The position numbers and the translations under genes were made by a program. The notes under the pieces are model-generated. The model was not told the DNA's origin and did no database searches. It saw nothing but the letters and a program-made list of their open reading frames with translations. A stretch of DNA of 64,000 nucleotides from Streptomyces phaeolivaceus (GTDB lineage Bacteria; Actinomycetota; Actinomycetes; Streptomycetales; Streptomycetaceae): positions 8,370,001-8,434,000 of the forward strand of contig NZ_CP045096.1 in NCBI RefSeq assembly GCF_009184865.1. The letters run 5' to 3'. Positions 1-64,000 of this stretch are shown in pieces. Position 1 is the first letter of the stretch; each line of letters starts with the position of its first letter.

Positions 1-611
1 GGATCCTGCCCGACGGATGCATGGATCTGCTGTGGAACGACGGGCGGCTGATGGTCGCCGGACCCGATACGCACGCGTACGTCGACGAAGGGGCGCCCGG
101 CGGCTGGGCGGGGCTCCGGTTCTTTCCCGGGCAGGCGCCCGCCTTCCTCGGTGTGCCCGCGCACGCGTTGCGGGACCGGCGGGTGGAGCTGGCCGAGCTG
201 TGGTCGCCGGCGGTGGTGCGGCGGCTCACCGCCCGGGTGAACGCGGCGGGCGATCGGGCGAGCGGGCTCGAAGAGGTGGTCCTGGGGCGGGCGGCCGAGC
301 TGGGGCGGCCCGATCCGGTGCTGCGACGGATCGTCGACGCCCTGGACGCGGGGCGGCCCGTGGGCGCGACCGCCGACGAACTCGGTCTCGGGGCACGGCA
401 GTTGCACCGCAGATCCCTCGCCGCGTTCGGGTACGGACCCAAGACGCTGGCCCGGGTGCTGCGCCTCCAACGGGCACTCGCGCTCGCCCGCGACGGTGTG
501 CCCTACGCCGAGACGGCGGCCCGGACCGGGTACGCCGACCAGGCGCATCTGGCGCGTGACGTACGGGAGTTGGCGGGCCTGCCGCTCGGCGAGCTGCTCG
601 GCGGACGGTAG
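1..611 (+). CDS. AraC-type helix-turn-helix regulator, 5' end cut by window edge
   Basis: The frame is already open at the first complete codon (base 3), where it reads [11 protein letters not shown], the usual N-terminal sequence of AraC-like regulators of the DUF6597 type. The ATG at 21 is therefore probably an internal methionine and the true start lies outside the window. The C-terminal third has two helix-turn-helix units: one around [15 protein letters not shown] and a second around [18 protein letters not shown], ending in [13 protein letters not shown]. Such proteins bind DNA in the cytoplasm and are often one-component sensors; the ligand is unknown. It runs toward a VOC-family gene on the opposite strand, so the two converge. 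Confidence 0.85.
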
Positions 612-633
612 CGGGCCCCCGCGGGGTGCGGGG

Positions 634-1038
634 CTACTCGGGGGCGGGCGTCGGCAAGGGCGCGAACAGGTCGACGCCGTTGCCGTCGGGGTCGTGGATC
701 ACGGCGTACCGCTGGCCCCACACCGCGTCCCACGGCTTGAGTTCACCGTGGTACCCGGCGTTCACCAACTCCTCGTACACCGCGTCCACTTCGGCCGGGC
801 TGTCGCACAGCAGGGCCAGCCCGGCGCCGCCGCCCGTCCCCCGCCGGTACCCGGGGTGGAAGGAGCGGACGGTCTCCTCGGTGTCGAGCAACAGCCGCAG
901 TCCGCCGGGCAGTTCGGCCTCGGCGTGCGGCTGGTCCTCGGCGCCCTCCGGGAAGGCGAAACCGAGCCGACGGTAGAAGGTGACGGAGGCGGCCATGTCC
1001 GAGGCCACCATGCCGATCGCATCGAGTCGTGGAGTCAT
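634..1038 (-). CDS. VOC (glyoxalase/bleomycin-resistance-like) family protein
   Basis: This 134-residue protein is one VOC module: MTPRLDAIGMVASDMAASV opens the first beta-alpha-beta unit and HDPDGNGVDLF closes the second. The family includes glyoxalases, dioxygenases and antibiotic-binding proteins, so the substrate cannot be named. The frame is open upstream to 1206, but that part is arginine-rich and unlike the fold, so I place the start at the ATG at 1038. The gene converges with the AraC-type regulator. The spacer behind its start also serves the divergent lipoprotein gene. Confidence 0.85.
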   Translation of the reverse strand: MTPRLDAIGMVASDMAASVTFYRRLGFAFPEGAEDQPHAEAELPGGLRLLLDTEETVRSFHPGYRRGTGGGAGLALLCDSPAEVDAVYEELVNAGYHGELKPWDAVWGQRYAVIHDPDGNGVDLFAPLPTPAPE

Positions 1039-1238
1039 ACGGCCACCGTAGGCGGACCGTCGGCGGCCGGTCTTGAAGGAATCGGACACATGCGGGCGGG
1101 AGGCGATCGTCGGCCCCGCCCCGCCCCGCCGGTTCCGGGGTCTCCGCCCATGGCCCCGGGGGCACTGGGAGTAAGCGCTCTCGGGAGAACGTACTCTTTG
1201 GCTCACCTGTGGAACAACTGTGCGGCAGGATGGTGGGC

Positions 1239-1907
1239 ATGCTCATGCCCCGTACCGCGCGTGTTCTGCTGCCCCTGGCGTTGCTGCCGTTGGCGCTCAC
1301 CGCCTGCGGGACCGAGAAGGCCGTGATCGCGGGCCGCGAGCCGCTGCGGCCGGCCCCCGACCGGGCGGAGCTGAACGCCCGCGCCGAGGCGCTGGGCCTC
1401 GCGCCGGGGCTCGTCTACATCACCGAGTCCCCCGGGTTCACGCTGGCCCGGCAGTCGGTCGGCGTGTACGGCGCCGACGGCTTCTCCGCCGCCTACTGGT
1501 CCCGGGAGAGCAGCGCCCAACTCCTGCTGCTCGTCGACCGCGGCACGATGACCGCCGAGAGCTGCCCGGAGCGGCCGATCGGGCAGGGCACCGGCGCGCG
1601 GATCGGCTGTGAGCGCGACGGGGACGCCTGGTACCGCACCTCGGCGGGGCAGCACGAGTACGCCGTGCCGGAGGACGGCCATCTCGTCCGGATCAGCGCC
1701 GCCGAGGCCGTGGTGGACCGCAACGCCCTGCGGGCCGCCGCGCTCGCGGCCCGCCGCCCCACCGACGGCGAACTCGCCGTCCTCCTCCCGCCCCGCCGCC
1801 ACGACAAGCCCCCGCCCCCACCGGACCACGGCCCCCCGTTCGAACGCGGCGACCTGCCCCCGGCGGGCGACGGCGCACCCGACAACGAGGTGGGCGCCTC
1901 GGGTTAG
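1239..1907 (+). CDS. Small secreted lipoprotein, function unknown
   Basis: The 222-residue product starts MLMPRTARVLLPLALLPLA followed by LTAC, a typical signal peptide and lipobox, so it should be lipidated and held on the outer face of the membrane. The ATG at 1239 is preferred because AGGA lies 8 bases upstream; an ATG at 1230 is the alternative. The mature part has three cysteines besides the lipid-modified one and ends in a proline-rich tail. I recognise no catalytic motif. The stop overlaps that of the convergent sulfatase by 4 bases. Confidence 0.75.
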   Translation: MLMPRTARVLLPLALLPLALTACGTEKAVIAGREPLRPAPDRAELNARAEALGLAPGLVYITESPGFTLARQSVGVYGADGFSAAYWSRESSAQLLLLVDRGTMTAESCPERPIGQGTGARIGCERDGDAWYRTSAGQHEYAVPEDGHLVRISAAEAVVDRNALRAAALAARRPTDGELAVLLPPRRHDKPPPPPDHGPPFERGDLPPAGDGAPDNEVGASG

Positions 1908-3838
1908 GACGTACCACCGCCCGGCTGTTCGGGGCCGAAGGCTGTCATGAAGCGGTCGCGGAACTTGTCCATCCGCCAGGTCGGTGTGGAATCGGCGGGC
2001 TGGAGCCCGTCCGTCCAGCCCCAGTCGGCGATCTTCTCCAGCACCTCGGGGTCCTGGGCGACGATCGAGATCGGCACATCGTGGCTGGGGTTGTCGCCGG
2101 TGACCGTCTTGTTGGGCTGGTGGTCGCCGAGGAAGACCAGGACGGTGTCCTTGGAGCCGTACTTCGCGACGAAGTCGACGATGCTGCTCACCGAGTACTG
2201 GATGGACTTGCGGTACTCGTCCCGGACGGCCAGCGGGTCCTTCCAGACCTCCGTCGGGTCCTTGCCCTCGGCCTTCTGCAGCGAGTCGTAGACCGACCCG
2301 TCGCCGATCTGGTCCTCCGGGATCGTGCTCGGGATGGGCGCCCACGGGTTGTGGCTGGAGGTCAGAATGATCTCCGCCATCATCGGCTCCCGGTCCTGTC
2401 TGCCGTGCTCCAGTTCCTCGAACGCCTTCAGCGTGTACTGGTCGGGCATGGTCGACCAGCTGAACTTCGGCCCCTGGTAGCCGAGTTGGTCGGAGTCGTA
2501 GATGTGGTCCAGGCCGAAGTACTTGCCCTCCGGCCAGGCCTTCTGGGTACCCGGCACGATCCCGACCGTGCGCCAGGCCCCGGTCCGGCGGAAGGCCTCG
2601 GTCAGGGTGAGGCGTTTGCTCACGACGAGGTTGGAGTAGCGCGACTGGTTCTTGATCCACAGGCCGGACAGGAACGTGGAGTGCCCCAGCCAGCTGCCGG
2701 CGCCCGTGATGGGGGAACGCAGCCAGCCGCTCCGCGACGCGTACCCGGCGTCCTTCAGCTCCTGCGTCTTCTGCGCGAGCGTCTCGGAGAGCGGCTCACC
2801 CATCCGCGGGTCGTCGATCGCGGAGCGGCCGTAGCTCTCGATGAACGTGATCAGTACGTCCTTGCCGCGCAGCCCCGTCAGCAACTGGTCCGGCGGTACG
2901 TCGGCGAAGGCGTCCACCGCGGACTGCTTGCGGAACGCCTCGGCGTCCTTCAGTCCGCCGCTCACCGACTCGATCCGGTTCTCCACGAGCGTCGCCGCGC
3001 TGTGCGAGGCCACCGGCACGTCGGCCACCTCCAGCGTCAGCGTGGAGCAGGTGATCCACGCGGTGCCCAGGACCAGCAGCGTCCGGCTCGCCGTCTGCCG
3101 GTTGCGTGTCATCAGCCGGCTGATCCGCGCCACCGCCAGCGTCATCAGCACCGGCAACGCCAGCGTCAGCGCGATCACCCCGACGGTCACCGCCAGCGCC
3201 GCCGTGTCACCGAGCGAGTCCTGTACGAACGTCCGCGCGTTGTTCAGCAGGATCCAGTCGAGCACCAGGTCGAACGGGCGGTCCAGGGTCCAGTACGACC
3301 CCATGTCCAGCATCTTGACCGTCGTCAGCAGCCCGAGCAGCACGCCGACCACGACCACGGTCACGCGCCGCGCCCTCGCCGGCAGTACGAGCAGCAGCCC
3401 GGCCACGAGGATGCCCTCCGCCGGGAGACGCAGGAACCGGCCGAACTCGATCTTCGTGACGTCGTTCGGCAGCAGCAGCGCGACCATGACGAGCACGACG
3501 GCCAGCCCACTCACACCCCAGGCGACACCCCGAGCGGCCCGGGGGTGCTCGGCCCGCCAGCCGCCGGGGGAGACCGCCTCCTCGGCCGGGACCTCACCAG
3601 CAGCCTCGGCCGGGGTTTCCTTGTCCGCGTCCGGCTCGGCCGCCGGCTGAGTCTCAGGCTCGGTTTCCGGCTCGGTTTCCGGCTCGGCCTTCGCTCCCGC
3701 GTCCGCCGAGCTCTCTCCCGAGCTCTCTCCCGAACTCTCTTTCGACGTCCGCTCCGGAGGGGCGGCTTTCTCCGGGGCCTTGTCGTCGTCCGGTGCCGGT
3801 GTCGGTCCCGGAAGCTGCGGAGAGCGTATGTGCGACAA
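1904..3838 (-). CDS. Membrane-anchored sulfatase/phosphoglycerol-transferase-like protein (LtaS-type)
   Basis: The 644-residue protein has a long acidic cytoplasmic tail (residues about 10-90) with a Glu-Thr-Glu-Pro repeat. About five membrane segments follow (roughly 104-124, 138-153, 159-176, 212-236, 252-270), then an extracellular alkaline-phosphatase-superfamily domain. That domain contains DVLITFIESYGRS near 322 and FLGDHQP near the C-terminus, which fit the metal site of the family. LtaS enzymes transfer glycerol phosphate to polymers, and relatives hydrolyse sulfate or phosphate esters; the substrate here is unknown. The start is TTG at 3838, 8 bases after AAGGA. There is no better start before the membrane segments. 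Confidence 0.85.
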   Translation of the reverse strand: MSHIRSPQLPGPTPAPDDDKAPEKAAPPERTSKESSGESSGESSADAGAKAEPETEPETEPETQPAAEPDADKETPAEAAGEVPAEEAVSPGGWRAEHPRAARGVAWGVSGLAVVLVMVALLLPNDVTKIEFGRFLRLPAEGILVAGLLLVLPARARRVTVVVVGVLLGLLTTVKMLDMGSYWTLDRPFDLVLDWILLNNARTFVQDSLGDTAALAVTVGVIALTLALPVLMTLAVARISRLMTRNRQTASRTLLVLGTAWITCSTLTLEVADVPVASHSAATLVENRIESVSGGLKDAEAFRKQSAVDAFADVPPDQLLTGLRGKDVLITFIESYGRSAIDDPRMGEPLSETLAQKTQELKDAGYASRSGWLRSPITGAGSWLGHSTFLSGLWIKNQSRYSNLVVSKRLTLTEAFRRTGAWRTVGIVPGTQKAWPEGKYFGLDHIYDSDQLGYQGPKFSWSTMPDQYTLKAFEELEHGRQDREPMMAEIILTSSHNPWAPIPSTIPEDQIGDGSVYDSLQKAEGKDPTEVWKDPLAVRDEYRKSIQYSVSSIVDFVAKYGSKDTVLVFLGDHQPNKTVTGDNPSHDVPISIVAQDPEVLEKIADWGWTDGLQPADSTPTWRMDKFRDRFMTAFGPEQPGGGTS

Positions 3839-3993
3839 CCCGAAGGTCCTTCCCTGTGGAGCATGTGGAGCTCAGTGCTGGTGGTGCGGAGGGGCATCCG
3901 TATCCGTACGGTCCCACGTCGCCAACCGTTCACCCGAACTCAGGGTCTCCGCAACCACTTGACCGAACCGCAACGCGCCCCGCGCCCACCGCC

Positions 3994-5034
3994 TCAGGCC
4001 GGCCGCAGCGCCCCCGTGCTGGACCGCTCCACCAGCCGCGTCGACAACTCGGTGCGGGTGCCCTCCGGTTGGTCGCCCTCCATCATCCGCACCAGCAGCC
4101 GCAGCGCGGTCTGGGCCATCTCCGAGAGCGGCTGGCGGACGGTGGTCAGCCCGGGAGTCGCCCAGCGGGCCTCGGGCAGGTCGTCGAAACCGACCACGCT
4201 GATGTCGTCCGGCACCCGCAGCCCCCGCTCGGCCAGCGCCTCGTACACACCGAGGGCCATCTTGTCCGAGCAGACGAACACGGCGGTCGGCGGCTCGGGG
4301 AGATCGAGCAGCTGGAGCATGCGGTGCCGGGCGGTGGTCTCCATGAAGTTGCCGTAGCGGACGTACTCCGGCCGGTACGGCACCCCCGCGGCGCTCAGTG
4401 CCGAGCGGTAGCCCGCGACCCGGGCGCTGCCGCACATCTTGCGACGGTATCCGGCGATCACGGCGATCCGCTCGTGCCCCAGGGCCAGCAGATGGTCGGC
4501 GGCGGTCATCCCGCCCTGCCAGTTGGCCGCGCCCACCGAGACCACGCCCGGCGGCGGCTCCAGGACCGGGTCGATCAGTACGAACGGGATGCGGTGCTGG
4601 GTGAGCCAGGAGTACTGGGCGGGGGACAGCTCGGCCAGGTTGAACAGCACGCCCGCCGAGCCCCGGGCGGTGAGCTTGTCGAACCAGCCGCGTTCGGGGC
4701 GGGCGCCCCGGGTGCGGGTGAGGCCGGCCGAGACCACGACCTCCAGACCGGCGTCGTGGGCGGCCTGTTCGACGCCGTGCAGTACCGCGCCCGACCAGGA
4801 ACTCTCCAGCGAGTGCACCACGAGGTCGACCATGCGCGGCGGTTTGGACGCCTCGAACCGGGGTCTGCGGACATAGCCGAGCCGGTCCAACGCCTCGGTG
4901 ACCCGGCGCCTGGTCTCCGGGGCCACGTCCTCCCGGCCGTTGACCACCTTGGAGGCCGTCGGTACGGAGACCCCGGCCTCGCGCGCCACCACCGCCAGCG
5001 TCGGCCCGGCCGTCGCGCTCCCGCCACGCACCAT
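3994..5034 (-). CDS. LacI-family transcriptional regulator
   Basis: Residues about 12-60 form the LacI DNA-binding head (LAVVAREAGVSVPTASKVV, then a hinge helix). The rest is a periplasmic-binding-like sugar domain ending with VVGFDDLPEARWATPGLTTVRQP, the classic C-terminal signature. At 346 residues it has the normal family length. It should repress sugar-use genes until an inducer binds. It is not next to an obvious target: the sulfatase lies downstream and the DHFR-like gene upstream, both on the same strand. The spacer before it carries palindromes suited to autoregulation, described separately. Confidence 0.92.
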   Translation of the reverse strand: MVRGGSATAGPTLAVVAREAGVSVPTASKVVNGREDVAPETRRRVTEALDRLGYVRRPRFEASKPPRMVDLVVHSLESSWSGAVLHGVEQAAHDAGLEVVVSAGLTRTRGARPERGWFDKLTARGSAGVLFNLAELSPAQYSWLTQHRIPFVLIDPVLEPPPGVVSVGAANWQGGMTAADHLLALGHERIAVIAGYRRKMCGSARVAGYRSALSAAGVPYRPEYVRYGNFMETTARHRMLQLLDLPEPPTAVFVCSDKMALGVYEALAERGLRVPDDISVVGFDDLPEARWATPGLTTVRQPLSEMAQTALRLLVRMMEGDQPEGTRTELSTRLVERSSTGALRPA

Positions 5035-5071
5035 CGCGACTCCACCTCTCAGGGCCCGTCCCGAGGCCCGT

Positions 5072-5254
5072 GAAATTTTCGAACAGCACGGTGCACACGG
5101 CGGAATCCCGAGCCGCGTAGCAAGCGCTTCCTACGTTAAGCCCAACTCAACACGGCGGGAAGAAGCGGGGATTCACTGGACGGCCCCAGGCAAAACTTTC
5201 GAAACTTCGAACAGGTGGAGTTCCGGCAGGTGGAGCTCTGATCAGGTGGAGTTC
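5072..5254. promoter_or_regulatory. Promoter region of the LacI gene with palindromes and a three-copy direct repeat
   Basis: The 223-base spacer before the LacI gene holds TTCGAA at 5078-5083, AAGCGCTT at 5122-5129, TTTCGAAA at 5197-5204 and TTCGAA at 5206-5211. CG-centred palindromes of this kind are typical LacI-family operators. Nearer the DHFR-like gene end there are three copies of CAGGTGGAG(T/C)TC at 5212-5223, 5227-5238 and 5243-5254. Binding of this LacI protein here is inferred. Confidence 0.5.
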
Positions 5255-5257
5255 TGG

Positions 5258-5818
5258 TCAGCGCACCACGCGATGGCGGAGATGGACGACGTTCGAGCCG
5301 AAGGGGCGGGTCTCCACGAGTTCGAGATCCACCCGGCGCTCGTCCCGGGGAAAATACGGGATGCCGCCGCCGACCAGTACCGGATAGACCATGGTCCGGT
5401 ACTCGTCGATCAGGCCCGAAGCGGCGGCCTCGGCGGCGAGCGTCGCGCCGCCGATCGCGATGTCGCCCTCCCCGGGTTCGGCCCGCAGCCGCTCGATCTC
5501 CTCGGCCACACCGCCGGTGGCCAGCCGGGCACCGCCCCGCACGGTCGACAGCGTGGTGGAGAACACCACCTTGGGGAGCGGGTTCCAGAGCGCGGCCCAT
5601 TCGAGCTCCGCCTCGCCGAGCGAGTCCTGGTCGACGGTCTCCCAGTACAGCATCGTCTCGTACAGCCGTCGGCCCATCAGATGGACGCCGACCTCGCGGA
5701 TCTCGTCGATCCAGTAGCGGAAGACGTCCGGCTCGGGCCCCGACCAGTCGAAGCCGCCGTCCGGCCCGACGATGTAACCGTCGAGCGATACGTTCATCGA
5801 ATAGGTCACGCTGCGCAT
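5258..5818 (-). CDS. Dihydrofolate reductase-like (RibD C-terminal domain) protein
   Basis: The 186-residue product begins MRSVTYSMNVSLDGYIVGPDG and contains MGRRLYETM and a C-terminal IDEYRTMVYPVLVGGGIPYF. This is the standard pattern of the stand-alone RibD C-terminal (DHFR-fold) family. Members are NADPH-binding reductase-like cytoplasmic proteins, mostly without an assigned substrate. The ATG at 5818 has AGGA-like purines upstream. It is transcribed toward the LacI gene, and it marks the last clearly host-like, GC-rich gene before the accessory patch. Confidence 0.88.
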   Translation of the reverse strand: MRSVTYSMNVSLDGYIVGPDGGFDWSGPEPDVFRYWIDEIREVGVHLMGRRLYETMLYWETVDQDSLGEAELEWAALWNPLPKVVFSTTLSTVRGGARLATGGVAEEIERLRAEPGEGDIAIGGATLAAEAAASGLIDEYRTMVYPVLVGGGIPYFPRDERRVDLELVETRPFGSNVVHLRHRVVR

Positions 5819-6015
5819 CAGCGGTCCTCCTCCGTAGGGGGTTCGACATTACGACCGTCGGACACCTCGGGACTCAGCGCGGCGCGCGGGGATTTCCGGT
5901 AGAGGCGGGAAGCAGAGCGCCGCAGGAGGGATGAAGAGTCCCGGCGGTACCGTCAGGCTCGTGACGCGTACTTCGTAGAGCAGAATTCGACGCGCAGGGC
6001 ACCGGCTGGAGCACA

Positions 6016-6031
6016 GAAGGGGCGCCCCTTC
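6016..6031. terminator. Palindrome, probable terminator of the small-gene operon
   Basis: GAAGGGGCGCCCCTTC is a perfect 16-base palindrome about 50 bases beyond the stop of the 60-residue gene. It could fold as a GC-rich hairpin with a GCGC loop. No T-run follows, which is usual in Streptomyces. Confidence 0.5.
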
Positions 6032-6083
6032 GTGCCTCTGGCTCGGCCGCGGTGAGGGACAGCCGGAGGGTCGGTTCGGAGGG

Positions 6084-6266
6084 TCAGGACGGGTCGCTAT
6101 CGGCCTGATCGTGCGCGAGTGGGCAAGCGTCGACCATGCCCCGGACCAGGGGAATCATCTGCTGGTTCGGATGAGTCGGGCAGTAGCGCCGACCGGCCCT
6201 GTTGTCCGTTGCCCACTCATCCTCCGCCAACTCTCTCGGAGACATGGGCCTGTAGCGACTCGTCAT
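6084..6266 (-). CDS. Small hypothetical protein (60 aa)
   Basis: The product starts MTSRYRPMSPRELAEDEWAT and contains RRYCPTHPNQQ and VDACPLAHDQ. I do not recognise the family; with only two cysteines and a histidine, a metal site is possible but unproven. Its ATG lies 12 bases after the stop of the 39-residue gene, so the two are probably co-transcribed. The coding sequence is less GC-rich than the surrounding chromosome, in keeping with the accessory patch. Confidence 0.6.
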   Translation of the reverse strand: MTSRYRPMSPRELAEDEWATDNRAGRRYCPTHPNQQMIPLVRGMVDACPLAHDQADSDPS

Positions 6267-6278
6267 GCGATCACCCGT

Positions 6279-6398
6279 TCAGGAAGGGGTCGGGGGGTCG
6301 TCCTGCGGCTGCGGCTGCGGCACCGGGTTGCCGGGGTCGCCCGGGCTGTTGCCCTGGTTGTCCTCGTCACCACGGAGGGTTCCCAGTGTGCACCTCAT
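6279..6398 (-). CDS. Very small hypothetical protein (39 aa), Pro/Gln/Asp-rich
   Basis: Translated by hand: MRCTLGTLRGDEDNQ at the N-terminus, then a Gly/Pro/Gln/Asp-rich tail ending PQPQDDPPTPS. The strongest evidence is the ribosome binding site: AAAGGA lies 8-9 bases before the ATG, one of the best in the patch. The gene directly precedes the 60-residue gene. Low complexity and the lack of a fold suggest a regulatory or accessory peptide; no function can be given. Confidence 0.5.
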   Translation of the reverse strand: MRCTLGTLRGDEDNQGNSPGDPGNPVPQPQPQDDPPTPS

Positions 6399-6422
6399 TG
6401 GCACGTCCTTTCATTCGTATCG

Positions 6423-6516
6423 CCGACATCGGTCAATGTCGGTCGAATTCATCCGACCGTCAGCCCTGCTGCTGGCGGACGGGACCGTGCAACTACAGTC
6501 GTCGTGCACGTAGTTG
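6423..6516 (-). promoter_or_regulatory. Promoter/operator region of the small-peptide operon, two inverted repeats
   Basis: CCGACAT (6423-6429) and ATGTCGG (6436-6442) form a 7-base inverted repeat with a 6-base spacer just upstream of the 39-residue gene. CAACTAC (6490-6496) and GTAGTTG (6510-6516) form a second one. Both lie between the terminator of the DUF7848-like gene and the ribosome binding site, as expected for operators. No regulator can be assigned. Confidence 0.4.
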
Positions 6517-6535
6517 AACGGAGTTCGAGAGGGGG

Positions 6536-6549
6536 CCGCCTCTAGGCGG
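6536..6549. terminator. Short hairpin after the DUF7848-like gene
   Basis: CCGCC-TCTA-GGCGG forms a 5-base stem with a 4-base loop about 25 bases past the stop at 6574. It separates the DUF7848-like gene from the small-peptide operon. Confidence 0.35.
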
Positions 6550-6573
6550 TCAGCGGGCTGCACTGCTCGACCG

Positions 6574-6831
6574 TCAGGGTGCAACCGGCGAGGGTACGGG
6601 TTCGATCGCCTCCCACAGCACATAGCCAGCCATCGACTGCCTGTACCGACCGTGGCGCGTCTCCCGTGTGTGCTCGCGCATCCACACGTCAACCTCGGCG
6701 GGGTCGGAGCGGGGGCCGGATTCCGCTCCGCACTCCACTTCGTCCCCGAAGACACACCGAGCCTCGTGCTCGATCTCGGCGGTGTCGTCCGGTCGCACCT
6801 TGTAGGGCACGTACTTGATCACGCTACGCAT
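6574..6831 (-). CDS. DUF7848-like small protein
   Basis: The 85-residue product starts MRSVIKYVPYKVRPDDTAEI. It contains two cysteines (ARCVF and VECGAESG), then PAEVDVWMREHTRETRHGRYRQS and a final tryptophan-containing stretch. This layout resembles the DUF7848 family, common beside XRE regulators and in Streptomyces integrative elements. The assignment rests on remembered family pattern, not a search. The ATG at 6831 lies 4 bases after the stop of the recombinase-like gene, pointing to coupled translation. A longer frame reaches 6876 but overlaps that gene. Confidence 0.6.
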   Translation of the reverse strand: MRSVIKYVPYKVRPDDTAEIEHEARCVFGDEVECGAESGPRSDPAEVDVWMREHTRETRHGRYRQSMAGYVLWEAIEPVPSPVAP

Positions 6832-6835
6832 GGCG

Positions 6836-7312
6836 TCACCGTTCGGCGCGGGCTCGCGCGGGCTCCGTATGCGCAACCTGAAGAAAGGCGCCCCACTTCT
6901 CGATCCGGCGCGAGATCTCGGCGTACTCCTCGGCCACCGGCGAGATCATCGAGCGGGAAGGCGTCAGGACCGCGCCCGCTTCCCGCTGCTCGATCCGCTC
7001 AAGTACCCGTTTCAGACCCTCGCGCTCTCCGGGGTGGCCGAGGCCGTCGCGGTCCTCGATCACCGCCACGACGTCCCACCCGAACGCCGTGGCGTACTCG
7101 CCGCACTGCTCGCGCGGGACGCTGATGTTCGCGTTCGGCGCTGCGCAGAGATAGATGATCACTCGGAATCTGCTGACCTGGGACTTCCACGCTCCGGGGC
7201 CGACCGGTTCGAACTCGGTCGCAGCATCGGCGATGTTCTGCCGACGTGCGACGTCCTCGGTGGTGCGCCATCCGGGGGTTGCGCGCCGACGCTTCCTGCG
7301 CTCACTGACCAT
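6836..7312 (-). CDS. Resolvase/recombinase-like protein, probably catalytically degenerate
   Basis: The 158-residue protein begins MVSERRKRRRATPGW. From about residue 50 it reads RVIIYLCAAPNANISVPREQ, followed by a GWDVVAVIEDRDGLGHPGER stretch, which resembles the N-terminal catalytic domain of serine recombinases. In true resolvases a serine follows the first strand (YxRvS); here that place reads YLCAAP, and no DNA-binding domain follows. It is thus either an inactive remnant or a domain with another role. The basic N-terminus could bind DNA. It leads a unit with the DUF7848-like gene. Confidence 0.55.
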   Translation of the reverse strand: MVSERRKRRRATPGWRTTEDVARRQNIADAATEFEPVGPGAWKSQVSRFRVIIYLCAAPNANISVPREQCGEYATAFGWDVVAVIEDRDGLGHPGEREGLKRVLERIEQREAGAVLTPSRSMISPVAEEYAEISRRIEKWGAFLQVAHTEPARARAER

Positions 7313-7386
7313 GCACTAATTGTGGTTCTGTGAGCACGCAAGGTGAAGTGATGTGGCATACGACCCAGCGAAGTGATACGGGCTCG

Positions 7387-7407
7387 ACTCCTACGCTCCG
7401 TAGGAGT
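7387..7407. terminator. Hairpin directly after the GH43/XRE chimera
   Basis: ACTCCTACG (7387-7395) and CGTAGGAGT (7399-7407) form a perfect 9-base stem with a CTC loop that overlaps the last base of the chimera's TAA stop. It probably ends transcription coming from the ABC/GH43 operon side. Confidence 0.55.
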
Positions 7408-8882
7408 TATGAGATCAGGGGAACCCCGATGAGGTCGCCGATCTGACGAACCTTCGCCGTCGAGACCCTCGCCAGACGCTTGCCGATCACGCCCGGAAGG
7501 GCCTGGTGCCTGACCCACTCGGGCGCATCCATCCCGACTTCGACGAGTGTGTCTCCCGCCTTGTCGTACAGGCCCGTTGAAGCCTGAGCGAGAGCAACAT
7601 CGAGCTTGTATCGATTGCGAGCAATCTTCGACATGCCCTGGGGTAGCTTCTGCAGGTCTTCCTGGTTGGCGAGTTGCAGGGCGCGACCGTAGTCCTTCAA
7701 GGCAACGTGAATGCCAACTGCCTCTGTCTTGGCGGCTGTTGGACCGAAGGACGTTCCGTACAGCTTTTCGTCCCGACCGAGGCGCGCAGCTGCCGCATGG
7801 GCCTGTGACAGATAGTTGTCGGCGGACTCGCCGTCTTCCCGCCGGGATGCGGCCACGGCTGCCGAGATCATGTTTCGCCCGTACGCGATCAGTTGGGGCC
7901 GACTGCCGTCGCTGAAACTCGGCTCGATGGCCAGGGCCGCACGCTCTGCCACGGCCACGGCTCGGGGCAGCTTGGCACCGCGTAGGTAGACCCAGGACAG
8001 GGTGGAGTCGAGAAGTGCGCTGAGGACGGGGTTGCCGACTTCCCGAGCCAGGCTCTTCGCGGTTGTGAGCGCGCTGAGTGCAAGATCCCGTTGTCCGAAG
8101 CCGGTCGAGCAAGAGGCGACGACCCGGTAGGTGCTCGCCAGGATGGACCCCAACCGTTCACGCTCGGCGCCGGTCGCACTGGCGAACCTGACTTGCCCTT
8201 CCAGCATGACGCGCGACGCGTACGTACTCACCATGCCCGTGTCGCCGGCCCAGTAGGCGGACCACGCCCGATCGCGCGCTTCGGCGAGGACCAGGTAGTA
8301 CCAGCCGTCGTGCGGCAGGAGCTTCGGGCCCTCGATCAACCGGTCGTGCTGGAGGAGGAGATGGGTGTCGCCGAGGGGGCGGAGCGTCGAGCGGTCCAGC
8401 TCCGTCAGGACGATCCCGGCGAACCTCTCCCCGCCGGGCCGGTGGTCGCTCTGCATGTCGAGCAGCCAGAGCCGGCCCTCGTGATGGAACAGGGCCGGGT
8501 CGAAGCCATGGCTCACGACCCGGCGGGGCGCGGTCCAGTCGCCGTCGACCGCCGGGGCCGTGCTGACGTACGTGTCGAGGTCGAAGTAGCGCGTGCCGAC
8601 CGACCGCACGATCGTGTAGACCACCCAGAAACGGTCGCCGTCGCAGCTCAGTGACGGGGCCCGGACGCCGCCCGAGTCGGGGACCCCGGCGAGCGAGCCG
8701 CCCGGGGCCGCGCCGCGCACATGACCGGCGTACTCCCCGTGCGCGAGGTCCCTGGAGCGGTGGATCGGGATCGTCGGGAACCACTCGAAGGAGCTGGTCG
8801 CCACGTAGTACCACTCGCCCACCCTGATCAGGGACGGGTCGGGGGCGAAGCCGCGGATGACCGGGTTGCGGGCCACGGTCAC
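7407..8882 (-). CDS. Chimeric gene: GH43 N-terminal half fused in frame to XRE-TPR regulator C-terminal half
   Basis: Residues 1 to about 203 of this 491-residue frame are a GH43 glycosidase: APDPSL (base aspartate), GFDPALFHHEGRLWLLD (second aspartate) and LIEGPKLLPHDGWYYLVLAEA (acid glutamate). Blades 4-5 of the GH43 propeller are missing. From about residue 206 (RAWSAYWAGDTG onward, near base 8270) the sequence is the helical TPR-like tail of XRE regulators, without their helix-turn-helix. Base composition drops at the same point. The GTG start at 8882 overlaps the permease stop by 4 bases, so the gene was the last member of the sugar ABC operon. GH43 activity is probably lost; the fusion could still be translated. 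Confidence 0.85.
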   Translation of the reverse strand: MTVARNPVIRGFAPDPSLIRVGEWYYVATSSFEWFPTIPIHRSRDLAHGEYAGHVRGAAPGGSLAGVPDSGGVRAPSLSCDGDRFWVVYTIVRSVGTRYFDLDTYVSTAPAVDGDWTAPRRVVSHGFDPALFHHEGRLWLLDMQSDHRPGGERFAGIVLTELDRSTLRPLGDTHLLLQHDRLIEGPKLLPHDGWYYLVLAEARDRAWSAYWAGDTGMVSTYASRVMLEGQVRFASATGAERERLGSILASTYRVVASCSTGFGQRDLALSALTTAKSLAREVGNPVLSALLDSTLSWVYLRGAKLPRAVAVAERAALAIEPSFSDGSRPQLIAYGRNMISAAVAASRREDGESADNYLSQAHAAAARLGRDEKLYGTSFGPTAAKTEAVGIHVALKDYGRALQLANQEDLQKLPQGMSKIARNRYKLDVALAQASTGLYDKAGDTLVEVGMDAPEWVRHQALPGVIGKRLARVSTAKVRQIGDLIGVPLIS

Positions 8883-9811
8883 TTGAGCGCCCCCAGGGTC
8901 ACACCCGACCGCCAGTAGCGGCGCATCGCGGTCATCATGATCGCCAGCGGGATGATGGACAGCAGCGCACCGGTCAGGACCAGGCTGGTCACATCGATTC
9001 CGGACTCCGCGCGTTTGCCCGACCAGTTGTAGAGGCCGAGGTTGAGCGTCCAGTTCTCCTTCCCGCGCAGCACGGTGAGCGGGAGGAAGAACGCGTTCCA
9101 GGTGTTGACGAAGGCCAGCAGGAAGACCGTCGCCCCGCCCGTGGTCATCATCCGCAGCACGATGCTGAAGAAGATCCGCAGCTCGCCGGCGCCGTCGATA
9201 CGGGCCGCCTCAAGGAGTTCGAAGGGGATCGTCGCCTCGGTGTAGACCTTCGCCAGATACACGCTGAAGGGGTTGATGAGGCACGGGACCAGCATCGCCC
9301 AGGGGGTGTCGACCAGGCCGATCTTCGAGAACATCAGATAGAGCGGGAGCGTGAGCAGGGCGATGGGGATCAGGAACGAGCCCACCACCGCCGCGAACAC
9401 CACACCCCGGCCGGGGAAGTCGAAGCGGGCGAGACCGTAACCGGTTGCCAGCGCGATCAGCGTGCCGCCGAGGGAGCCGACACCGGCGTACAGGAACGAG
9501 TTGGCGGTCCAGCGCAGGAAGATGCCGTCCTCGTAGGTGAACACCTGATGCAGGTTGTCCCAGAGGTGCATACCGGAGAACCACAGGCCGTTGCTCTGGT
9601 ACAGGCCCACCTGGTCCTTGGTGGCGGCGATCATCAGCCAGTACACGGGGAACAGGCTGTACAGGCTCGCCAGGATCAGACCGAGCAGGATGAACCGCTG
9701 GCCGCCGCGCCCGCGCGAGGCGGGGTCGGGGCCTGTGATCCGCCGTACGGGAGGCACGCCGGACCTCCCGGCTTCGCGGGCCTTCTTGGGGGACTCGGTG
9801 GTCGTGGCCAT
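8879..9811 (-). CDS. Sugar ABC transporter permease (CUT1, MalG type)
   Basis: The 310-residue protein has six hydrophobic segments and the permease EAA loop FELLEAARIDGAGELRIFFS, which docks the ATPase. The C-terminus RYWRSGVTLGALKG-like ending (here VTLGALK) is typical of MalG-type permeases. The frame is open to 10225, but that part overlaps the other permease; the ATG at 9811 overlaps the preceding stop as ATGA. It forms the channel with the upstream permease. No ATPase gene is present, as usual in Streptomyces, where a shared MsiK-like ATPase serves many importers. Confidence 0.92.
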   Translation of the reverse strand: MATTTESPKKAREAGRSGVPPVRRITGPDPASRGRGGQRFILLGLILASLYSLFPVYWLMIAATKDQVGLYQSNGLWFSGMHLWDNLHQVFTYEDGIFLRWTANSFLYAGVGSLGGTLIALATGYGLARFDFPGRGVVFAAVVGSFLIPIALLTLPLYLMFSKIGLVDTPWAMLVPCLINPFSVYLAKVYTEATIPFELLEAARIDGAGELRIFFSIVLRMMTTGGATVFLLAFVNTWNAFFLPLTVLRGKENWTLNLGLYNWSGKRAESGIDVTSLVLTGALLSIIPLAIMMTAMRRYWRSGVTLGALK

Positions 9812-10695
9812 CAGTCGACCTCCTTCGAGGTCAGCCGGTAGAAGAGGAGGGAGGCGATGCCGAGGATCAGGGCGAGGAGCACCGAAAGGGCGGCGGCGTA
9901 GGGGTAGTTGCCCGCGTTGAACGCCTGGTTGTAGATGATCATGATCGGGGTGAAGCTGTCGTCGACGGTCTCCGGGGTGATGTTCCGGAACAGCGCCGGC
10001 TCGTTGAAGATCTGCAGCATCTGGATGATGGAGAGCAGCCCGGTCAGGACCAACGCACCGCGTACGAACGGGATCTTGATGCTCAGCGCGATCCGGGACT
10101 CGGATGCGCCGTCGAGGCGGGCGGCCTCGAACAGTTCGCGGGGGACGCCCTGGAGCGCCGAGTAGATGATCACCATGTTGTAGCCGATGCCGTGCCAGGT
10201 GAGCAGATTGCCGATGGACGGCCACACCATGGACGGCGCGAAGAAGTTCCAGTCGAAGCCGAAGAGGTCGCCGATCGGGGTCAGCGGGCCCACCTCGGGG
10301 CTGTACAGATTGATCCAGACGATCGCCGCGACCACGCCCGGGATCATGTACGGGACCAGCAGCACGATCCGGAAGCGGTTCGCGGCCTTCGAGGTGAGCG
10401 CGTCCAGGAACAGCGCCAGCACCAGGCTGACCAGCAGCATGAACGGGATCTGCACACAGGCGAACAGCACGACCCGCAGGATCGAGCCCATGAACGCCGA
10501 GTCGGTCAGCCCGAGTTGGTAGTTGTCGAGCCCGGAGAACTCCCGGGTCGCGCCGCCGAGCCCGAGCCCGGACTGCTTCTCCTGGAACAGCGACTCGTAG
10601 GCCGCGTACCCGATGGGCAGCAGATAGAGGAAGACGAAGCCGACCTGGAAGGGCACCGTGAACGCGGCGCCCTTCCAGCGTTGGGAGCGAATCAT
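9811..10695 (-). CDS. Sugar ABC transporter permease (CUT1, MalF type)
   Basis: The 294-residue product starts MIRSQRWKGAAFTVPFQVGF and has six membrane segments with the EAA loop ELFEAARLDGASESRIALSI. It should pair with the MalG-type permease to form an oligosaccharide channel. The start at 10695 lies 11 bases after the binding-protein stop, so the operon reads binding protein, permease, permease, GH43. A GH43 partner suggests xylo- or arabino-oligosaccharides, which is inference from context only. Confidence 0.92.
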   Translation of the reverse strand: MIRSQRWKGAAFTVPFQVGFVFLYLLPIGYAAYESLFQEKQSGLGLGGATREFSGLDNYQLGLTDSAFMGSILRVVLFACVQIPFMLLVSLVLALFLDALTSKAANRFRIVLLVPYMIPGVVAAIVWINLYSPEVGPLTPIGDLFGFDWNFFAPSMVWPSIGNLLTWHGIGYNMVIIYSALQGVPRELFEAARLDGASESRIALSIKIPFVRGALVLTGLLSIIQMLQIFNEPALFRNITPETVDDSFTPIMIIYNQAFNAGNYPYAAALSVLLALILGIASLLFYRLTSKEVD

Positions 10696-10706
10696 CGAAG
10701 GATGCC

Positions 10707-12047
10707 TCAGCCCTTGACGTTGATACCGCGCGACTTCAGGTCCTTGACCGTCCACTCCTGCATGTGCGCGAGCAGATCGGTGACCTTCTGTTCCTTGCTG
10801 ACGACCTTGCCCCACTCGCTCTGCAACTCGGTGAACATGGCCGTCCAGTTGGGGCCGTAGACCCAGTCGTCGGTGACGGTGCCCAGGCTGTCGGTGACGA
10901 CCTTCTCACCGGGCGCGTAGTGGTCGCCGAGCAGCTTCTCGGAGATCGCCTCGGAGACGTACGAGTCGCTGTCGGCGAGCGCCGGCATCACCCCGCTGCC
11001 GGTCTCCGGGCTGGCCATCGTCTTCACCGCACCGGTGTCGGTGGACAGCCACAGCGCCGCCTCGGCCGCCTGCTTCTTGTACTCGCACTGTTCGGTGACC
11101 AGGTTCATGCCCCCGCTCTGGTTGGTGCCGGCCGGGGTCTTGGCGGCCTCGCCCTCGTACGTCGGCCACGGCGACAGCGCCCACTTGCCGAAGGAGTCGG
11201 TGAAGTTCTGCACCATGCCGGACATCTGCCAGGTGGAGATCTGGCGGGTGACCGTGCCGCCCTTGTCGAAGTTGCGCTGCACGGCCGCGTAGTCGGCGAA
11301 GGAGAGCTTGGAGTTGAGGTCGCCGTCGATGATCTGCTGGATCACATCGGCGGCCTTCAGACTGCCCTCGTCCTGGAAGTCGACCTTCCAGGAGTCGCCG
11401 TCTATCGCGTACCAGTGGGCGCCCGCCTGCATCGCCAGCACCTCCAGGGTGCTCGGGTCCTCACCGGCGTAGTTGGTGATGTGGATGTCGTGCTTCTTCA
11501 GGACCTTGCCGGCCGCGATGAAGTCGTCCCAGGTGGCGGGCGCCTTGAGGCCGTACTTCTCGAAGACGTCGGTGCGGTAGATGGTGAACGCGGGCGCCGA
11601 GGCGGTGGGTACGCCGTAGACCTTGCCCTGCACCTGGACACCGGCCCACGCGCCGGGGTTGAACCTGTCCGCGCTCGACCCGACGTACTCGGTGATGTCG
11701 GCGAGCGCGCCCTGCGACACCCAAGTGGTCACGTACTCGGCGGTGTTCTGCAGCAGACAGGGCGCGTTGCCCGCTTTCACCGCGTTGCTGAGCTGCTTCT
11801 GCATGGTCAACTGGTCAGTGACCTTGGTGTACTTGAGCTGCACGTCCTTGTGGGAGGCGTTGAACGCCTTGACCACGGCTTCCTGGCCGTTGGCCCAGCC
11901 CCAGAAGGGGAGGGTGACCGGGCCGGTGGCTCCGGAGGAGCCGTCGTCGCCGGAGTCCGAGCCGCCGCACGCGGCGAGCAGACCTGTCAGCGCCACACTC
12001 GCGACGGCGACACGGGCGAACCTTCTCCGGGGGCTGAGGGAGTTCAT
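10707..12047 (-). CDS. Extracellular sugar-binding lipoprotein of ABC transporter
   Basis: The 446-residue protein starts MNSLSPRRRFARVAVASVAL and has the lipobox LAAC followed by Gly/Ser/Asp linkers, so it is a lipid-anchored binding protein. The body has the CUT1 solute-binding pattern (VTLPFWGWANGQEAVVKAFN, VYGVPTASAPAFTIYRTDVF). It would capture oligosaccharides for the two permeases. The frame extends to 12161, but only the ATG at 12047 gives a normal signal peptide. The leader upstream contains the MITE-like element. Confidence 0.92.
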   Translation of the reverse strand: MNSLSPRRRFARVAVASVALTGLLAACGGSDSGDDGSSGATGPVTLPFWGWANGQEAVVKAFNASHKDVQLKYTKVTDQLTMQKQLSNAVKAGNAPCLLQNTAEYVTTWVSQGALADITEYVGSSADRFNPGAWAGVQVQGKVYGVPTASAPAFTIYRTDVFEKYGLKAPATWDDFIAAGKVLKKHDIHITNYAGEDPSTLEVLAMQAGAHWYAIDGDSWKVDFQDEGSLKAADVIQQIIDGDLNSKLSFADYAAVQRNFDKGGTVTRQISTWQMSGMVQNFTDSFGKWALSPWPTYEGEAAKTPAGTNQSGGMNLVTEQCEYKKQAAEAALWLSTDTGAVKTMASPETGSGVMPALADSDSYVSEAISEKLLGDHYAPGEKVVTDSLGTVTDDWVYGPNWTAMFTELQSEWGKVVSKEQKVTDLLAHMQEWTVKDLKSRGINVKG

Positions 12048-12140
12048 CGAACGGTCATCCTTCGAGACGTAGACGATCGCGGAAGTGGGGAGCGAGGGGG
12101 AGCGAGGGGGAGCGAGGGGCGGCTCGGTGGGGCGACGGAC

Positions 12141-12275
12141 AGGGCGTGTTTCGGAAGTCACTTCGTCGCCCGAAGGGCGGCTCTGCGGCGTCCGGTGCGG
12201 CGAGAGTGCGTGCCGGGCGTCGCAGAGCAGAAGGGACTTCCGAGCAGAGCAGAAGGGACTTCCGAAACACGCCCT
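12141..12275. mobile_element. MITE-like element with perfect 19-base terminal inverted repeats
   Basis: AGGGCGTGTTTCGGAAGTC at 12141-12159 is repeated in exact reverse complement at 12257-12275. The 135-base interval has no coding frame of its own, which fits a miniature inverted-repeat transposable element mobilised in trans by a full-length IS. No clear target duplication is visible at the ends. The right half contains a 22-base tandem duplication. It lies between the ABC operon and its likely promoter. Confidence 0.7.
12222..12265. repeat. Tandem 22-base duplication inside the MITE-like element
   Basis: GCAGAGCAGAAGGGACTTCC followed by GA occurs twice head to tail (12222-12243 and 12244-12265) without mismatch. 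It duplicates the inner edge of the right terminal repeat, suggesting slippage or an aberrant transposition. Confidence 0.85.
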
Positions 12276-12576
12276 GGCGATGCGGCTGTCGGCTCGGGTC
12301 TCGGAACCCCTGCGGAACCCCTGCGGAAACGCTGTAGTAAACGGTTGCTATGAAACGTAGGTGCCTCGATCGGCTCATCGCAAGAGCGCGACGGAAAATT
12401 GTTACGCCGGATTGTCGGTGGGGTTGCCGGAAGCCGTCGTTCGAGGGCCGTGGTGTGGCGGGGAGTGCCCAGGTCGGTGGTGTACCGCGCGAGGTGACGG
12501 TGCCGCAGGCGCGGGGCGCGGGACCGCTCGGGGCGCGAAAACGTTTGTGGCGAGGGCGGGTTGATGCGGTCGGCGG

Positions 12577-13590
12577 TCAGGCGACCCGGGCCAGATCCGT
12601 GTGCCGTACCTCGTGGGCGGGCGGCAGGCCGGAGGCGAGACGCTCCAACTCCTCGACGACGGTGCGGCCGAGGCGCTCCAGCTCGTTGCCGAGGGAGCCC
12701 GCGATGTGCGGGGTGAGGAAGACGTTCGGCAGGTGGTAGAGCGGTGAGCCGACGGGCAGCGGCTCGGGTTCGGTGACGTCCAGGACCGCGTGGAGGCGGC
12801 CGGAGAGCAGCTCCTCGGCGAGCGCGTCGGGGTCGACCAGGGCGCCCCGGGAGGTGTTGATGACGACACCGCCGTCCCTGATCAGCGCGAGTCTGCCGCG
12901 GTCGAGCATGCGATAGGTCTCGGGGATGTCGGGGGCGTGCAGGCTGACGATGTCGCTGGTGCGCAGCAGGTCCTCCAGCGTCATCGGTTCGGCGCCCAGC
13001 GCGACGGCACCCGCCGCGCTGACGTACGGGTCGTACAGCGAGACGGCGAAGTCGAAGGGTTTCAGCAGGTCCAGGAGTCGGCGGCCCACGCGCGAGGCCC
13101 CGATGACGCCGACGCGGCGGCCGACGTTGCCGAGGGTGGCGGTCTCGGCGGGGGAGGGGTAGGTGTGGGTCCTCCGGAAGCGTTCGCGCTGGTCGAAGGT
13201 GTCCTTCCCGGCCAGCAGGATCATCGCGAGGGTGTACTCGGCGACCGGCAGCGCGTTCCCGGCGACCGCGCTGGAGACGCTGACCCCGCGCTGCCACAGG
13301 GCCTCGCCGACCAGCGCCCGGACCGAGCCCGCGGCGTGCAGGACGGTACGCAGCCGGGGCGCCGCCGCCAGGACGTCCGCGTCGAGATGCGGGCAGCCCC
13401 AGCCGGTGATCAGCGCCTCGGCCCCGGCCAGTACCGCGGCGGCGGCGGGGTCGGCGAAGTCCCGTACGACGAACTCGGGGTCGATCTCGGCCACTTGGCG
13501 CAACCGTGCCATGAGCTGCGGCGGGAAGAGCAGGGGCAGATGCACCGGATCCATGGCGAACACGGCTCGCGTCGGCTGGGCGCTGGGCAT
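12577..13590 (-). CDS. D-2-hydroxyacid dehydrogenase family protein (paralogue 1)
   Basis: The 337-residue protein has the NAD-binding motif VGVIGASRVGRRLLDLL (about 160-176), the catalytic arginine in NTSRGALVDPDALAEEL, a glutamate near DVTEPEPLP and the catalytic histidine in LTPHIAGSLGN. These define NAD-dependent dehydrogenases that reduce 2-keto acids in the cytoplasm. The N-terminus (ITGWGCPHLD) is shared with a second copy at 51.2 kb in this window. Both sit beside carbohydrate genes, so a sugar-acid substrate is plausible but unproven. Confidence 0.9.
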   Translation of the reverse strand: MPSAQPTRAVFAMDPVHLPLLFPPQLMARLRQVAEIDPEFVVRDFADPAAAAVLAGAEALITGWGCPHLDADVLAAAPRLRTVLHAAGSVRALVGEALWQRGVSVSSAVAGNALPVAEYTLAMILLAGKDTFDQRERFRRTHTYPSPAETATLGNVGRRVGVIGASRVGRRLLDLLKPFDFAVSLYDPYVSAAGAVALGAEPMTLEDLLRTSDIVSLHAPDIPETYRMLDRGRLALIRDGGVVINTSRGALVDPDALAEELLSGRLHAVLDVTEPEPLPVGSPLYHLPNVFLTPHIAGSLGNELERLGRTVVEELERLASGLPPAHEVRHTDLARVA

Positions 13591-13940
13591 GGCTCTCCTG
13601 GAGAGTCGGGAGGGGGTGGGCGCGGGAGTTGCTGCGCGATCAGTTCAGAAAACGTCTTCTACCGTAGGCGCGGCTTCGACGGGTGGTCAATCGTCTTGAT
13701 CGGGTGGCGGAGGGGTGCCGGCCGAAACAACCGGTTCCCGCAGAGTTTTCGAAAACCGGTTCAAGACCCTTGACGCGGTTTGCGGTCAGGAACAAGCTCT
13801 GCTTCGTCGGCAGGTAGAAACCGGTTGTCCAACGACGGGCCGACCCGGATGCCCGTCTTCGGGCTCAGACGGCTCCCGGGCGCCCCAGGGCGATCGCCCA
13901 CGTCACCCCCTGACTCTCCTCGCAGGCAAGGACGTTGCTC
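13591..13940. promoter_or_regulatory. Divergent spacer with three AACCGGTT sites and TTTTCGAAAA
   Basis: AACCGGTT occurs at 13729-13736, 13754-13761 and 13819-13826; the second directly follows the palindrome TTTTCGAAAA (13746-13755). CG-centred octamers like this are typical LacI-family operators. The same core lies in the 14-base palindrome before the LacI gene at 22.2 kb. The spacer separates the dehydrogenase from the divergent GH28/lyase fusion, so it should control one or both. No gene is seen in it. Confidence 0.6.
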
Positions 13941-14370
13941 TTGACCGACACCCAGGGCTCCGGTCCGTCCCGGCGCCCCCTTCTCCAGGCCGCCGGTGCC
14001 ACGGCCGCCGCGTACTCCCTGATCGGAACGGCCACCGGCACCGCGAGCGCGGCCGGTGGACCGGGGGCCGACCGGCTGGTGGTGCACCCGGTGCCGGCCG
14101 AACTGCCGCTCAACACCAGCTTCTCCGTCAAGGCCCGTACCCCGGGCGGCGTTTGGCGGCCGGTGCCCGTCATCCGGGCCCGTACCAAGACCATCGACGA
14201 GAAGACCGGCGCGGGAGTCGTCCGCAGCTCCTCGGTCGCCAACCTCGACTTCCGAGGCACCGTGGAGGTCCAGGTCACCTCCTCCAAGGGCACGATCCCC
14301 TCCGCGCGGATCCGCCCCCTGTCGTACGGCATCGCGCACGAGGTCGGCGGCGATACCGTCACCTTTGGTG
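13941..14370 (+). pseudogene. N-terminal remnant of a GH28-type (polygalacturonase-like) gene
   Basis: Starting at TTG 13941 (AAGGA 8 bases upstream), the frame reads TDTQGSGPSRRPLLQAAG, a Tat signal. Then comes a beta-sandwich stretch (DRLVVHPVPAELPLNTSFSV, DFRGTVEVQVTSSKG, RPLSYGIAHEVGGDTVTF) that in Streptomyces normally opens secreted GH28 pectinases. The parallel beta-helix catalytic domain is absent: after GGDTVTF the frame passes straight into the leader of the next gene. It is a truncated gene whose frame stays open into the lyase, so a fused 574-residue product is possible. Confidence 0.7.
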
Positions 14371-14405
14371 AGCATCACCCCTATCTGAGGATCGGAGATG
14401 TACCG

Positions 14406-15665
14406 ATGAGCCGCACTTCCCCCCACAGGAACACCGACGAGTCCGTCCCCGAGGGCGAGTTGGGCCGTCGCGGTCTGCTCAGGACCGCCGGCGGTCTCAC
14501 CGCCGCCCTCGCACTGGGCGCCGCCTCCGTCGCGACGACGGCCGAGGCGGCCCCGGCCACCTTCACCCACCCCGGCATGCTGCACGCCTACGGCGAACTC
14601 AACCGCGCCAAGGTGCGGGTGGCCGCCGGGGACGACCCCTGGCTGTCCGGCTGGAACCGGCTGACCGCCAACTCCCACTCCGCGAGCACCTGGACCCCCA
14701 ACCCGCAGGCCACCGTCATCCGCGGCGGCACGGGCCAGAACTACGGCATCCTCTACAACGACATCCACGCCGCCTACCAGAACGCCCTGCGCTGGAGGAT
14801 CGCCGGCACCACCGCCCACGGCGACACGGCCGTCCGTATCCTCAACGCCTGGTCGGCGACGCTCACCACCGTCACCGGCAACGCCGACCGGTTCCTGGCC
14901 GCCGGGATCTACGGCTACCAGTTCGCCAACGCCGCCGAACTCATGCGCGGCCACAGCGGATTCGACCTGGACCGCTTCAGGACGATGATGCTGAACGTCT
15001 TCTACCCGCTCAACAACCAGTTCCTGACCGGCCACAACGACGCCTGCGTCACCAACTACTGGGCCAACTGGGACCTGTGCACCATGAACTCGATCCTCGC
15101 GATCGGGATCCTGTGCGACGACGGCGCCAAGTACGACCAGGCCGTGAACTACTTCAAGACCGGCGCGGGCAACGGCTCGATCACCCACGCCGTCCCGTAT
15201 CCGCACACCGACTCCGCCGGTTACGCCCTCGGCCAGTGGCAGGAGGCGGGCCGCGACCAGGGCCACAGCGTCATGGGCATCGGCCTGATGGGCGCCTTCT
15301 GCGAGACGGCCTGGTCACAGGGCGACGACCTCTACGGCTATGACGGCAACCGGTTCATGAAGGGCGCCCAGTACGTCGCCAAGTACAACCTCGGCCAGGA
15401 CGTCCCCTTCACCACCTACACCTGGGGCAGCGGCCAGAACTGCGCCCAGCAGACCCACACCGCCGTCTCCTCCGCGAGCCGGGGCCAGCTCCGCCCGGTC
15501 TGGGACCTCGTCCACTACCACTACGCGCGCCGCCGGGGCCTGTCCGTCCCGTACATCACCGCCATGGCCGAACAGGTCCGCCCCGAGGGCGGCGGCGGGG
15601 ACTACGGCTCCGCCAGCGGCGGCTACGACCAGCTGGGCTTCGGCACGCTCATGTACGCCAAGTAG
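14406..15665 (+). CDS. Secreted alginate-lyase-family (uronate polysaccharide lyase) protein
   Basis: The 419-residue protein begins MSRTSPHRNTDESVPEGELG, followed by the Tat motif GRRGLLRTAGG and cleavage near AEA-AP. The mature part has the alpha/alpha-toroid sequence of the alginate-lyase superfamily, including NYWANWDLCTMNSILAIG and WQEAGRDQGHSVMGIGL, where a catalytic histidine/tyrosine would lie. Family PL38 is my best guess, with glucuronan or another uronate chain as substrate. GGAG lies 11 bases before the ATG. The upstream GH28 remnant shares the frame without a stop. Confidence 0.8.
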   Translation: MSRTSPHRNTDESVPEGELGRRGLLRTAGGLTAALALGAASVATTAEAAPATFTHPGMLHAYGELNRAKVRVAAGDDPWLSGWNRLTANSHSASTWTPNPQATVIRGGTGQNYGILYNDIHAAYQNALRWRIAGTTAHGDTAVRILNAWSATLTTVTGNADRFLAAGIYGYQFANAAELMRGHSGFDLDRFRTMMLNVFYPLNNQFLTGHNDACVTNYWANWDLCTMNSILAIGILCDDGAKYDQAVNYFKTGAGNGSITHAVPYPHTDSAGYALGQWQEAGRDQGHSVMGIGLMGAFCETAWSQGDDLYGYDGNRFMKGAQYVAKYNLGQDVPFTTYTWGSGQNCAQQTHTAVSSASRGQLRPVWDLVHYHYARRRGLSVPYITAMAEQVRPEGGGGDYGSASGGYDQLGFGTLMYAK

Positions 15666-15816
15666 CCGCAGGTCCGCCACGGGGCAGCCGCAGGTCCACC
15701 GTCGCCCGAACGGCCGTCTGAGCCCCGGTACGACCGGAATACCGCGAAGGGATGTGGTGCTCTGAGGTGAACGAGGGTGCACGAGTGAGCGAGCGGGCGT
15801 GAGGAGCTGGTGCGCG

Positions 15817-17418
15817 ATGGCGGCAGACCGGCAGGACGGCCCCGTGGTCAGGACGCCGTACGGGGACGTACGCGGCACCTACGTGGACCGGGACGGCCAC
15901 CCGGACCGGATCGCGGTCTTCCGGGGCATCCCGTACGCGGCCCCGCCCTTCGGCCCCCGCCGGTTCCGCCCGCCCGTGCCGCCCGAGCCCTGGGCGGGGG
16001 TGCGGGACGCCCTCGCCTTCGGTCCGACGCCTCCGAAACCGCCGTACTCGGAGGCGTTCGCCCGCTATCTGTCGGACCCCGTCGTGCCGGGCGACGACTG
16101 CCTCAACCTGAACGTGTGGACGCCGCGGCCGGACCCCGGGGCCCGGCTGCCCGTCATGGTCTTCCTGCACGGCGGCGCCCTCACCCGGGGCTCGTCGGCG
16201 GTCCCCGTCTACGACGGCGCCGCCTTCGCCCGCGACGGCGTGGTGCTGGTCTCCGTCAACTACCGCCTGGGCGTGGAGGGTTACGGCCTCTTCCCGGACG
16301 CCCCGCCCAACCTCGGACTGCGCGACCAGCTGGCCGCCCTGGAGTGGGTGCGGGAGTCGATCGCCGCGTTCGGCGGCGACCCGGACCGGGTGACCCTGTT
16401 CGGCCAGTCGGCGGGCGCCATCAGCGTCGGCGCGCTGCTGGCCGTCCCCCGGGCGCGGGGGCTGTTCCGGCGGGCCGTGCTGCAGAGCGGCCCGCCCGAG
16501 GCGCTGGACCGGGACAAGGTGCGCCGGATGGTCCGGCGGATGGCGAACCGGCTGAAGGTCCCGGCGACCGCCGAGGCCTTCGCCGCCGTGGACCGCTCCG
16601 TCCTCGTCGAGGCGCAGACCGAGGTCGGCAGGCTCGGCAGCCCGGTGCTGGGCGGCCCCGCCTTCGGCATCGTCGTCGACGGCGATCTGCTGCCCACCGA
16701 CCCGCTGCGGGCCCTGACCGAGCACGGCGCGGCCCCCGGGGTCGACCTCCTCATGGGCTGGACCCGCGACGAACACCGCCTCTGGCTGGTCCCCGGCGGC
16801 CTCCAGGAACGCGTCGACCGCCTCGGCACGGTCGCCCTCGCCGGTGCCCGCGCCCGCTGCCACTGCGGCCCCGAGGTCCCGCGCGGCTACCGCGACCTCC
16901 ACCCCGACAAGGGCACCGCCGACCTGGTCGGCCAACTCGTCACCGACCACCTCCTGCGCGTCCCCCTGCACCGGGTGGCGGACGCCCGCCTCGGCCAGGA
17001 GCGGGCCCGGTCCTACCTCTACGAGTTCGCCTGGTCCTCCGGCGTCCCCGGCCTCGGCTCCTGCCACGCCCTCGAACTCGGCTTCGTCTTCGACACCGGC
17101 GACACCCCCGCCTCCGCCAAGCTCGCCGGTGACCACGCCCCGCGCGATCTCGCCACGGCCCTGCACTCCGCCTGGGTCCGCTTCGCGACGGACGGCACGC
17201 CCGGCTGGCCCGCCTGGCACGCCGGGCATCCGGTCCGGGTCTTCGACACCCCGGAGGCCCCGGGCGGCGACCGGATCGTCCTCGGCCCCTACGACCCCGA
17301 GCTGGCCCTCTGGGACGCGGACGCGCGACGGCCCCGCAGAGTCCAGGGCGCCGGCACCTTCGTCACCTCCGGCGGAGGGCCCCTCCCGGCCCTGCGCCGC
17401 TTCCGCCGGACTCCCTGA
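15817..17418 (+). CDS. Type B carboxylesterase
   Basis: The 533-residue protein carries the full carboxylesterase signature: [20 protein letters not shown]-like [11 protein letters not shown], the oxyanion segment [10 protein letters not shown], and the nucleophile elbow [12 protein letters not shown] (Ser198). The family glutamate is not obvious; a histidine occurs in [11 protein letters not shown]. The enzyme hydrolyses carboxylic esters; no signal peptide is visible, so it should be cytoplasmic. It may remove acyl groups from imported sugars, given the lyase next door, but this is context only. The ATG at 15817 is chosen over GTG at 15799. Confidence 0.9.
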
Positions 17419-17429
17419 ACCCGGACCGG

Positions 17430-18266
17430 TTATCCGCGCCCCGTACCGGGCCCCGTACCGGGCCCGGTACCGGGCCCCGTACCGGGCCCCGTACCGGGCC
17501 CCGTACCGGGCCCCGTACCGGGCTCGGCCGTGTCGTCCGCCTCGGCCGTGGGGGTGCGCGGCTTGGTGTGGAGGATCTCGCGGGCCTGTTCCGCGGCGCG
17601 GATGGAGCTCTCGCCGACGAAGTCGAGGAAACGGGCGACGTTCTCCAGCCGGGAGGAGGCAGGGGTGCCGGCGCCGAGGACGCCCACGCCCTGACGGGCG
17701 ATCTCGACGATCCGGGCGAGGGCACGGGCGCTGGCGATCATGGACTGGTACCAGACGTCGTCGTCGACGACATACCGCTCCCGGCGGCGTTCGCCCTGCT
17801 CCCGGCGGACCATGCCCTGGCTGTCGAGGTAGGCGATCGCCTTGGAGATGGACGCCGGGCTGACCTGGAGGCGCTGCGCCAGTTCGGCCGCGGTGAGGCT
17901 GCCGGAGTCGGTGAGGGTGAGGCAGGCCATCACCCGCGCCATCATCGTGGGCATGCCCGAGGCCATCATGACGGTCGTGAACGTCTCCTCGTACTCGCGT
18001 ACGGCCTCGGCGTCACGCCCATGGGCCTGCTCGGGCGTCCGGGCCTCCCGGGAGGTGGTCTGGCGGCGCCGGTGCGCGCGGCGCTCGGTGGCCCGGTGGG
18101 CGAGGTCGGCGCGATAGGCGGTGGGGCCGCCGTTGCGCATCACCTCACGGGTGACCGTCGACGTCGGGCGGTCGAGCCGTCTGGCGATCTCGGCGTAGGC
18201 GAGGCCGTCGGCCAGCCCCAGTGCGATCTGCTGGCGTTCCTGCTGAGTGAGCCTGCCTCCCGGCAT
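17430..18266 (-). CDS. Two-headed HTH regulator (IS30-like HTH plus MarR/GbsR-like winged helix)
   Basis: The N-terminus (residues about 5-45, LTQQERQQIALGLADGLAYA then EIARRLDRPTSTVTREV) resembles the helix-turn-helix at the start of IS30-type transposases. A second, MarR/GbsR-like winged helix follows (LTAAELAQRLQVSPASISKA then SQGMVRREQGERRRERYVV). The protein ends in a Gly-Thr-Gly-Pro repeat coded by a 12-base tandem repeat. It faces the DUF4097/ABC operon across a spacer full of GCAAC motifs, which suggests it represses that operon and itself. The ATG at 18266 starts MPGGRLTQQERQ. Confidence 0.8.
   Translation of the reverse strand: MPGGRLTQQERQQIALGLADGLAYAEIARRLDRPTSTVTREVMRNGGPTAYRADLAHRATERRAHRRRQTTSREARTPEQAHGRDAEAVREYEETFTTVMMASGMPTMMARVMACLTLTDSGSLTAAELAQRLQVSPASISKAIAYLDSQGMVRREQGERRRERYVVDDDVWYQSMIASARALARIVEIARQGVGVLGAGTPASSRLENVARFLDFVGESSIRAAEQAREILHTKPRTPTAEADDTAEPGTGPGTGPGTGPGTGPGTGPGTGPGTGRG
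17439..17522. repeat. Seven tandem 12-base units coding for a PGTG repeat
   Basis: Seven head-to-tail copies of CCCCGTACCGGG (one unit has CCCGGTACCGGG) make up the 3' end of the regulator gene and code for (PGTG)7 on the minus strand. In-frame units can vary in number without breaking the frame. The esterase stop is only 20 bases away. Confidence 0.9.
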
Positions 18267-18319
18267 CGCTGTCTCCTTCGTGCTCCGTGGTGCGCCCACT
18301 ATAGCGTTCACTGCCAATT

Positions 18320-18446
18320 CATTGCAACGCCCACTGTGCCGCTTGTTGCGTTACTCGGTAGGCCGTTGCAACAAATTAGCGGCTTTGAACTGGGGAAATG
18401 CTATTCACGTGCAACGAGTGTGTTGCTAGATCTTTGAATGCAACGT
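18320..18446. promoter_or_regulatory. Divergent promoter with repeated TTGCAAC-type sites
   Basis: TTGCAAC at 18322-18328, GTTGCAAC at 18365-18372, GCAAC/GTTGC as an inverted pair at 18411-18415 and 18422-18426, and GCAAC at 18440-18444 crowd an AT-richer spacer between the regulator and the DUF4097 gene. These are good candidate operators for the two-headed regulator. Confidence 0.55.
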
Positions 18447-18487
18447 AGCTTTTCCATCGTCAGAAACGACGAGCCGAGGAGAGCACG

Positions 18488-19159
18488 ATGCAGAAGTTCG
18501 ACACCCCCGCCCCGATCGCCGCGGTCCTCAACATCACCGCAGGGCGCGTCCAGCTCATCGCGGCCGACCGGGCCGACACCACCGTCGAGGTCCGGCCCGC
18601 CAACGCCTCCAAGAGCCGTGACATCAGGGCCGCCGAGGAGACCACGGTCGACTACCGCGACGGAGTGCTGCGGATCGACGCCCCGAAAGCCAGGAACGAG
18701 TTGTTCGGCCCCTCCGGAACCCTGGAGGTCACCGTGCAACTGCCGTCCGGCTCCCGGGTCGAGGCGAAGGCCGCCGCCGCCGAGTTCCGCGGCGTCGGAC
18801 GGCTGGGCGATGTGGCCATCGACGGCGCGCACGGACGGGTCAAGCTCGACGAGGCCGCGAGCGCCCGTCTGAACCTGCTGGCCGGCGACGCCCTGGTGGG
18901 CCGCCTGGACGGCCCCGCCGACATCACCAGCGGCAAGGGCGACCTGCGGGTCACCGAGGCCGTGCGCGGCACCGTCTCCCTGCGCACCGGGCACGGCGAG
19001 ATCTCCATCGGCGCCGCCACCGGGGTCTCGGCCTCGCTGGACGCCGGCACCTCCTACGGCCGCGTCCGCAACACGCTCAAGAACAGCGAGGGCGCCACCG
19101 CCCAGCTCGACATCCGCGCGACCACCGGCTACGGCGACATCGACGCCCGCAGCCTCTGA
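18488..19159 (+). CDS. DUF4097-family beta-helix protein
   Basis: The 223-residue product begins MQKFDTPAPIAAVLNITAGR and is built of short beta-strand repeats with alternating charged and small residues (ITSGKGDLRVTEAVRGTVSL, GTSYGRVRNTL, TTGYGDIDARS), the DUF4097/putative adhesin fold. It lacks a signal peptide or membrane segment. An excellent purine-rich site (GAGGAGAGC) precedes the ATG. In Streptomyces this family often precedes a DrrAB-type exporter, as here; its role in that unit is unknown. Confidence 0.88.
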   Translation: MQKFDTPAPIAAVLNITAGRVQLIAADRADTTVEVRPANASKSRDIRAAEETTVDYRDGVLRIDAPKARNELFGPSGTLEVTVQLPSGSRVEAKAAAAEFRGVGRLGDVAIDGAHGRVKLDEAASARLNLLAGDALVGRLDGPADITSGKGDLRVTEAVRGTVSLRTGHGEISIGAATGVSASLDAGTSYGRVRNTLKNSEGATAQLDIRATTGYGDIDARSL

Positions 19160-19205
19160 CCCCCGCCCACGCTCTCCGACCCGAGGCTCTGAAGGAGCAT
19201 CTGTC

Positions 19206-20200
<995 letters not shown>

Positions 20201-20204
<4 letters not shown>

Positions 20205-20986
20205 GCGCCCTCGCCCTCGCCGTCCGCGACTCGAACACCATGCTGCGCCGCAACCTCCTGCACGCGCGCCGCTATCCGTCGCTCACCCTGAACCTGCTGC
20301 TGACCCCGATCATGCTGTTGCTGCTCTTCGTCTACATCTTCGGCGACGTGATGAGCGCGGGCATCGGCGGCAGCGACCGCTCCGACTACATCGCCTACAT
20401 CGTCCCGGGCATCCTGCTGCTGACCATCGGCGGCACGGTCGTCGGAACGGCGGTGTCCGTCTCCACCGACATGAACGAGGGCATCATCGCCCGCTTCCGG
20501 ACGATGGCGATCCACCGGGGTTCCGTCCTCATCGGGCATGTCGTCGGCAGCGTGCTGCAGTGCGTGGCCAGCGTGGTCCTCGTCGGCGCGGTCGGTGTGG
20601 CCATCGGCTTCCGGTCCACCGGCGCCACCGTCCTGGAGTGGCTGGCCGCGTTCGGGCTGCTCGTCCTCTTCTCCCTGGCGCTGACCTGGATCGCGGTCGG
20701 CATGGGCCTGTCCAGCCCGAACGCCGAGGCCGCGGCCAACAGCGCCCAGCCGCTGATCCTCCTGCCGCTCATCTCCAGCGCCTTCATCCCCGCCGACACG
20801 ATGCCCGGCTGGTTCCAGCCCATCGCCGAGTACCAGCCCTTCACCCCGGCCATCGAGACCCTGCGCGGCCTCCTCCTCGGCACCGAGATCGGCCACAACG
20901 GCTGGCTCGCCCTCGCCTGGTGCCTCGCCCTGGCGGCCCTCGGCTACACCTGGTCCTCGGCGAAGTTCAACAGCGACCCGAAGTGA
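20201..20986 (+). CDS. ABC-2 type exporter permease (DrrB-like)
   Basis: The 261-residue membrane protein has six hydrophobic segments and the DrrB-type stretch SSAFIPADTMPGWFQPIAEY before the last helices, which is diagnostic for the ABC-2 drug-exporter family. It overlaps the ATPase stop by 4 bases, so the pair is translationally coupled. The substrate is unknown. The gene ends shortly before a strong hairpin shared with the convergent LacI gene. Confidence 0.92.
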
Positions 20987-21023
20987 CCCACACCGGGCTC
21001 GAAGTAGACACCGGGTACCCGCA

Positions 21024-21048
21024 CCCCGCGCCCCTCAGGGGCGCGGGG
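21024..21048. terminator. GC-rich hairpin of the common Streptomyces GCGCCCC/GGGGCGC repeat class
   Basis: CCCCGCGCCCC-TCA-GGGGCGCGGGG is an 11-base stem followed by AACTGCGCGATCAGCCCC. The same sequence family recurs at 34.4-34.6 kb and 59.1 kb in this window. It sits between two convergent genes and should stop transcription from both. Confidence 0.75.
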
Positions 21049-21092
21049 AACTGCGCGATCAGCCCCAACGAACCCGCACCCGGCCAACCACC

Positions 21093-22166
21093 TCACCCGG
21101 CAGACGAGACCCCGCCCCCGACCACCCCCACAGACCCCCGCACCACCACATGCGTCCCCAACAACAGGTGCTCGTCCCCAACTCCAGCGGAGCGCAACGC
21201 GGTCCGCACCGCCAGCCGCCCCAGTTCCTCGTACGGCACCCGCACGGTCGTCAACGGCGGCCACAGATCCCGCGCGAACGGAATGTCGTCGTACCCCACC
21301 AGCGACACCTCCCCCGGCACATCCACCCCCGCCTCACGCAGCGCGGTCAGCGCCCCCGCCGCCACCATGTCCGTCGCCGCCATCACCGCCGTGAAGTCGA
21401 GCCCCGTCTCCAGCGCCCGCCGCATCGACCGGTACCCCGAGTCCCGGGTGAAGTCCCCGGCCAGCCGCAGCGCGGGGTCCGCCTCGACCCCCCGCGCGTG
21501 ATGGGCCGCCAGATACCCCCGCTCACGCCCCTGCGCGGTCGTGTGCTCCGGCTCGCCGCCCAGGAAGAGGATCCGCCGGTGGCCCCGGGACAGGACGTGC
21601 GCGCACAGGGCGTACGCGCCGCCCTCGTTGTCGTACTCGATGACCGTGACCGGTGCCCCGGGATCCAGCGGCGGCCGTCCGCACAGCACCAGCCGGGACC
21701 CGGCCGCCGCCAGCGCGTCGGCGAACCGCGCGGTGCGCGACCGGTACTCGGGGGTGTCCGCGCCGCCGCCGACCAGGATGACCGCGGCGGCCCGCTGCGC
21801 CCGCATCGTCTCGATGAAGTCCGACTCGTGCGCCGCGTCACCGTCGGTGCTGCACACCAGGCAGAGATGCCCGAGCCGGGTCGCCTCGCGCTCCACCCCG
21901 TGCGCCATCAGCGCGAACGAGGGGCCGGTGATGTCGTCGAGGACGAAACCGAGGGTGGGGGTGCCGGCCCCGGCGATCGCCTTGGCGCGGGCGTCGGCGA
22001 CGTAGTCCAGTTCACGGACGGCCCGCAGGACCTGTGTCCGGGTCGCCGTGCTCACCGGGTAGACCCCGCCGAGCACCCGCGACACGGTGGCCGCCGAGAC
22101 CCCCGCCCGCGCGGCGACGTCCCGGATCGTGCTGCGGCCCCCGCCGTCGGCGTTCTTCCTCGTCAT
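21093..22166 (-). CDS. LacI-family transcriptional regulator
   Basis: The 357-residue protein has the LacI head STIRDVAARAGVSAATVSRV (about residues 12-31) and the sugar-binding domain ending LVGYDDIPFARDLWPPLTTV. The C-terminus is Gly/Val/Ser-rich. The gene is preceded by the perfect palindrome GGTAACCGGTTACC, whose AACCGGTT core recurs three times before the GH28/lyase gene at 13.7 kb. It is therefore a good candidate regulator for both places. It converges with the ABC exporter. Confidence 0.92.
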   Translation of the reverse strand: MTRKNADGGGRSTIRDVAARAGVSAATVSRVLGGVYPVSTATRTQVLRAVRELDYVADARAKAIAGAGTPTLGFVLDDITGPSFALMAHGVEREATRLGHLCLVCSTDGDAAHESDFIETMRAQRAAAVILVGGGADTPEYRSRTARFADALAAAGSRLVLCGRPPLDPGAPVTVIEYDNEGGAYALCAHVLSRGHRRILFLGGEPEHTTAQGRERGYLAAHHARGVEADPALRLAGDFTRDSGYRSMRRALETGLDFTAVMAATDMVAAGALTALREAGVDVPGEVSLVGYDDIPFARDLWPPLTTVRVPYEELGRLAVRTALRSAGVGDEHLLLGTHVVVRGSVGVVGGGVSSAG

Positions 22167-22197
22167 GCCCGCCCCACCCGCCTCTCGGCAACACCTC

Positions 22198-22211
22198 GGT
22201 AACCGGTTACC
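22198..22211. promoter_or_regulatory. LacI-type operator, 14-base perfect palindrome
   Basis: GGTAACCGGTTACC is fully symmetric and lies 32 bases upstream of the LacI gene start, as expected for an autoregulatory operator. Symmetry and the central CG match LacI-family sites. Confidence 0.7.
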
Positions 22212-22260
22212 CCGGAACGGAGGCTAGCAGCGCGCACCGGCGGCGGGTGACCCCCGTCGG

Positions 22261-23214
22261 TCAGCCGAGTGTCCTCGCGATGTCCGAGATCGCCTCCGGA
22301 CCGACCCGGCAGCAGCCGCCGATCAGCCGGGCCCCGGCCGCCCGCCACCCCTCCACCTGCGCGGCGGTGAACGTCGACCGCCCGGTCCAGCGCCGCGCGG
22401 ACGCGTCCCAGACCTCGCCGCTGTTCGGATAGACGACGACCGGCTTGCCGGTGACCCGGACGGCCGTCTCGATCGCGCCGTCCACATCGTCGGGCGAGCA
22501 GCAGTTCACGCCCACGGCGACGACCTCCTCGGCGTCGGCGGCGAGCGCGAAGGCCTCCTCCAGCGGCTGCCCGGCGCGGGTGCGGTCGCCGGCCACGGTG
22601 TACGTCAGCCAGGCGGGCACATCCAGTCCGCGGACCGCCCGCAGCAACGCCTCGGCCTCGTCGGTGTCCGGGATCGTCTCCATGGCCAGGACATCGGGGT
22701 GGGTGGCGGCCAGCACCTCCAGCCGGGGCCGGTGGAACCGTTCCAGCTCGGCCACGCTCAGCCCGTACCGGCCCCGGTACTCGGAGCCGTCCGCGAGCAT
22801 CGCCCCGTACGGGCCGACCGAGGCGGCCACCAGCAGCGGGCGCGTGCTGCCCTTCGCCTTGGCCTCGACCGCCGCGTCCACGGCCAACTCGACGCTCAGG
22901 GACATGAGTTCGGCCGCCCGCTCGCGCCGGATCCCGCGCTTGCCGAAGCCCTCGAAGGTGGCCTGGTAGCTGGCGGTGATCGCCACGCTCGCGCCCGCCT
23001 CGTAGTACGCGAGATGGGCCTCGGTGATCGCCTCCGGTCGCTCCACGAGCAGCCGCGCCGACCAGAGTTCGTCGCTCAGATCGTGCCCGGCCGTCTGCAA
23101 CTGGTTGGACATACCGCCGTCGAGGACGAGGACCTCGGCGGCGAGAGCCGCCGCGAAGGGGCCGACGGGAGGACCGGGGATGTGCGGGAAGCCGCCGGGT
23201 GCGTTGCTGGTCAT
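22261..23214 (-). CDS. mmuM: Homocysteine S-methyltransferase
   Basis: The 317-residue protein starts MTSNAPGGFPHIPGPPVGPF, then VLVLDGGMSNQLQTAG, with zinc ligands in VAVGVNCCSPDDVDG and LIGGCCRVGPEAI. This matches MmuM, which methylates homocysteine from S-methylmethionine to give methionine. The ATG at 23214 is preferred over an upstream frame start at 23283 because the family begins close to it. It is divergent from an amino-acid permease that could import S-methylmethionine, as in the MmuPM pair. Confidence 0.9.
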   Translation of the reverse strand: MTSNAPGGFPHIPGPPVGPFAAALAAEVLVLDGGMSNQLQTAGHDLSDELWSARLLVERPEAITEAHLAYYEAGASVAITASYQATFEGFGKRGIRRERAAELMSLSVELAVDAAVEAKAKGSTRPLLVAASVGPYGAMLADGSEYRGRYGLSVAELERFHRPRLEVLAATHPDVLAMETIPDTDEAEALLRAVRGLDVPAWLTYTVAGDRTRAGQPLEEAFALAADAEEVVAVGVNCCSPDDVDGAIETAVRVTGKPVVVYPNSGEVWDASARRWTGRSTFTAAQVEGWRAAGARLIGGCCRVGPEAISDIARTLG

Positions 23215-23351
23215 GCCGACGACGGTAGTCCAGGCGCGGGCGCCCGCAGCCGATTGTGTCCAGTCCATGAACAGATTGACCACGATGTGGAACCCGGCGG
23301 TACGATCACGCCCTCCCCGTCCCCACCCCTCCCCATCCCCCGGGAACCGCC

Positions 23352-24758
23352 ATGACCACCACCAGCACCCCCGAGACCACCGAGCCGGAACCGGCCACCG
23401 GCGCGAGCACCGCCGCCCCGGGCCGCAAGTTCGGTCTCGCCGCGGCGACCGCCCTCGTCATGGGCAACATCATCGGCGGCGGCATCTTCACGCTCCCGGC
23501 CGCCGTCGCCCCGTACGGCACGGTCAGTCTGCTGGCCTTCGCCGTCCTCTCCGTGGCCGCCGTCCTGCTGGCGCTGCTCTTCGGGAAGCTGGCCCGGCGC
23601 AGCCCGGTCACCGGCGGCCTCTACGTCTACCCGCGCGACGCCTTCGGCCCCTTCGCGGGCTTCCTGTCGGCCTGGTCGTACTGGACGATGTGCTGGGTCA
23701 GCATCGCCGCGCTCGCCGTCGGTGTCGTCGGCTATGTCGACGTGCTGATACCCCTCGGCGACAGCAAGGTCGTCCTCGCGCTGGTCGCCCTGGCCGCGCT
23801 GTGGCTGCCGGCCGCCGCGAACTTCGCGGGCACCCGCTATGTGGGCGCCGTGCAGATCGTCTCCACGGTCCTGAAGTTCGTGCCGCTGCTGCTGGTCGCC
23901 ACCATCGGGCTGTTCTTCATCGACCTCGACAACTACGGCCCGTTCAACGCCTCCGGCGAGAGCACCCCCGGCGCGCTCGCCGCCGCGGCCGCGCTCCTTC
24001 TCTACAGCTTCCTCGGCGTGGAGTCGGCCGCCGTCAGCGCCGGAGAGGTCAAGGACCCCGAGCGCAACGTGGGCCGCGCCAGCGTCCTCGGCACCCTCGC
24101 CTCCGCGCTCGTCTACATCCTCGGCACGGTCGCGGTGTTCGGCCTGGTCCCGCACAAGGAACTCGTCGACTCGGGGGCGCCCTTCGCGGACGCCGTGAAC
24201 TCGATCGCCGGGGGCAGCTGGGGCGGCACGGTGATCGCGCTGGTCGCCGTCGCGTCGATCGTCGGCTGCCTCAACGGCTGGGTCCTGCTCAGCGCCCAGA
24301 TGCCGTACGCCGCCGCCCGCGACGGTCTCTTCCCGAAGCCGTTCGCCCGGGTCGGCAAGGGCGGTGTCCCCGGCTTCGGCGTCCTCGCCACCGCCGTCCT
24401 CGGCACGCTCCTCATCGCAGTGAACTACGCGGACGACCCGGACACCGCCTTCCGCGTCCTGGTCCTCATCACCACGTTCACCGGCTGCGTCCCCTACCTG
24501 CTCTCCGCCGCCGCCCAGCTCTACTGGCTGGCCCGGGGCACCCGCGAGCGCGTCCGCCCGGCGGGCCTGGTCCGCGACCTGATCGTCGCCGCCCTCTCCT
24601 TCGCCTTCTCCTTCTGGCTGATCGCCGGCGCGGGCTACGCCGCCGTCTACCAGGGCGCCCTGTTCCTCTTCGCGGGCATCCCGGTGTACGTGTGGCTGCG
24701 GGGGCGGCAGGAGGGGCAGGAGGGGGCCGAGGGCGAGGCGGGCGACGTCGCCGCCTAG
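23352..24758 (+). CDS. APC-family amino-acid permease
   Basis: The 468-residue protein has about 12 membrane segments. It begins with a Thr/Glu-rich tail, then FGLAAATALVMGNIIGGGIF, the APC motif in helix 1 (GNIIGGGIF) that binds the amino-acid backbone. The general pattern resembles the AdiC/PotE antiporter branch. Divergent placement from mmuM suggests S-methylmethionine or methionine, but the sequence does not prove this. It ends in a Glu/Gly-rich tail just before the convergent inhibitor gene. Confidence 0.88.
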   Translation: MTTTSTPETTEPEPATGASTAAPGRKFGLAAATALVMGNIIGGGIFTLPAAVAPYGTVSLLAFAVLSVAAVLLALLFGKLARRSPVTGGLYVYPRDAFGPFAGFLSAWSYWTMCWVSIAALAVGVVGYVDVLIPLGDSKVVLALVALAALWLPAAANFAGTRYVGAVQIVSTVLKFVPLLLVATIGLFFIDLDNYGPFNASGESTPGALAAAAALLLYSFLGVESAAVSAGEVKDPERNVGRASVLGTLASALVYILGTVAVFGLVPHKELVDSGAPFADAVNSIAGGSWGGTVIALVAVASIVGCLNGWVLLSAQMPYAAARDGLFPKPFARVGKGGVPGFGVLATAVLGTLLIAVNYADDPDTAFRVLVLITTFTGCVPYLLSAAAQLYWLARGTRERVRPAGLVRDLIVAALSFAFSFWLIAGAGYAAVYQGALFLFAGIPVYVWLRGRQEGQEGAEGEAGDVAA

Positions 24759-24791
24759 GGTCGGCCCCCACCGGCCGGGGTCAGGCGTGGA

Positions 24792-25235
24792 TCAGCAACT
24801 GGCCTCCCAGCGGTGGGACCGGATCCTGACGTTGAGGTTCGGCCACTCGCCGCCGTTCTGCGGGATGCAGTAGCCGGTGCCGTTGAAGTTGGCGCCGGTG
24901 TAGAGGATGACGTAGTCGTACGCGGACGATGTGCCGCTGTTCTTGGCCGACCCGACGTTCTGGGTGTCGGACCATGAACACTGGACGGTACCGCTCCACC
25001 AGTCCGCGTCGGCGTTGGACCACGAACAGCGGCTGCCGTTGCCGCTGCCGCCGGTGTAGGCACACAGGTTGCCGCTGCCGCACGAGAACGCCTGCGGCGC
25101 CGCACTCGCGGCGTTCGGTGCGACGAGACCCAGGCCGGCCGTGGCGACGGTGAGCGCCGCGGCGGCGAAGGCCCTGCGGCCCCGGCGGGGGGTGCGGCCG
25201 GACTTCCGGTCCTGCTTCTGCTCGTACGAGAACAT
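24792..25235 (-). CDS. Secreted peptidase inhibitor, family I36
   Basis: The 147-residue product has a Sec signal peptide (cleavage near ASAAP). Its cysteine-rich small domain includes CGSGNLCAYTG, the opening of the I36 family (Streptomyces metalloprotease inhibitor SMI type), and ends HRWEASC. It should inhibit extracellular metalloproteases. Six cysteines in the mature part could form disulfides. The start MFSYEQKQDRKSGRTPRRGR is arginine-rich; the ATG at 25235 is taken because the signal peptide needs it. Confidence 0.8.
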   Translation of the reverse strand: MFSYEQKQDRKSGRTPRRGRRAFAAAALTVATAGLGLVAPNAASAAPQAFSCGSGNLCAYTGGSGNGSRCSWSNADADWWSGTVQCSWSDTQNVGSAKNSGTSSAYDYVILYTGANFNGTGYCIPQNGGEWPNLNVRIRSHRWEASC

Positions 25236-25374
25236 CCCGTGCCTCTCTCATGGAGGGTGCCAGCGGACCTACGGCTGGCGGGAATTCATGTTTCCCGCCC
25301 CACCCGGCACTGTCATGCTCATGCGAGGGGAGTGAAAACACGCAGGTCGGAGACCGGCGACCACGGGGAACGGG

Positions 25375-26376
25375 ATGCTCCGCTTTCATTTCACGGCCGA
25401 GGACCTCACGAAGGTGCGCGTGGCGACCGAGCCGCACGCGCTCTGGGAGATCGCGGTCAGTCTGCACCGGTTCCAGACCCGCGAGGGCCGCTGGGCCTAC
25501 GCCCCCTGGTTCCGCACCGCGCGGGTCGCGCTGCGTGAGGCCGGGCTCGAACAGGCCGTGAGGACCTTCCTGTTGCCGCTCTTTCCTCGCGCCGGTTACT
25601 TCCCCGACTTCCTGACCCCGCCGGAGGGCGTCCAAGGGCTGGACGCCGGGCTGGACGCCGTCCTGGCGGTACCGCGCGAGCGGGTCGTGCGCGAGGTCGA
25701 CATGCTCGGTCGGACCGTCGGCGCCCCCGCCTGGACCCGTCGGCTGACCGAGCCGGACCTGCGCGAACAGCTCGTGAGCGCCCTGCGCGCCTACCACCGG
25801 GCCGCGATCGCCCCGCACGAGGAGCACATCCAGGAACGTCTGCACGCCGAACGGGCCCGCCACGCGCACACCCTGTTCCAGAGTGGGACCGAGGGTCTGC
25901 TCGGCGGTCTGGGCCCCACGATCCGCTGGCGGTCACCCGTCCTGGAGATCGATCCGTATCCGGACCACCGCGACGTCCACCTCGGCGGACAGGGGCTGCT
26001 CCTGATCCCCTCCCACTTCTGCTGGCACGCGCCCATCGCCCTGGCCGACCCCGGACTCCCGCCCGTGCTGCTCTACCCCCTCCACCACCAGCCTGCGGCG
26101 ACCCGGCAGGCCGGCTCCCCGCCCCTGAACGCGCTGCTCGGCCCCACCCGCGCCGCCGTCCTGCGGGCCTGCGTGACAGGCTCCACCACCACCGAGGCCG
26201 CCCGCCGGGCCGGAGTCACCCCCACGACCGCCAGCCATCACACCGCCGTACTGCGTGATGCCGGTCTGATCACCAGCCACCGCCACGCCAACACGGTCCT
26301 GCACACCCTGACCCCGCTCGGCGCCGCCCTGCTGAACGGGAAGGCCGGGCGGGACGCGGTTGAGGGGGACGGTTGA
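25375..26376 (+). CDS. ArsR-like winged-helix regulator with long N-terminal domain
   Basis: The 333-residue protein begins MLRFHFTAEDLTKVRVA and has a long alpha-helical sensor part. The final third carries a winged helix: NALLGPTRAAVLRACVTGS then TTEAARRAGVTPTTASHHTA and VLRDAGLITSHRHAN. This layout is common in Streptomyces ArsR-like regulators without metal-binding cysteines. No ligand can be named. The inhibitor gene is divergent, so it may be a target. Confidence 0.85.
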   Translation: MLRFHFTAEDLTKVRVATEPHALWEIAVSLHRFQTREGRWAYAPWFRTARVALREAGLEQAVRTFLLPLFPRAGYFPDFLTPPEGVQGLDAGLDAVLAVPRERVVREVDMLGRTVGAPAWTRRLTEPDLREQLVSALRAYHRAAIAPHEEHIQERLHAERARHAHTLFQSGTEGLLGGLGPTIRWRSPVLEIDPYPDHRDVHLGGQGLLLIPSHFCWHAPIALADPGLPPVLLYPLHHQPAATRQAGSPPLNALLGPTRAAVLRACVTGSTTTEAARRAGVTPTTASHHTAVLRDAGLITSHRHANTVLHTLTPLGAALLNGKAGRDAVEGDG

Positions 26377-26421
26377 GGGGGTGGCCTCGGGGCCGTCGTA
26401 TCGAGGGCTGAGACCCCGCTC

Positions 26422-28548
26422 TCAGCCCGTGGCCGCGTGTCTGCCGCCGCCGCCCCGCCGGTTGTTCCTGCGGTGCCTGGTCACCGGTACCAGCAGCCCG
26501 GACAGGCCGCCGAGGGCGAGGGCGTACGGCCACCAGCCGAGGCCGCTGTCGGCGGAGGCGCTCGTGTTCGTCAGGGTGTCCTGGGCGTCGGAGCCGGCGC
26601 CGGAGGCGGTGCCCGCGGCGGCCTCGGTGGCCGGTGCGGGGCTCGCCTTCGCCGTGGTCAGGACGACGTCGTTGCCGTCGCCGCCCTTGTAGCTGATCCG
26701 GTAGGTGCTGTCGGCGAGCTTCACCTTCGCGCCCTCGCGCAGTCCGGTGAACGTCCCGGTGTTGGTGCCCTTGCCGCGGTGGTCGATCACGGTGACGCGC
26801 TCACCGGGCCCGCCGACGGCGGCCAGGGCCGCGAAGTCCAGCCCACCGGCCAGGCGCACCGCCCCGCTCACCTTCAACGGCTTCTCCCGCAGCACCAGTT
26901 GGCCCTTCGCGGTCTGGGTGTAGCCGCCGGTCACGGTCGGACCGGCCACGACCACGCCCTCGTTGGTCACCGAGCCCTTCACCGTGCCCTTGCCGGACAG
27001 CGACCTGGTCACCTTCAGCCCGGCCGTGCCCACGTCGAGTGTCGCCCCGGCGGTGGTGAGCCGAAGGGTCTTGCTGCGGGCGAGAGTCGCTCCGGAGCGG
27101 AGTGCCAGCGTGCCCTTGGCGACGGTGGTCGCCCCGGTGTAGGTGATCGCGGAGCCCGTCAGGGTCGTGGTGGCGGCGCCCGACTGGGTGAGCGAGCCGC
27201 TGCCGCCGACCCGCGACAGCGTCACCGGCTTCGAGGTGTTCCGGACGATCAGCGCACCGTTGTTGACCACCTTGTACAGGTCGCCCTTGGTGTAAAGCCC
27301 GCCGTCCCCACCGGACTTGCCGCTGCCCAGCCGCAGCACCGCGCCCTTCTCGACCGTGGTCGAGCCGTTGTAGTACTGGACGGCGGCGAAGGTGACGTCG
27401 TTGCCCTTGGTCCCCGCGATGACGATGTCCCCGGCGCCGGGCGCGGAGAGCGTGTCGTGGAAGCGGCCACCGCCGATGGGGGCGCCCAGGGTCACCGGCC
27501 CGTTGTAGTCGAAGGTGAGCAGGGAACGGGAGCGGGCGGCGAGGAGGTTGATGTACACCGTCTCGGCCGTGCCCGGCATGAAGATCCTGCTGGTGGTGCC
27601 GTCGCCCCACTGGACGTTCGCGCCCTTGATGTTGGTGCCGCGCTTGTTGACGTTCTTGCGGGCGGGCGTCCAGTTCAGGGCGGGGTCGCTGAGCGAGGGG
27701 TTCGTGTCGCCGCCCCGGTCCGACCAGCTGTACTGGCCGGTGAGGATCACCTTGCTGCCGGGCCGCGACTGGACGTTGATGTCGCTGCCGTACTCGCGCT
27801 GGTAGAAGTCCATGCCCTGGGTGACGGTCTGGCCCAGTGGGGTGTCGACGGTCCAGGTGCCCTGGTTGAGGACCTTGCGCGCGTTGGGCAGCGCGGTCGC
27901 GAACTCCGGGCGCCCGGCGTTGACTTGGGTGCCGTTGTCGATGACCCCGCTGAAGGGGTGGGTGCCCGAGAGGTCCCAGGTGGCCCACAGGAACCTCGGC
28001 TGGCTGACCAGACCGGAACCGCTGATGGTCCCCAGGTTGTACTGCGTGTTCTTCAGGGCCAGCCGCAGGGTGCCGTCGACCCGGATGTTGTTCTGGTTGA
28101 GCCGGAACGCCGGGGTGCCGTACGGGTAGTGGCCGATCACCCCGGTCGAGCCGCTGTTCCCGTACTGGAGGGTCGCGCCCCGCTCGACGGTCACGGCGGG
28201 CGGGTCCGGGTGGGTGACGGTGACGTACGGGTGGTTGCCGCCGAGCGTCTTCACGCTCTGCCGCTGCCGGGCCTTCGGGAGGGTGAAGTCGCTGTCCCTG
28301 GTGAGGACCAGCGTGCCTGTACCGCGGACGGTGAGTGTGCCGGTGCCGCTGAACACGCCGTCGTACGTGGTCGTCCCGGACGGCACGGTCACCACCGTGT
28401 CCCCGGTGAGTGTGACGTTCCGCCCGGCCAGGACGTCGGCTGTCGCGTCGCGGGGTCCGGCGGCGGTCGCGGTCGGGGCGCCGAGCATCAGGGCGGTGAC
28501 CGCCAGGGCTCCGGCGGCCGAAGCTGTCTTGTGGATATGGGTGCGCAC
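26422..28548 (-). CDS. Autotransporter-type beta-strand-repeat surface protein with C-terminal anchor
   Basis: The 708-residue protein has a signal peptide (MRTHIHKTASAAGALAVTAL), a long right-handed beta-helix region with repeats such as GTGTLTVRGTGTLVLTRD and TGATTVAKGTLALRSGATLA, then an Ala/Ser/Thr linker. It ends with one membrane helix (WWPYALALGGLSGLLVPV) and a basic tail. The repeats are those called autotransporter-associated, but there is no outer membrane here, so it is probably a cell-surface protein. Beside GH43 genes, binding or cleaving plant polysaccharides is possible. The start is GTG at 28548. Confidence 0.75.
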   Translation of the reverse strand: MRTHIHKTASAAGALAVTALMLGAPTATAAGPRDATADVLAGRNVTLTGDTVVTVPSGTTTYDGVFSGTGTLTVRGTGTLVLTRDSDFTLPKARQRQSVKTLGGNHPYVTVTHPDPPAVTVERGATLQYGNSGSTGVIGHYPYGTPAFRLNQNNIRVDGTLRLALKNTQYNLGTISGSGLVSQPRFLWATWDLSGTHPFSGVIDNGTQVNAGRPEFATALPNARKVLNQGTWTVDTPLGQTVTQGMDFYQREYGSDINVQSRPGSKVILTGQYSWSDRGGDTNPSLSDPALNWTPARKNVNKRGTNIKGANVQWGDGTTSRIFMPGTAETVYINLLAARSRSLLTFDYNGPVTLGAPIGGGRFHDTLSAPGAGDIVIAGTKGNDVTFAAVQYYNGSTTVEKGAVLRLGSGKSGGDGGLYTKGDLYKVVNNGALIVRNTSKPVTLSRVGGSGSLTQSGAATTTLTGSAITYTGATTVAKGTLALRSGATLARSKTLRLTTAGATLDVGTAGLKVTRSLSGKGTVKGSVTNEGVVVAGPTVTGGYTQTAKGQLVLREKPLKVSGAVRLAGGLDFAALAAVGGPGERVTVIDHRGKGTNTGTFTGLREGAKVKLADSTYRISYKGGDGNDVVLTTAKASPAPATEAAAGTASGAGSDAQDTLTNTSASADSGLGWWPYALALGGLSGLLVPVTRHRRNNRRGGGGRHAATG

Positions 28549-28791
28549 GCCAGGGGAGACGGTCCGGGGCTCACCTCGATAACAGAAACTTCGCGAAGCC
28601 CGGCTTCGGTGGTTCGGTTCGTTCCTGTGAGCTTGTGTTCGTTCCGCCCGACCCGTTGACCTAGACGTAACGCACCCTTACCTTTTCGCCGTTCGGAATG
28701 ACTGATCTTGTGCGATATGTCGAACGATTCTGTTTCCTTTTGTTCCCCCCACCTCCCCCCACGTGCGGAAACCCGCAGAGAGGCAGACCGC
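28549..28791. promoter_or_regulatory. Divergent promoter region of the surface protein and GH43 gene
   Basis: This 243-base spacer includes an AT-richer core around 28655-28745 (CCTAGACGTAACGCACCCTT, then TGTGCGATATGTCGAACGAT). The short symmetry CGA-TATG-TCG in the second could be part of an operator. Both promoters are expected here; I cannot place -35/-10 boxes with confidence. Confidence 0.35.
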
Positions 28792-29907
28792 GTGAGCCGC
28801 GAGCGCGAAATCCCCGAAATCCCCGAACCCCCCGACCGCCGACTGCTCCTGAAGGGCGCCCTGGCCGCCGGCGCCCTCACCGCGATGCCCGCAGGCGTCG
28901 CCCGAGCGGCCACGACACACACGTCCGGCTCCCGCCCGGCGTACGTCAACCCGCTGGTCCGCAACCGCGCCGACCCGCACATCAACCGGCACACCGACGG
29001 CTTCTACTACTTCACGGCGACCTCGCCCGAGTACGACCGGATCATCCTGCGCAGATCCCGCACCCTGCGCGGACTGTCGACGGCCGCCGAGTCCGTGATC
29101 TGGCGCAAGCACGCCACGGGCGTGATGGGCGCGCACATCTGGGCGCCGGAGATCCACCGCATCGACGGCAAGTGGTACATCTACTTCGCCTCCGCGCCCG
29201 CCGAGGACGTCTGGGCGATCCGCATCTGGGTCCTGGAGAACTCCCACCGCGACCCCTTCAAGGGCACCTGGGTCGAGCGCGGCCAGTTGAAGACGGCCTG
29301 GGAGACCTTCTCCCTGGACGCCACCACCTTCACCCACCGCGGCTCCCGCTATCTCGCGTGGGCGCAGCACGAGCCCGGGATGAACAACAACACGGCGGTC
29401 TGGCTGTCGAGGATGGCCGACCCGCTCACCCTGACAGGACCGCAAGTACGGCTGACCACACCGGAGTTGGACTGGGAGGTCATCGGCTACAAGGTCAACG
29501 AGGGCCCGTCGGTCATCAAGCGCAACGGCCGGCTGTTCATGACGTACTCCGCGAGCGCCACCGACTTCAACTACTGCATGGGCCTGCTGACCGTCGACGC
29601 GGACGCCGACCTCATGGACCCCGCCAACTGGTCCAAGTCCCCGACCCCGGTCTTCACCAGCAACGACACCACCCGGCAGTACGGGCCGGGCCACAACAGC
29701 TTCACCGTCGCCGAGGACGGCCGCACCGACGTCCTCGTCTACCACGCCCGCCAGTACAAGGACATCGTCGGCGACCCGCTGAACGACCCCAACCGCCACA
29801 CCCGTATCCAGCGCCTCGGCTGGAAGCCCGACGGCACCCCCGACTTCGGAGTCCCCGTAGCCGACACGCCCACATCGAACACCGCGAACACCGCGAACAC
29901 CCAGTAA
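28792..29907 (+). CDS. Secreted GH43 glycoside hydrolase
   Basis: The 371-residue enzyme has a Tat signal (DRRLLLKGALAAGALTAMPA). The five-bladed GH43 propeller follows with YVNPLVRNRADPHINRH (base aspartate), HIWAPEIHRIDGKWYIYFA and VNEGPSVIKRNGRLFMTYSA (acid glutamate). Arabinofuranosidase or related arabinan-trimming activity fits best. GTG at 28792 is preferred because AGAGG precedes it; the frame is open from 28708. It is followed 11 bases later by a second GH43 gene, so both are one operon. Confidence 0.88.
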   Translation: MSREREIPEIPEPPDRRLLLKGALAAGALTAMPAGVARAATTHTSGSRPAYVNPLVRNRADPHINRHTDGFYYFTATSPEYDRIILRRSRTLRGLSTAAESVIWRKHATGVMGAHIWAPEIHRIDGKWYIYFASAPAEDVWAIRIWVLENSHRDPFKGTWVERGQLKTAWETFSLDATTFTHRGSRYLAWAQHEPGMNNNTAVWLSRMADPLTLTGPQVRLTTPELDWEVIGYKVNEGPSVIKRNGRLFMTYSASATDFNYCMGLLTVDADADLMDPANWSKSPTPVFTSNDTTRQYGPGHNSFTVAEDGRTDVLVYHARQYKDIVGDPLNDPNRHTRIQRLGWKPDGTPDFGVPVADTPTSNTANTANTQ

Positions 29908-29918
29908 GGAGAGCTGAG

Positions 29919-31331
29919 ATGAGACGTGCGTACGCGATGCTCCTCGCGCTATGTCTGGCGCTGGCCGGCGCCCTCGTCACCGCCGGCCCCGCCCAGGCGG
30001 CACCGCAGACCGTCCCCAACGGCACCCAGTTCACGGACAGCAGTGGCAACGCCCTCCACGCCCACGGCGGTGGCGTCCTCAAGGTCGGCTCGTACTACTA
30101 CTGGTTCGGCGAGAACCGCAACGCCGACAACACCTTCCGCTATGTCTCCGCCTACCGTTCCACGGACCTCAAGACCTGGGAGTTCCGCAATCACGTTCTG
30201 ACCGAGGCCACCGACCCGGAGCTGGAGACCGCCAACATCGAGCGGCCGAAGGTCATGTACAACGCGGCCACCGGCAAGTTCGTGATGTGGATGCACAAGG
30301 AGAACGGCGTCGACTACAGCGAGGCCCGCGCGGCCGTCGCCGTCTCCGACACCGTCGACGGGAACTACACCTGGCAGGGCAGCTTCCGTCCGCTGGGTAC
30401 GCACATGTCCCGGGACATCACCGTCTTCGTGGACACCGACGGCACCGGCTACATGATCTCGGCGGCCCGCGAGAACTACGACCTCCAGATCTACCGGCTC
30501 ACCGCCGACTACACCGGTATCGCCGCCCTCGTCGCCGACCCCTGGCACGGCGGCCACCGCGAGGCCCCGGCCCTGTTCAAGCGCAACGGCGTCTACTTCA
30601 TGCTCACCTCGGGCGCCACCGGCTGGAGCCCCAACCAGCAGCAGTACGCCACCGCCACCAGCGTCGCGGGCCCCTGGACGGCCATGGCCAACGTCGGTGA
30701 CTCCACCACCTTCGGCTCGCAGACCGCGTACGTGCTGCCCGTGCAGGGCACCTCCACCACCTCGTACCTCTACCTGGGCGACCGCTGGGGCAACTCCTTC
30801 AGCGGCACGGTCAACGACTCCCGGTACGTCTGGCTGCCGCTGACCTTCCCGACCTCCACCACGATGTCCCTGTCCTGGTCCCCGGAGATCACCGTCGACA
30901 CGGCCACCGGCACGCTCACCGGCACCAGCGCCACCTACAACACCCTGATCGCCCGGCACTCGTCCAAGTGCGCCGATGTCACGAGTCAGTCGCAGTGGGC
31001 GGGCGCCCAGATCAAGCAGTACACCTGCAACAGCGGCAACAACCAGAAGTACTGGTTCAAGTCCGTCGGCAGCGGCTACTACCAGCTGACCACCCGTCAC
31101 AGCTCCCTGTGCGTGCAGGAGAACGCCTCCACGACCACCCAGGAGAACTGCAACTCCGCCTCCACCGCCCAGCAGTGGTCGGTGGTGACCTCCGGCTCCT
31201 ACGTCAACATCGTCTCCCGCGCGACCGGCGAGTGCCTGGACGTGAACGGCGCGTCCACCGCCGACGCGGCCGCCGTCATCACGTACACGTGCAACGGCGG
31301 TACGAACCAGCAGTGGACGCGCGGGACATGA
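29919..31331 (+). CDS. Secreted GH43 enzyme with ricin-type CBM13, exo-beta-1,3-galactanase-like
   Basis: The 470-residue protein has a Sec signal (MRRAYAMLLALCLALAGALV). A GH43 domain follows, reading HAHGGGVLKVGSYYYWFGEN, NIERPKVMYNAATGKFVMWM and GHREAPALFKRNGVYFMLTS. This set matches the GH43 subfamily of exo-beta-1,3-galactanases, which trim arabinogalactan main chains. The last 135 residues are a ricin-B-type lectin (CBM13) with three QxW-like repeats (ending GGTNQQWTRGT). AAGGAGAG lies just before the ATG. It converges with the PL4 lyase. Confidence 0.88.
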   Translation: MRRAYAMLLALCLALAGALVTAGPAQAAPQTVPNGTQFTDSSGNALHAHGGGVLKVGSYYYWFGENRNADNTFRYVSAYRSTDLKTWEFRNHVLTEATDPELETANIERPKVMYNAATGKFVMWMHKENGVDYSEARAAVAVSDTVDGNYTWQGSFRPLGTHMSRDITVFVDTDGTGYMISAARENYDLQIYRLTADYTGIAALVADPWHGGHREAPALFKRNGVYFMLTSGATGWSPNQQQYATATSVAGPWTAMANVGDSTTFGSQTAYVLPVQGTSTTSYLYLGDRWGNSFSGTVNDSRYVWLPLTFPTSTTMSLSWSPEITVDTATGTLTGTSATYNTLIARHSSKCADVTSQSQWAGAQIKQYTCNSGNNQKYWFKSVGSGYYQLTTRHSSLCVQENASTTTQENCNSASTAQQWSVVTSGSYVNIVSRATGECLDVNGASTADAAAVITYTCNGGTNQQWTRGT

Positions 31332-31368
31332 CGTCCCGTCAGTTCATTCCGTCAGTCCAATCCGTCGG

Positions 31369-33072
31369 TCAGCTCAGCAGGTCGATCGTGTCGATCGCCG
31401 TGCCCGCGCTGAGATAGGAGGTCGACCCCGACCCGCTCACCACGTTGATCCGCAGCACGTTGTACTGACTCGTGTCCGTCAGCCAGGCGGACGCCGGGAC
31501 GCTGTAGGTGAACGTGTGGTTGTTGCCCCGGTAGGACCCGTTCGTCAGCGAGCGTGTGTTCGGCTGGGTGGGCGGGGAGGGGATCGCCGAGGTCCAGGCG
31601 TCGTTGACGACGACCTGCGGCCGGCCGTTGGCGTAGGCCGTCGTCACCCCGATGCGCAGGGTGTGCGCGGCGGCGGCCTGCGCGGCGGTCAGCCGGAAGT
31701 AGACGAGGAGACCGCTGTTCACGTCCTTCCAGAGGTAGCAGGGGAACGCCGAGGTCTCGGTGCCGCTGCCGATCACCACATTGCCGGTCCAGGCGGCGGC
31801 CCGGACGTCCGACGGATGCGCGTACGTCATCAGGTCGGCGTTCTTGAAACCGCTGGGCGTGCCGTTCCAGTCGTTGATCCGCCAGATCGCGCCCGCGTTC
31901 GACGGGTCGTTCGAGGACGGGATCGCGATCGAGTTCAGCGTCGTCGTCGCGCCCGCCGTGACCGTCACCGAGGTGGTGTACACCGCCAGCTCACCCTTGA
32001 ACACCGTGAGCGTGTACGTCCCCGGCAGCACCCCGGGGACGGAGTAGTTGCCGTCCGAGGCCCGCGCCGAACCCCAGTACTGCGCCGCCGAGTTGGCGAG
32101 GCCCACCGTGTACGCGTACGCCGTGTTGCGGCCGGTGATGCCGACGCCCGCGACCCGGCCCCGGCCGCTCGCCGAGACGTACCCGGACAGGCCGAGCGAG
32201 TCCGCCCACGAGGTGGTCAGCGTGCCCGGGAACAGCGCCGAGGAGGGCGCCCCGCCGTCCGTGAAGGCGATGACGTACGGGCCCTGGAGGCCGAACCGCT
32301 GCTCCTCGGTCTGGTTCTGGCCGTAGTACAGGATCTCGTAGAGGCCGCCGCCGTCCGCGCTCTGGTGGCGCAGCAGGGAGCGGTAGAACGGGCCGCCGGA
32401 GGCCTTCTCGTGGTTGCTGCGGACGACGTACAGACCGACGCTGCCCGTGGTCCAGCCGACGTAGTTGTAGTCGATCACCCGCAGCTTCGAGTAGTGCTTC
32501 GAGCGGGTCTGGCCGTTGGACTTGGCGAAGACGTCCGAGGCCTCGATGGTGGTGGGGGCGTAAGTGTAGGAATCGGGCTCGTCGTTGAGGAACAGGCCCG
32601 CCTTCACGCGCAGGATGAACCGGGTCGCCGAGACCGAGGTGTCGGCCTTGTTGGTCCACAGGTAGACGTTGTTCTCGCCGCTGCGGGCCGCGTAGTAGTG
32701 CCTCAGTGTGCCGTAGGTGACGGAGACGAGGATCGTCGAGCCGGACTGCGTGATGGTGACCGTGGAGCTGCCGAGGCCGGACTCGATGTGCGAGTTCATG
32801 CCGCCGTAGCCCTGGTACTCCGTGCCCCGGTAGACGAGCGAGGCCAGGTCGCCGTTGCTCTTCCTGACCTTGAACACCAGGTTCGCGCCGGTGTCGATGA
32901 CGTAGTGGGTGCCGTCGTCGGTGTAGCCGAAGGCCGCGGCGCGGGCGGTACCGGCCAGCGGCCCGGCGAGCGCGGCTCCGGTGACTCCGGCAGCCGTGGC
33001 GGCGGTGCCGACGACGAAGCCGCGGCGGCCCAGACGGGGTGTCGTGGCGGGTCTGTCGGTGGATTCGGACAT
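31369..33072 (-). CDS. Secreted rhamnogalacturonan lyase (PL4 type)
   Basis: The 567-residue protein has a Tat signal (GRRGFVVGTAATAAGVTGAA). The PL4 catalytic domain follows (DDGTHYVIDTGANLVFKVRK, SHIESGLGSSTVT, RSKHYSKLRVIDYNYVGWTT), then an FnIII-like carboxypeptidase-regulatory-type domain (GVLPGTYTLTVFKGELAVYT) and a C-terminal CBM-like domain (IWRINDWNGTPSGF). PL4 enzymes cut rhamnogalacturonan I by beta-elimination. It is divergent from the acetylesterase, its natural partner. The ATG at 33072 is used because the open frame above it is not signal-like. Confidence 0.88.
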   Translation of the reverse strand: MSESTDRPATTPRLGRRGFVVGTAATAAGVTGAALAGPLAGTARAAAFGYTDDGTHYVIDTGANLVFKVRKSNGDLASLVYRGTEYQGYGGMNSHIESGLGSSTVTITQSGSTILVSVTYGTLRHYYAARSGENNVYLWTNKADTSVSATRFILRVKAGLFLNDEPDSYTYAPTTIEASDVFAKSNGQTRSKHYSKLRVIDYNYVGWTTGSVGLYVVRSNHEKASGGPFYRSLLRHQSADGGGLYEILYYGQNQTEEQRFGLQGPYVIAFTDGGAPSSALFPGTLTTSWADSLGLSGYVSASGRGRVAGVGITGRNTAYAYTVGLANSAAQYWGSARASDGNYSVPGVLPGTYTLTVFKGELAVYTTSVTVTAGATTTLNSIAIPSSNDPSNAGAIWRINDWNGTPSGFKNADLMTYAHPSDVRAAAWTGNVVIGSGTETSAFPCYLWKDVNSGLLVYFRLTAAQAAAAHTLRIGVTTAYANGRPQVVVNDAWTSAIPSPPTQPNTRSLTNGSYRGNNHTFTYSVPASAWLTDTSQYNVLRINVVSGSGSTSYLSAGTAIDTIDLLS

Positions 33073-33136
33073 GGGGGTCCTCCTCGGGTGGTGTGGGGGG
33101 ACTGCGGGTGATTCGGAAGGGTGACAGTTGAATCGT

Positions 33137-33208
33137 TTTCGCGAAAGGGCTTTCGCCGTAGAGAAGTTGGCAATCATGTGAAAAACGCCGGACATCTAGA
33201 AAGCGCTT
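33137..33208. promoter_or_regulatory. Operator-like palindromes between the PL4 lyase and acetylesterase genes
   Basis: TTTCGCGAAA (33137-33146), a CGAAAG/CTTTCG inverted pair immediately after it, and AAGCGCTT (33201-33208) lie in the AT-richer divergent spacer. AAGCGCTT also occurs before the LacI gene at 5.1 kb. A LacI-family repressor probably acts here. Confidence 0.55.
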
Positions 33209-33264
33209 GTCAAACGATGTACCGTCCACCAGCCGGGACTTGTCATTCCTCGGGAGGAGCCGCA

Positions 33265-34311
33265 ATGAGACGTTTCACCATCGCCGCGCTGACGGCGGCG
33301 ACGGCCCTGGGCACCGTCCTCACCGCCGTACCGGCCGAGGCGCACCGGGGGCGGCCCGCGCTCGGCCTGGAGAACTGTGCCGCGAACGCCTGCCACTTCG
33401 ACGTCCCGGCCGGGACGTACGACGTGACGGTCCGCCTCGGCGGCGAGACTGCGGCGAGCACGAGCGTCACCGGCGAGACGCGCCGCACGCTGCTCGCCGA
33501 GACGGCCACGGCGGCCGGGCGGCCCACCTCCCGCAGTTTCACCGTCGACGTCCGCACGCCCGAGGGCGAGCCGACCGGCGCCGACGGCACACCCGGTCTG
33601 GACCTCGTCATCGGCGGTTCGGCGCCCGCGCTGGCCGACATCCGGGTGACCCCCGCCAAGCGGGCCCGGCAGATCCTCCTCGTCGGCGACTCCACGGTCT
33701 GCGACCAGCCCGGCGACCCGTACTCCGGCTGGGGGCAGCAGCTCCCGCAGTACCTCCGCAAGGGTCTCTCGGTCGCCAACTACGCCGACTCCGGCGAGAG
33801 CACGGTGTCCTACCTCGCCGACTCGCGGCTGTGGGCCACGGTCCAGCCGAGGATCCGGGGCGGCGATCTGGTGCTGATCCAGCTGGCCCACAACGACAAG
33901 CAGACCGACGAGGCCACGTATCGGGGCAACCTGGAGACCCTGGTCGCGGGTGTCCGCGCGAAGGGCGGCGAGCCGGTGCTGGTGACCCCGATCGTCCGCC
34001 GCTGGTTCAACGCGGACGGCACGCTGAACAACGGCACGGCGCTGCTGGTCAACGGGCTGGGTGTGGACCATCCTGCGGTCACCCGCGCGGTCGCCGCGGC
34101 GCACTCCGTGCCGCTGATCGATCTCACCGCCGGGACCAAGGCGCTGGTCGAGTCGTTGGGTACGGAGGGTTCCAAGGCGCTGTACCTGTACAACGAGAAG
34201 CGGGACAACACGCATACGTCGGTGCATGGCGCGACCGTCTACGCGGGGCTGGTCCGTGACGAACTCGTCGCCCAGGGGCTGGTGCGTGAGGGGCGGACCA
34301 GGGTGGGATGA
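33265..34311 (+). CDS. Secreted rhamnogalacturonan acetylesterase (SGNH/GDSL)
   Basis: The 348-residue protein has a Sec signal (MRRFTIAALTAATALGTVLT). An N-terminal beta domain (about 33-128) precedes an SGNH hydrolase domain with LLVGDSTVCDQPG (Ser143), SGEST, LIQLAHNDKQTD and DNTHTSVHGA at the catalytic histidine. This is the RGAE pattern; it removes acetyl groups from rhamnogalacturonan so that the lyase can cut. GGAGGAG lies before the ATG at 33265. Divergent PL4 and RGAE genes form a functional pair. Confidence 0.88.
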   Translation: MRRFTIAALTAATALGTVLTAVPAEAHRGRPALGLENCAANACHFDVPAGTYDVTVRLGGETAASTSVTGETRRTLLAETATAAGRPTSRSFTVDVRTPEGEPTGADGTPGLDLVIGGSAPALADIRVTPAKRARQILLVGDSTVCDQPGDPYSGWGQQLPQYLRKGLSVANYADSGESTVSYLADSRLWATVQPRIRGGDLVLIQLAHNDKQTDEATYRGNLETLVAGVRAKGGEPVLVTPIVRRWFNADGTLNNGTALLVNGLGVDHPAVTRAVAAAHSVPLIDLTAGTKALVESLGTEGSKALYLYNEKRDNTHTSVHGATVYAGLVRDELVAQGLVREGRTRVG

Positions 34312-34666
34312 GACCCCTGGGGCGTTCCGACCGGAACCGGGGCGTCCCAGGTTTGTACGCGGGAGGGGGTGGGGGGTGCGGTGCGTTTGCGGGTGCGGGC
34401 CAGGTGGGGGCTGGTCGCGCAGTTCCCCGCGCCCCTGAAAAAGCAGGGGCTGCGCCCCGTGCTTTTTCGGCCCGCGGCCCGGGTTGCCTTTCAGGCCCGC
34501 GGCCCCATCGCCCTTCAAGCCCGCGGGGCCGTGGTCTTTCAGGCCCGCAGGGGCCTGGTCTTCTAGGGGCGCGGGGAACTGCGCGAGAAGCCCCACCGGA
34601 GCCGCACCCGACAACGCACCCCATCCACCCCCCTCCTGAATCAACCCCGGCCAGAAAGCGCACCGT
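34312..34666. repeat. Non-coding spacer with long imperfect inverted repeat enclosing a 24-base repeat array
   Basis: A nearly perfect inverted repeat of about 33 bases (34403-34436 with 34565-34597, cores GCGCAGTTCCCCGCGCCCCT and its complement) encloses four degenerate 24-base units. They start near 34463, 34487, 34511 and 34535 and have the core CTTTCAGGCCCGCGG. The arms are the same Streptomyces repeat class seen at 21.0 and 59.1 kb. I see no credible gene here, although one frame stays open across the units. A transcription-ending role for the acetylesterase gene is likely. Confidence 0.7.
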
Positions 34667-36424
34667 ATGCCCTCCCAGCCGCAGGACGATCGCAGCCTCA
34701 GCCCGTACACCGGCTACACCCGCGCCCACTGGGAGGCCGCGGCCGACGGACTGCTCGCGGCGGTCGAACCGTACGCGTCCGCCGACGGCGCGCTGTACGA
34801 CCTGCCGGGCGACCGCACCAGCTGGTCCGGCCGGCTCTCCGACGGCCTGGAGGGCTACGCCCGCACCCTCCTGCTCGCCGCCTTCCGCCGGGACGGCACC
34901 GCGCTGGCCCGCTACGCCGACGGCCTCGCCGCCGGTGTCTCGGGCGTCTGGCCGCGTATCGAGGACCGAGGCCAGCCCCTCGTCGAGGCCGCGTCGATCG
35001 CCTTCGCGCTGCGCGTCACCCGGGACCTGCTCTGGGACCGCCTCGACGACGCCGTCCAGCAGCGCACGGCGGCCTGGCTCGGGGACGCGCTCACCGCCGA
35101 ACCCTGGCCCTGCAACTGGGAGTTGTTCCCGGTGACCGTCGGCGGTTTCCTCGAAGAGATCGGCCACGAACCGGAGTTGGCCCGTCGGGTCATCGACCGG
35201 CGTCTCGACCGCATCGAGCAGTGGTACCTGGGTGACGGCTGGTACACCGACGGCGACGGCCGCAAGTTCGACTACTACAACGGCTGGGCCATGCACCTCT
35301 ACCCCGTGCTGCACGCCTGGCTCGCCAAGGACGAACACCTCCTCGCCCGCTACGGCGACCGTCTCTCCACCCATCTCGCCGACTACGCCCGCCTGTTCGG
35401 CGGCGACGGCGCCCCCCTGCACCAGGGCCGCTCCCTCACCTACCGCTTCGCGACCACCGTCCCGCTCTGGCTGGGCGCCCTCACCGGCCGTACGCCGCTG
35501 TCGCCGGGCGAGACGAGGCGGCTGGCGTCCGGCGCGCTGAAGTACTTCCTCGACCGGGGAGCCGTGGACGAGCGAGGCCTGTTGTCCCTCGGCTGGCACG
35601 GCCCCGACTCCGCCGTCCTGCAAGGCTATTCGGGCCCCGCCTCCCCGTACTGGGCCAGCAAGGGCTTCCTCGGCCTCCTGCTGCCGCCGGACCACGAGGT
35701 GTGGACGGCGACGGAGGAGCCGGGCCCGGTGGAGCGGGCGGACGAGCTGCGCCCGGTCGGTCCGCCCAACTGGCTTCTCCAGTCCACGAGTTCGGACGGA
35801 CTGGTCCGCCTCCACAACCATGGCAGCGAGGACGTCCGCTACGACCCCTTCTACACCCGGCTCGCCTACTCGACGGTGACCGAGCCCGTGCCCCTGGCCG
35901 AGCCCGCCGAGACGTACGACAACAGCGTGATCGTCGGCGGCGACGCGAGCCGTACCGACATCGAGCCGCTGGGCGTCGGCGAGGGGTGGGCGGCGTCCCG
36001 GCACACCGCCGGGACAGGGGCGCGCGTGACGAGCCTCGTGCTGGCGCGCGGGGCGGTGGAGGTGCGGGCCCATCTGGTGGCGGGCGCGCTGCCCGGCACG
36101 GCGGTGCGGATCACGGGATGGGCGGGCGCGGACGGCGTACACGCGGAACTCCTCCCGGCGCACGGTCTGTCGGCGGACGCGGACGCACCCGGGCTCGTCG
36201 GCGGTGTCGGTGAAGGGGCGACCCTCTTCGTGGCGCTCGCCCGACTCACCGCCGACCCCGCCCCCCGGCCCCTCCCGGAGCTGGTCTCCGTGGAGGTGCG
36301 GGAGGGGCCGGGGACGTACGAGGTGTCCGTGAACCGGGCCCGCGGCGACGAGCGGACCCGGTTCGTGTTCACGGCGTCAGACGGGCGATCTTCAGCGTCT
36401 TCGTGGTCGGTGACGCCCCGTTGA
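34667..36424 (+). CDS. DUF2264 protein, probable GH154-type glycoside hydrolase
   Basis: The 585-residue protein has an alpha/alpha-barrel N-terminal domain (GYTRAHWEAAADGLLAAVEP, WYTDGDGRKFDYYNGWAMHL, SPYWASKGFLGLLLP), the DUF2264 pattern, and a beta-rich C-terminal domain. DUF2264 proteins include beta-glucuronidases of family GH154 in pectin and arabinogalactan loci. There is no signal peptide, so it should act inside on imported sugars. The 3' end overlaps the convergent gene by 56 bases. Confidence 0.8.
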   Translation: MPSQPQDDRSLSPYTGYTRAHWEAAADGLLAAVEPYASADGALYDLPGDRTSWSGRLSDGLEGYARTLLLAAFRRDGTALARYADGLAAGVSGVWPRIEDRGQPLVEAASIAFALRVTRDLLWDRLDDAVQQRTAAWLGDALTAEPWPCNWELFPVTVGGFLEEIGHEPELARRVIDRRLDRIEQWYLGDGWYTDGDGRKFDYYNGWAMHLYPVLHAWLAKDEHLLARYGDRLSTHLADYARLFGGDGAPLHQGRSLTYRFATTVPLWLGALTGRTPLSPGETRRLASGALKYFLDRGAVDERGLLSLGWHGPDSAVLQGYSGPASPYWASKGFLGLLLPPDHEVWTATEEPGPVERADELRPVGPPNWLLQSTSSDGLVRLHNHGSEDVRYDPFYTRLAYSTVTEPVPLAEPAETYDNSVIVGGDASRTDIEPLGVGEGWAASRHTAGTGARVTSLVLARGAVEVRAHLVAGALPGTAVRITGWAGADGVHAELLPAHGLSADADAPGLVGGVGEGATLFVALARLTADPAPRPLPELVSVEVREGPGTYEVSVNRARGDERTRFVFTASDGRSSASSWSVTPR

Positions 36425-37787
36425 GGGCGCTCGTGTAGGACGGGGTGACGGGGGCGTAGGCCCAGGTCAGCGTCCCGTCCTTGAGGACCGCGATATCGCC
36501 GGAGATCCGGGCCTTGACGACCTTGTCGGCGCCCTGGGGCTTGCCGTTCCAGTCGACGAGCCGGAAGTGGGTGCCCGTGAAGGTGCCGGTGCAGGTACCG
36601 CTCGCGCACTTGGCGTTCTTCAGCGTCTCGTAGGAGACGAGGAGCCGGTCCTTGCCGTACGGGGCGACGCGCACGTTGACGTGTTCGGTGCCCTTGGCGG
36701 AGGTGAGGTAGACCGGCTTGCCCGACGGGGTGTTGCGGTTCTTGAGGAACGCGATCGCGACCTGGTGGGTGCTGGTTTTCGGCTTGACCGTCCAGCCACG
36801 GCCGCTGGAGTCGTCCGGGTTCTTCTTGGCGGAGGCGGCGCCGCGCGAGGCGAACGCGGTGGCGTAGCGGCCGGTGGAGGACTTCACGATCTCGCCGGTG
36901 CGGCCGGAGAAGGTGCCGCCGCAGTAGCCGGCCCAGCACTGCTCGCGCTGGACGACGGGCGCGTTGTCCGGGGCGGCTATGCCGGTGGAGACGAACAGGC
37001 CCGAGCGCCAGTCGTCGAAGCAGAGGGAGGTGAAGTCGCCGGTGGTCTCGGCGCGCAGGGCTATGCCCTCGTTGTGGGAGCAGCCCCAGCCCCAGCCGCC
37101 GCCGAGCTTCTTGCCCTTGGGGCCCACGTACGCGAGCTTGTCGCCGAAGTGGCCGTCGGCGAAGCCGCCCGCGCCGTGCACCACGAAGTAGGCGCCGTAC
37201 TTCTTGCCGTTCCAGGCGAGCTGGCCGTCGAGCAGCGGGGCCGTGTCGTCGGAGGAGGTGCCGGTGAGCTTGGTCCGCCAGGTCTGCTTGCCGTTCTGGT
37301 AGCGGATGAGCGCGGCGGCCGTCTCCTTCCACTTGTTGGTGTCGGCGACCCGGGTCAGCAGCGCGAACCCGTCGTTGTGCGCGACGAGCCCCCCGACCTC
37401 CTTGGTGCCCTTGACGACCGTGTCGGCGCCCGAACGCTTCCCGGCCGCCGTCAGCGGGGTGACATGGATACCGTCCGACGCGGGCCAGGCCACCCGCAGG
37501 GTGCCGTTCGGTGCCACGGCCGTCGCCGTCCGCGTCCACTCCCGGCTGTTGTTGTAGCCCGCCGAGAGATAGGGGAACTTCGCCGACAGGGTCACGGTCG
37601 TGTTCGTGACGGTGAGATCACCGGCCGCGGCGGTGGTCGAGGGCGCGGCCCCGGCGGTCGCGTACCAGGCGCCGGCCAGCACGGACGCGGCCACGAGCGA
37701 GCCGATGACGGGCTTGCGCGCGAGGTGGCGACGGCGGTGTCTGGCCGGGGCGGGAGGTGCGGAGGGGGTGGGTGTTGCAGATGTCAT
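36369..37787 (-). CDS. Secreted or membrane-anchored hypothetical protein (472 aa)
   Basis: An arginine-rich N-terminus is followed by a hydrophobic segment (PVIGSLVAASVLAGAWYATA) serving as signal peptide or anchor. The rest is beta-rich with repeated tryptophan and Gly/Asn turns (NGTLRVAWPASDGIHVTPLT, GHFGDKLAYVGPKGKKLGGG) and five cysteines, compatible with a beta-propeller. I do not recognise the family. Its place between a DUF2264 enzyme and a TetR regulator suggests a link to polysaccharide use. It overlaps the DUF2264 gene tail to tail by 56 bases. Confidence 0.75.
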   Translation of the reverse strand: MTSATPTPSAPPAPARHRRRHLARKPVIGSLVAASVLAGAWYATAGAAPSTTAAAGDLTVTNTTVTLSAKFPYLSAGYNNSREWTRTATAVAPNGTLRVAWPASDGIHVTPLTAAGKRSGADTVVKGTKEVGGLVAHNDGFALLTRVADTNKWKETAAALIRYQNGKQTWRTKLTGTSSDDTAPLLDGQLAWNGKKYGAYFVVHGAGGFADGHFGDKLAYVGPKGKKLGGGWGWGCSHNEGIALRAETTGDFTSLCFDDWRSGLFVSTGIAAPDNAPVVQREQCWAGYCGGTFSGRTGEIVKSSTGRYATAFASRGAASAKKNPDDSSGRGWTVKPKTSTHQVAIAFLKNRNTPSGKPVYLTSAKGTEHVNVRVAPYGKDRLLVSYETLKNAKCASGTCTGTFTGTHFRLVDWNGKPQGADKVVKARISGDIAVLKDGTLTWAYAPVTPSYTSALNGASPTTKTLKIARLTP

Positions 37788-37847
37788 GTGCTGTGGTCGC
37801 CACCGGAGGGCCGAAGGTTGCCGCTCCGGCCGAAAATATTCGAGACC

Positions 37848-38450
37848 TCAAGAGTGGCCCTCGTCGGAGCGGTTCCCCGGGGCCTCCCGGGGCCAGTGCG
37901 TCAGCGCCAGATGCAGTGCCTCGACGGATCTCTCCCACGATCTGCGCACCTCCCGGGGCGCCCCGAAACCGCCCCCGGCCTCCAGGGCGCAGAAGCCGTG
38001 GAAGGTGCTGCGCAGCAGCCGTACGGCGTCGGTGAGGTCGGGTTCGTCGAGGCCGTACGCGCGGAGCATGCCGTAGGTGATCTCGGCGGTGCGGCGCAGG
38101 GCGGGGGAGTCGGTGACGAGGACCTGGTCGAGGGGGATCTGGGTGGCCGCGTACCGGCCGGGGTGGCGCAGGGCGTACTCCCGGTAGGCCCCGGCGAAGG
38201 CGGCGAGCGCGTCCTTGCCGGCCCGTCCGGCGACGGCCTCGGCGATGTCGTCGATCAGCTCGCCGCCCGCCAGCAGCGCGACCCGGGTCCGCAGATCCTG
38301 GAGGTTCCTGACGTGCGAGTACAGACTCGCGTCCTTCACCCCGAAGTGCCGTGCCAGCGCGGACAGGGTGACCTTCTCGAAGCCGATCTCGTCCGCGAGA
38401 TCGGCCGCGGCCTCCACGACCCGGTCGACGGTGAGCCCGGCACGGGCCAT
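37848..38450 (-). CDS. TetR-family regulator
   Basis: The 200-residue protein begins MARAGLTVDRVVEAAADLAD, then FEKVTLSALARHFGVKDASL as the TetR helix-turn-helix. Its C-terminal domain (YRASTFHGFCALE-like LLRSTFHGFCALEAGGGFG) is of the WHG ligand-binding type. GAGG precedes the ATG at 38450 by 8 bases; a GTG at 38459 is the alternative. The target is unknown; the neighbouring secreted proteins on either side are candidates. Confidence 0.9.
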   Translation of the reverse strand: MARAGLTVDRVVEAAADLADEIGFEKVTLSALARHFGVKDASLYSHVRNLQDLRTRVALLAGGELIDDIAEAVAGRAGKDALAAFAGAYREYALRHPGRYAATQIPLDQVLVTDSPALRRTAEITYGMLRAYGLDEPDLTDAVRLLRSTFHGFCALEAGGGFGAPREVRRSWERSVEALHLALTHWPREAPGNRSDEGHS

Positions 38451-38564
38451 GGAGACCACCTCTTCACCTCGGGGACCCGGAACGCCAAGGCTACCGCCCG
38501 GTGATCAAGGGCCCCGAGGCCGTGTGACGGCCGAACCGCGGGTCGGTCCCAGGCCGTCCGCGGG

Positions 38565-39884
38565 TCAGCCGATCGGCGCGTACAGCACGCCCAGCCTGTC
38601 GATCTCGTCGCCCGAGCGGCCGGTGAAGCCGACGATCTGCCAGCCGGAGGGGGCCGTGAAGGTCTTCGTGTCGGAGGTCGCCGTACCGGAGGTCAGGGTG
38701 CGGCCCTTGTCCGTGCCGAACGCGGCGGAGAAGATCCGGGTACGGCCGTCCTTCTGGCCCTGGGTGAGCCTCACCGAGGTGAGGTGCTCGCCGGAGGCCA
38801 GCGTGAGGGAGGTCGCCGTGCCGCCCGTACCGCCGTGGGTCAGGGTCGTGCCGCCGTCGTGCGTGAGCGAGACCGCGTCGAGGCGGGAGGCGCCGCGCAG
38901 GGTCAGGGTGCGGGGCGAGACCGTCGACGGGAGGTTGTCCGCGTCGTTGTACGCGGTGCCGTGCGGGCCGCCGAAGAAGTCACTGGTCCGCAGGCCGGAG
39001 TTGACCTTCCAGGAGAAGTCGACCGTGTGCGGGAAGTGGTCGGAGAGGTTGCCGCCCGCCGAGTCGAGGAACTTCGCCCAGTCGTCGCCGTAGCGGTTCG
39101 CGGTCAGGTCGACGACGTTGCTGTCCCGGTAGAAGACCTTGTCGACGACCTCGCAGTCGTTGGTCGGGGCGGTCGTCGGGCAGAGCAGCGCGTCCGCGCC
39201 CGGCGCCGGGGCGACACCGCCCTTGATCAGCTGCACCCACGGGTCCGTGAGGCCGTTCTCCGACACGAGCGAGCGGATGTTGTCGCCGGTGCGCGTGTAG
39301 CGGGTGTTGGTGTCACCCATGACGATCACCGCGTTGCCCGCCGAGTTGGCCTTGATGAACTCGGAGAGCTGGGTGACGTTGGCGCGGCGGGCGGCGAGGG
39401 CCGCGTCGTCGGAGTCGGCGTTGGTGTGCACGTTGTAGAGGTCGACGAAGACACCCTCGTCGAGCCGGACCCGGGCCAGCGAGAAGCCCTTCGGGGTGAG
39501 GCAGTTGGTGCCGGTGCAGTCGTTCCACTTGACCCGCTCGAAGTCCTCGAACGCGTAGTCCGACAGCGTGTTGAGGCCGTCGCCGAACGGTACCCCGCCG
39601 CTGGTCGCCGTGCGGTACGGGTGGTTGTCGCCCGCGTACAGCGCCGCGTGGTGGTTGAAGTCCTCCTGCACGTTCACGATGTCGTACGCCCCGAGGCGCG
39701 GCGAGATCAGCGGGGTGTTCACCTCCGGGTTCCCGGAGCTGAGCAGCTCCGGGAGGCCGGCGACGTTGTACGTCAGCACGTTGAACGTTCCGCTGGTGGC
39801 CGCGGCAGCGGGTGTCGCCCCGGTGGTGGCGAGGCCGGTGACGGCCAGTGCGCCGGCGGCGAGGGTGCCGAGGAGTCTTCTCAT
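38565..39884 (-). CDS. Secreted endonuclease/exonuclease/phosphatase-fold protein with jacalin-like lectin domain
   Basis: The 439-residue protein has a signal peptide (MRRLLGTLAAGALAVTGLAT). An EEP catalytic domain follows with FNVLTYNVAGLPEL, VNVQEDFNHH (metal-binding Glu), VDLYNVHTNAD, VIVMGDTNTRY and NLSDHFPHTVDF (catalytic Asp/His). Its C-terminal 135 residues resemble a jacalin-type lectin (GFTGRSGDEIDRLGVLYAPI). EEP members include DNases and sphingomyelinases; the lectin tail suggests sugar-coated targets. The fold call is firm, the substrate is not. Confidence 0.82.
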   Translation of the reverse strand: MRRLLGTLAAGALAVTGLATTGATPAAAATSGTFNVLTYNVAGLPELLSSGNPEVNTPLISPRLGAYDIVNVQEDFNHHAALYAGDNHPYRTATSGGVPFGDGLNTLSDYAFEDFERVKWNDCTGTNCLTPKGFSLARVRLDEGVFVDLYNVHTNADSDDAALAARRANVTQLSEFIKANSAGNAVIVMGDTNTRYTRTGDNIRSLVSENGLTDPWVQLIKGGVAPAPGADALLCPTTAPTNDCEVVDKVFYRDSNVVDLTANRYGDDWAKFLDSAGGNLSDHFPHTVDFSWKVNSGLRTSDFFGGPHGTAYNDADNLPSTVSPRTLTLRGASRLDAVSLTHDGGTTLTHGGTGGTATSLTLASGEHLTSVRLTQGQKDGRTRIFSAAFGTDKGRTLTSGTATSDTKTFTAPSGWQIVGFTGRSGDEIDRLGVLYAPIG

Positions 39885-40077
39885 GGTGGGGTGTCTCCGG
39901 TCAGGGGGAACGAGGGGGAAACCAAGGGGATTTGAACAGTGCTCATGTTCTGTGGCGACCAGTGTGACGGGAGAGGTCTGCCGGGGAACAGCGAACGCCG
40001 AGGCGATCCGCCCTTCATGGACATGACCTGGGTTGCGGATGACCGGGGCGGGCGCAGACTGGAATCAGGAGCAGCCC

Positions 40078-40107
40078 ATGTCGCAGAAGCAGCCCATTTC
40101 GTCATGA
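40078..40107 (+). CDS. Possible 9-residue leader peptide
   Basis: ATG at 40078 follows AGGAG by 7 bases and codes for MSQKQPISS before TGA. The next gene starts 21 bases later with its own AAGGAGG. A good ribosome site on such a short frame suggests a leader peptide, but chance occurrence is possible. Confidence 0.25.
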   Translation: MSQKQPISS

Positions 40108-40128
40108 ATATGCCAAGGAGGCGACATC

Positions 40129-40671
40129 ATGGGAACCCTCACCGTCGGGGCGCGGACCTCCGGCCTCGTCCGGTTGATCACCCGGCTCCACCCCGAACTG
40201 CACGATCTGTTCGATCCGCACGGCCCGCTGCTCATGAGCAGCGTCACGCGGGCGGCGGAGGCCGGCGACACCGTCGAGACGGCGCTCAATCCGCAGCCCC
40301 TGCCACCGCGCGACGCCCTGCTGCTCGCCGTGCGGCAGACCGTCAAGGGGGTCGCCGAGGCGGCGATCGTGGCGGACCAGATCGGCCGCGACGCCGGTGA
40401 GACCCTGCACGAGGTCGGCGACGACCTGTGCCCGCCCCCGCCGCACTCCAAGATCCCCTGGCCCAGGCGCTGGCCCGGACCGTGGCCGCCGGGAGAGCCG
40501 TACCCCATCGACATCGACCCGGAGTTCATGACCCCCGCGGTCCAGGCCACGGCCGGGCTGGCGTTCCAGGCCTACGCCGACGGCGTCGCCGACCCCAAGC
40601 TGAGCGCCGCCTTCGGTGAACTGGCCGACCGGCTCTGCGAGACGGCCCTGAGCAACGGCGTTTCCGGCTGA
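40129..40671 (+). CDS. Hypothetical protein with ALNPQPLPPR motif (180 aa)
   Basis: The product starts MGTLTVGARTSGLVRLITRL. It has ETALNPQPLPPRDALLLAVR near residue 50 and a tryptophan/proline-rich middle (KIPWPRRWPGPWPPGEPYPI). Two helical parts flank these. The NPQPLPP string recurs, as far as I remember, in many unrelated actinobacterial and myxobacterial hypothetical proteins without known function. A very strong site, AAGGAGG, precedes the ATG. No signal peptide or membrane segment is visible, so it should be cytoplasmic. Confidence 0.75.
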   Translation: MGTLTVGARTSGLVRLITRLHPELHDLFDPHGPLLMSSVTRAAEAGDTVETALNPQPLPPRDALLLAVRQTVKGVAEAAIVADQIGRDAGETLHEVGDDLCPPPPHSKIPWPRRWPGPWPPGEPYPIDIDPEFMTPAVQATAGLAFQAYADGVADPKLSAAFGELADRLCETALSNGVSG

Positions 40672-40714
40672 CCGTCGAGCGACGGCGGTTCCGGCCGACC
40701 ACCGGGAGGCCGGT

Positions 40715-41794
40715 TCAGGCGTTCGGGTTCAGCCCGTTCGACAACCCCGTGTACGCCGGCTTCGCCCCGTAGCCCTCGTTGTACGGCAGGGCCGCCCCGT
40801 ACCCGCTGAACGTGCCCGGCACCCAGGAGTGCTTGTCCGTCAGACCCCACGCGGTGACACCGGCGCAGCGCGGGACACCGAGGCAGTTCTCGCTCGCCGT
40901 CTTGTAGTCCGTGGACTGCTGGGCCAGTTCGGCGCCGGAGGCGGGCAGCGGGATACGGATGTCCAGCTCGGTGAGGGAGACCTCGAGACCGAGGTCGGAG
41001 AAGCGCTTCAGGTTCGCCTTCATCGAGGCGGGCACCCCGCCGAGCACGAAGTGGGACTGGAAGCCGACCCCGTGCAACGGCACGCCCTGCGCGAGGAGTT
41101 GCCGTGCCAGCGCGTACAGGGCGTCGCTCTTCGCGTTGTCCGCCTCGATGTTGTAGTCGTTGATGTACAGCTTGGCGGCCGGGTCGGCCGTGTGCGCCCA
41201 GCGCAGGGCGCTCGCGATATGGGCGGTGCCGAGCTTGTCCTGCCACACCGAGGAACGCATCGAACCGTCCTCGTTGAACGCCTCGTTGACGACGTCCCAG
41301 GCGTAGATCCTCCCCTTGTACCGGCCCACGGTCGTGCTGATGTGGTTCTGCAGGATCGTGTTGAGCTGGGCCGCCGTGAAGTTCCCGTTCTTCAGCCAGG
41401 ACGGCAACTGCGCGTACCAGACCAGCGTGTGGCCGCGTACGCCCTGGTTGTGCGAGGTCGCGTGGTCGACCAGCCGGTCCGCCGCGCCCCAGTTGTACGA
41501 GCCCCGGTTCGGCTCCAGCGCGTCCCACTTCATCGCGTTCTCGGCGGTGACCGAGTTGAACTCCCGGTCCAGCACGGTGGTGTACGCAGCCTCGCTCCGG
41601 AGCGGCCCGTCGGCGACCGCCGCGCCGATCCGTACGCCCCGCGCGTCGGCGTGGCCGCGCAGGGTCGTCGCGGCCGAGGCGTCCGGGGCGAGTGGGGGGA
41701 GCGCCACGATTCCGGCGGCCAGCAGCGCGCCCACGACGAACAGGGGGCGCGGGACACGACGACGACGGCGGTGGTGGGGGGTGGTGTGCTGCAC
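40715..41794 (-). CDS. Secreted endo-1,4-beta-xylanase, GH10
   Basis: The 359-residue enzyme has an arginine-rich signal peptide and one GH10 barrel. Key motifs are FNSVTAENAMKWDAL, RGHTLVWYAQLPSWL, AWDVVNEAFNEDG (acid/base Glu171) and VSLTELDIRIP (nucleophile Glu276). It cuts xylan main chains outside the cell. There is no carbohydrate-binding module, unlike many Streptomyces GH10 enzymes. It follows the beta-galactosidase on the same strand but behind a strong hairpin, so it probably has its own promoter. Confidence 0.95.
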   Translation of the reverse strand: MQHTTPHHRRRRRVPRPLFVVGALLAAGIVALPPLAPDASAATTLRGHADARGVRIGAAVADGPLRSEAAYTTVLDREFNSVTAENAMKWDALEPNRGSYNWGAADRLVDHATSHNQGVRGHTLVWYAQLPSWLKNGNFTAAQLNTILQNHISTTVGRYKGRIYAWDVVNEAFNEDGSMRSSVWQDKLGTAHIASALRWAHTADPAAKLYINDYNIEADNAKSDALYALARQLLAQGVPLHGVGFQSHFVLGGVPASMKANLKRFSDLGLEVSLTELDIRIPLPASGAELAQQSTDYKTASENCLGVPRCAGVTAWGLTDKHSWVPGTFSGYGAALPYNEGYGAKPAYTGLSNGLNPNA

Positions 41795-41885
41795 GGCGAC
41801 TCCTCGCGAAGCGAAGCGAAGGGGGGGAGGGGAGCATGGGTTCGGGAGCGGCGCGGATGCGCCGCCTCACCCCTCCGTCGCCGCA

Positions 41886-41931
41886 GGGCGCGCGAAGGTT
41901 GCCTCAGGGTCGAGGCCCCCTTCGCGCGCCC
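41886..41931 (-). terminator. Terminator hairpin after the beta-galactosidase gene
   Basis: GGGCGCGCGAAGG (41886-41898) and CCTTCGCGCGCCC (41919-41931) form a perfect 13-base stem with a 20-base loop starting six bases past the GH2 stop. It should end the importer/beta-galactosidase operon. Confidence 0.75.
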
Positions 41932-41936
41932 GTCGG

Positions 41937-45764
<3,828 letters not shown>

Positions 45765-45768
<4 letters not shown>

Positions 45769-46730
45769 TTGGACTCCTCACCCCTTCCGAATCCCAGGAA
45801 CTTGCCCTGGAGCAGGGTCACGAGGCAGATCAGCACGGTGAGGATCAGCGCGCCCGCGCTGCCCGAGCCGTAGTCCTGGCTCTCGCCGAGCGCCTTGTAG
45901 TACAGCTCCATCAGTGGTGGCCGTCCCCACGTGGTCTTCGACAGCAAGTTGAAGAACTCGTCGAACGCCTGGTAGGCGGCCACCAGGAGCAGCAGGATCA
46001 CGGCGGTGGAGGTCGCCCGCAGTTGGGGCAGGGTGATGTGCCAGAAGGTCTGCCAGCCGGGCTTCGCGCCGTCGATCGAGGCGGCCTCGTACAGCTCCTG
46101 CGGAATGTTCTGCAGGGCCGCGATGAAGAGGATCATGTAGAAGCCGGCCTGGAGCCACAGCCGTACGCTCACGATGACCAGCCAGTACCACGGTGGGTCG
46201 GGGCTGGCCAGCCAGGCGGTGTTGTCGATACCGAACAGGCCCAGGAAGGTGTTCGCCATGCCGAAGCGGACACCGTTGAAGATGGACATCTTCCAGATCA
46301 GCGAGGCGGCGACGTAACTGACCGCCGTCGGCAGGAAGAAGACCGAGCGGAAGAACGCCTTCATGAACCGCAGCCGGTTCACCATCAGTGCCAGTCCCAG
46401 CGAGGCCGCCCAGGTGGTCGGCACGATGATCGCGGCGAATACGGTGAAGGTGACGAGGGAGCCCATGAAGTCCTCGTCCGTCAGCATGTTCACGTAGTTG
46501 TCGAAGCCGACGAACGTGCTGGGCGTGACCGTGAAGCGCGCCTCGAAGAAGGAGAGCCACAGGCTCCAGAGGATCGGGACGTAGACGAAGATCAGCAGTC
46601 CGGCGAGGAACGGCCCGGTGAAGATCCAGAAGTTGAGGGTGGGGGAGCCACGCAGCCCCCGCCGCGGCCCGGCCGGGGAGGCCTTGGCCGGGGCGGGGCT
46701 GGAGACGCCGTCCCTGGTGATGGTCGACAT
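45765..46730 (-). CDS. Sugar ABC transporter permease (MalF type)
   Basis: The 321-residue membrane protein starts MSTITRDGVSSPAPAKASPA, has six helices and the EAA loop QELYEAASIDGAKPGWQTFW. The proline/alanine-rich N-terminus should be cytoplasmic. It lies 23 bases after the binding protein, in operon order binding protein, MalF, MalG, beta-galactosidase. Confidence 0.93.
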
Positions 46731-46753
46731 GTCGTGAGTACCTGTCCGCAGAC

Positions 46754-48016
46754 CTATCCGAAGAGCTTCTTGAGCTCTTTGTTGACCTTCGCGTCGGCCT
46801 TGGTGAGCTCCTTGTCCGGGTCGCCGCCCTTGCGGACGCAGTTGGCCATGACGTCCTCCAGCGCGGTGATGCTGGCCTGGGTCCAGCCGATGTTGTCGAA
46901 GTGACCGAACTCGTTGAAGAGCTTGACGCCCTCAGCGGGCAGACCCGTCTTCAGCTTCTCGGCGGACTGCGCGAGCGAGGTACGCGGCGGGATGTGGAAG
47001 CCGTAGGAGAGCGCCCAGTCCTCCTGGTACTCCTTCTGGTCGATCCACAGCCACTTCACGTACTCCTTGGTCTCGTCGACGTTCTTGCCCTTGGCGTTGA
47101 CGAACATCGACCAGCCGCCGTTGTACACGGACTGCTTGCCCGCGTCGCCGATCTTCGGGAACGGGAAGACACCGAGGTCGTCACCGAACGTGTCCAGCAG
47201 CACGGGCATCGCCCACATACCGCACCACTGCATCGCGGTGAGGCCCTGGTTGAGCGAGGCCGGGTCCCAGGACTCGGTCGGGGCGTCGAGCAGCAGGTCA
47301 CCGCTGGTGAACAGCTTGCGCAGCTGCTTGAAGCCGTCGACGACCGCGTCCGTGTGGTAGGCGATCTGGTTCTTGTCGTCGAGGTGCTGCGCGCCCGCCG
47401 ACCAGATCAGCGGATTGATGATCGAGTGCAGGGTGTTGCCGAGGTAGGCGCCCTTGACCTTGTCCGTGGTCAGCTTGGCGGCGGCCTCGACCAGCTCCTC
47501 CAGCGTCTGGGGGACCTCGACACCGGCCTTCTCGAAGAGCGACTTGCGGTAGAAGAAGAACTGCGGGTCGTCGATCATCCGGATGCCGTATATCTTCCCG
47601 TCGACCGTGTGGGAGGCGATGTCGGCCGGGTTGAAGTCGTCCTTGACCGGGTTGATCAGATCGCTCAGGTCCGCGACCTGCCCGCTCTCGATCATCTGCA
47701 ACTGCGGGTGGAACTCGAAGCAGTCGGGCGCCTTGTCCGTGAGCAGCGAGGCGAACAGCTTGCTCTCGAAGTTGGAACCGGTGATCCACTGCGTGGTGAC
47801 GTTCGATTCCTTGTAGGCCTTCGCGTACTTCTTGATGGCCTGCTCGGTGCCCGCCTCGCCGTACGCGTGGAAGTACTGCGTGAGGCCCGCGCCGCCACCG
47901 CTGCCGCTTCTGCCGGTGTTGCCGCCGCACGCGGCCAGTCCGCCGGCGGCGGCCAGACCCAGCGCGGCCCGCAGGGCGGTACGGCGGTCGAAGTTGCTGT
48001 TCCTGAATGCCGACAT
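46754..48016 (-). CDS. Extracellular sugar-binding lipoprotein
   Basis: The 420-residue protein begins MSAFRNSNFDRRTALRAALG, a Tat-like double arginine, and has the lipobox GLAAC followed by a Gly/Ser linker. The body is a CUT1 solute-binding protein (YFHAYGEAGTEQAIKKYAKA, IRMIDDPQFFFYRKSLFEKA). It would deliver galactosides to the permeases. Its promoter region contains a threefold GTTGGCTC repeat and lies beside the ROK regulator gene. Confidence 0.93.
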   Translation of the reverse strand: MSAFRNSNFDRRTALRAALGLAAAGGLAACGGNTGRSGSGGGAGLTQYFHAYGEAGTEQAIKKYAKAYKESNVTTQWITGSNFESKLFASLLTDKAPDCFEFHPQLQMIESGQVADLSDLINPVKDDFNPADIASHTVDGKIYGIRMIDDPQFFFYRKSLFEKAGVEVPQTLEELVEAAAKLTTDKVKGAYLGNTLHSIINPLIWSAGAQHLDDKNQIAYHTDAVVDGFKQLRKLFTSGDLLLDAPTESWDPASLNQGLTAMQWCGMWAMPVLLDTFGDDLGVFPFPKIGDAGKQSVYNGGWSMFVNAKGKNVDETKEYVKWLWIDQKEYQEDWALSYGFHIPPRTSLAQSAEKLKTGLPAEGVKLFNEFGHFDNIGWTQASITALEDVMANCVRKGGDPDKELTKADAKVNKELKKLFG

Positions 48017-48307
48017 GCTGACGTCCTTGTCTCGAGTACGGCTGCGGCTCTGCGCCCATGGCTCGGCGGCTCAGTGCCAGTTGGCTCAGTTGGCTCGGTT
48101 GGCTCAAAGGGGCTTGCGGAGCGGGACGTTAACCTTCGGCTAAGGCTTCGGCAAGGGGTTGGACGAAGTCTGTTCGAAGCGTTGTATTCGGTTCGGTGGT
48201 CCGAACGTCCGTGCGGCGCAAAGGTGTTGGTCAGGGCGGTGACGACGGGAATGACGGAGGTGCCGGGAAGGTGAGGGCCGCCGGGTCAGGGTCAGGCGGC
48301 CCTCGGC
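48017..48307. promoter_or_regulatory. Promoter region of the importer/beta-galactosidase operon
   Basis: This 291-base spacer holds three 9-base repeats (A/G)GTTGGCTC at about 48080-48106, CCTT-CGGCT-AAGG near 48134-48146, and an AT-richer TCTGTTCGAAGCGTTGTATT stretch near 48169-48188. These are candidate operators for the ROK regulator. No gene is seen in it. Confidence 0.45.
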
Positions 48308-49621
48308 TCAGGGGTGGGGACGCAGGCGCTCGCGCTCTTCGGAGCGCCCTCGATGGCGTACGGCGGACTTGACCGGGGCGCCGACCGGAGCGGCGGCCGG
48401 GGTGGCGCGTTTACCCGGTTTCTGGCCGACCGACTGCAGCGCGCCCTCCAGTGCGAACGTCGCCGCGCCCAGGCACGCCGGGTCCGTCGGGATCTGCGAG
48501 AGCACGATCTCGGTGGCGGCCATCGGACGCGGCAGCGCGTGCCGGGCGACGGCCTCGCGCACCTCCGCGACCAGGGGCTCACCGAGGGCCGCCGCGACCC
48601 AGCTGCTGAGCACGACGACCTCGGGATTGAACAGATTGACCAGGTCGGCGAGGGCCGCGCCGAGATATCGGGCGGTGTCCCGCACCACCTCCAGCGCCTC
48701 CGGATCCCGCCGGGCCACCCCCTGGGCGAGCGCGGCGATGGTGGCGGTCTGGTCCTCGGGATGCAGCAGCGCGCTGTCCGGACTCAGCTCCCGCAGGTTC
48801 AGCATGATCCCGGCGGCGCCCACATACGTCTCCACGCAGCCGTGGTTGCCGCACCGGCACAGCCGGCCGTCCAGCGCGATCGTCGTATGGCCCCACTCGC
48901 CGGCGCTGTTGCTCACCCCCCGGTGCAGTCCGCCGTCCAGGACGAGCCCGGCGCCCACACCGGTCCCGAGGGTGACCACCACGGCGTCCCCGCGCCCTCG
49001 GGCGGCCCCGAACCACAGCTCGGCCACCGCGACCGCGCGCAGCGGATTGTCCAGGTACAGGGGATAGGCGATGTGCTCGGTCAGGAGGTCGAGCAGCGGT
49101 ACGTCGTGCCAGTCCCAGTTGGGCGCGTACTCCGAGATACCGGTGGCCCGGTCGACCTGCCCCGGCACGCTCACCCCGACCCCGAGCACCCGGGCACCCT
49201 CGGTACCGGCCTGCGCCACCACCGAGCCGACGGCGGCGGCGACATGGCCGACCATCTGCTCGGGCAGCGTCTCACCCGCCCGTACGTCCTCCTCGGCGCG
49301 CGCCAGCACGTTCAGCGCCAGGTCGAACAGCTCGACATGGACATACGTCTCCGCGATGTCCACGCCGATCAACGCGCCCCCCGACGCGTTGACGGCCACC
49401 AGTCCGCGGGGGCGGCCCCCCGCCGAGTCCTCGAACCCGACCTCGGTGATCATGCGAAGGTCGAGCAGCTCACCGACGAGGGTGGCGACCGTGGCCAGGC
49501 TCAGTCCGGTGGCCGCCGCCAGCTCCTGCCGGGAGGTGGGAGACTTGGCGATGATCTGGCGCAGCACCTCGTAGCGGTTCGCGGTGCGGATGTCGCGTGA
49601 GGTGCGCTTCACCGACGACAT
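48308..49621 (-). CDS. ROK-family transcriptional regulator
   Basis: The 437-residue protein has an N-terminal winged helix (MSSVKRTSRDIRTANRYEVL then SRQELAAATGLSLATVATLV). A ROK sugar-kinase-like domain follows with VDIAETYVHVELFD, TLGTGVGAGLVLDGGLHRG and the zinc motif CRCGNHGCVETY. Such proteins sense sugars and control nearby uptake operons, here probably the importer/beta-galactosidase operon downstream on the same strand. ATG at 49621 is preferred; the 19 residues above it are not family-like. The C-terminus is basic. Confidence 0.92.
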   Translation of the reverse strand: MSSVKRTSRDIRTANRYEVLRQIIAKSPTSRQELAAATGLSLATVATLVGELLDLRMITEVGFEDSAGGRPRGLVAVNASGGALIGVDIAETYVHVELFDLALNVLARAEEDVRAGETLPEQMVGHVAAAVGSVVAQAGTEGARVLGVGVSVPGQVDRATGISEYAPNWDWHDVPLLDLLTEHIAYPLYLDNPLRAVAVAELWFGAARGRGDAVVVTLGTGVGAGLVLDGGLHRGVSNSAGEWGHTTIALDGRLCRCGNHGCVETYVGAAGIMLNLRELSPDSALLHPEDQTATIAALAQGVARRDPEALEVVRDTARYLGAALADLVNLFNPEVVVLSSWVAAALGEPLVAEVREAVARHALPRPMAATEIVLSQIPTDPACLGAATFALEGALQSVGQKPGKRATPAAAPVGAPVKSAVRHRGRSEERERLRPHP

Positions 49622-49750
49622 GATCCCCTCGATCCCTCCAGGCCATGACGAGGCCTGTTGCCCCGGCGCGGTCGCCAAGGCTATGGCGAGTGGTGGCTTT
49701 CTACAAGGGGTTAGGAAAGGGGCTTTATAAAGTCCCGGCCGGCGGAGCGC
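49622..49750. promoter_or_regulatory. ROK gene promoter with CTTTATAAAG palindrome
   Basis: CTTTATAAAG (49723-49732) is a perfect palindrome flanked by GG/CC on both sides, in an unusually AT-rich spot between the alditol oxidase stop and the ROK start. It may be an operator, the -10 region, or both. Confidence 0.45.
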
Positions 49751-51179
<1,429 letters not shown>

Positions 51180-51213
51180 TGCACCCGGCCCCCTCCCTGC
51201 GGAAGGTTCTTCC

Positions 51214-52221
51214 TTGCCCGAGCGTCCGCGCGCACTGTTCGCCATGACGGCCGAGAACGTTCCGCAGGTCTTCCCGCCGGAGGTGCTGGCCCGGCTGCGC
51301 GCCACCGTGGACATCGATCCCGCCCTGATCGCCGAGGACTTCACCGACCCCCGGATCCGGAAGGCGCTGGCCGAGACCGAGGTGCTGATCACCGGCTGGG
51401 GCTGCCCCCGCCTCGACGAGACGGTCCTCGACGCGGCGCCCCGGCTCCGCGCGGTGCTGCACTCGGCGGGCTCGGTGAAGGGATTCGTCGCCCCCGCCGT
51501 CTGGGAGCGCGGGATCGCGGTCTCCACGGCCGCCGCCGCCAACGCCGTACCCGTCGCCGAGTACACGCTCGCCATGATCCTGCTCGCCGGGAAGGACATC
51601 CTGGGCCGCCGCGAGCGTCTCCGCGCCGAACGCGTCTCGCCCGGCTGGGGGTTCGTCCCCGGCATCGGCAACCACGGCCGCCGCGTCGGCGTCATCGGCG
51701 CCTCCCGCATCGGCCGCCGCGTCATCGAACTGCTGCGCCCCTTCGACCTGCGGGTGAGCCTCACCGACCCGTACGTCGACGAGGCCGGGGCCGCCGCCCT
51801 GGGCGTCCCCCTGCTCCCGCTCGACGACCTGCTGCGCACCTCGGACGTCGTGACCGTGCACGCCCCGGACACCCCCGAGACCCACCGCCTGATCGACCGC
51901 CGTGCCCTCGCCCTGATGCCCGACGGGGCCGCCCTGATCAACACCGCGCGCGGCGCCCTCGTCGACCACGACGCCCTCGTCGACGAACTGCGCGCCGGCC
52001 GGCTCTCCGCGATCCTCGACGTCACCGACCCCGAACCGCTGCCCGCCGACTCCCCCCTCCTCGACCTCCCGAACGCCTTCGTCACCCCCCACCTGGCCGG
52101 CTCCCAGGGCAACGAGGTCGCCCGCCTCGGCCTCACGGTCACGGAGGAGGCGGAACGACTGTCCGCCGGTGAGGAGTTGGCGTACGGGCTGGACCGGGGG
52201 GTGCTGGAGCGGACGGCGTGA
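51214..52221 (+). CDS. D-2-hydroxyacid dehydrogenase family protein (paralogue 2)
   Basis: The 335-residue protein starts at TTG 51214 (GGAAGG 8 bases upstream) and reads PERPRALFAMTAENVPQVFP. It shares with the 12.6-kb copy the strings LITGWGCPRLDE, VAEYTLAMILLAGKD, RRVGVIGASRIGRRVIELL, LINTARGALVDHDALVDEL and VTPHLAGSQGNE. It should be a cytoplasmic NAD-dependent reductase of 2-keto acids. The open frame extends upstream through the heptamer array, where it would code for a TAYRLPL repeat; that part is not family-like. Confidence 0.9.
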   Translation: MPERPRALFAMTAENVPQVFPPEVLARLRATVDIDPALIAEDFTDPRIRKALAETEVLITGWGCPRLDETVLDAAPRLRAVLHSAGSVKGFVAPAVWERGIAVSTAAAANAVPVAEYTLAMILLAGKDILGRRERLRAERVSPGWGFVPGIGNHGRRVGVIGASRIGRRVIELLRPFDLRVSLTDPYVDEAGAAALGVPLLPLDDLLRTSDVVTVHAPDTPETHRLIDRRALALMPDGAALINTARGALVDHDALVDELRAGRLSAILDVTDPEPLPADSPLLDLPNAFVTPHLAGSQGNEVARLGLTVTEEAERLSAGEELAYGLDRGVLERTA

Positions 52222-52769
52222 ACGGGCCGGGTCCGATGCGCGTGGCCGACGCCACGGGAACCTGGCTACTCTGCCCGATGAAGGCTGGATTTCAGCGCTT
52301 CGCACGGTCACGACGAGGCCCCAGTCCTTCCGGCGGACCGCGCCAAGTGTCACCGCCCGCTCGCGCAGCAGGTACGTCACCGCCGACGCGACGTCCGCCA
52401 CCGGAGGACTCACCTCGTACCGGGCGAGCTTTCCGACGTACCGATCCAGCCATTGCCCACCTTCCCTCCGCGCGGCCCGGGACAACGCGACCTCCGCATC
52501 CCCATCGAGAAGGACCACGACCTGGCCGGGCGGACCGGCGCGAGCGATGTCCCCGGGTCGCCGGTGCCGGTCGTCCGGAAGGCCTCGGCCATCGGGACCG
52601 TCATGACCGCCGAGCCCTCCGACCCGCGCGAACCGGGTGGCGATCCGGTTCGCCCGCCGCCGCACGGCAACACGGTTGAGTGTGGTTTTTTGACGGTACG
52701 TCGGCTCCGACCGCTCGTGTGGGCCGATCGGCGTACCGTTCTGGGTGTCGAGCCAGAACGGAGTTGAGC
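52222..52769. other. Spacer with possible decayed kinase-like gene on the minus strand
   Basis: Between the dehydrogenase and the XRE gene (548 bases) there is no intact gene. On the minus strand, about 52540 to 52280, one frame reads QVVVLLDGDAEVALSRAARR and then WLDRYVGKLARYEVSPPVAD, which looks protein-like. The matching upstream part (VMTVPMAEAFRTTGTG) lies in another frame. This suggests a frameshifted remnant, perhaps of a nucleotide-kinase-like gene. There is no ribosome site and I am not sure of the family. The AT-rich stretch near 52675-52695 is the likely XRE promoter. Confidence 0.3.
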
Positions 52770-53975
52770 ATGCCGTACGCAAGTCGCCGGGAGGCCGGTG
52801 GAATCGGGGCGCGCATCGAGGAAGTGATGGCCCTGCGCGGTTACTCCCTCCGGGAACTGGGGCGTCGTGCCAGTGTCTCCCCGTCGATGCTCTCGCGCGT
52901 GATCAACGGGCAGCGGCAGGCCAGCCCTGCCATCGTCTCCGCCGTCGCCCGTGCCCTGTCCGTCAGCATCTCGGTCCTGCACGGTCAGCCCTACATCCAC
53001 CAGCTCCAGGCCGACCAGCTCGACCAGTTGATCGCACCGATCAGTGCCGCGCTGGACGACTGGGACATCCCGCTCGGCGAGGGCGACCCGCCGCCGCCGG
53101 ACCTCGCGACGCTGCAGGCTCAGGTGGCCGAACTGAAGGAACAGCGCGCCAAGGGAGAGTTCATCAGGATCGCCGCCGAACTGCCCAGCCTGATCGCCGA
53201 AGTCAACGCCTACTTCCTCCTCAACGACCAGCCGGGACGCCGCCGCGAGCAAGCCGCAGCCCTGCAGGCCGAGGTGTGCCGCACGATGTGCGTCGTCGGC
53301 CGCAACATCGGGTTCATGGATCTCGCCCGCCTGGCGCTGTCCCGGATGGCGGTCGCCGCGCCACTGTCCGGAGACCCACGACAGGTGGCCATCGAGCGCT
53401 GGTACCGCGCTCAACTGATGGCCGACGGCGCCCGGCACGATCGTGGGGTCCTCCTCGTCCGACAGGCGCTCAAGGACCTGGACGACGACGGTCAGCAGGC
53501 CACGAAAGCCGTGCGCGGCGCTCTGCACCTCAAGGCGGCGGTCCTGTCCAGCCGTGGCGGCGACACGGTCGGCGCGGACGGTTGGCTGGAAGCGGCCGGG
53601 GAGATCGCCGAGGAGACCGGCGAAACCCGTGACTACGGGCTCGTGTTCGGCCCGGTGAACTGCACGCTCCACACCATGTCCACCTCCAACGACCGCGACC
53701 GCCACGCCCGCGCCCTGGAGAAGGCCCGCAAGGTCCGCCTCCCCGACGACTACCCGGAGGCCCGCGCCGGTCACTACTGGGTGGACCGGGCCCGCGCGGA
53801 GACCTGGACGGCGAAGCACGGCGACGCGTTCGCCTCGCTGGCGCGGGCGCGCGAGGTGGCGCCGCAGCAGACCCGCTACCACCCGGGCGTGCACGAGACC
53901 GTGGCGACGCTGCTGCGGGCGCGGGCGAAGGCGCCGGGGGAGCTGCTGGAGTTCGCGAGCTGGTGCGGCGTGTAG
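52770..53975 (+). CDS. XRE-family regulator with TPR-like C-terminal domain
   Basis: The 401-residue protein begins MPYASRREAGGIGARIEEVM and has an XRE helix-turn-helix at about residues 20-60 (YSLRELGRRASVSPSMLSRV). A long helical tail with TPR character follows (RALEKARKVRLPDDYPEARA, GDAFASLARAREVAPQQTRY). GGAG precedes the ATG at 52770. Streptomyces often keep such regulators next to one or two very small genes, as here, in a pattern like the BldB/AbaA-type loci. Target and signal are unknown. It is an intact relative of the truncated XRE tail at 7.4-8.27 kb. Confidence 0.88.
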   Translation: MPYASRREAGGIGARIEEVMALRGYSLRELGRRASVSPSMLSRVINGQRQASPAIVSAVARALSVSISVLHGQPYIHQLQADQLDQLIAPISAALDDWDIPLGEGDPPPPDLATLQAQVAELKEQRAKGEFIRIAAELPSLIAEVNAYFLLNDQPGRRREQAAALQAEVCRTMCVVGRNIGFMDLARLALSRMAVAAPLSGDPRQVAIERWYRAQLMADGARHDRGVLLVRQALKDLDDDGQQATKAVRGALHLKAAVLSSRGGDTVGADGWLEAAGEIAEETGETRDYGLVFGPVNCTLHTMSTSNDRDRHARALEKARKVRLPDDYPEARAGHYWVDRARAETWTAKHGDAFASLARAREVAPQQTRYHPGVHETVATLLRARAKAPGELLEFASWCGV

Positions 53976-54075
53976 CGGATCGGGCAACGCCGGTCAAGGA
54001 CCTGGGTGTTGACAGTCGGTCAACGCCGGGGCCTTGCCGGATCGGCACGATGTGACGGTACGCATCACTCCGTCC

Positions 54076-54300
54076 ATGGAGCCGACTTTGACCAACCCCC
54101 ACACCACGATGGACCCACCCCCCTTCCTCGGGCTGCCGCCCGAAGAGCCGGTACCGCCGGCGGACTGCGAGGTGTGCGCCGAACTGGCTTCGCGGAGAGC
54201 CGAGGCCAGGGCCCAGGGCGATCTGTCCCGCGTCTCGGACTGCAACGTCGGGATCCGCAACCATCACCGGCCCCCGCGCCGCAAGCGGAGGACGGCATGA
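54076..54300 (+). CDS. Small hypothetical protein (74 aa) downstream of XRE regulator
   Basis: The product reads MEPTLTNPHTTMDPPPFLGL, then a CEVCAEL cysteine pair, RRAEARAQGDLSRVSDCNVG and a basic end. Small proteins with this layout commonly accompany XRE regulators in Streptomyces. The start is uncertain: ATG 54076, ATG 54109 and an upstream TTG near 54034 are all in frame. Its stop overlaps the next start as ATGA, showing that the two are coupled. Confidence 0.65.
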   Translation: MEPTLTNPHTTMDPPPFLGLPPEEPVPPADCEVCAELASRRAEARAQGDLSRVSDCNVGIRNHHRPPRRKRRTA

Positions 54301-54644
54301 GCGGTGGTGAGCAGGGGCCGGGTGTCCCCTTTCGGCCGAAGCCGCTCGTGGCCCCGGACCACCTGCCCGGCGAGACGGAGTACGGCCTGTTCATCGAGCA
54401 CATGATCGCCTGCGCGGACTGCGGCTACGGACAGGTCCAGTGCGAGCGCGCCACCGAGCTGTGGCAGGCGTACAAGCAGTCCAGGAAACAGGCCAAGCGG
54501 CTTCCGGAGCAACCCCCACCGGACCCGCACCCGACGACGCGCCCCCAAACGCCCCCCGCCCCCTCCCTCCGACCGCCGGAGGCATACCGTGGGGATTGCG
54601 TGCGGGCGATCCCCGGACGACGTCGGGAGCGAGGAGACAACGGG
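54297..54644 (+). CDS. Small cysteine-containing protein frame, open into the radical-SAM-like gene
   Basis: From ATG 54297 the frame reads MSGGEQGPGVPFRPKPLVAP, then EYGLFIEHMIACADCGYGQV and a helical LWQAYKQSRKQAKR. I would expect relatives to stop soon after this. Here no stop occurs; the frame continues through a proline-rich, non-conserved-looking stretch into the next gene, 116 codons downstream. The real C-terminus is therefore unclear: a fusion product or a lost stop codon. The ATGA overlap supports translation of this start. Confidence 0.5.
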
Positions 54645-55970
54645 ATGGATGGCAGCCGCACCGCACTGGTGGAGGACCTGATGGAGAGGTTCCCGCACGT
54701 GCCACGGGAGGCCGTCTTCAAGGAGGACCTGCTCAGGGGCGGTCTGGCCTTCGACGCCTCCGCGCTGAGCGACAACGAGAAGGGCGACGTCAAGCCGAAG
54801 TCGTACTTCATCTTCTCCTTCGACCACGGCACCCTCCCCGAACTCGGCGAGGCCGCCCTGCGCCGCCCGCCGGAGGAGATCATCCTCACCGGCGGCCCGT
54901 ACGACCTGCGGCGCACGGTCGTCTCCGTACGGGTCAACCCGTCCTCGCCCTACCGGGTGGCCTCCGACGAGGACGGCCTGCTCGGCCTGTACCTCGACGG
55001 CAAGCGCATCGCGGACGTCGGCGTCCCGCCCATGCCCGAGTACTACAGGCACACCCTCTCCAACGGGAAGTCCGTGATGGAGGTGGCGCCCACCATCCAG
55101 TGGGGCTACCTGATCTACCTCACCGTCTTCCGCGTCTGCCAGTACTTCGGCGCGAAGGAGGAGTGCCAGTACTGCGACATCAACCACAACTGGCGCCAGC
55201 ACAAGGCGGCGGGCCGGCCGTACACGGGTGTCAAGGACGTCGACGAGGTCCTCGAAGCGCTGGAGATCATCGACCGGTACGACACCGCGAAGACGTCCAC
55301 CGCGTACACGCTCACCGGCGGCGCCATCACCAAGACGGTCTCGGGCCGTGACGAGGCCGACTTCTACGGCCACTACGCCAAGGCCATCGAGGAGCGCTTC
55401 CCGGACCGCTGGATCGGCAAGGTCGTCGCGCAGGCGCTGCCGCTGGACGACGTCAAGCGTTTCCACGACTACGGCGTGAAGATCTACCACCCCAACTACG
55501 AGGTGTGGGACGAGTACCTCTTCAAGATGTACTGCCCCGGCAAGGAGCGGTACGTCGGCCGCGACGAGTGGCACAAGCGGATCCTGGACTCGGCCGGTGT
55601 CTTCGGCGCGCGCAATGTGATCCCCAACTTCGTGGCGGGCGTGGAGATGGCCGAGCCGTTCGGGTTCAAGACGGTCGACGAGGCGATCGCCTCCACCACC
55701 GAGGGCCTGCGGTTCTTCATGTCCCAGGGCATCACGCCCCGCTTCACCACCTGGTGCCCGGAGCCCACCACCCCGCTCGGCAAGGCCAACCCGCAGGGCG
55801 CGCCGCTGGAGTACCACATCCGGCTGCTGCAGGCCTACCGCGCCACGATGGAGGAGTTCGGGCTGTCCTCACCGCCCGGATACGGCCCGCCCGGACCCGG
55901 CAACGCCGTCTTCTCCGTCAGCTCCTTCATGGACAGCCTCCCGGCCGCCGAGGAGGTTCCCGCCCAGTAA
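54645..55970 (+). CDS. Radical-SAM-like protein with atypical cysteine cluster
   Basis: The 441-residue protein starts MDGSRTALVEDLMERFPHVP, with GAGGAG 8 bases before the ATG. The presumed iron-sulfur cluster site is VCQYFGAKEECQYCDINHNW, a C-x8-C-x2-C pattern rather than the classical C-x3-C-x2-C. A TIM-barrel-like pattern follows (TSTAYTLTGGAITKTVSGRD, GVKIYHPNYEVWDEYLF, NVIPNFVAGVEMAEPFGF, GITPRFTTWCPEPTTPLG). Streptomyces have a conserved family of this kind annotated as radical SAM proteins, function unknown. No precursor peptide is obvious nearby. Confidence 0.75.
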   Translation: MDGSRTALVEDLMERFPHVPREAVFKEDLLRGGLAFDASALSDNEKGDVKPKSYFIFSFDHGTLPELGEAALRRPPEEIILTGGPYDLRRTVVSVRVNPSSPYRVASDEDGLLGLYLDGKRIADVGVPPMPEYYRHTLSNGKSVMEVAPTIQWGYLIYLTVFRVCQYFGAKEECQYCDINHNWRQHKAAGRPYTGVKDVDEVLEALEIIDRYDTAKTSTAYTLTGGAITKTVSGRDEADFYGHYAKAIEERFPDRWIGKVVAQALPLDDVKRFHDYGVKIYHPNYEVWDEYLFKMYCPGKERYVGRDEWHKRILDSAGVFGARNVIPNFVAGVEMAEPFGFKTVDEAIASTTEGLRFFMSQGITPRFTTWCPEPTTPLGKANPQGAPLEYHIRLLQAYRATMEEFGLSSPPGYGPPGPGNAVFSVSSFMDSLPAAEEVPAQ

Positions 55971-56185
55971 CTCCTGTGGCGGTTGAGTCGATCGGGATCG
56001 GCGTACGTACAACTCCATAGTGTGTGACCGTTGGTAACCGCATTTGAAGACGCGGCTTGTCAGTTGTGTGGGAAGCGTGAAAAGCTCTGGGCCACTGCAA
56101 GATGGTCCCCTTAACTCCCTTGAATCAGAGGGTAGTTGACCATTTTTGCGAAATTCCCCCCTCGCTCTGTGGATGCAGGAGACCC
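55971..56185. promoter_or_regulatory. Promoter region before the sigma-like CBM2 gene
   Basis: This 215-base spacer is AT-richer around 56020-56160 and includes TTGGTAACCGCATTTGAAGA and TTGACCATTTTTGCGAAATT. The second is a plausible -35 start (TTGACC). No gene or clear terminator is seen. Confidence 0.35.
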
Positions 56186-57715
56186 ATGCCCGACCTGCCG
56201 AAGCCCCAGGACGCCGCCGAGGCCGCGCTGTTCTCGGAGTGCTGGGACGCGGTCCTGTCGTACGCCGACCTGTGCACGTCCGGTTCGACCGCGGCCACCC
56301 AACTGGCCACCGAGGCCTTCACGAACGGCATGCACGAGGCGCACGCCCTGGAATTCGAGGCAGTCGCGGAGCGCGGCGTCGGACGGCGCGCTCCGCGACT
56401 GCCTCGAATACCGTTCCTCCTGACCTGGGTCAGGACCACCGCCGCGGCCTGGGAGACCAACGGCCAGGGCCACCGCCTCGACCCCGAACTGCGGCTGTGG
56501 CTCAACTCGGACAAGGCCGCCCGGTACACCGGCCCGCCGCTGCACCGCCCCCTCGCCCTGCGCGCCCTGCGCGACATGCAGGAACCCGACGCGGCCCTGC
56601 TGTGGCTGGCCGAGGTCGAATCGCTGCCGCTGGGCTCGGTGGCCCGCCGGCTCGGCCTCGACCCGGTGGTCGCCAGGACCGAACTCGACCAGATCCGGGC
56701 GCTGTTCAGGGACCGGTGCCACCGCAGCCAACTCGACGCGCCCATGAACCCCGACTGCCGCGGCTACGCCCGGCTGCTGGACGCGGTCACCCGCTCACCC
56801 GGCACCGACACCCCCGAGGACCTCTCGCGGCACCTCGCCACCTGTGTGGAGTGCGCCGAGGCCGCGGCCTGCCTCGGTCTGCACGGCGGCGGACTGCCCG
56901 CCGCGCTCGCCAGCGGGGTGATCGGCTGGAGCGGACTCGCCTACCTGGAGCGCCGCCGCCGCGCCGCCGACGCCGGGCTGCTCCCCGGGCGCGCGGACTC
57001 CACCGGCACCGATCGGGGACTCTCGCCGGGCAAGGAACAGCGGCCCCGGTTCGGCCGCAACGGCCTGCTCGCCGGAGCCGGACTCGTCTCCGTACTGGCC
57101 CTCGCCGTCTCCCTCATGCCCTTCGGTGAGGACGACACCGTCACCGACGCGTCCGCCGGAGATACCTCGGTGGTGCAGCAGGACCCGAGGTTCCCGGTCA
57201 CCGGATCCCCGTCCGGCGGCGACTCCGAACTGCAGAGCACGACACGGCCCCAGGAGACCGGTTCCGACGCCGACGAGGGCGAGGCCGACAAGGACGGCAA
57301 GGGCGACGGCAACACCAACGAGGAGCCCCAGGGCGACGCCTCGACACCGGCCCGCGTCAGCCATGAGCCCGTCGACCCCGGCAAGTCCTCCGACGCCACC
57401 TGCCACGTCCGCTACCAGATCGTCAACGAGTGGCCCGGCGGCTTCCAGGCGACCGTCACCGTCACCTCCGCCAAGGCCGTCGACGGCTGGCGCGTCGGCT
57501 GGACCCACGCCGCCGACCAGCGCGTCACCCAGATGTGGGACGGCACCTTCGACCAGGACGGCTCCAAGGTCACCGTCACCGCCGCCGACTACAACAAGAC
57601 CGTCGCCGCGGGCGGCACCTTCGGCGTCGGCTTCCTCGGCATCTGGCAGGGCTTCGACAACCCCGACCCCGTCGACTTCACCCTGAACGGGCGCTCCTGC
57701 GAGCAGGCGGACTGA
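56186..57715 (+). CDS. Membrane-anchored sigma-factor-like protein with extracellular CBM2 domain
   Basis: The 509-residue protein reads in order as follows. Residues about 10-60 resemble ECF sigma region 2 (FSECWDAVLSYADLCTSGST). Residues 135-178 resemble region 4 (ALLWLAEVESLPLGSVARRL then ARTELDQIRALFRDRC). Residues 216-223 are HLATCVEC, an H-x3-C-x2-C zinc motif as in ZAS anti-sigma factors. One membrane helix lies at 293-311. An acidic Gly/Asp/Glu linker then leads to a C-terminal CBM2 cellulose-binding domain (404-506, Cys406/Cys505 probably paired). It would link an outside polysaccharide signal to transcription. GGAG precedes the ATG at 56186. Confidence 0.75.
   Translation: MPDLPKPQDAAEAALFSECWDAVLSYADLCTSGSTAATQLATEAFTNGMHEAHALEFEAVAERGVGRRAPRLPRIPFLLTWVRTTAAAWETNGQGHRLDPELRLWLNSDKAARYTGPPLHRPLALRALRDMQEPDAALLWLAEVESLPLGSVARRLGLDPVVARTELDQIRALFRDRCHRSQLDAPMNPDCRGYARLLDAVTRSPGTDTPEDLSRHLATCVECAEAAACLGLHGGGLPAALASGVIGWSGLAYLERRRRAADAGLLPGRADSTGTDRGLSPGKEQRPRFGRNGLLAGAGLVSVLALAVSLMPFGEDDTVTDASAGDTSVVQQDPRFPVTGSPSGGDSELQSTTRPQETGSDADEGEADKDGKGDGNTNEEPQGDASTPARVSHEPVDPGKSSDATCHVRYQIVNEWPGGFQATVTVTSAKAVDGWRVGWTHAADQRVTQMWDGTFDQDGSKVTVTAADYNKTVAAGGTFGVGFLGIWQGFDNPDPVDFTLNGRSCEQAD
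56353..56409. repeat. Perfect 21-base inverted repeat inside the sigma-like gene
   Basis: Bases 56353-56373 (ATTCGAGGCAGTCGCGGAGC then G) and 56389-56409 are exact reverse complements separated by 15 bases. The arms fall in codons for EFEAVAERG and PRLPRIP. Such a stem within a coding region is exceptional in length. Confidence 0.9.
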
Positions 57716-57832
57716 ACGCGATTTAATCGGTTGACGGGGGTCCATGGGCCCCCGCTAGGGTGAGATCACCGCGCACGGCGGCCGTTTCCGGCCGTCGTCG
57801 CCCCCTACGAGTGAGACAGGAGGTGTCGACCA

Positions 57833-57904
57833 ATGGCTGTCACGGCGATGGGCGCTGCCCGCATCCAGGAATCCATTCAGTCCACCTCCGTGGTCACCGG
57901 CTGA
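57833..57904 (+). CDS. 23-residue peptide gene upstream of rsgA
   Basis: ATG 57833 follows the ideal ribosome site AGGAGGT by 8 bases. The peptide begins MAVTAMGAARIQESIQ and ends STSVVTG before TGA at 57902. It has no signal peptide, cysteine or obvious processing site. The spacing to rsgA (76 bases with a hairpin) suggests a leader peptide or a small stand-alone protein. The excellent ribosome site makes translation likely. Confidence 0.55.
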   Translation: MAVTAMGAARIQESIQSTSVVTG

Positions 57905-57979
57905 CACCCACTTTCTGTACTTCTTGTACGTTCCGTACGTCTGTACGGCCGCCGGGACCACCCTTGTGAAGGGTCTCCC
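57905..57979 (+). promoter_or_regulatory. Leader of rsgA with repeated GTAC and a hairpin over the ribosome site
   Basis: TGTAC/CGTAC motifs occur four times between about 57915 and 57946. A hairpin follows: ACCCTT (57958-57963) pairs with AAGGGT (57968-57973), extended by GGGA/TCCC. The AAGGG in its 3' arm is the likely rsgA ribosome site, 5-6 bases before the TTG start, so the fold could hide it. Confidence 0.5.
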
Positions 57980-59065
57980 TTGACTTCCTCTTTCTCCGCC
58001 CTCGCCCCCTACGGCTGGGACACCTCCTGGGCGGACGCCTTCGCCCCGTACGACGCCGAAGGGCTGCTCGCCGGGCGGGTCGTCCGGGTCGATCGTGGGC
58101 AGTGCGACGTCGTCACCGCGGGCGGTCCGGTGCGGGCCGACACCGCGTTCGTCACCCCTCATGACCCCCTGCGGGTCGTCTGCACGGGCGACTGGGTCGC
58201 CGTGGAACCGACGGGCGATCCGCGGTACGTCCGGACGTATCTGCCCCGCCGCAGCGCCTTCGTCCGTTCCACCTCCTCCAAGCGCGCCGAGGGCCAGATC
58301 CTCGCCGCGAACGTGGACTACGCGGTCGTCGCCGTGTCCCTGGCCACGGAACTCGACCTCGGCCGCGTCGAACGGTTCCTGGCGCTCGCCTGGGAGTCCG
58401 GGGCACAGCCCGTCGTCGTGCTCACCAAGGCCGACCTCGTGCCCGACGCGGTCACGCTCGGGCATCTGGTGCAGGACGTGGAGACCGTCGCGCCCGGCGT
58501 CGCCGTGCTCACGGTCAGCTCGGCGCTCGGGGAGGGCCTCGACGTCCTCGCCGCGGTGCTCTCCGGCGGCACCTCCGTGCTGCTCGGGCAGTCCGGCGCC
58601 GGAAAGTCGACCCTCGCCAACGCGCTGCTCGGCGAGGACGTCATGGACGTCCAGGCCATCCGGGACGTGGACGGCAAGGGACGGCACACCACGACCACCC
58701 GCAACCTCCTCGCCCTGCCCGGCGGTGGGGTCCTCATCGACACCCCCGGGCTGCGCGGCGTCGGCCTCTGGGACGCCGAGAGCGGCGTCGGGCAGGTCTT
58801 CGCCGAGATCGAGGCGCTCGCCGCGGACTGCCGTTTCCACGACTGCGCCCACCTCGCCGAGCCCGGCTGCGCGGTCCTCGGCGCGGTCGACTCCGGCGAA
58901 CTGCCCGAGCGGCGGCTCGACAGCTACCGGAAGCTGCTGCGCGAGAACCAGCGGATCGTGGCGAAGAGCGACGCGCGGGTGCGGGCGGAGATCCGTAAGG
59001 AGTGGAAGCGGCGGGGCGCGGAGGGGCGCGCGGCGATGGAGGCGAAGAGGGGTGGCCGGCGTTGA
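57980..59065 (+). CDS. rsgA: Ribosome small-subunit GTPase A
   Basis: The 361-residue protein has an N-terminal OB-fold part and a circularly permuted GTPase domain with the motif order G4 TKAD (149-152), G1 GQSGAGKST (203-211) and G3 DTPG (254-257). A zinc module, CRFHDCAHLAEPGC, follows. This order defines RsgA, which checks maturation of the 30S subunit and is released on GTP hydrolysis. Start is TTG 57980 (MTSSFSALAPYGWDTSW). The basic C-terminus is usual for the family. Confidence 0.93.
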   Translation: MTSSFSALAPYGWDTSWADAFAPYDAEGLLAGRVVRVDRGQCDVVTAGGPVRADTAFVTPHDPLRVVCTGDWVAVEPTGDPRYVRTYLPRRSAFVRSTSSKRAEGQILAANVDYAVVAVSLATELDLGRVERFLALAWESGAQPVVVLTKADLVPDAVTLGHLVQDVETVAPGVAVLTVSSALGEGLDVLAAVLSGGTSVLLGQSGAGKSTLANALLGEDVMDVQAIRDVDGKGRHTTTTRNLLALPGGGVLIDTPGLRGVGLWDAESGVGQVFAEIEALAADCRFHDCAHLAEPGCAVLGAVDSGELPERRLDSYRKLLRENQRIVAKSDARVRAEIRKEWKRRGAEGRAAMEAKRGGRR

Positions 59066-59098
59066 GTTCTGGGCGCGGGTAGGTGGGGGCTGATCGCG

Positions 59099-59168
59099 CC
59101 GTTCCCCGCGCCCCTGGAAGGCATGGGCTGCGCCCCTTGCCTTCCAGGGGCGCAGCCCTTGCCTTCCA
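59099..59168. terminator. Repeat-class terminator with two mutually exclusive stems
   Basis: CCCCTGGAAGGCA (59111-59123) can pair with TGCCTTCCAGGGG (59138-59150), or GGGCTGCGCCCC (59125-59136) can pair with GGGGCGCAGCCC (59147-59158). The two folds share the bases at 59147-59150 and interlock, so only one can form. The TGCCTTCCAG string also recurs at 59160-59169. It lies between rsgA and the Ada-AlkA-like gene and belongs to the same Streptomyces repeat class as 21.0 and 34.4 kb. Confidence 0.65.
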
Positions 59169-59224
59169 GAGCCATGTCCGAAATCCGCCAGCCCTCGGTG
59201 TCCGCGTCGTCGACACTTGAGGGC

Positions 59225-60694
59225 ATGAAGGACGAGGACACCAGGTACGAGGCGGTGCGGAGCAGGGACGGGCGGTTCGACGGGGAGTTCTTCTTCGCCG
59301 TCGAGACGACCGGGATCTACTGCCGGCCGAGTTGCCCGGCGGTGACACCGAAGCGGGCGAACGTCCGCTTCTACGCGACCGCGGCCGGAGCCCAGGGCGC
59401 CGGGTTCCGGGCCTGCCGGAGGTGCCGGCCGGACGCCGTGCCCGGGTCGGCCGAGTGGAACGTGCGCGCGGACGCCGTGGGCCGGGCCATGCGGCTCATC
59501 GGGGACGGCGTCGTCGACCGGGAGGGCGTCGCCGGGCTGGCCGTGCGGCTGGGATACAGCGCACGGCAGGTCCAGCGGCAGCTCACCGCCGAGGTCGGCG
59601 CCGGGCCCGTCGCCCTGGCCCGCGCGCGGCGCGCCCACACCGCCCGCGTCCTCCTCCAGACGACGGCGCTCCCGGTCACCGAGATCGTCTTCGCGGCCGG
59701 TTTCAGCAGCGTGCGCCAGTTCAACGACACGATCAGGGCCGTGTACGCCATGACACCGAGCGCCCTGCGTGCCGGGGCACCCCGGCGGCCCGCCGGCGCG
59801 CCGACCGCCGGAATCCCGCTCCGGCTCGCCTACCGGGGCCCCTACCAGTCCACCGCGCTCTTCGACGTCCTCGCCGCCGAGACCGTCACCGGCATCGAGG
59901 AGACGACCGGCGGACGCGGCCGGCGCACCTACCGGCGCACCCTCCGCCTCCCCTACGGCACCGCGGTCGCCGAGGTCGACGAACGACCCGGGGGCGGTCG
60001 CCGGGGGCCCACGGCCGGTGGCTGGCTCGACGCCCGCCGGGGGCCCACGGCCGGTGGCTGGCTCGACGCCCGGCTGCACCTCACCGACCCCCGGGACCTC
60101 ACCACCGCCGTGCAACGGCTGCGCCGGCAGTTCGATCTGGACGCCGACCCGTACGCCGTGGACGAGCGCCTCCGCGAGGACCCCCGGCTCGCCCCGCTCG
60201 TCGCCGCCCGGCCGGGACTGCGCTCACCGGGCACGGCCGATCCGGACGAGTACGCGGTACGGGCGCTCGTGGGACCCGAGGAAGCGGCTCGGCTCGTACA
60301 GGCGTACGGGAAGAGGCTGGACGCCCCGGACGGGACGCTGACGCATCTGTTCCCCGAACCGGCCGCGCTGGCCGGGGCCGACGGCCCGCTCGGGGCCCTC
60401 GCCACCGCCCTCGCCGACGGCACCGTCCGCCTCGACGTGGGCGCCGACCGGGACGCCACCGGGACGGCACTGCGCGCGCTGCCGGGCCTGGACGCGCGTA
60501 CCGTCGCCGCGATCCGCACCCGGGCCCTCGGCGACCCGGACGTGGCACCGCCCGACGAGCCGACGCCGGACACCTGGCGCCCCTGGCGGTCGTACGCCCT
60601 CTGCCACCTGCACCACCTCAGCCACCCACGGACACGGTCACCGGAACAGACGCGGGCATCAAAGCCCGTACAGGAACAGGGAGTTCAGTCGTGA
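59225..60694 (+). CDS. Ada-AlkA-like DNA repair protein with doubtful glycosylase domain
   Basis: The 489-residue protein has an Ada-type zinc domain (GIYCRPSCPAVTPKRANVRF, Cys33/37/64/67), an AraC helix-turn-helix (about 95-185, FAAGFSSVRQFNDTIRAVYA) and an AlkA-like N-terminal domain. The expected helix-hairpin-helix motif (GxGPWTA) is not visible: the region reads LPGLDARTVAAIRTRALGDP followed at once by WRPWRSYA. The segment near the catalytic Asp is shortened, so glycosylase activity may be lost. Methyl-phosphotriester sensing by the N-terminus should remain. The stop overlaps the ogt start as GTGA. Confidence 0.85.
   Translation: MKDEDTRYEAVRSRDGRFDGEFFFAVETTGIYCRPSCPAVTPKRANVRFYATAAGAQGAGFRACRRCRPDAVPGSAEWNVRADAVGRAMRLIGDGVVDREGVAGLAVRLGYSARQVQRQLTAEVGAGPVALARARRAHTARVLLQTTALPVTEIVFAAGFSSVRQFNDTIRAVYAMTPSALRAGAPRRPAGAPTAGIPLRLAYRGPYQSTALFDVLAAETVTGIEETTGGRGRRTYRRTLRLPYGTAVAEVDERPGGGRRGPTAGGWLDARRGPTAGGWLDARLHLTDPRDLTTAVQRLRRQFDLDADPYAVDERLREDPRLAPLVAARPGLRSPGTADPDEYAVRALVGPEEAARLVQAYGKRLDAPDGTLTHLFPEPAALAGADGPLGALATALADGTVRLDVGADRDATGTALRALPGLDARTVAAIRTRALGDPDVAPPDEPTPDTWRPWRSYALCHLHHLSHPRTRSPEQTRASKPVQEQGVQS
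59999..60070 (+). repeat. Perfect 36-base tandem duplication within the Ada-AlkA gene
   Basis: Bases 59999-60034 and 60035-60070 are identical and in frame, giving RRGPTAGGWLDA twice in a row. The lack of any substitution points to a recent slippage event. Confidence 0.95.
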
Positions 60695-61209
60695 GCACCG
60701 AGCAAGGGACCTACTGCGCCTTCGTCGACAGCCCCGCCGGGCAACTCCTCCTCACCGCGGACGAGTTCGGCGTTCTCACCTCCCTCTCCGTGCCGGGGCA
60801 GAAGGGCGGCCGGGTGCCGCTGCCGGGCTGGACACGCGACCCGGGGCCCTTCCGGGCGGCCGAGGAACAGCTCGCCGCCTACTTCGCCGGTGAACTCAAG
60901 GAATTCCGGCTGGAGTCGCGCGGCGAGGGCACCGAGTTCCGGCGGCGGGTCTGGGCCGCGCTCGACGACGTCCCGTACGGCGCGACCACCACGTACGGGG
61001 CCATCGCGAGCCGGATCGGCGCGCCGCGCGCCGCCGTCCGCGCCGTGGGCGGCGCGATCGGCGCGAACCCCCTCCTCATCGTCCGCCCCTGCCACCGCGT
61101 GATCGGCGCGGACGGCGGCCTCACCGGCTACGCGGGCGGCCTCGACCGCAAGCGCCTCCTGCTCGGTCTGGAGGGCGCGCTCCAGGGCCCCGTGCGGCCA
61201 ACGGTGTGA
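60691..61209 (+). CDS. ogt: Methylated-DNA-protein-cysteine methyltransferase
   Basis: The 172-residue protein starts at GTG 60691, overlapping the Ada-AlkA stop. It has the active-site motif IVRPCHRVIGADGGLTGYAG, the arginine finger helix (AAVRAVGGAIGANP) and an N-terminal RNase-H-like domain. It removes alkyl groups from O6-alkylguanine by transfer to its cysteine. Coupling to the Ada-AlkA-like gene makes a compact alkylation-repair operon, probably controlled by the Ada part. Confidence 0.95.
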   Translation: MSTEQGTYCAFVDSPAGQLLLTADEFGVLTSLSVPGQKGGRVPLPGWTRDPGPFRAAEEQLAAYFAGELKEFRLESRGEGTEFRRRVWAALDDVPYGATTTYGAIASRIGAPRAAVRAVGGAIGANPLLIVRPCHRVIGADGGLTGYAGGLDRKRLLLGLEGALQGPVRPTV

Positions 61210-61288
61210 GGGGGCGTGCGTGGGGTCGGCGCTCGGGGAAGTGATGAGGGACTTTTTGTCGCTTCCGCCGAGCGAAGGGCGGTCCCGC

Positions 61289-62569
61289 ATGACCGGTACG
61301 GTCCGCATCCCCCACCCCACGCGCCTCACGGCCGTCACCCTCGCACTCGCCCTCCTCGCCACACTCGTCCTCGCCTGTGCCCTCCCCGCGAGCGCCGGCG
61401 CCTCGGCGGACCCCCGGCGCTGGACCGGCACCTGGGCGGCAGCCGCCTCCGGTACGGCCCCCGCGCTGCCGGGGGCGTCGATCCGCAACGTCGTCCATGT
61501 GAGCGTCGGCGGCGACGCGGTACGGGTCCGGATCTCCAACCGGCTCGGCACGGCCCCGCTCCACCTCGGCGCCCTCACCGTCGCGGCCCAGGAACCCGGG
61601 GTGCCCGACAGCCCGCACGCGCTGCCGGGTTCCCTGCGGACCGCCACCTTCGGCGGTGCCCCCACGGTCGTCGTCCCGGCGGGCCGGGACCGGGTCACCG
61701 ACCCCGTCGCACTGCGCGTCCCGGCGCACGGCAACCTCCTCGTCACGCTCCACACCCCGGACGACTCGGGCCCGGCCACCTACCACCGCTCCGCCCGGCA
61801 GACCAACTTCCTCGCCCCGGACGGCGATCGGACCGCCGACGAGGACGGCTCCGCGTACACGACGACCCTCGGCAGCTGGTACTACGTCACCGGTGTCGAC
61901 GTCCTCGGCTCGTCCGCCGCCGGCAGCGTCGTCGCCCTCGGCGACTCGATCACGGACGGCAACGGCTCGACGGCCGACGCCAACCGCCGTTGGCCCGACC
62001 GGCTCGCCGAACGGCTGCGCGCGCTGCCCGCCGACCGCCGGCTCGGCGTCCTCAACGCGGGCGTCTCCGGCAACCGGCTGCTGCGCGCGGGCGTCGGCCC
62101 GAGCGTCCTGGAACGGTTCGACGCCGACGTACTGACCCGCACCGGCGTCCGTGCGGTGATCGTCATGGCGGGCGTCAACGACATCAAGGGCACCCCGAAC
62201 GCCACCGACCCGTCCGCCTTCACCGCCGCCTACCGCGACCTCGTGGACCGCGCCCACGCCCGAGGCATCCGCGTCATCGGCGCCACGCTCACCCCGTACG
62301 GCGGCCACGGCGCGTACACGGCGGCCCGGGAGCGCGTACGGCAGGCGGTCAACGCCTCGATCCGGGGCGACGGCATCTTCGACGCGGTGGCCGACTTCGA
62401 CCGGGCCGTCCGCGACCCCCTCCTCCCGCACCGCATCGGCCCCGCGTACGACCCCGGCGACCATCTGCACTTCAACGACGCGGGCATGCGGGCGCTGGCC
62501 GACACGATCGACCTGGCCGACCTGGCGGATCAGTCCCGCGTGGCCGATCTGTCCGGCGTGGCGTCCTGA
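61289..62569 (+). CDS. Secreted SGNH/GDSL-family hydrolase
   Basis: The 426-residue protein has a signal peptide (LTAVTLALALLATLVLACAL). An N-terminal beta domain precedes the SGNH domain with block I VVALGDSITDGNG, block II NAGVSGNRLL, block III VIVMAGVNDIKG and block V DHLHFNDAGM. The substrate is an ester, perhaps acetyl or acyl groups of polysaccharides or lipids. ATG 61289 follows AAGGGCGG; the frame above it (from 61220) has no signal character. Confidence 0.88.
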   Translation: MTGTVRIPHPTRLTAVTLALALLATLVLACALPASAGASADPRRWTGTWAAAASGTAPALPGASIRNVVHVSVGGDAVRVRISNRLGTAPLHLGALTVAAQEPGVPDSPHALPGSLRTATFGGAPTVVVPAGRDRVTDPVALRVPAHGNLLVTLHTPDDSGPATYHRSARQTNFLAPDGDRTADEDGSAYTTTLGSWYYVTGVDVLGSSAAGSVVALGDSITDGNGSTADANRRWPDRLAERLRALPADRRLGVLNAGVSGNRLLRAGVGPSVLERFDADVLTRTGVRAVIVMAGVNDIKGTPNATDPSAFTAAYRDLVDRAHARGIRVIGATLTPYGGHGAYTAARERVRQAVNASIRGDGIFDAVADFDRAVRDPLLPHRIGPAYDPGDHLHFNDAGMRALADTIDLADLADQSRVADLSGVAS

Positions 62570-62582
62570 GGGCGGGCCGGTC

Positions 62583-63065
62583 TCAGACGCCGAAGACCAC
62601 GCCCACCCACGCGCCCGCGACCAGCAGGCACGCGAAGAGTTCCGTCAGGACGCTGGACCCGCCCGCGCGCATCGCCGTGCGGGTGGCGTCCTTCGCGGCG
62701 CCGGAGCGCCCGAGGCGCAGCCGTTCCGAGAGATAGATGCCGCCGACGAAGCCGGGGATCGCGCCCAGCACCGGGACCAGGACGAAACCGAGGAACGCGC
62801 CGACACCGGCGAACACGCCCATGCGGGGGGTCGCGCCGCTCTCCGCCAGGCGCCGGGGCGGCAGACCCCAGCGGACCGCCCGGGACACCAGCAGGACGAC
62901 GGTGGCGCCCACCAGCACCCACCAGGCGCTCGGCCGCGGGTCCTCCAGCGCCCACCACATGACCCCGGCCCATACGAGCCAGGACCCCGGTACGCCGGGC
63001 ACCAGCACTCCGCACAGGCCGAGCAGCAGCACCACCGCGACCAGCAGGAGTTCCCACGCTCCCAT
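62583..63065 (-). CDS. DUF456 membrane protein
   Basis: The 160-residue protein has four to five hydrophobic segments and the glycine-rich family motifs LLLGLCGVLVPGVPGSWLVW and GVFAGVGAFLGFVLVPVLGA then IPGFVGGIYLSERLR. It is a small inner-membrane protein of unknown function. It is followed by 13 bases to the convergent SGNH hydrolase gene. Confidence 0.88.
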   Translation of the reverse strand: MGAWELLLVAVVLLLGLCGVLVPGVPGSWLVWAGVMWWALEDPRPSAWWVLVGATVVLLVSRAVRWGLPPRRLAESGATPRMGVFAGVGAFLGFVLVPVLGAIPGFVGGIYLSERLRLGRSGAAKDATRTAMRAGGSSVLTELFACLLVAGAWVGVVFGV

Positions 63066-63121
63066 CTGCCCAGGGTGCAGGACCCCGGGAGAAAGCGCAG
63101 GTCAAGCGCTGGTCGCTGGGG

Positions 63122-64000
63122 TCAGTCCCGGGTCACCCAGGCCCGCTCGTACGCATGCCAGCCCAGCTGCAGCCGGGTCGTCACACCGGTCAGCTCCATC
63201 AGCCGCTTCACCCGGCGCTGTACGGTCCGCAGGCCCAGATCGAGCTGTTTGGCGACGCTCGCGTCCGTCATCCCGGCCAGCAGCAGGGACAGGATCTCCA
63301 GATCGGTGTCGTCGGGGCCGTCGGGGACGTCCTCGGTGACACGGCCGGCGCCGAGCCGCAGCGGCAGCGCCTGCTGCCACACCGACTCGAACAGACCCGA
63401 CAGCAGCTCCAGCAGACCGCTGGCGTGGACGACCAGGGCGGTGGGCTCGGCGGTGTGCGTGGTGAGCGGGAGCATGGCGAGGGACCGGTCGGCGATCACG
63501 AGCTTCGTCGGCACCTCGTCCATGACCCGGACCCGCTCCTCCCGGCCCAGCGCGGCGGACAGCTCGGTCAGACCGGCGTCCTCGTCCAGGACGGCCCGCT
63601 CGACCACCACGCGGTAACCGACGCCACGGCCGGTGACCTGCTCCTCGGCGGGATTGTTCTCCGGCCCGGAGACCGCGATCGGGGCACCGGTGACCATGGC
63701 GCACACCTCCTCCGTGGCACCGAGCTGAAGCTGCAGGAAGCGCTGCGCTATCGCGGCGGAGCCGATCACCACCTCGACCAGGTCGTGGGCGGCGGGCTCG
63801 GCCGCGCTCGCCCGGTACTCCTCGGCGAGCAGCGCCGCCGCCAGCTCGGCCTTCTCCAGCTCGTGCCGCTGCTGGGTGAGCAGGGCGCCCAGGGCCACGC
63901 CGGGGGGTGCGGCGACCCAGCGGCCGGGGCGCGCGGAGGACTGGGCGGCGAGACCGTGCCGCTCCAGGCGCCGGAGCGCGCGCTCGGTGTCGTGCTCCCC
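63122..64000 (-). CDS. TrmB/LuxR-type helix-turn-helix regulator, 5' end cut by window edge
   Basis: The frame is open to the last base: translated from 64000 it reads GEHDTERALRRLERHGLAAQ, then SSARPGRWVAAPPG, the end of a TrmB-like winged helix. It then enters a coiled-coil linker (LLTQQRHELEKAELAAALLA) and a PLD-like sensor domain. The C-terminus is a LuxR-type helix-turn-helix (DLEILSLLLAGMTDASVAKQ then LGLRTVQRRVKRLMELTGV). So the GTG at 63898 is not the real start. These two-headed Streptomyces regulators have unknown ligands. Confidence 0.85.
   Translation of the reverse strand, partial: GEHDTERALRRLERHGLAAQSSARPGRWVAAPPGVALGALLTQQRHELEKAELAAALLAEEYRASAAEPAAHDLVEVVIGSAAIAQRFLQLQLGATEEVCAMVTGAPIAVSGPENNPAEEQVTGRGVGYRVVVERAVLDEDAGLTELSAALGREERVRVMDEVPTKLVIADRSLAMLPLTTHTAEPTALVVHASGLLELLSGLFESVWQQALPLRLGAGRVTEDVPDGPDDTDLEILSLLLAGMTDASVAKQLDLGLRTVQRRVKRLMELTGVTTRLQLGWHAYERAWVTRD

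Follow-up and report, generated by a model that had tools for sequence, protein, structure and literature searches.

A putative ECF52-derived membrane receptor of Streptomyces with a CBM2 tail and a sigma-like module that lacks most polymerase and promoter contacts

Fused ECF sigma/anti-sigma proteins with carbohydrate-binding tails have been published for ECF52 and ECF53, and the release of the sigma part upon sugar binding is a proposal made in the available text of these papers (PMC5826349, PMC10766802, PMC8999054). For ECF52 the sigma part is proposed to be set free, as described in the accessible part of that work (PMC5826349). Fused receptors with sugar-binding tails are named likely polysaccharide sensors, and the characterized member SCO4117 of Streptomyces coelicolor gives developmental effects. 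The original prediction for the gene analyzed here had stated that such fusions with carbohydrate-binding tails exist, which agrees with these reports, and the architecture is therefore already known. Among the open-licence papers searched we found no CBM2 type, no loss of sigma residues in such fusions and no clade of lectin receptors with a pseudo-sigma.

In the RsgI/SigI biomass sensors the sigma and anti-sigma factors are separate proteins, the sigma factor works and no fusion is known; RsgI carries extracellular binding modules. The available text of PMC10766802 describes polysaccharide sensing that is coupled to a membrane anti-sigma factor in the RsgI/SigI pairs of cellulosomal clostridia. 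In the alphaproteobacterial anti-anti-sigma factor PhyR, a sigma-like domain mimics a sigma factor toward the anti-sigma (PMC8999054, accessible in part). Region 2.2 contacts beta' through the negative charges of its DAED motif; the ECF43 sigma factors, which are without DAED, stay silent until they are phosphorylated (PMC8999054).

In this work we analyzed a gene in a 64,000-nucleotide stretch of the Streptomyces phaeolivaceus genome (the window; features are listed in Table 1). The open reading frame, its frame and its coordinates (56186-57715, + strand, 509 aa) had been called correctly. A conserved GCAGG.GAC ribosome site precedes the ATG at 56186, which supports this start in the orthologue comparison, while conservation of the alternative in-frame ATG at 56102 was looked for among the orthologues and not found. 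The alignment begins at residue 1 in 79 of the 80 named orthologues and at residue 8 in L188; these 80 and the window protein make up the 81 orthologue rows used below. The predicted anti-sigma-type motif H-x3-C-x2-C is H216-x3-C220-x2-C223 and is kept in 81/81 orthologues, window included; beyond residue 230, hydropathy shows a hydrophobic helix in 81/81 orthologues, as expected for the proposed membrane helix; and Pfam recognizes the CBM2 (PF00553, residues 406-505, E 5.6e-25, 88.1 bits against a cut-off of 24). The anti-sigma part of the AF2 model consists of four helices (189-203, 211-219, 221-229, and 236-246), with Hx3Cx2C spanning helices 2 and 3 as in a class I zinc anti-sigma domain, and pfam13490 (zinc anti-sigma) does not match the window protein despite its HxxxCxxC motif. 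The N-terminal part is predicted to be cytoplasmic from the basic residues before the membrane helix and the acidic residues after it. The layout of a fused ECF-sigma-like, anti-sigma, transmembrane and CBM2 receptor is supported, and we consider the anatomy of the receptor, together with the descent described below, highly likely.

Table 1. Features of the receptor gene, its upstream region and the plant-polymer genes in the window
Feature	Position	Strand	Evidence or remark
Whole gene, 509 aa, sigma-like/anti-sigma/membrane/CBM2 receptor	56186..57715	+	
Sigma-2-like domain, residues 8-100	56207..56485	+	AF2 model, structural matches to ECF sigma-2, hhalign to ECF52-like rows
Site equivalent to the DAED motif (core-polymerase contact), residues 36-39, AATQ in the window protein	56291..56302	+	
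Sigma-4-like domain together with an unusually conserved linker, residues 101-184	56486..56737	+	
Zinc anti-sigma domain, residues 185-232	56738..56881	+	H-x3-C-x2-C at 56831-56854
Juxtamembrane stretch, residues 240-260, nearly invariant, majority sequence ALAGGVIGWGGLAYLERRRRA	56903..56965	+	
Single transmembrane helix, residues 293-311, inside basic, outside acidic	57062..57118	+	Hydropathy
Variable extracytoplasmic linker, residues 314-404, with invariant QG at 382-383	57125..57397	+	
CBM2, residues 406-505; two cysteines and three aromatic residues are conserved	57401..57700	+	
Conserved block upstream of the gene, GCTTGTCAGTTGTG...CGTGAAAAGCTC, putative promoter or operator	56055..56087	+	14-mer exact in 77/81
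Inverted repeat AACTC(N15-16)(G/T)AGTTG upstream of the start	56113..56138	+	60/81
PL4	31369-33195		
GH10	40715-41794		
GH2	41937-44846		
GH43	7407-8882		

A 31-base inverted repeat lies within the coding sequence at 56350-56412, with arms that are 94% complementary and separated by 1 base; it is absent by eye from ten close relatives, and its left arm looks like a copy of the right arm, as by a frame-keeping template-switch mutation. One further copy, L016 (G003:C1), has lost the whole zinc anti-sigma domain and has kept the sigma-like part, the membrane helix, and the CBM2.

The sigma-like regions 2 and 4 of the original prediction are supported by homology to ECF52-like rows, by intermediate paralogues and by the fold, and find no Pfam or NCBIfam sigma match in the window protein itself. 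Pfam gave CBM2 as the sole match of this protein and no sigma domain, residues 1-262 matched no NCBIfam family at E<=1, and the full protein matched a CBM2-type NCBIfam family and one chance family, and nothing else. Since the sequence of the window protein alone does not show the sigma relation, intermediates or the fold are needed for it. When the orthologues were aligned with the ECF52-like rows by hhalign, the probability was 99.1 over 233 columns. The paralogues X form a bridge, with best E values of 1e-30 to the ECF52-like L025 and 7e-34 to the window protein, and weak models match some relatives (TIGR02937 in 5/31, best 6e-5; antisigmaE in 9/31). A profile of 26 close orthologues alone found no PDB relative at E<=10; after addition of the ricin paralogues, with the ECF52-like rows left out, weak PDB matches to SigR (E 0.035) and SigH (0.051) appeared, and in the same ricin-plus-orthologue row set Pfam Sigma70_r4_2 matched 5/31 rows (best 6.7e-4) and MarR-type models matched 4. 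The AF2 model of the sigma/anti-sigma module (pLDDT 93.1, pTM 0.89) shows a sigma-2 and a sigma-4 fold, and sigma factors, predominantly of the ECF type, fill the top 12 rows of its Foldseek list and the top 22 of its VIA list. Overall rmsd was 12.9-15.8 to anti-sigma-bound sigma factors as against 26.5-28.8 to polymerase-bound sigma factors of M. tuberculosis, and the sigma-4-like helix-turn-helix superposes on region 4 of M. tuberculosis SigE (59 residues at 1.1 A). The control AF2 model of the SCO4117-like module reached a pLDDT of 61 and a pTM of 0.43 and was set aside.

The own genome contains six further matches to the cytoplasmic module. L025 carries Sigma70_r2, zf-HC2, and NPCBM, which is the SCO4117 architecture, and scores 53.5 bits against TIGR02937 (cut-off 42.9). 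L026 is an ECF53-like fusion, "ECF53" being our label and not an assignment from ECF models, L022 and L024 have ricin-B tails by Pfam, and L027 is a weak match within a short open frame. The 31 rows called ECF52-like are the best matches to L025, in which alone all domains were checked, and one of them (L102) was placed inside the derived clade. A quick tree, computed from 70 sequences with the DAED columns left out, unites L023, L102, X, the CBM2 type, and the ricin groups in a single clade (SH-aLRT 94, not starred), next to which stand the ECF52-like rows and L099; on this tree acidity at position 38 requires at least three changes. At E<=1e-60 the CBM2 type was found in 102 of the 246 genomes of the genus, with a single copy in each, and seven distant orthologues with 50-61% identity have a layout alike by eye. 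Among the matches listed in the search for relatives, none outside the genus spanned the N-terminal part. The 80 loci kept of 293 relatives (79 from Streptomyces and 1 from an Actinobacteria bacterium) fit the restriction of ECF52 to Actinobacteria.

Like ECF52 (SCO4117), the window protein combines in one chain an ECF sigma-like part, a zinc domain with HxxxCxxC, a membrane helix, and an extracellular carbohydrate-binding domain. It differs from ECF52 in that its carbohydrate-binding domain is CBM2 rather than NPCBM, in that its sigma domain is invisible to Pfam and to TIGR02937, the model used for SCO4117, in that the acid of the DAED type, the basic -35 residues, and most of the -10 pocket are lost, and in that it stands on a separate branch. 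The ECF53-type proteins (L026 and relatives) have the same fusion of sigma, zinc domain, and membrane helix; in contrast to the window protein, the sigma-2 domain of L026 is recognized by Pfam, the tail of this type is Val/Pro-rich without CBM2, and the relationship is more distant (hhalign probability 93.3).

For the contact residues we compared alignment columns in the genome's own canonical ECFs (19), ECF52-like rows (31), ECF53-like rows (6), X (11), ricin R1 (27), CBM2 orthologues (81), and distant orthologues (7); counts below follow this order, and residue numbers were carried between proteins by our own alignment and by the RpoE numbering. Position 38 is acidic in 18/19, 30/31, 6/6, 0/11, 2/27, 0/81, and 0/7, and position 39 in 19/19, 30/31, 6/6, 0/11, 0/27, 9/81, and 0/7; position 36 is acidic in 3/81 orthologues. 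The -10 pocket of M. tuberculosis SigH is made up of W81, I85, and N88, and replacing W81 or I85 with alanine causes a severe defect (PMC6411747, accessible in part). The W81 equivalent is aromatic in 19/19, 30/31, 6/6, 0/11, 0/27, 17/81, and 0/7, the I85 equivalent is one of I, V, and L in 19/19, 2/31, 0/6, 0/11, 0/27, 1/81, and 0/7, and the N88 equivalent is one of N, R, H, and K in 19/19, 31/31, 6/6, 11/11, 2/27, 4/81, and 5/7. The equivalent of RpoE R176, which we take to be a -35 contact, is basic in 13/19, 31/31, 6/6, 11/11, 0/27, 0/81, and 5/7, and the -35 arginine equivalents at residues 166 and 169 are lost and that at 171 is kept. The mean net charge of the -35 recognition helix falls from +3.74 in the canonical ECFs, +1.94 in ECF52-like and +2.5 in ECF53-like rows to -0.91 in X, -1.33 in R1, -1.98 in the orthologues, and -2.0 in the distant orthologues. 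The equivalent of RpoE R178, a co-evolution-predicted anti-sigma contact in several ECF groups in the available text of PMC7406223, is basic in 10/19, 30/31, 6/6, 10/11, 27/27, 81/81, and 7/7. These columns suggest that ordinary sigma activity has probably been lost. They also speak against the part of the original prediction in which a working sigma is freed from the membrane: the contacts required once it is freed, namely the DAED-type acid, the -10 pocket and a basic -35 helix, are missing from almost every orthologue.

Not all columns point the same way. The residue E43, presumably the equivalent of a core-contact residue of sigma-70, is acidic in 76/81 orthologues, which counts against a loss of sigma function, as does the retention of R169 in 5/7 distant CBM2 orthologues. 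With R171 kept in 81/81 and homology to ECF52-like rows across the entire module, this would fit an ECF sigma factor that is still genuine but makes unusual contacts: polysaccharide binding would lead to proteolysis, and the sigma part would leave the membrane and drive a regulon, as proposed for SCO4117. The ECF52-like rows depart from the canon too (I85 equivalent in 2/31, R173 equivalent in 0/31), and SCO4117 nonetheless acts genetically as a sigma factor and its truncation has effects of its own, according to the accessible part of PMC5826349. We consider this reading unlikely, given the acid at 38 and the -35 arginine that no orthologue row has, the scarce -10 pocket aromatic, and the negative recognition helix.

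The neutral residues at the place of the acidic polymerase contact of region 2.2 recall ECF43 EcfP/EcfK (PMC8999054) and would allow an intrinsically silent sigma factor that is activated when Ser/Thr phosphorylation replaces the acidic motif. Ser or Thr occupies position 38 in 44/81 orthologues and Ser34 is present in 75/81, and SCO4117 is reported to be phosphorylated at Ser15 and Thr231 in the available text of PMC5826349. However, such a phospho-site is not conserved: neither residue is found at 38 in 37/81, the count is 0/7 in the distant orthologues, and at position 39 it is 0/81. ECF43 proteins are kinase-linked true sigma factors, whereas the window clade has lost its DNA-facing residues as well and has no kinase gene among the neighbors tested, which makes this mode of activation very improbable. 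Least probable of all is a membrane-tethered one-component DNA-binding regulator that acts through the sigma-4-like helix-turn-helix without RNA polymerase; the helix-turn-helix is structurally retained, but its recognition helix has a mean net charge of -2.

Next, we examined conservation and selection along the protein. The mean frequency of the top residue in the 81 rows is 0.84-0.96 in the cytoplasmic domains, 0.52 in the inner linker, 0.41 in the outer linker, and 0.72 in CBM2. Median dN/dS (NG86, window protein and 13 nearest named relatives, 79-89 of 91 pairs), the absolute values of which are uncertain owing to high G+C, is 0.31 for the sigma-2-like domain, 0.27 for the sigma-4-like domain, 0.22 for the zinc domain, 0.21 for the inner linker, 0.66 for the outer linker, and 0.77 for CBM2. 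The cytoplasmic domains are more conserved than CBM2 and under stronger purifying selection; they are therefore not decaying and would be kept for a non-sigma role. If the cytoplasmic module were a mere anchor and the protein a cell-surface cellulose adhesin, the opposite conservation pattern would be predicted, and we regard this alternative as improbable for that reason, although a CBM2 with conserved aromatic residues atop a long variable stalk, the copy L016 without its zinc domain, and the lack of a regulatory gene among the conserved neighbors tested within 8 kb would suit it.

We tentatively favor a single-pass receptor that derives from an ECF52-type fused sigma/anti-sigma and signals as a pseudo-sigma by partner switching, because the kept parts are those that would hold the sigma-like and anti-sigma parts together or could pass a signal and the lost parts are those that touch polymerase or promoter. 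The nearly invariant juxtamembrane stretch at 240-260 is counted among the kept parts that could transmit a signal across the membrane. What was computed is the architecture, the descent, the disappearance of contact residues, and the purifying selection on the module, and it is the ligand, the activation step, and the partner-switching output that we infer. Outside the cell, CBM2 would meet cellulose or a similar beta-glucan. Inside, the pseudo-sigma would stay folded and held on its own zinc anti-sigma domain, lacking the contacts for joining polymerase or reading a promoter. Binding outside, via tension or cleavage of the linker, would most likely loosen the pseudo-sigma from the anti-sigma domain, and one exposed half might then swap partners with another sigma or anti-sigma factor of the cell in the manner of PhyR. 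The structural matches listed for the AF2 model include PhyR chains; PhyR itself is a response regulator that targets NepR in trans, whereas the module described here is membrane-bound and fused to its own zinc domain and a CBM2. Polysaccharide sensing, as inferred for the window protein, would also be tied to a membrane anti-sigma as in the RsgI/SigI sensors.

A wider and more doubtful, though conceivable, generalization is a Streptomyces clade of membrane lectin receptors, with CBM2 or ricin domains outside, in which polysaccharide shifts the pseudo-sigma from its own anti-sigma to a trans partner, so that it would serve as a sugar-gated membrane-bound anti-anti-sigma or sigma sponge. We found no description of such sugar-gated pseudo-sigma signaling in the open-licence literature searched. 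If it is true, receptor and sigma fold have been kept while polymerase and promoter contacts were lost, and such receptors can signal without transcribing; the fold alone would then not be enough to name such genes sigma factors. Binding to core polymerase would separate the release models from the partner-switch models, and a single genome provides a built-in comparison set, in which the SCO4117-like and ECF53-like fusions look able and the CBM2 and ricin types do not.

In the extracellular part, C406, W416, W451, and Y469 of CBM2 are kept in 81/81 orthologues and C505 in 80/81; the two cysteines agree with the disulfide expected of a CBM2. We take W416, W451, and Y469 to be the cellulose-binding face after Cex CBM2a, and this predicted face looks intact. 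Within the hypervariable outer linker, PQG at 57326-57334 stands out with Q and G in 81/81 and P in 76/81, and the invariant QG is a possible protease cleavage or docking site. Proline makes up 9% of the linker in the window protein, 16% in the orthologue median, and 38% in L025.

The conserved upstream block sits 107-149 bases upstream. A search of the own genome with the 32-base upstream pattern at <=3 mismatches returned only the receptor gene's own copy; the absence of a second copy speaks against a true sigma factor with a regulon, though a sigma consensus would be shorter. Allowing 2 substitutions, we did not find the 14-mer of the block in the stretches from the 7 distant orthologues; Rfam had no match in the leader, and the CebR box consensus gave 0 matches in the window at <=2 mismatches (0.48 expected). 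As to neighbors, chosen genes within 8 kb were tested in the 80 loci. A radical SAM gene (variant) at 54645-55967 lies directly upstream in 79/80 loci, with a median distance of 270 bases and a median identity of 93%, and is present in 16/17 genomes with the receptor and 6/24 without it (41 genomes, relatedness uncorrected). The rsgA gene is a conserved neighbor in 59/80 loci, some of which end early, and the regulator gene at 52680-53975 was matched in 0/80 loci at the threshold used. The original prediction had placed the gene beside many plant-polymer genes and proposed cellulose or xylan as what the outside domain meets. PL4, GH10, GH2, and GH43 genes are indeed in the window, but only at a distance of 11-49 kb upstream, and linkage to plant-polymer genes within 8 kb of the orthologues found no support. 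Neither the conserved neighbors (<=8 kb) nor a second copy of the upstream block lends support to a cellulose or xylan regulon, and both tests still allow one.

Some observations on the paralogues are added here. L023 of the own genome (L224 1164-4106) encodes 980 aa with a very long Gly/Ala-rich stretch before the membrane helix and a tail that is ricin-like by eye. A sigma gene lies just upstream of it, with a sigma-2 match that stops about 0.7 kb short of the L023 start; this gene (L125) looks SigB/SigF-type by eye and not ECF. In nine genomes (G007, G009, G011, G013, G014, G016, G020, G022, and G026) a distance of about 11-22 kb separates the ricin-lectin paralogues X and R1 (source loci L088-L097 and L029-L054), which may form one island; in G064 the distance is about 0.6 Mb.
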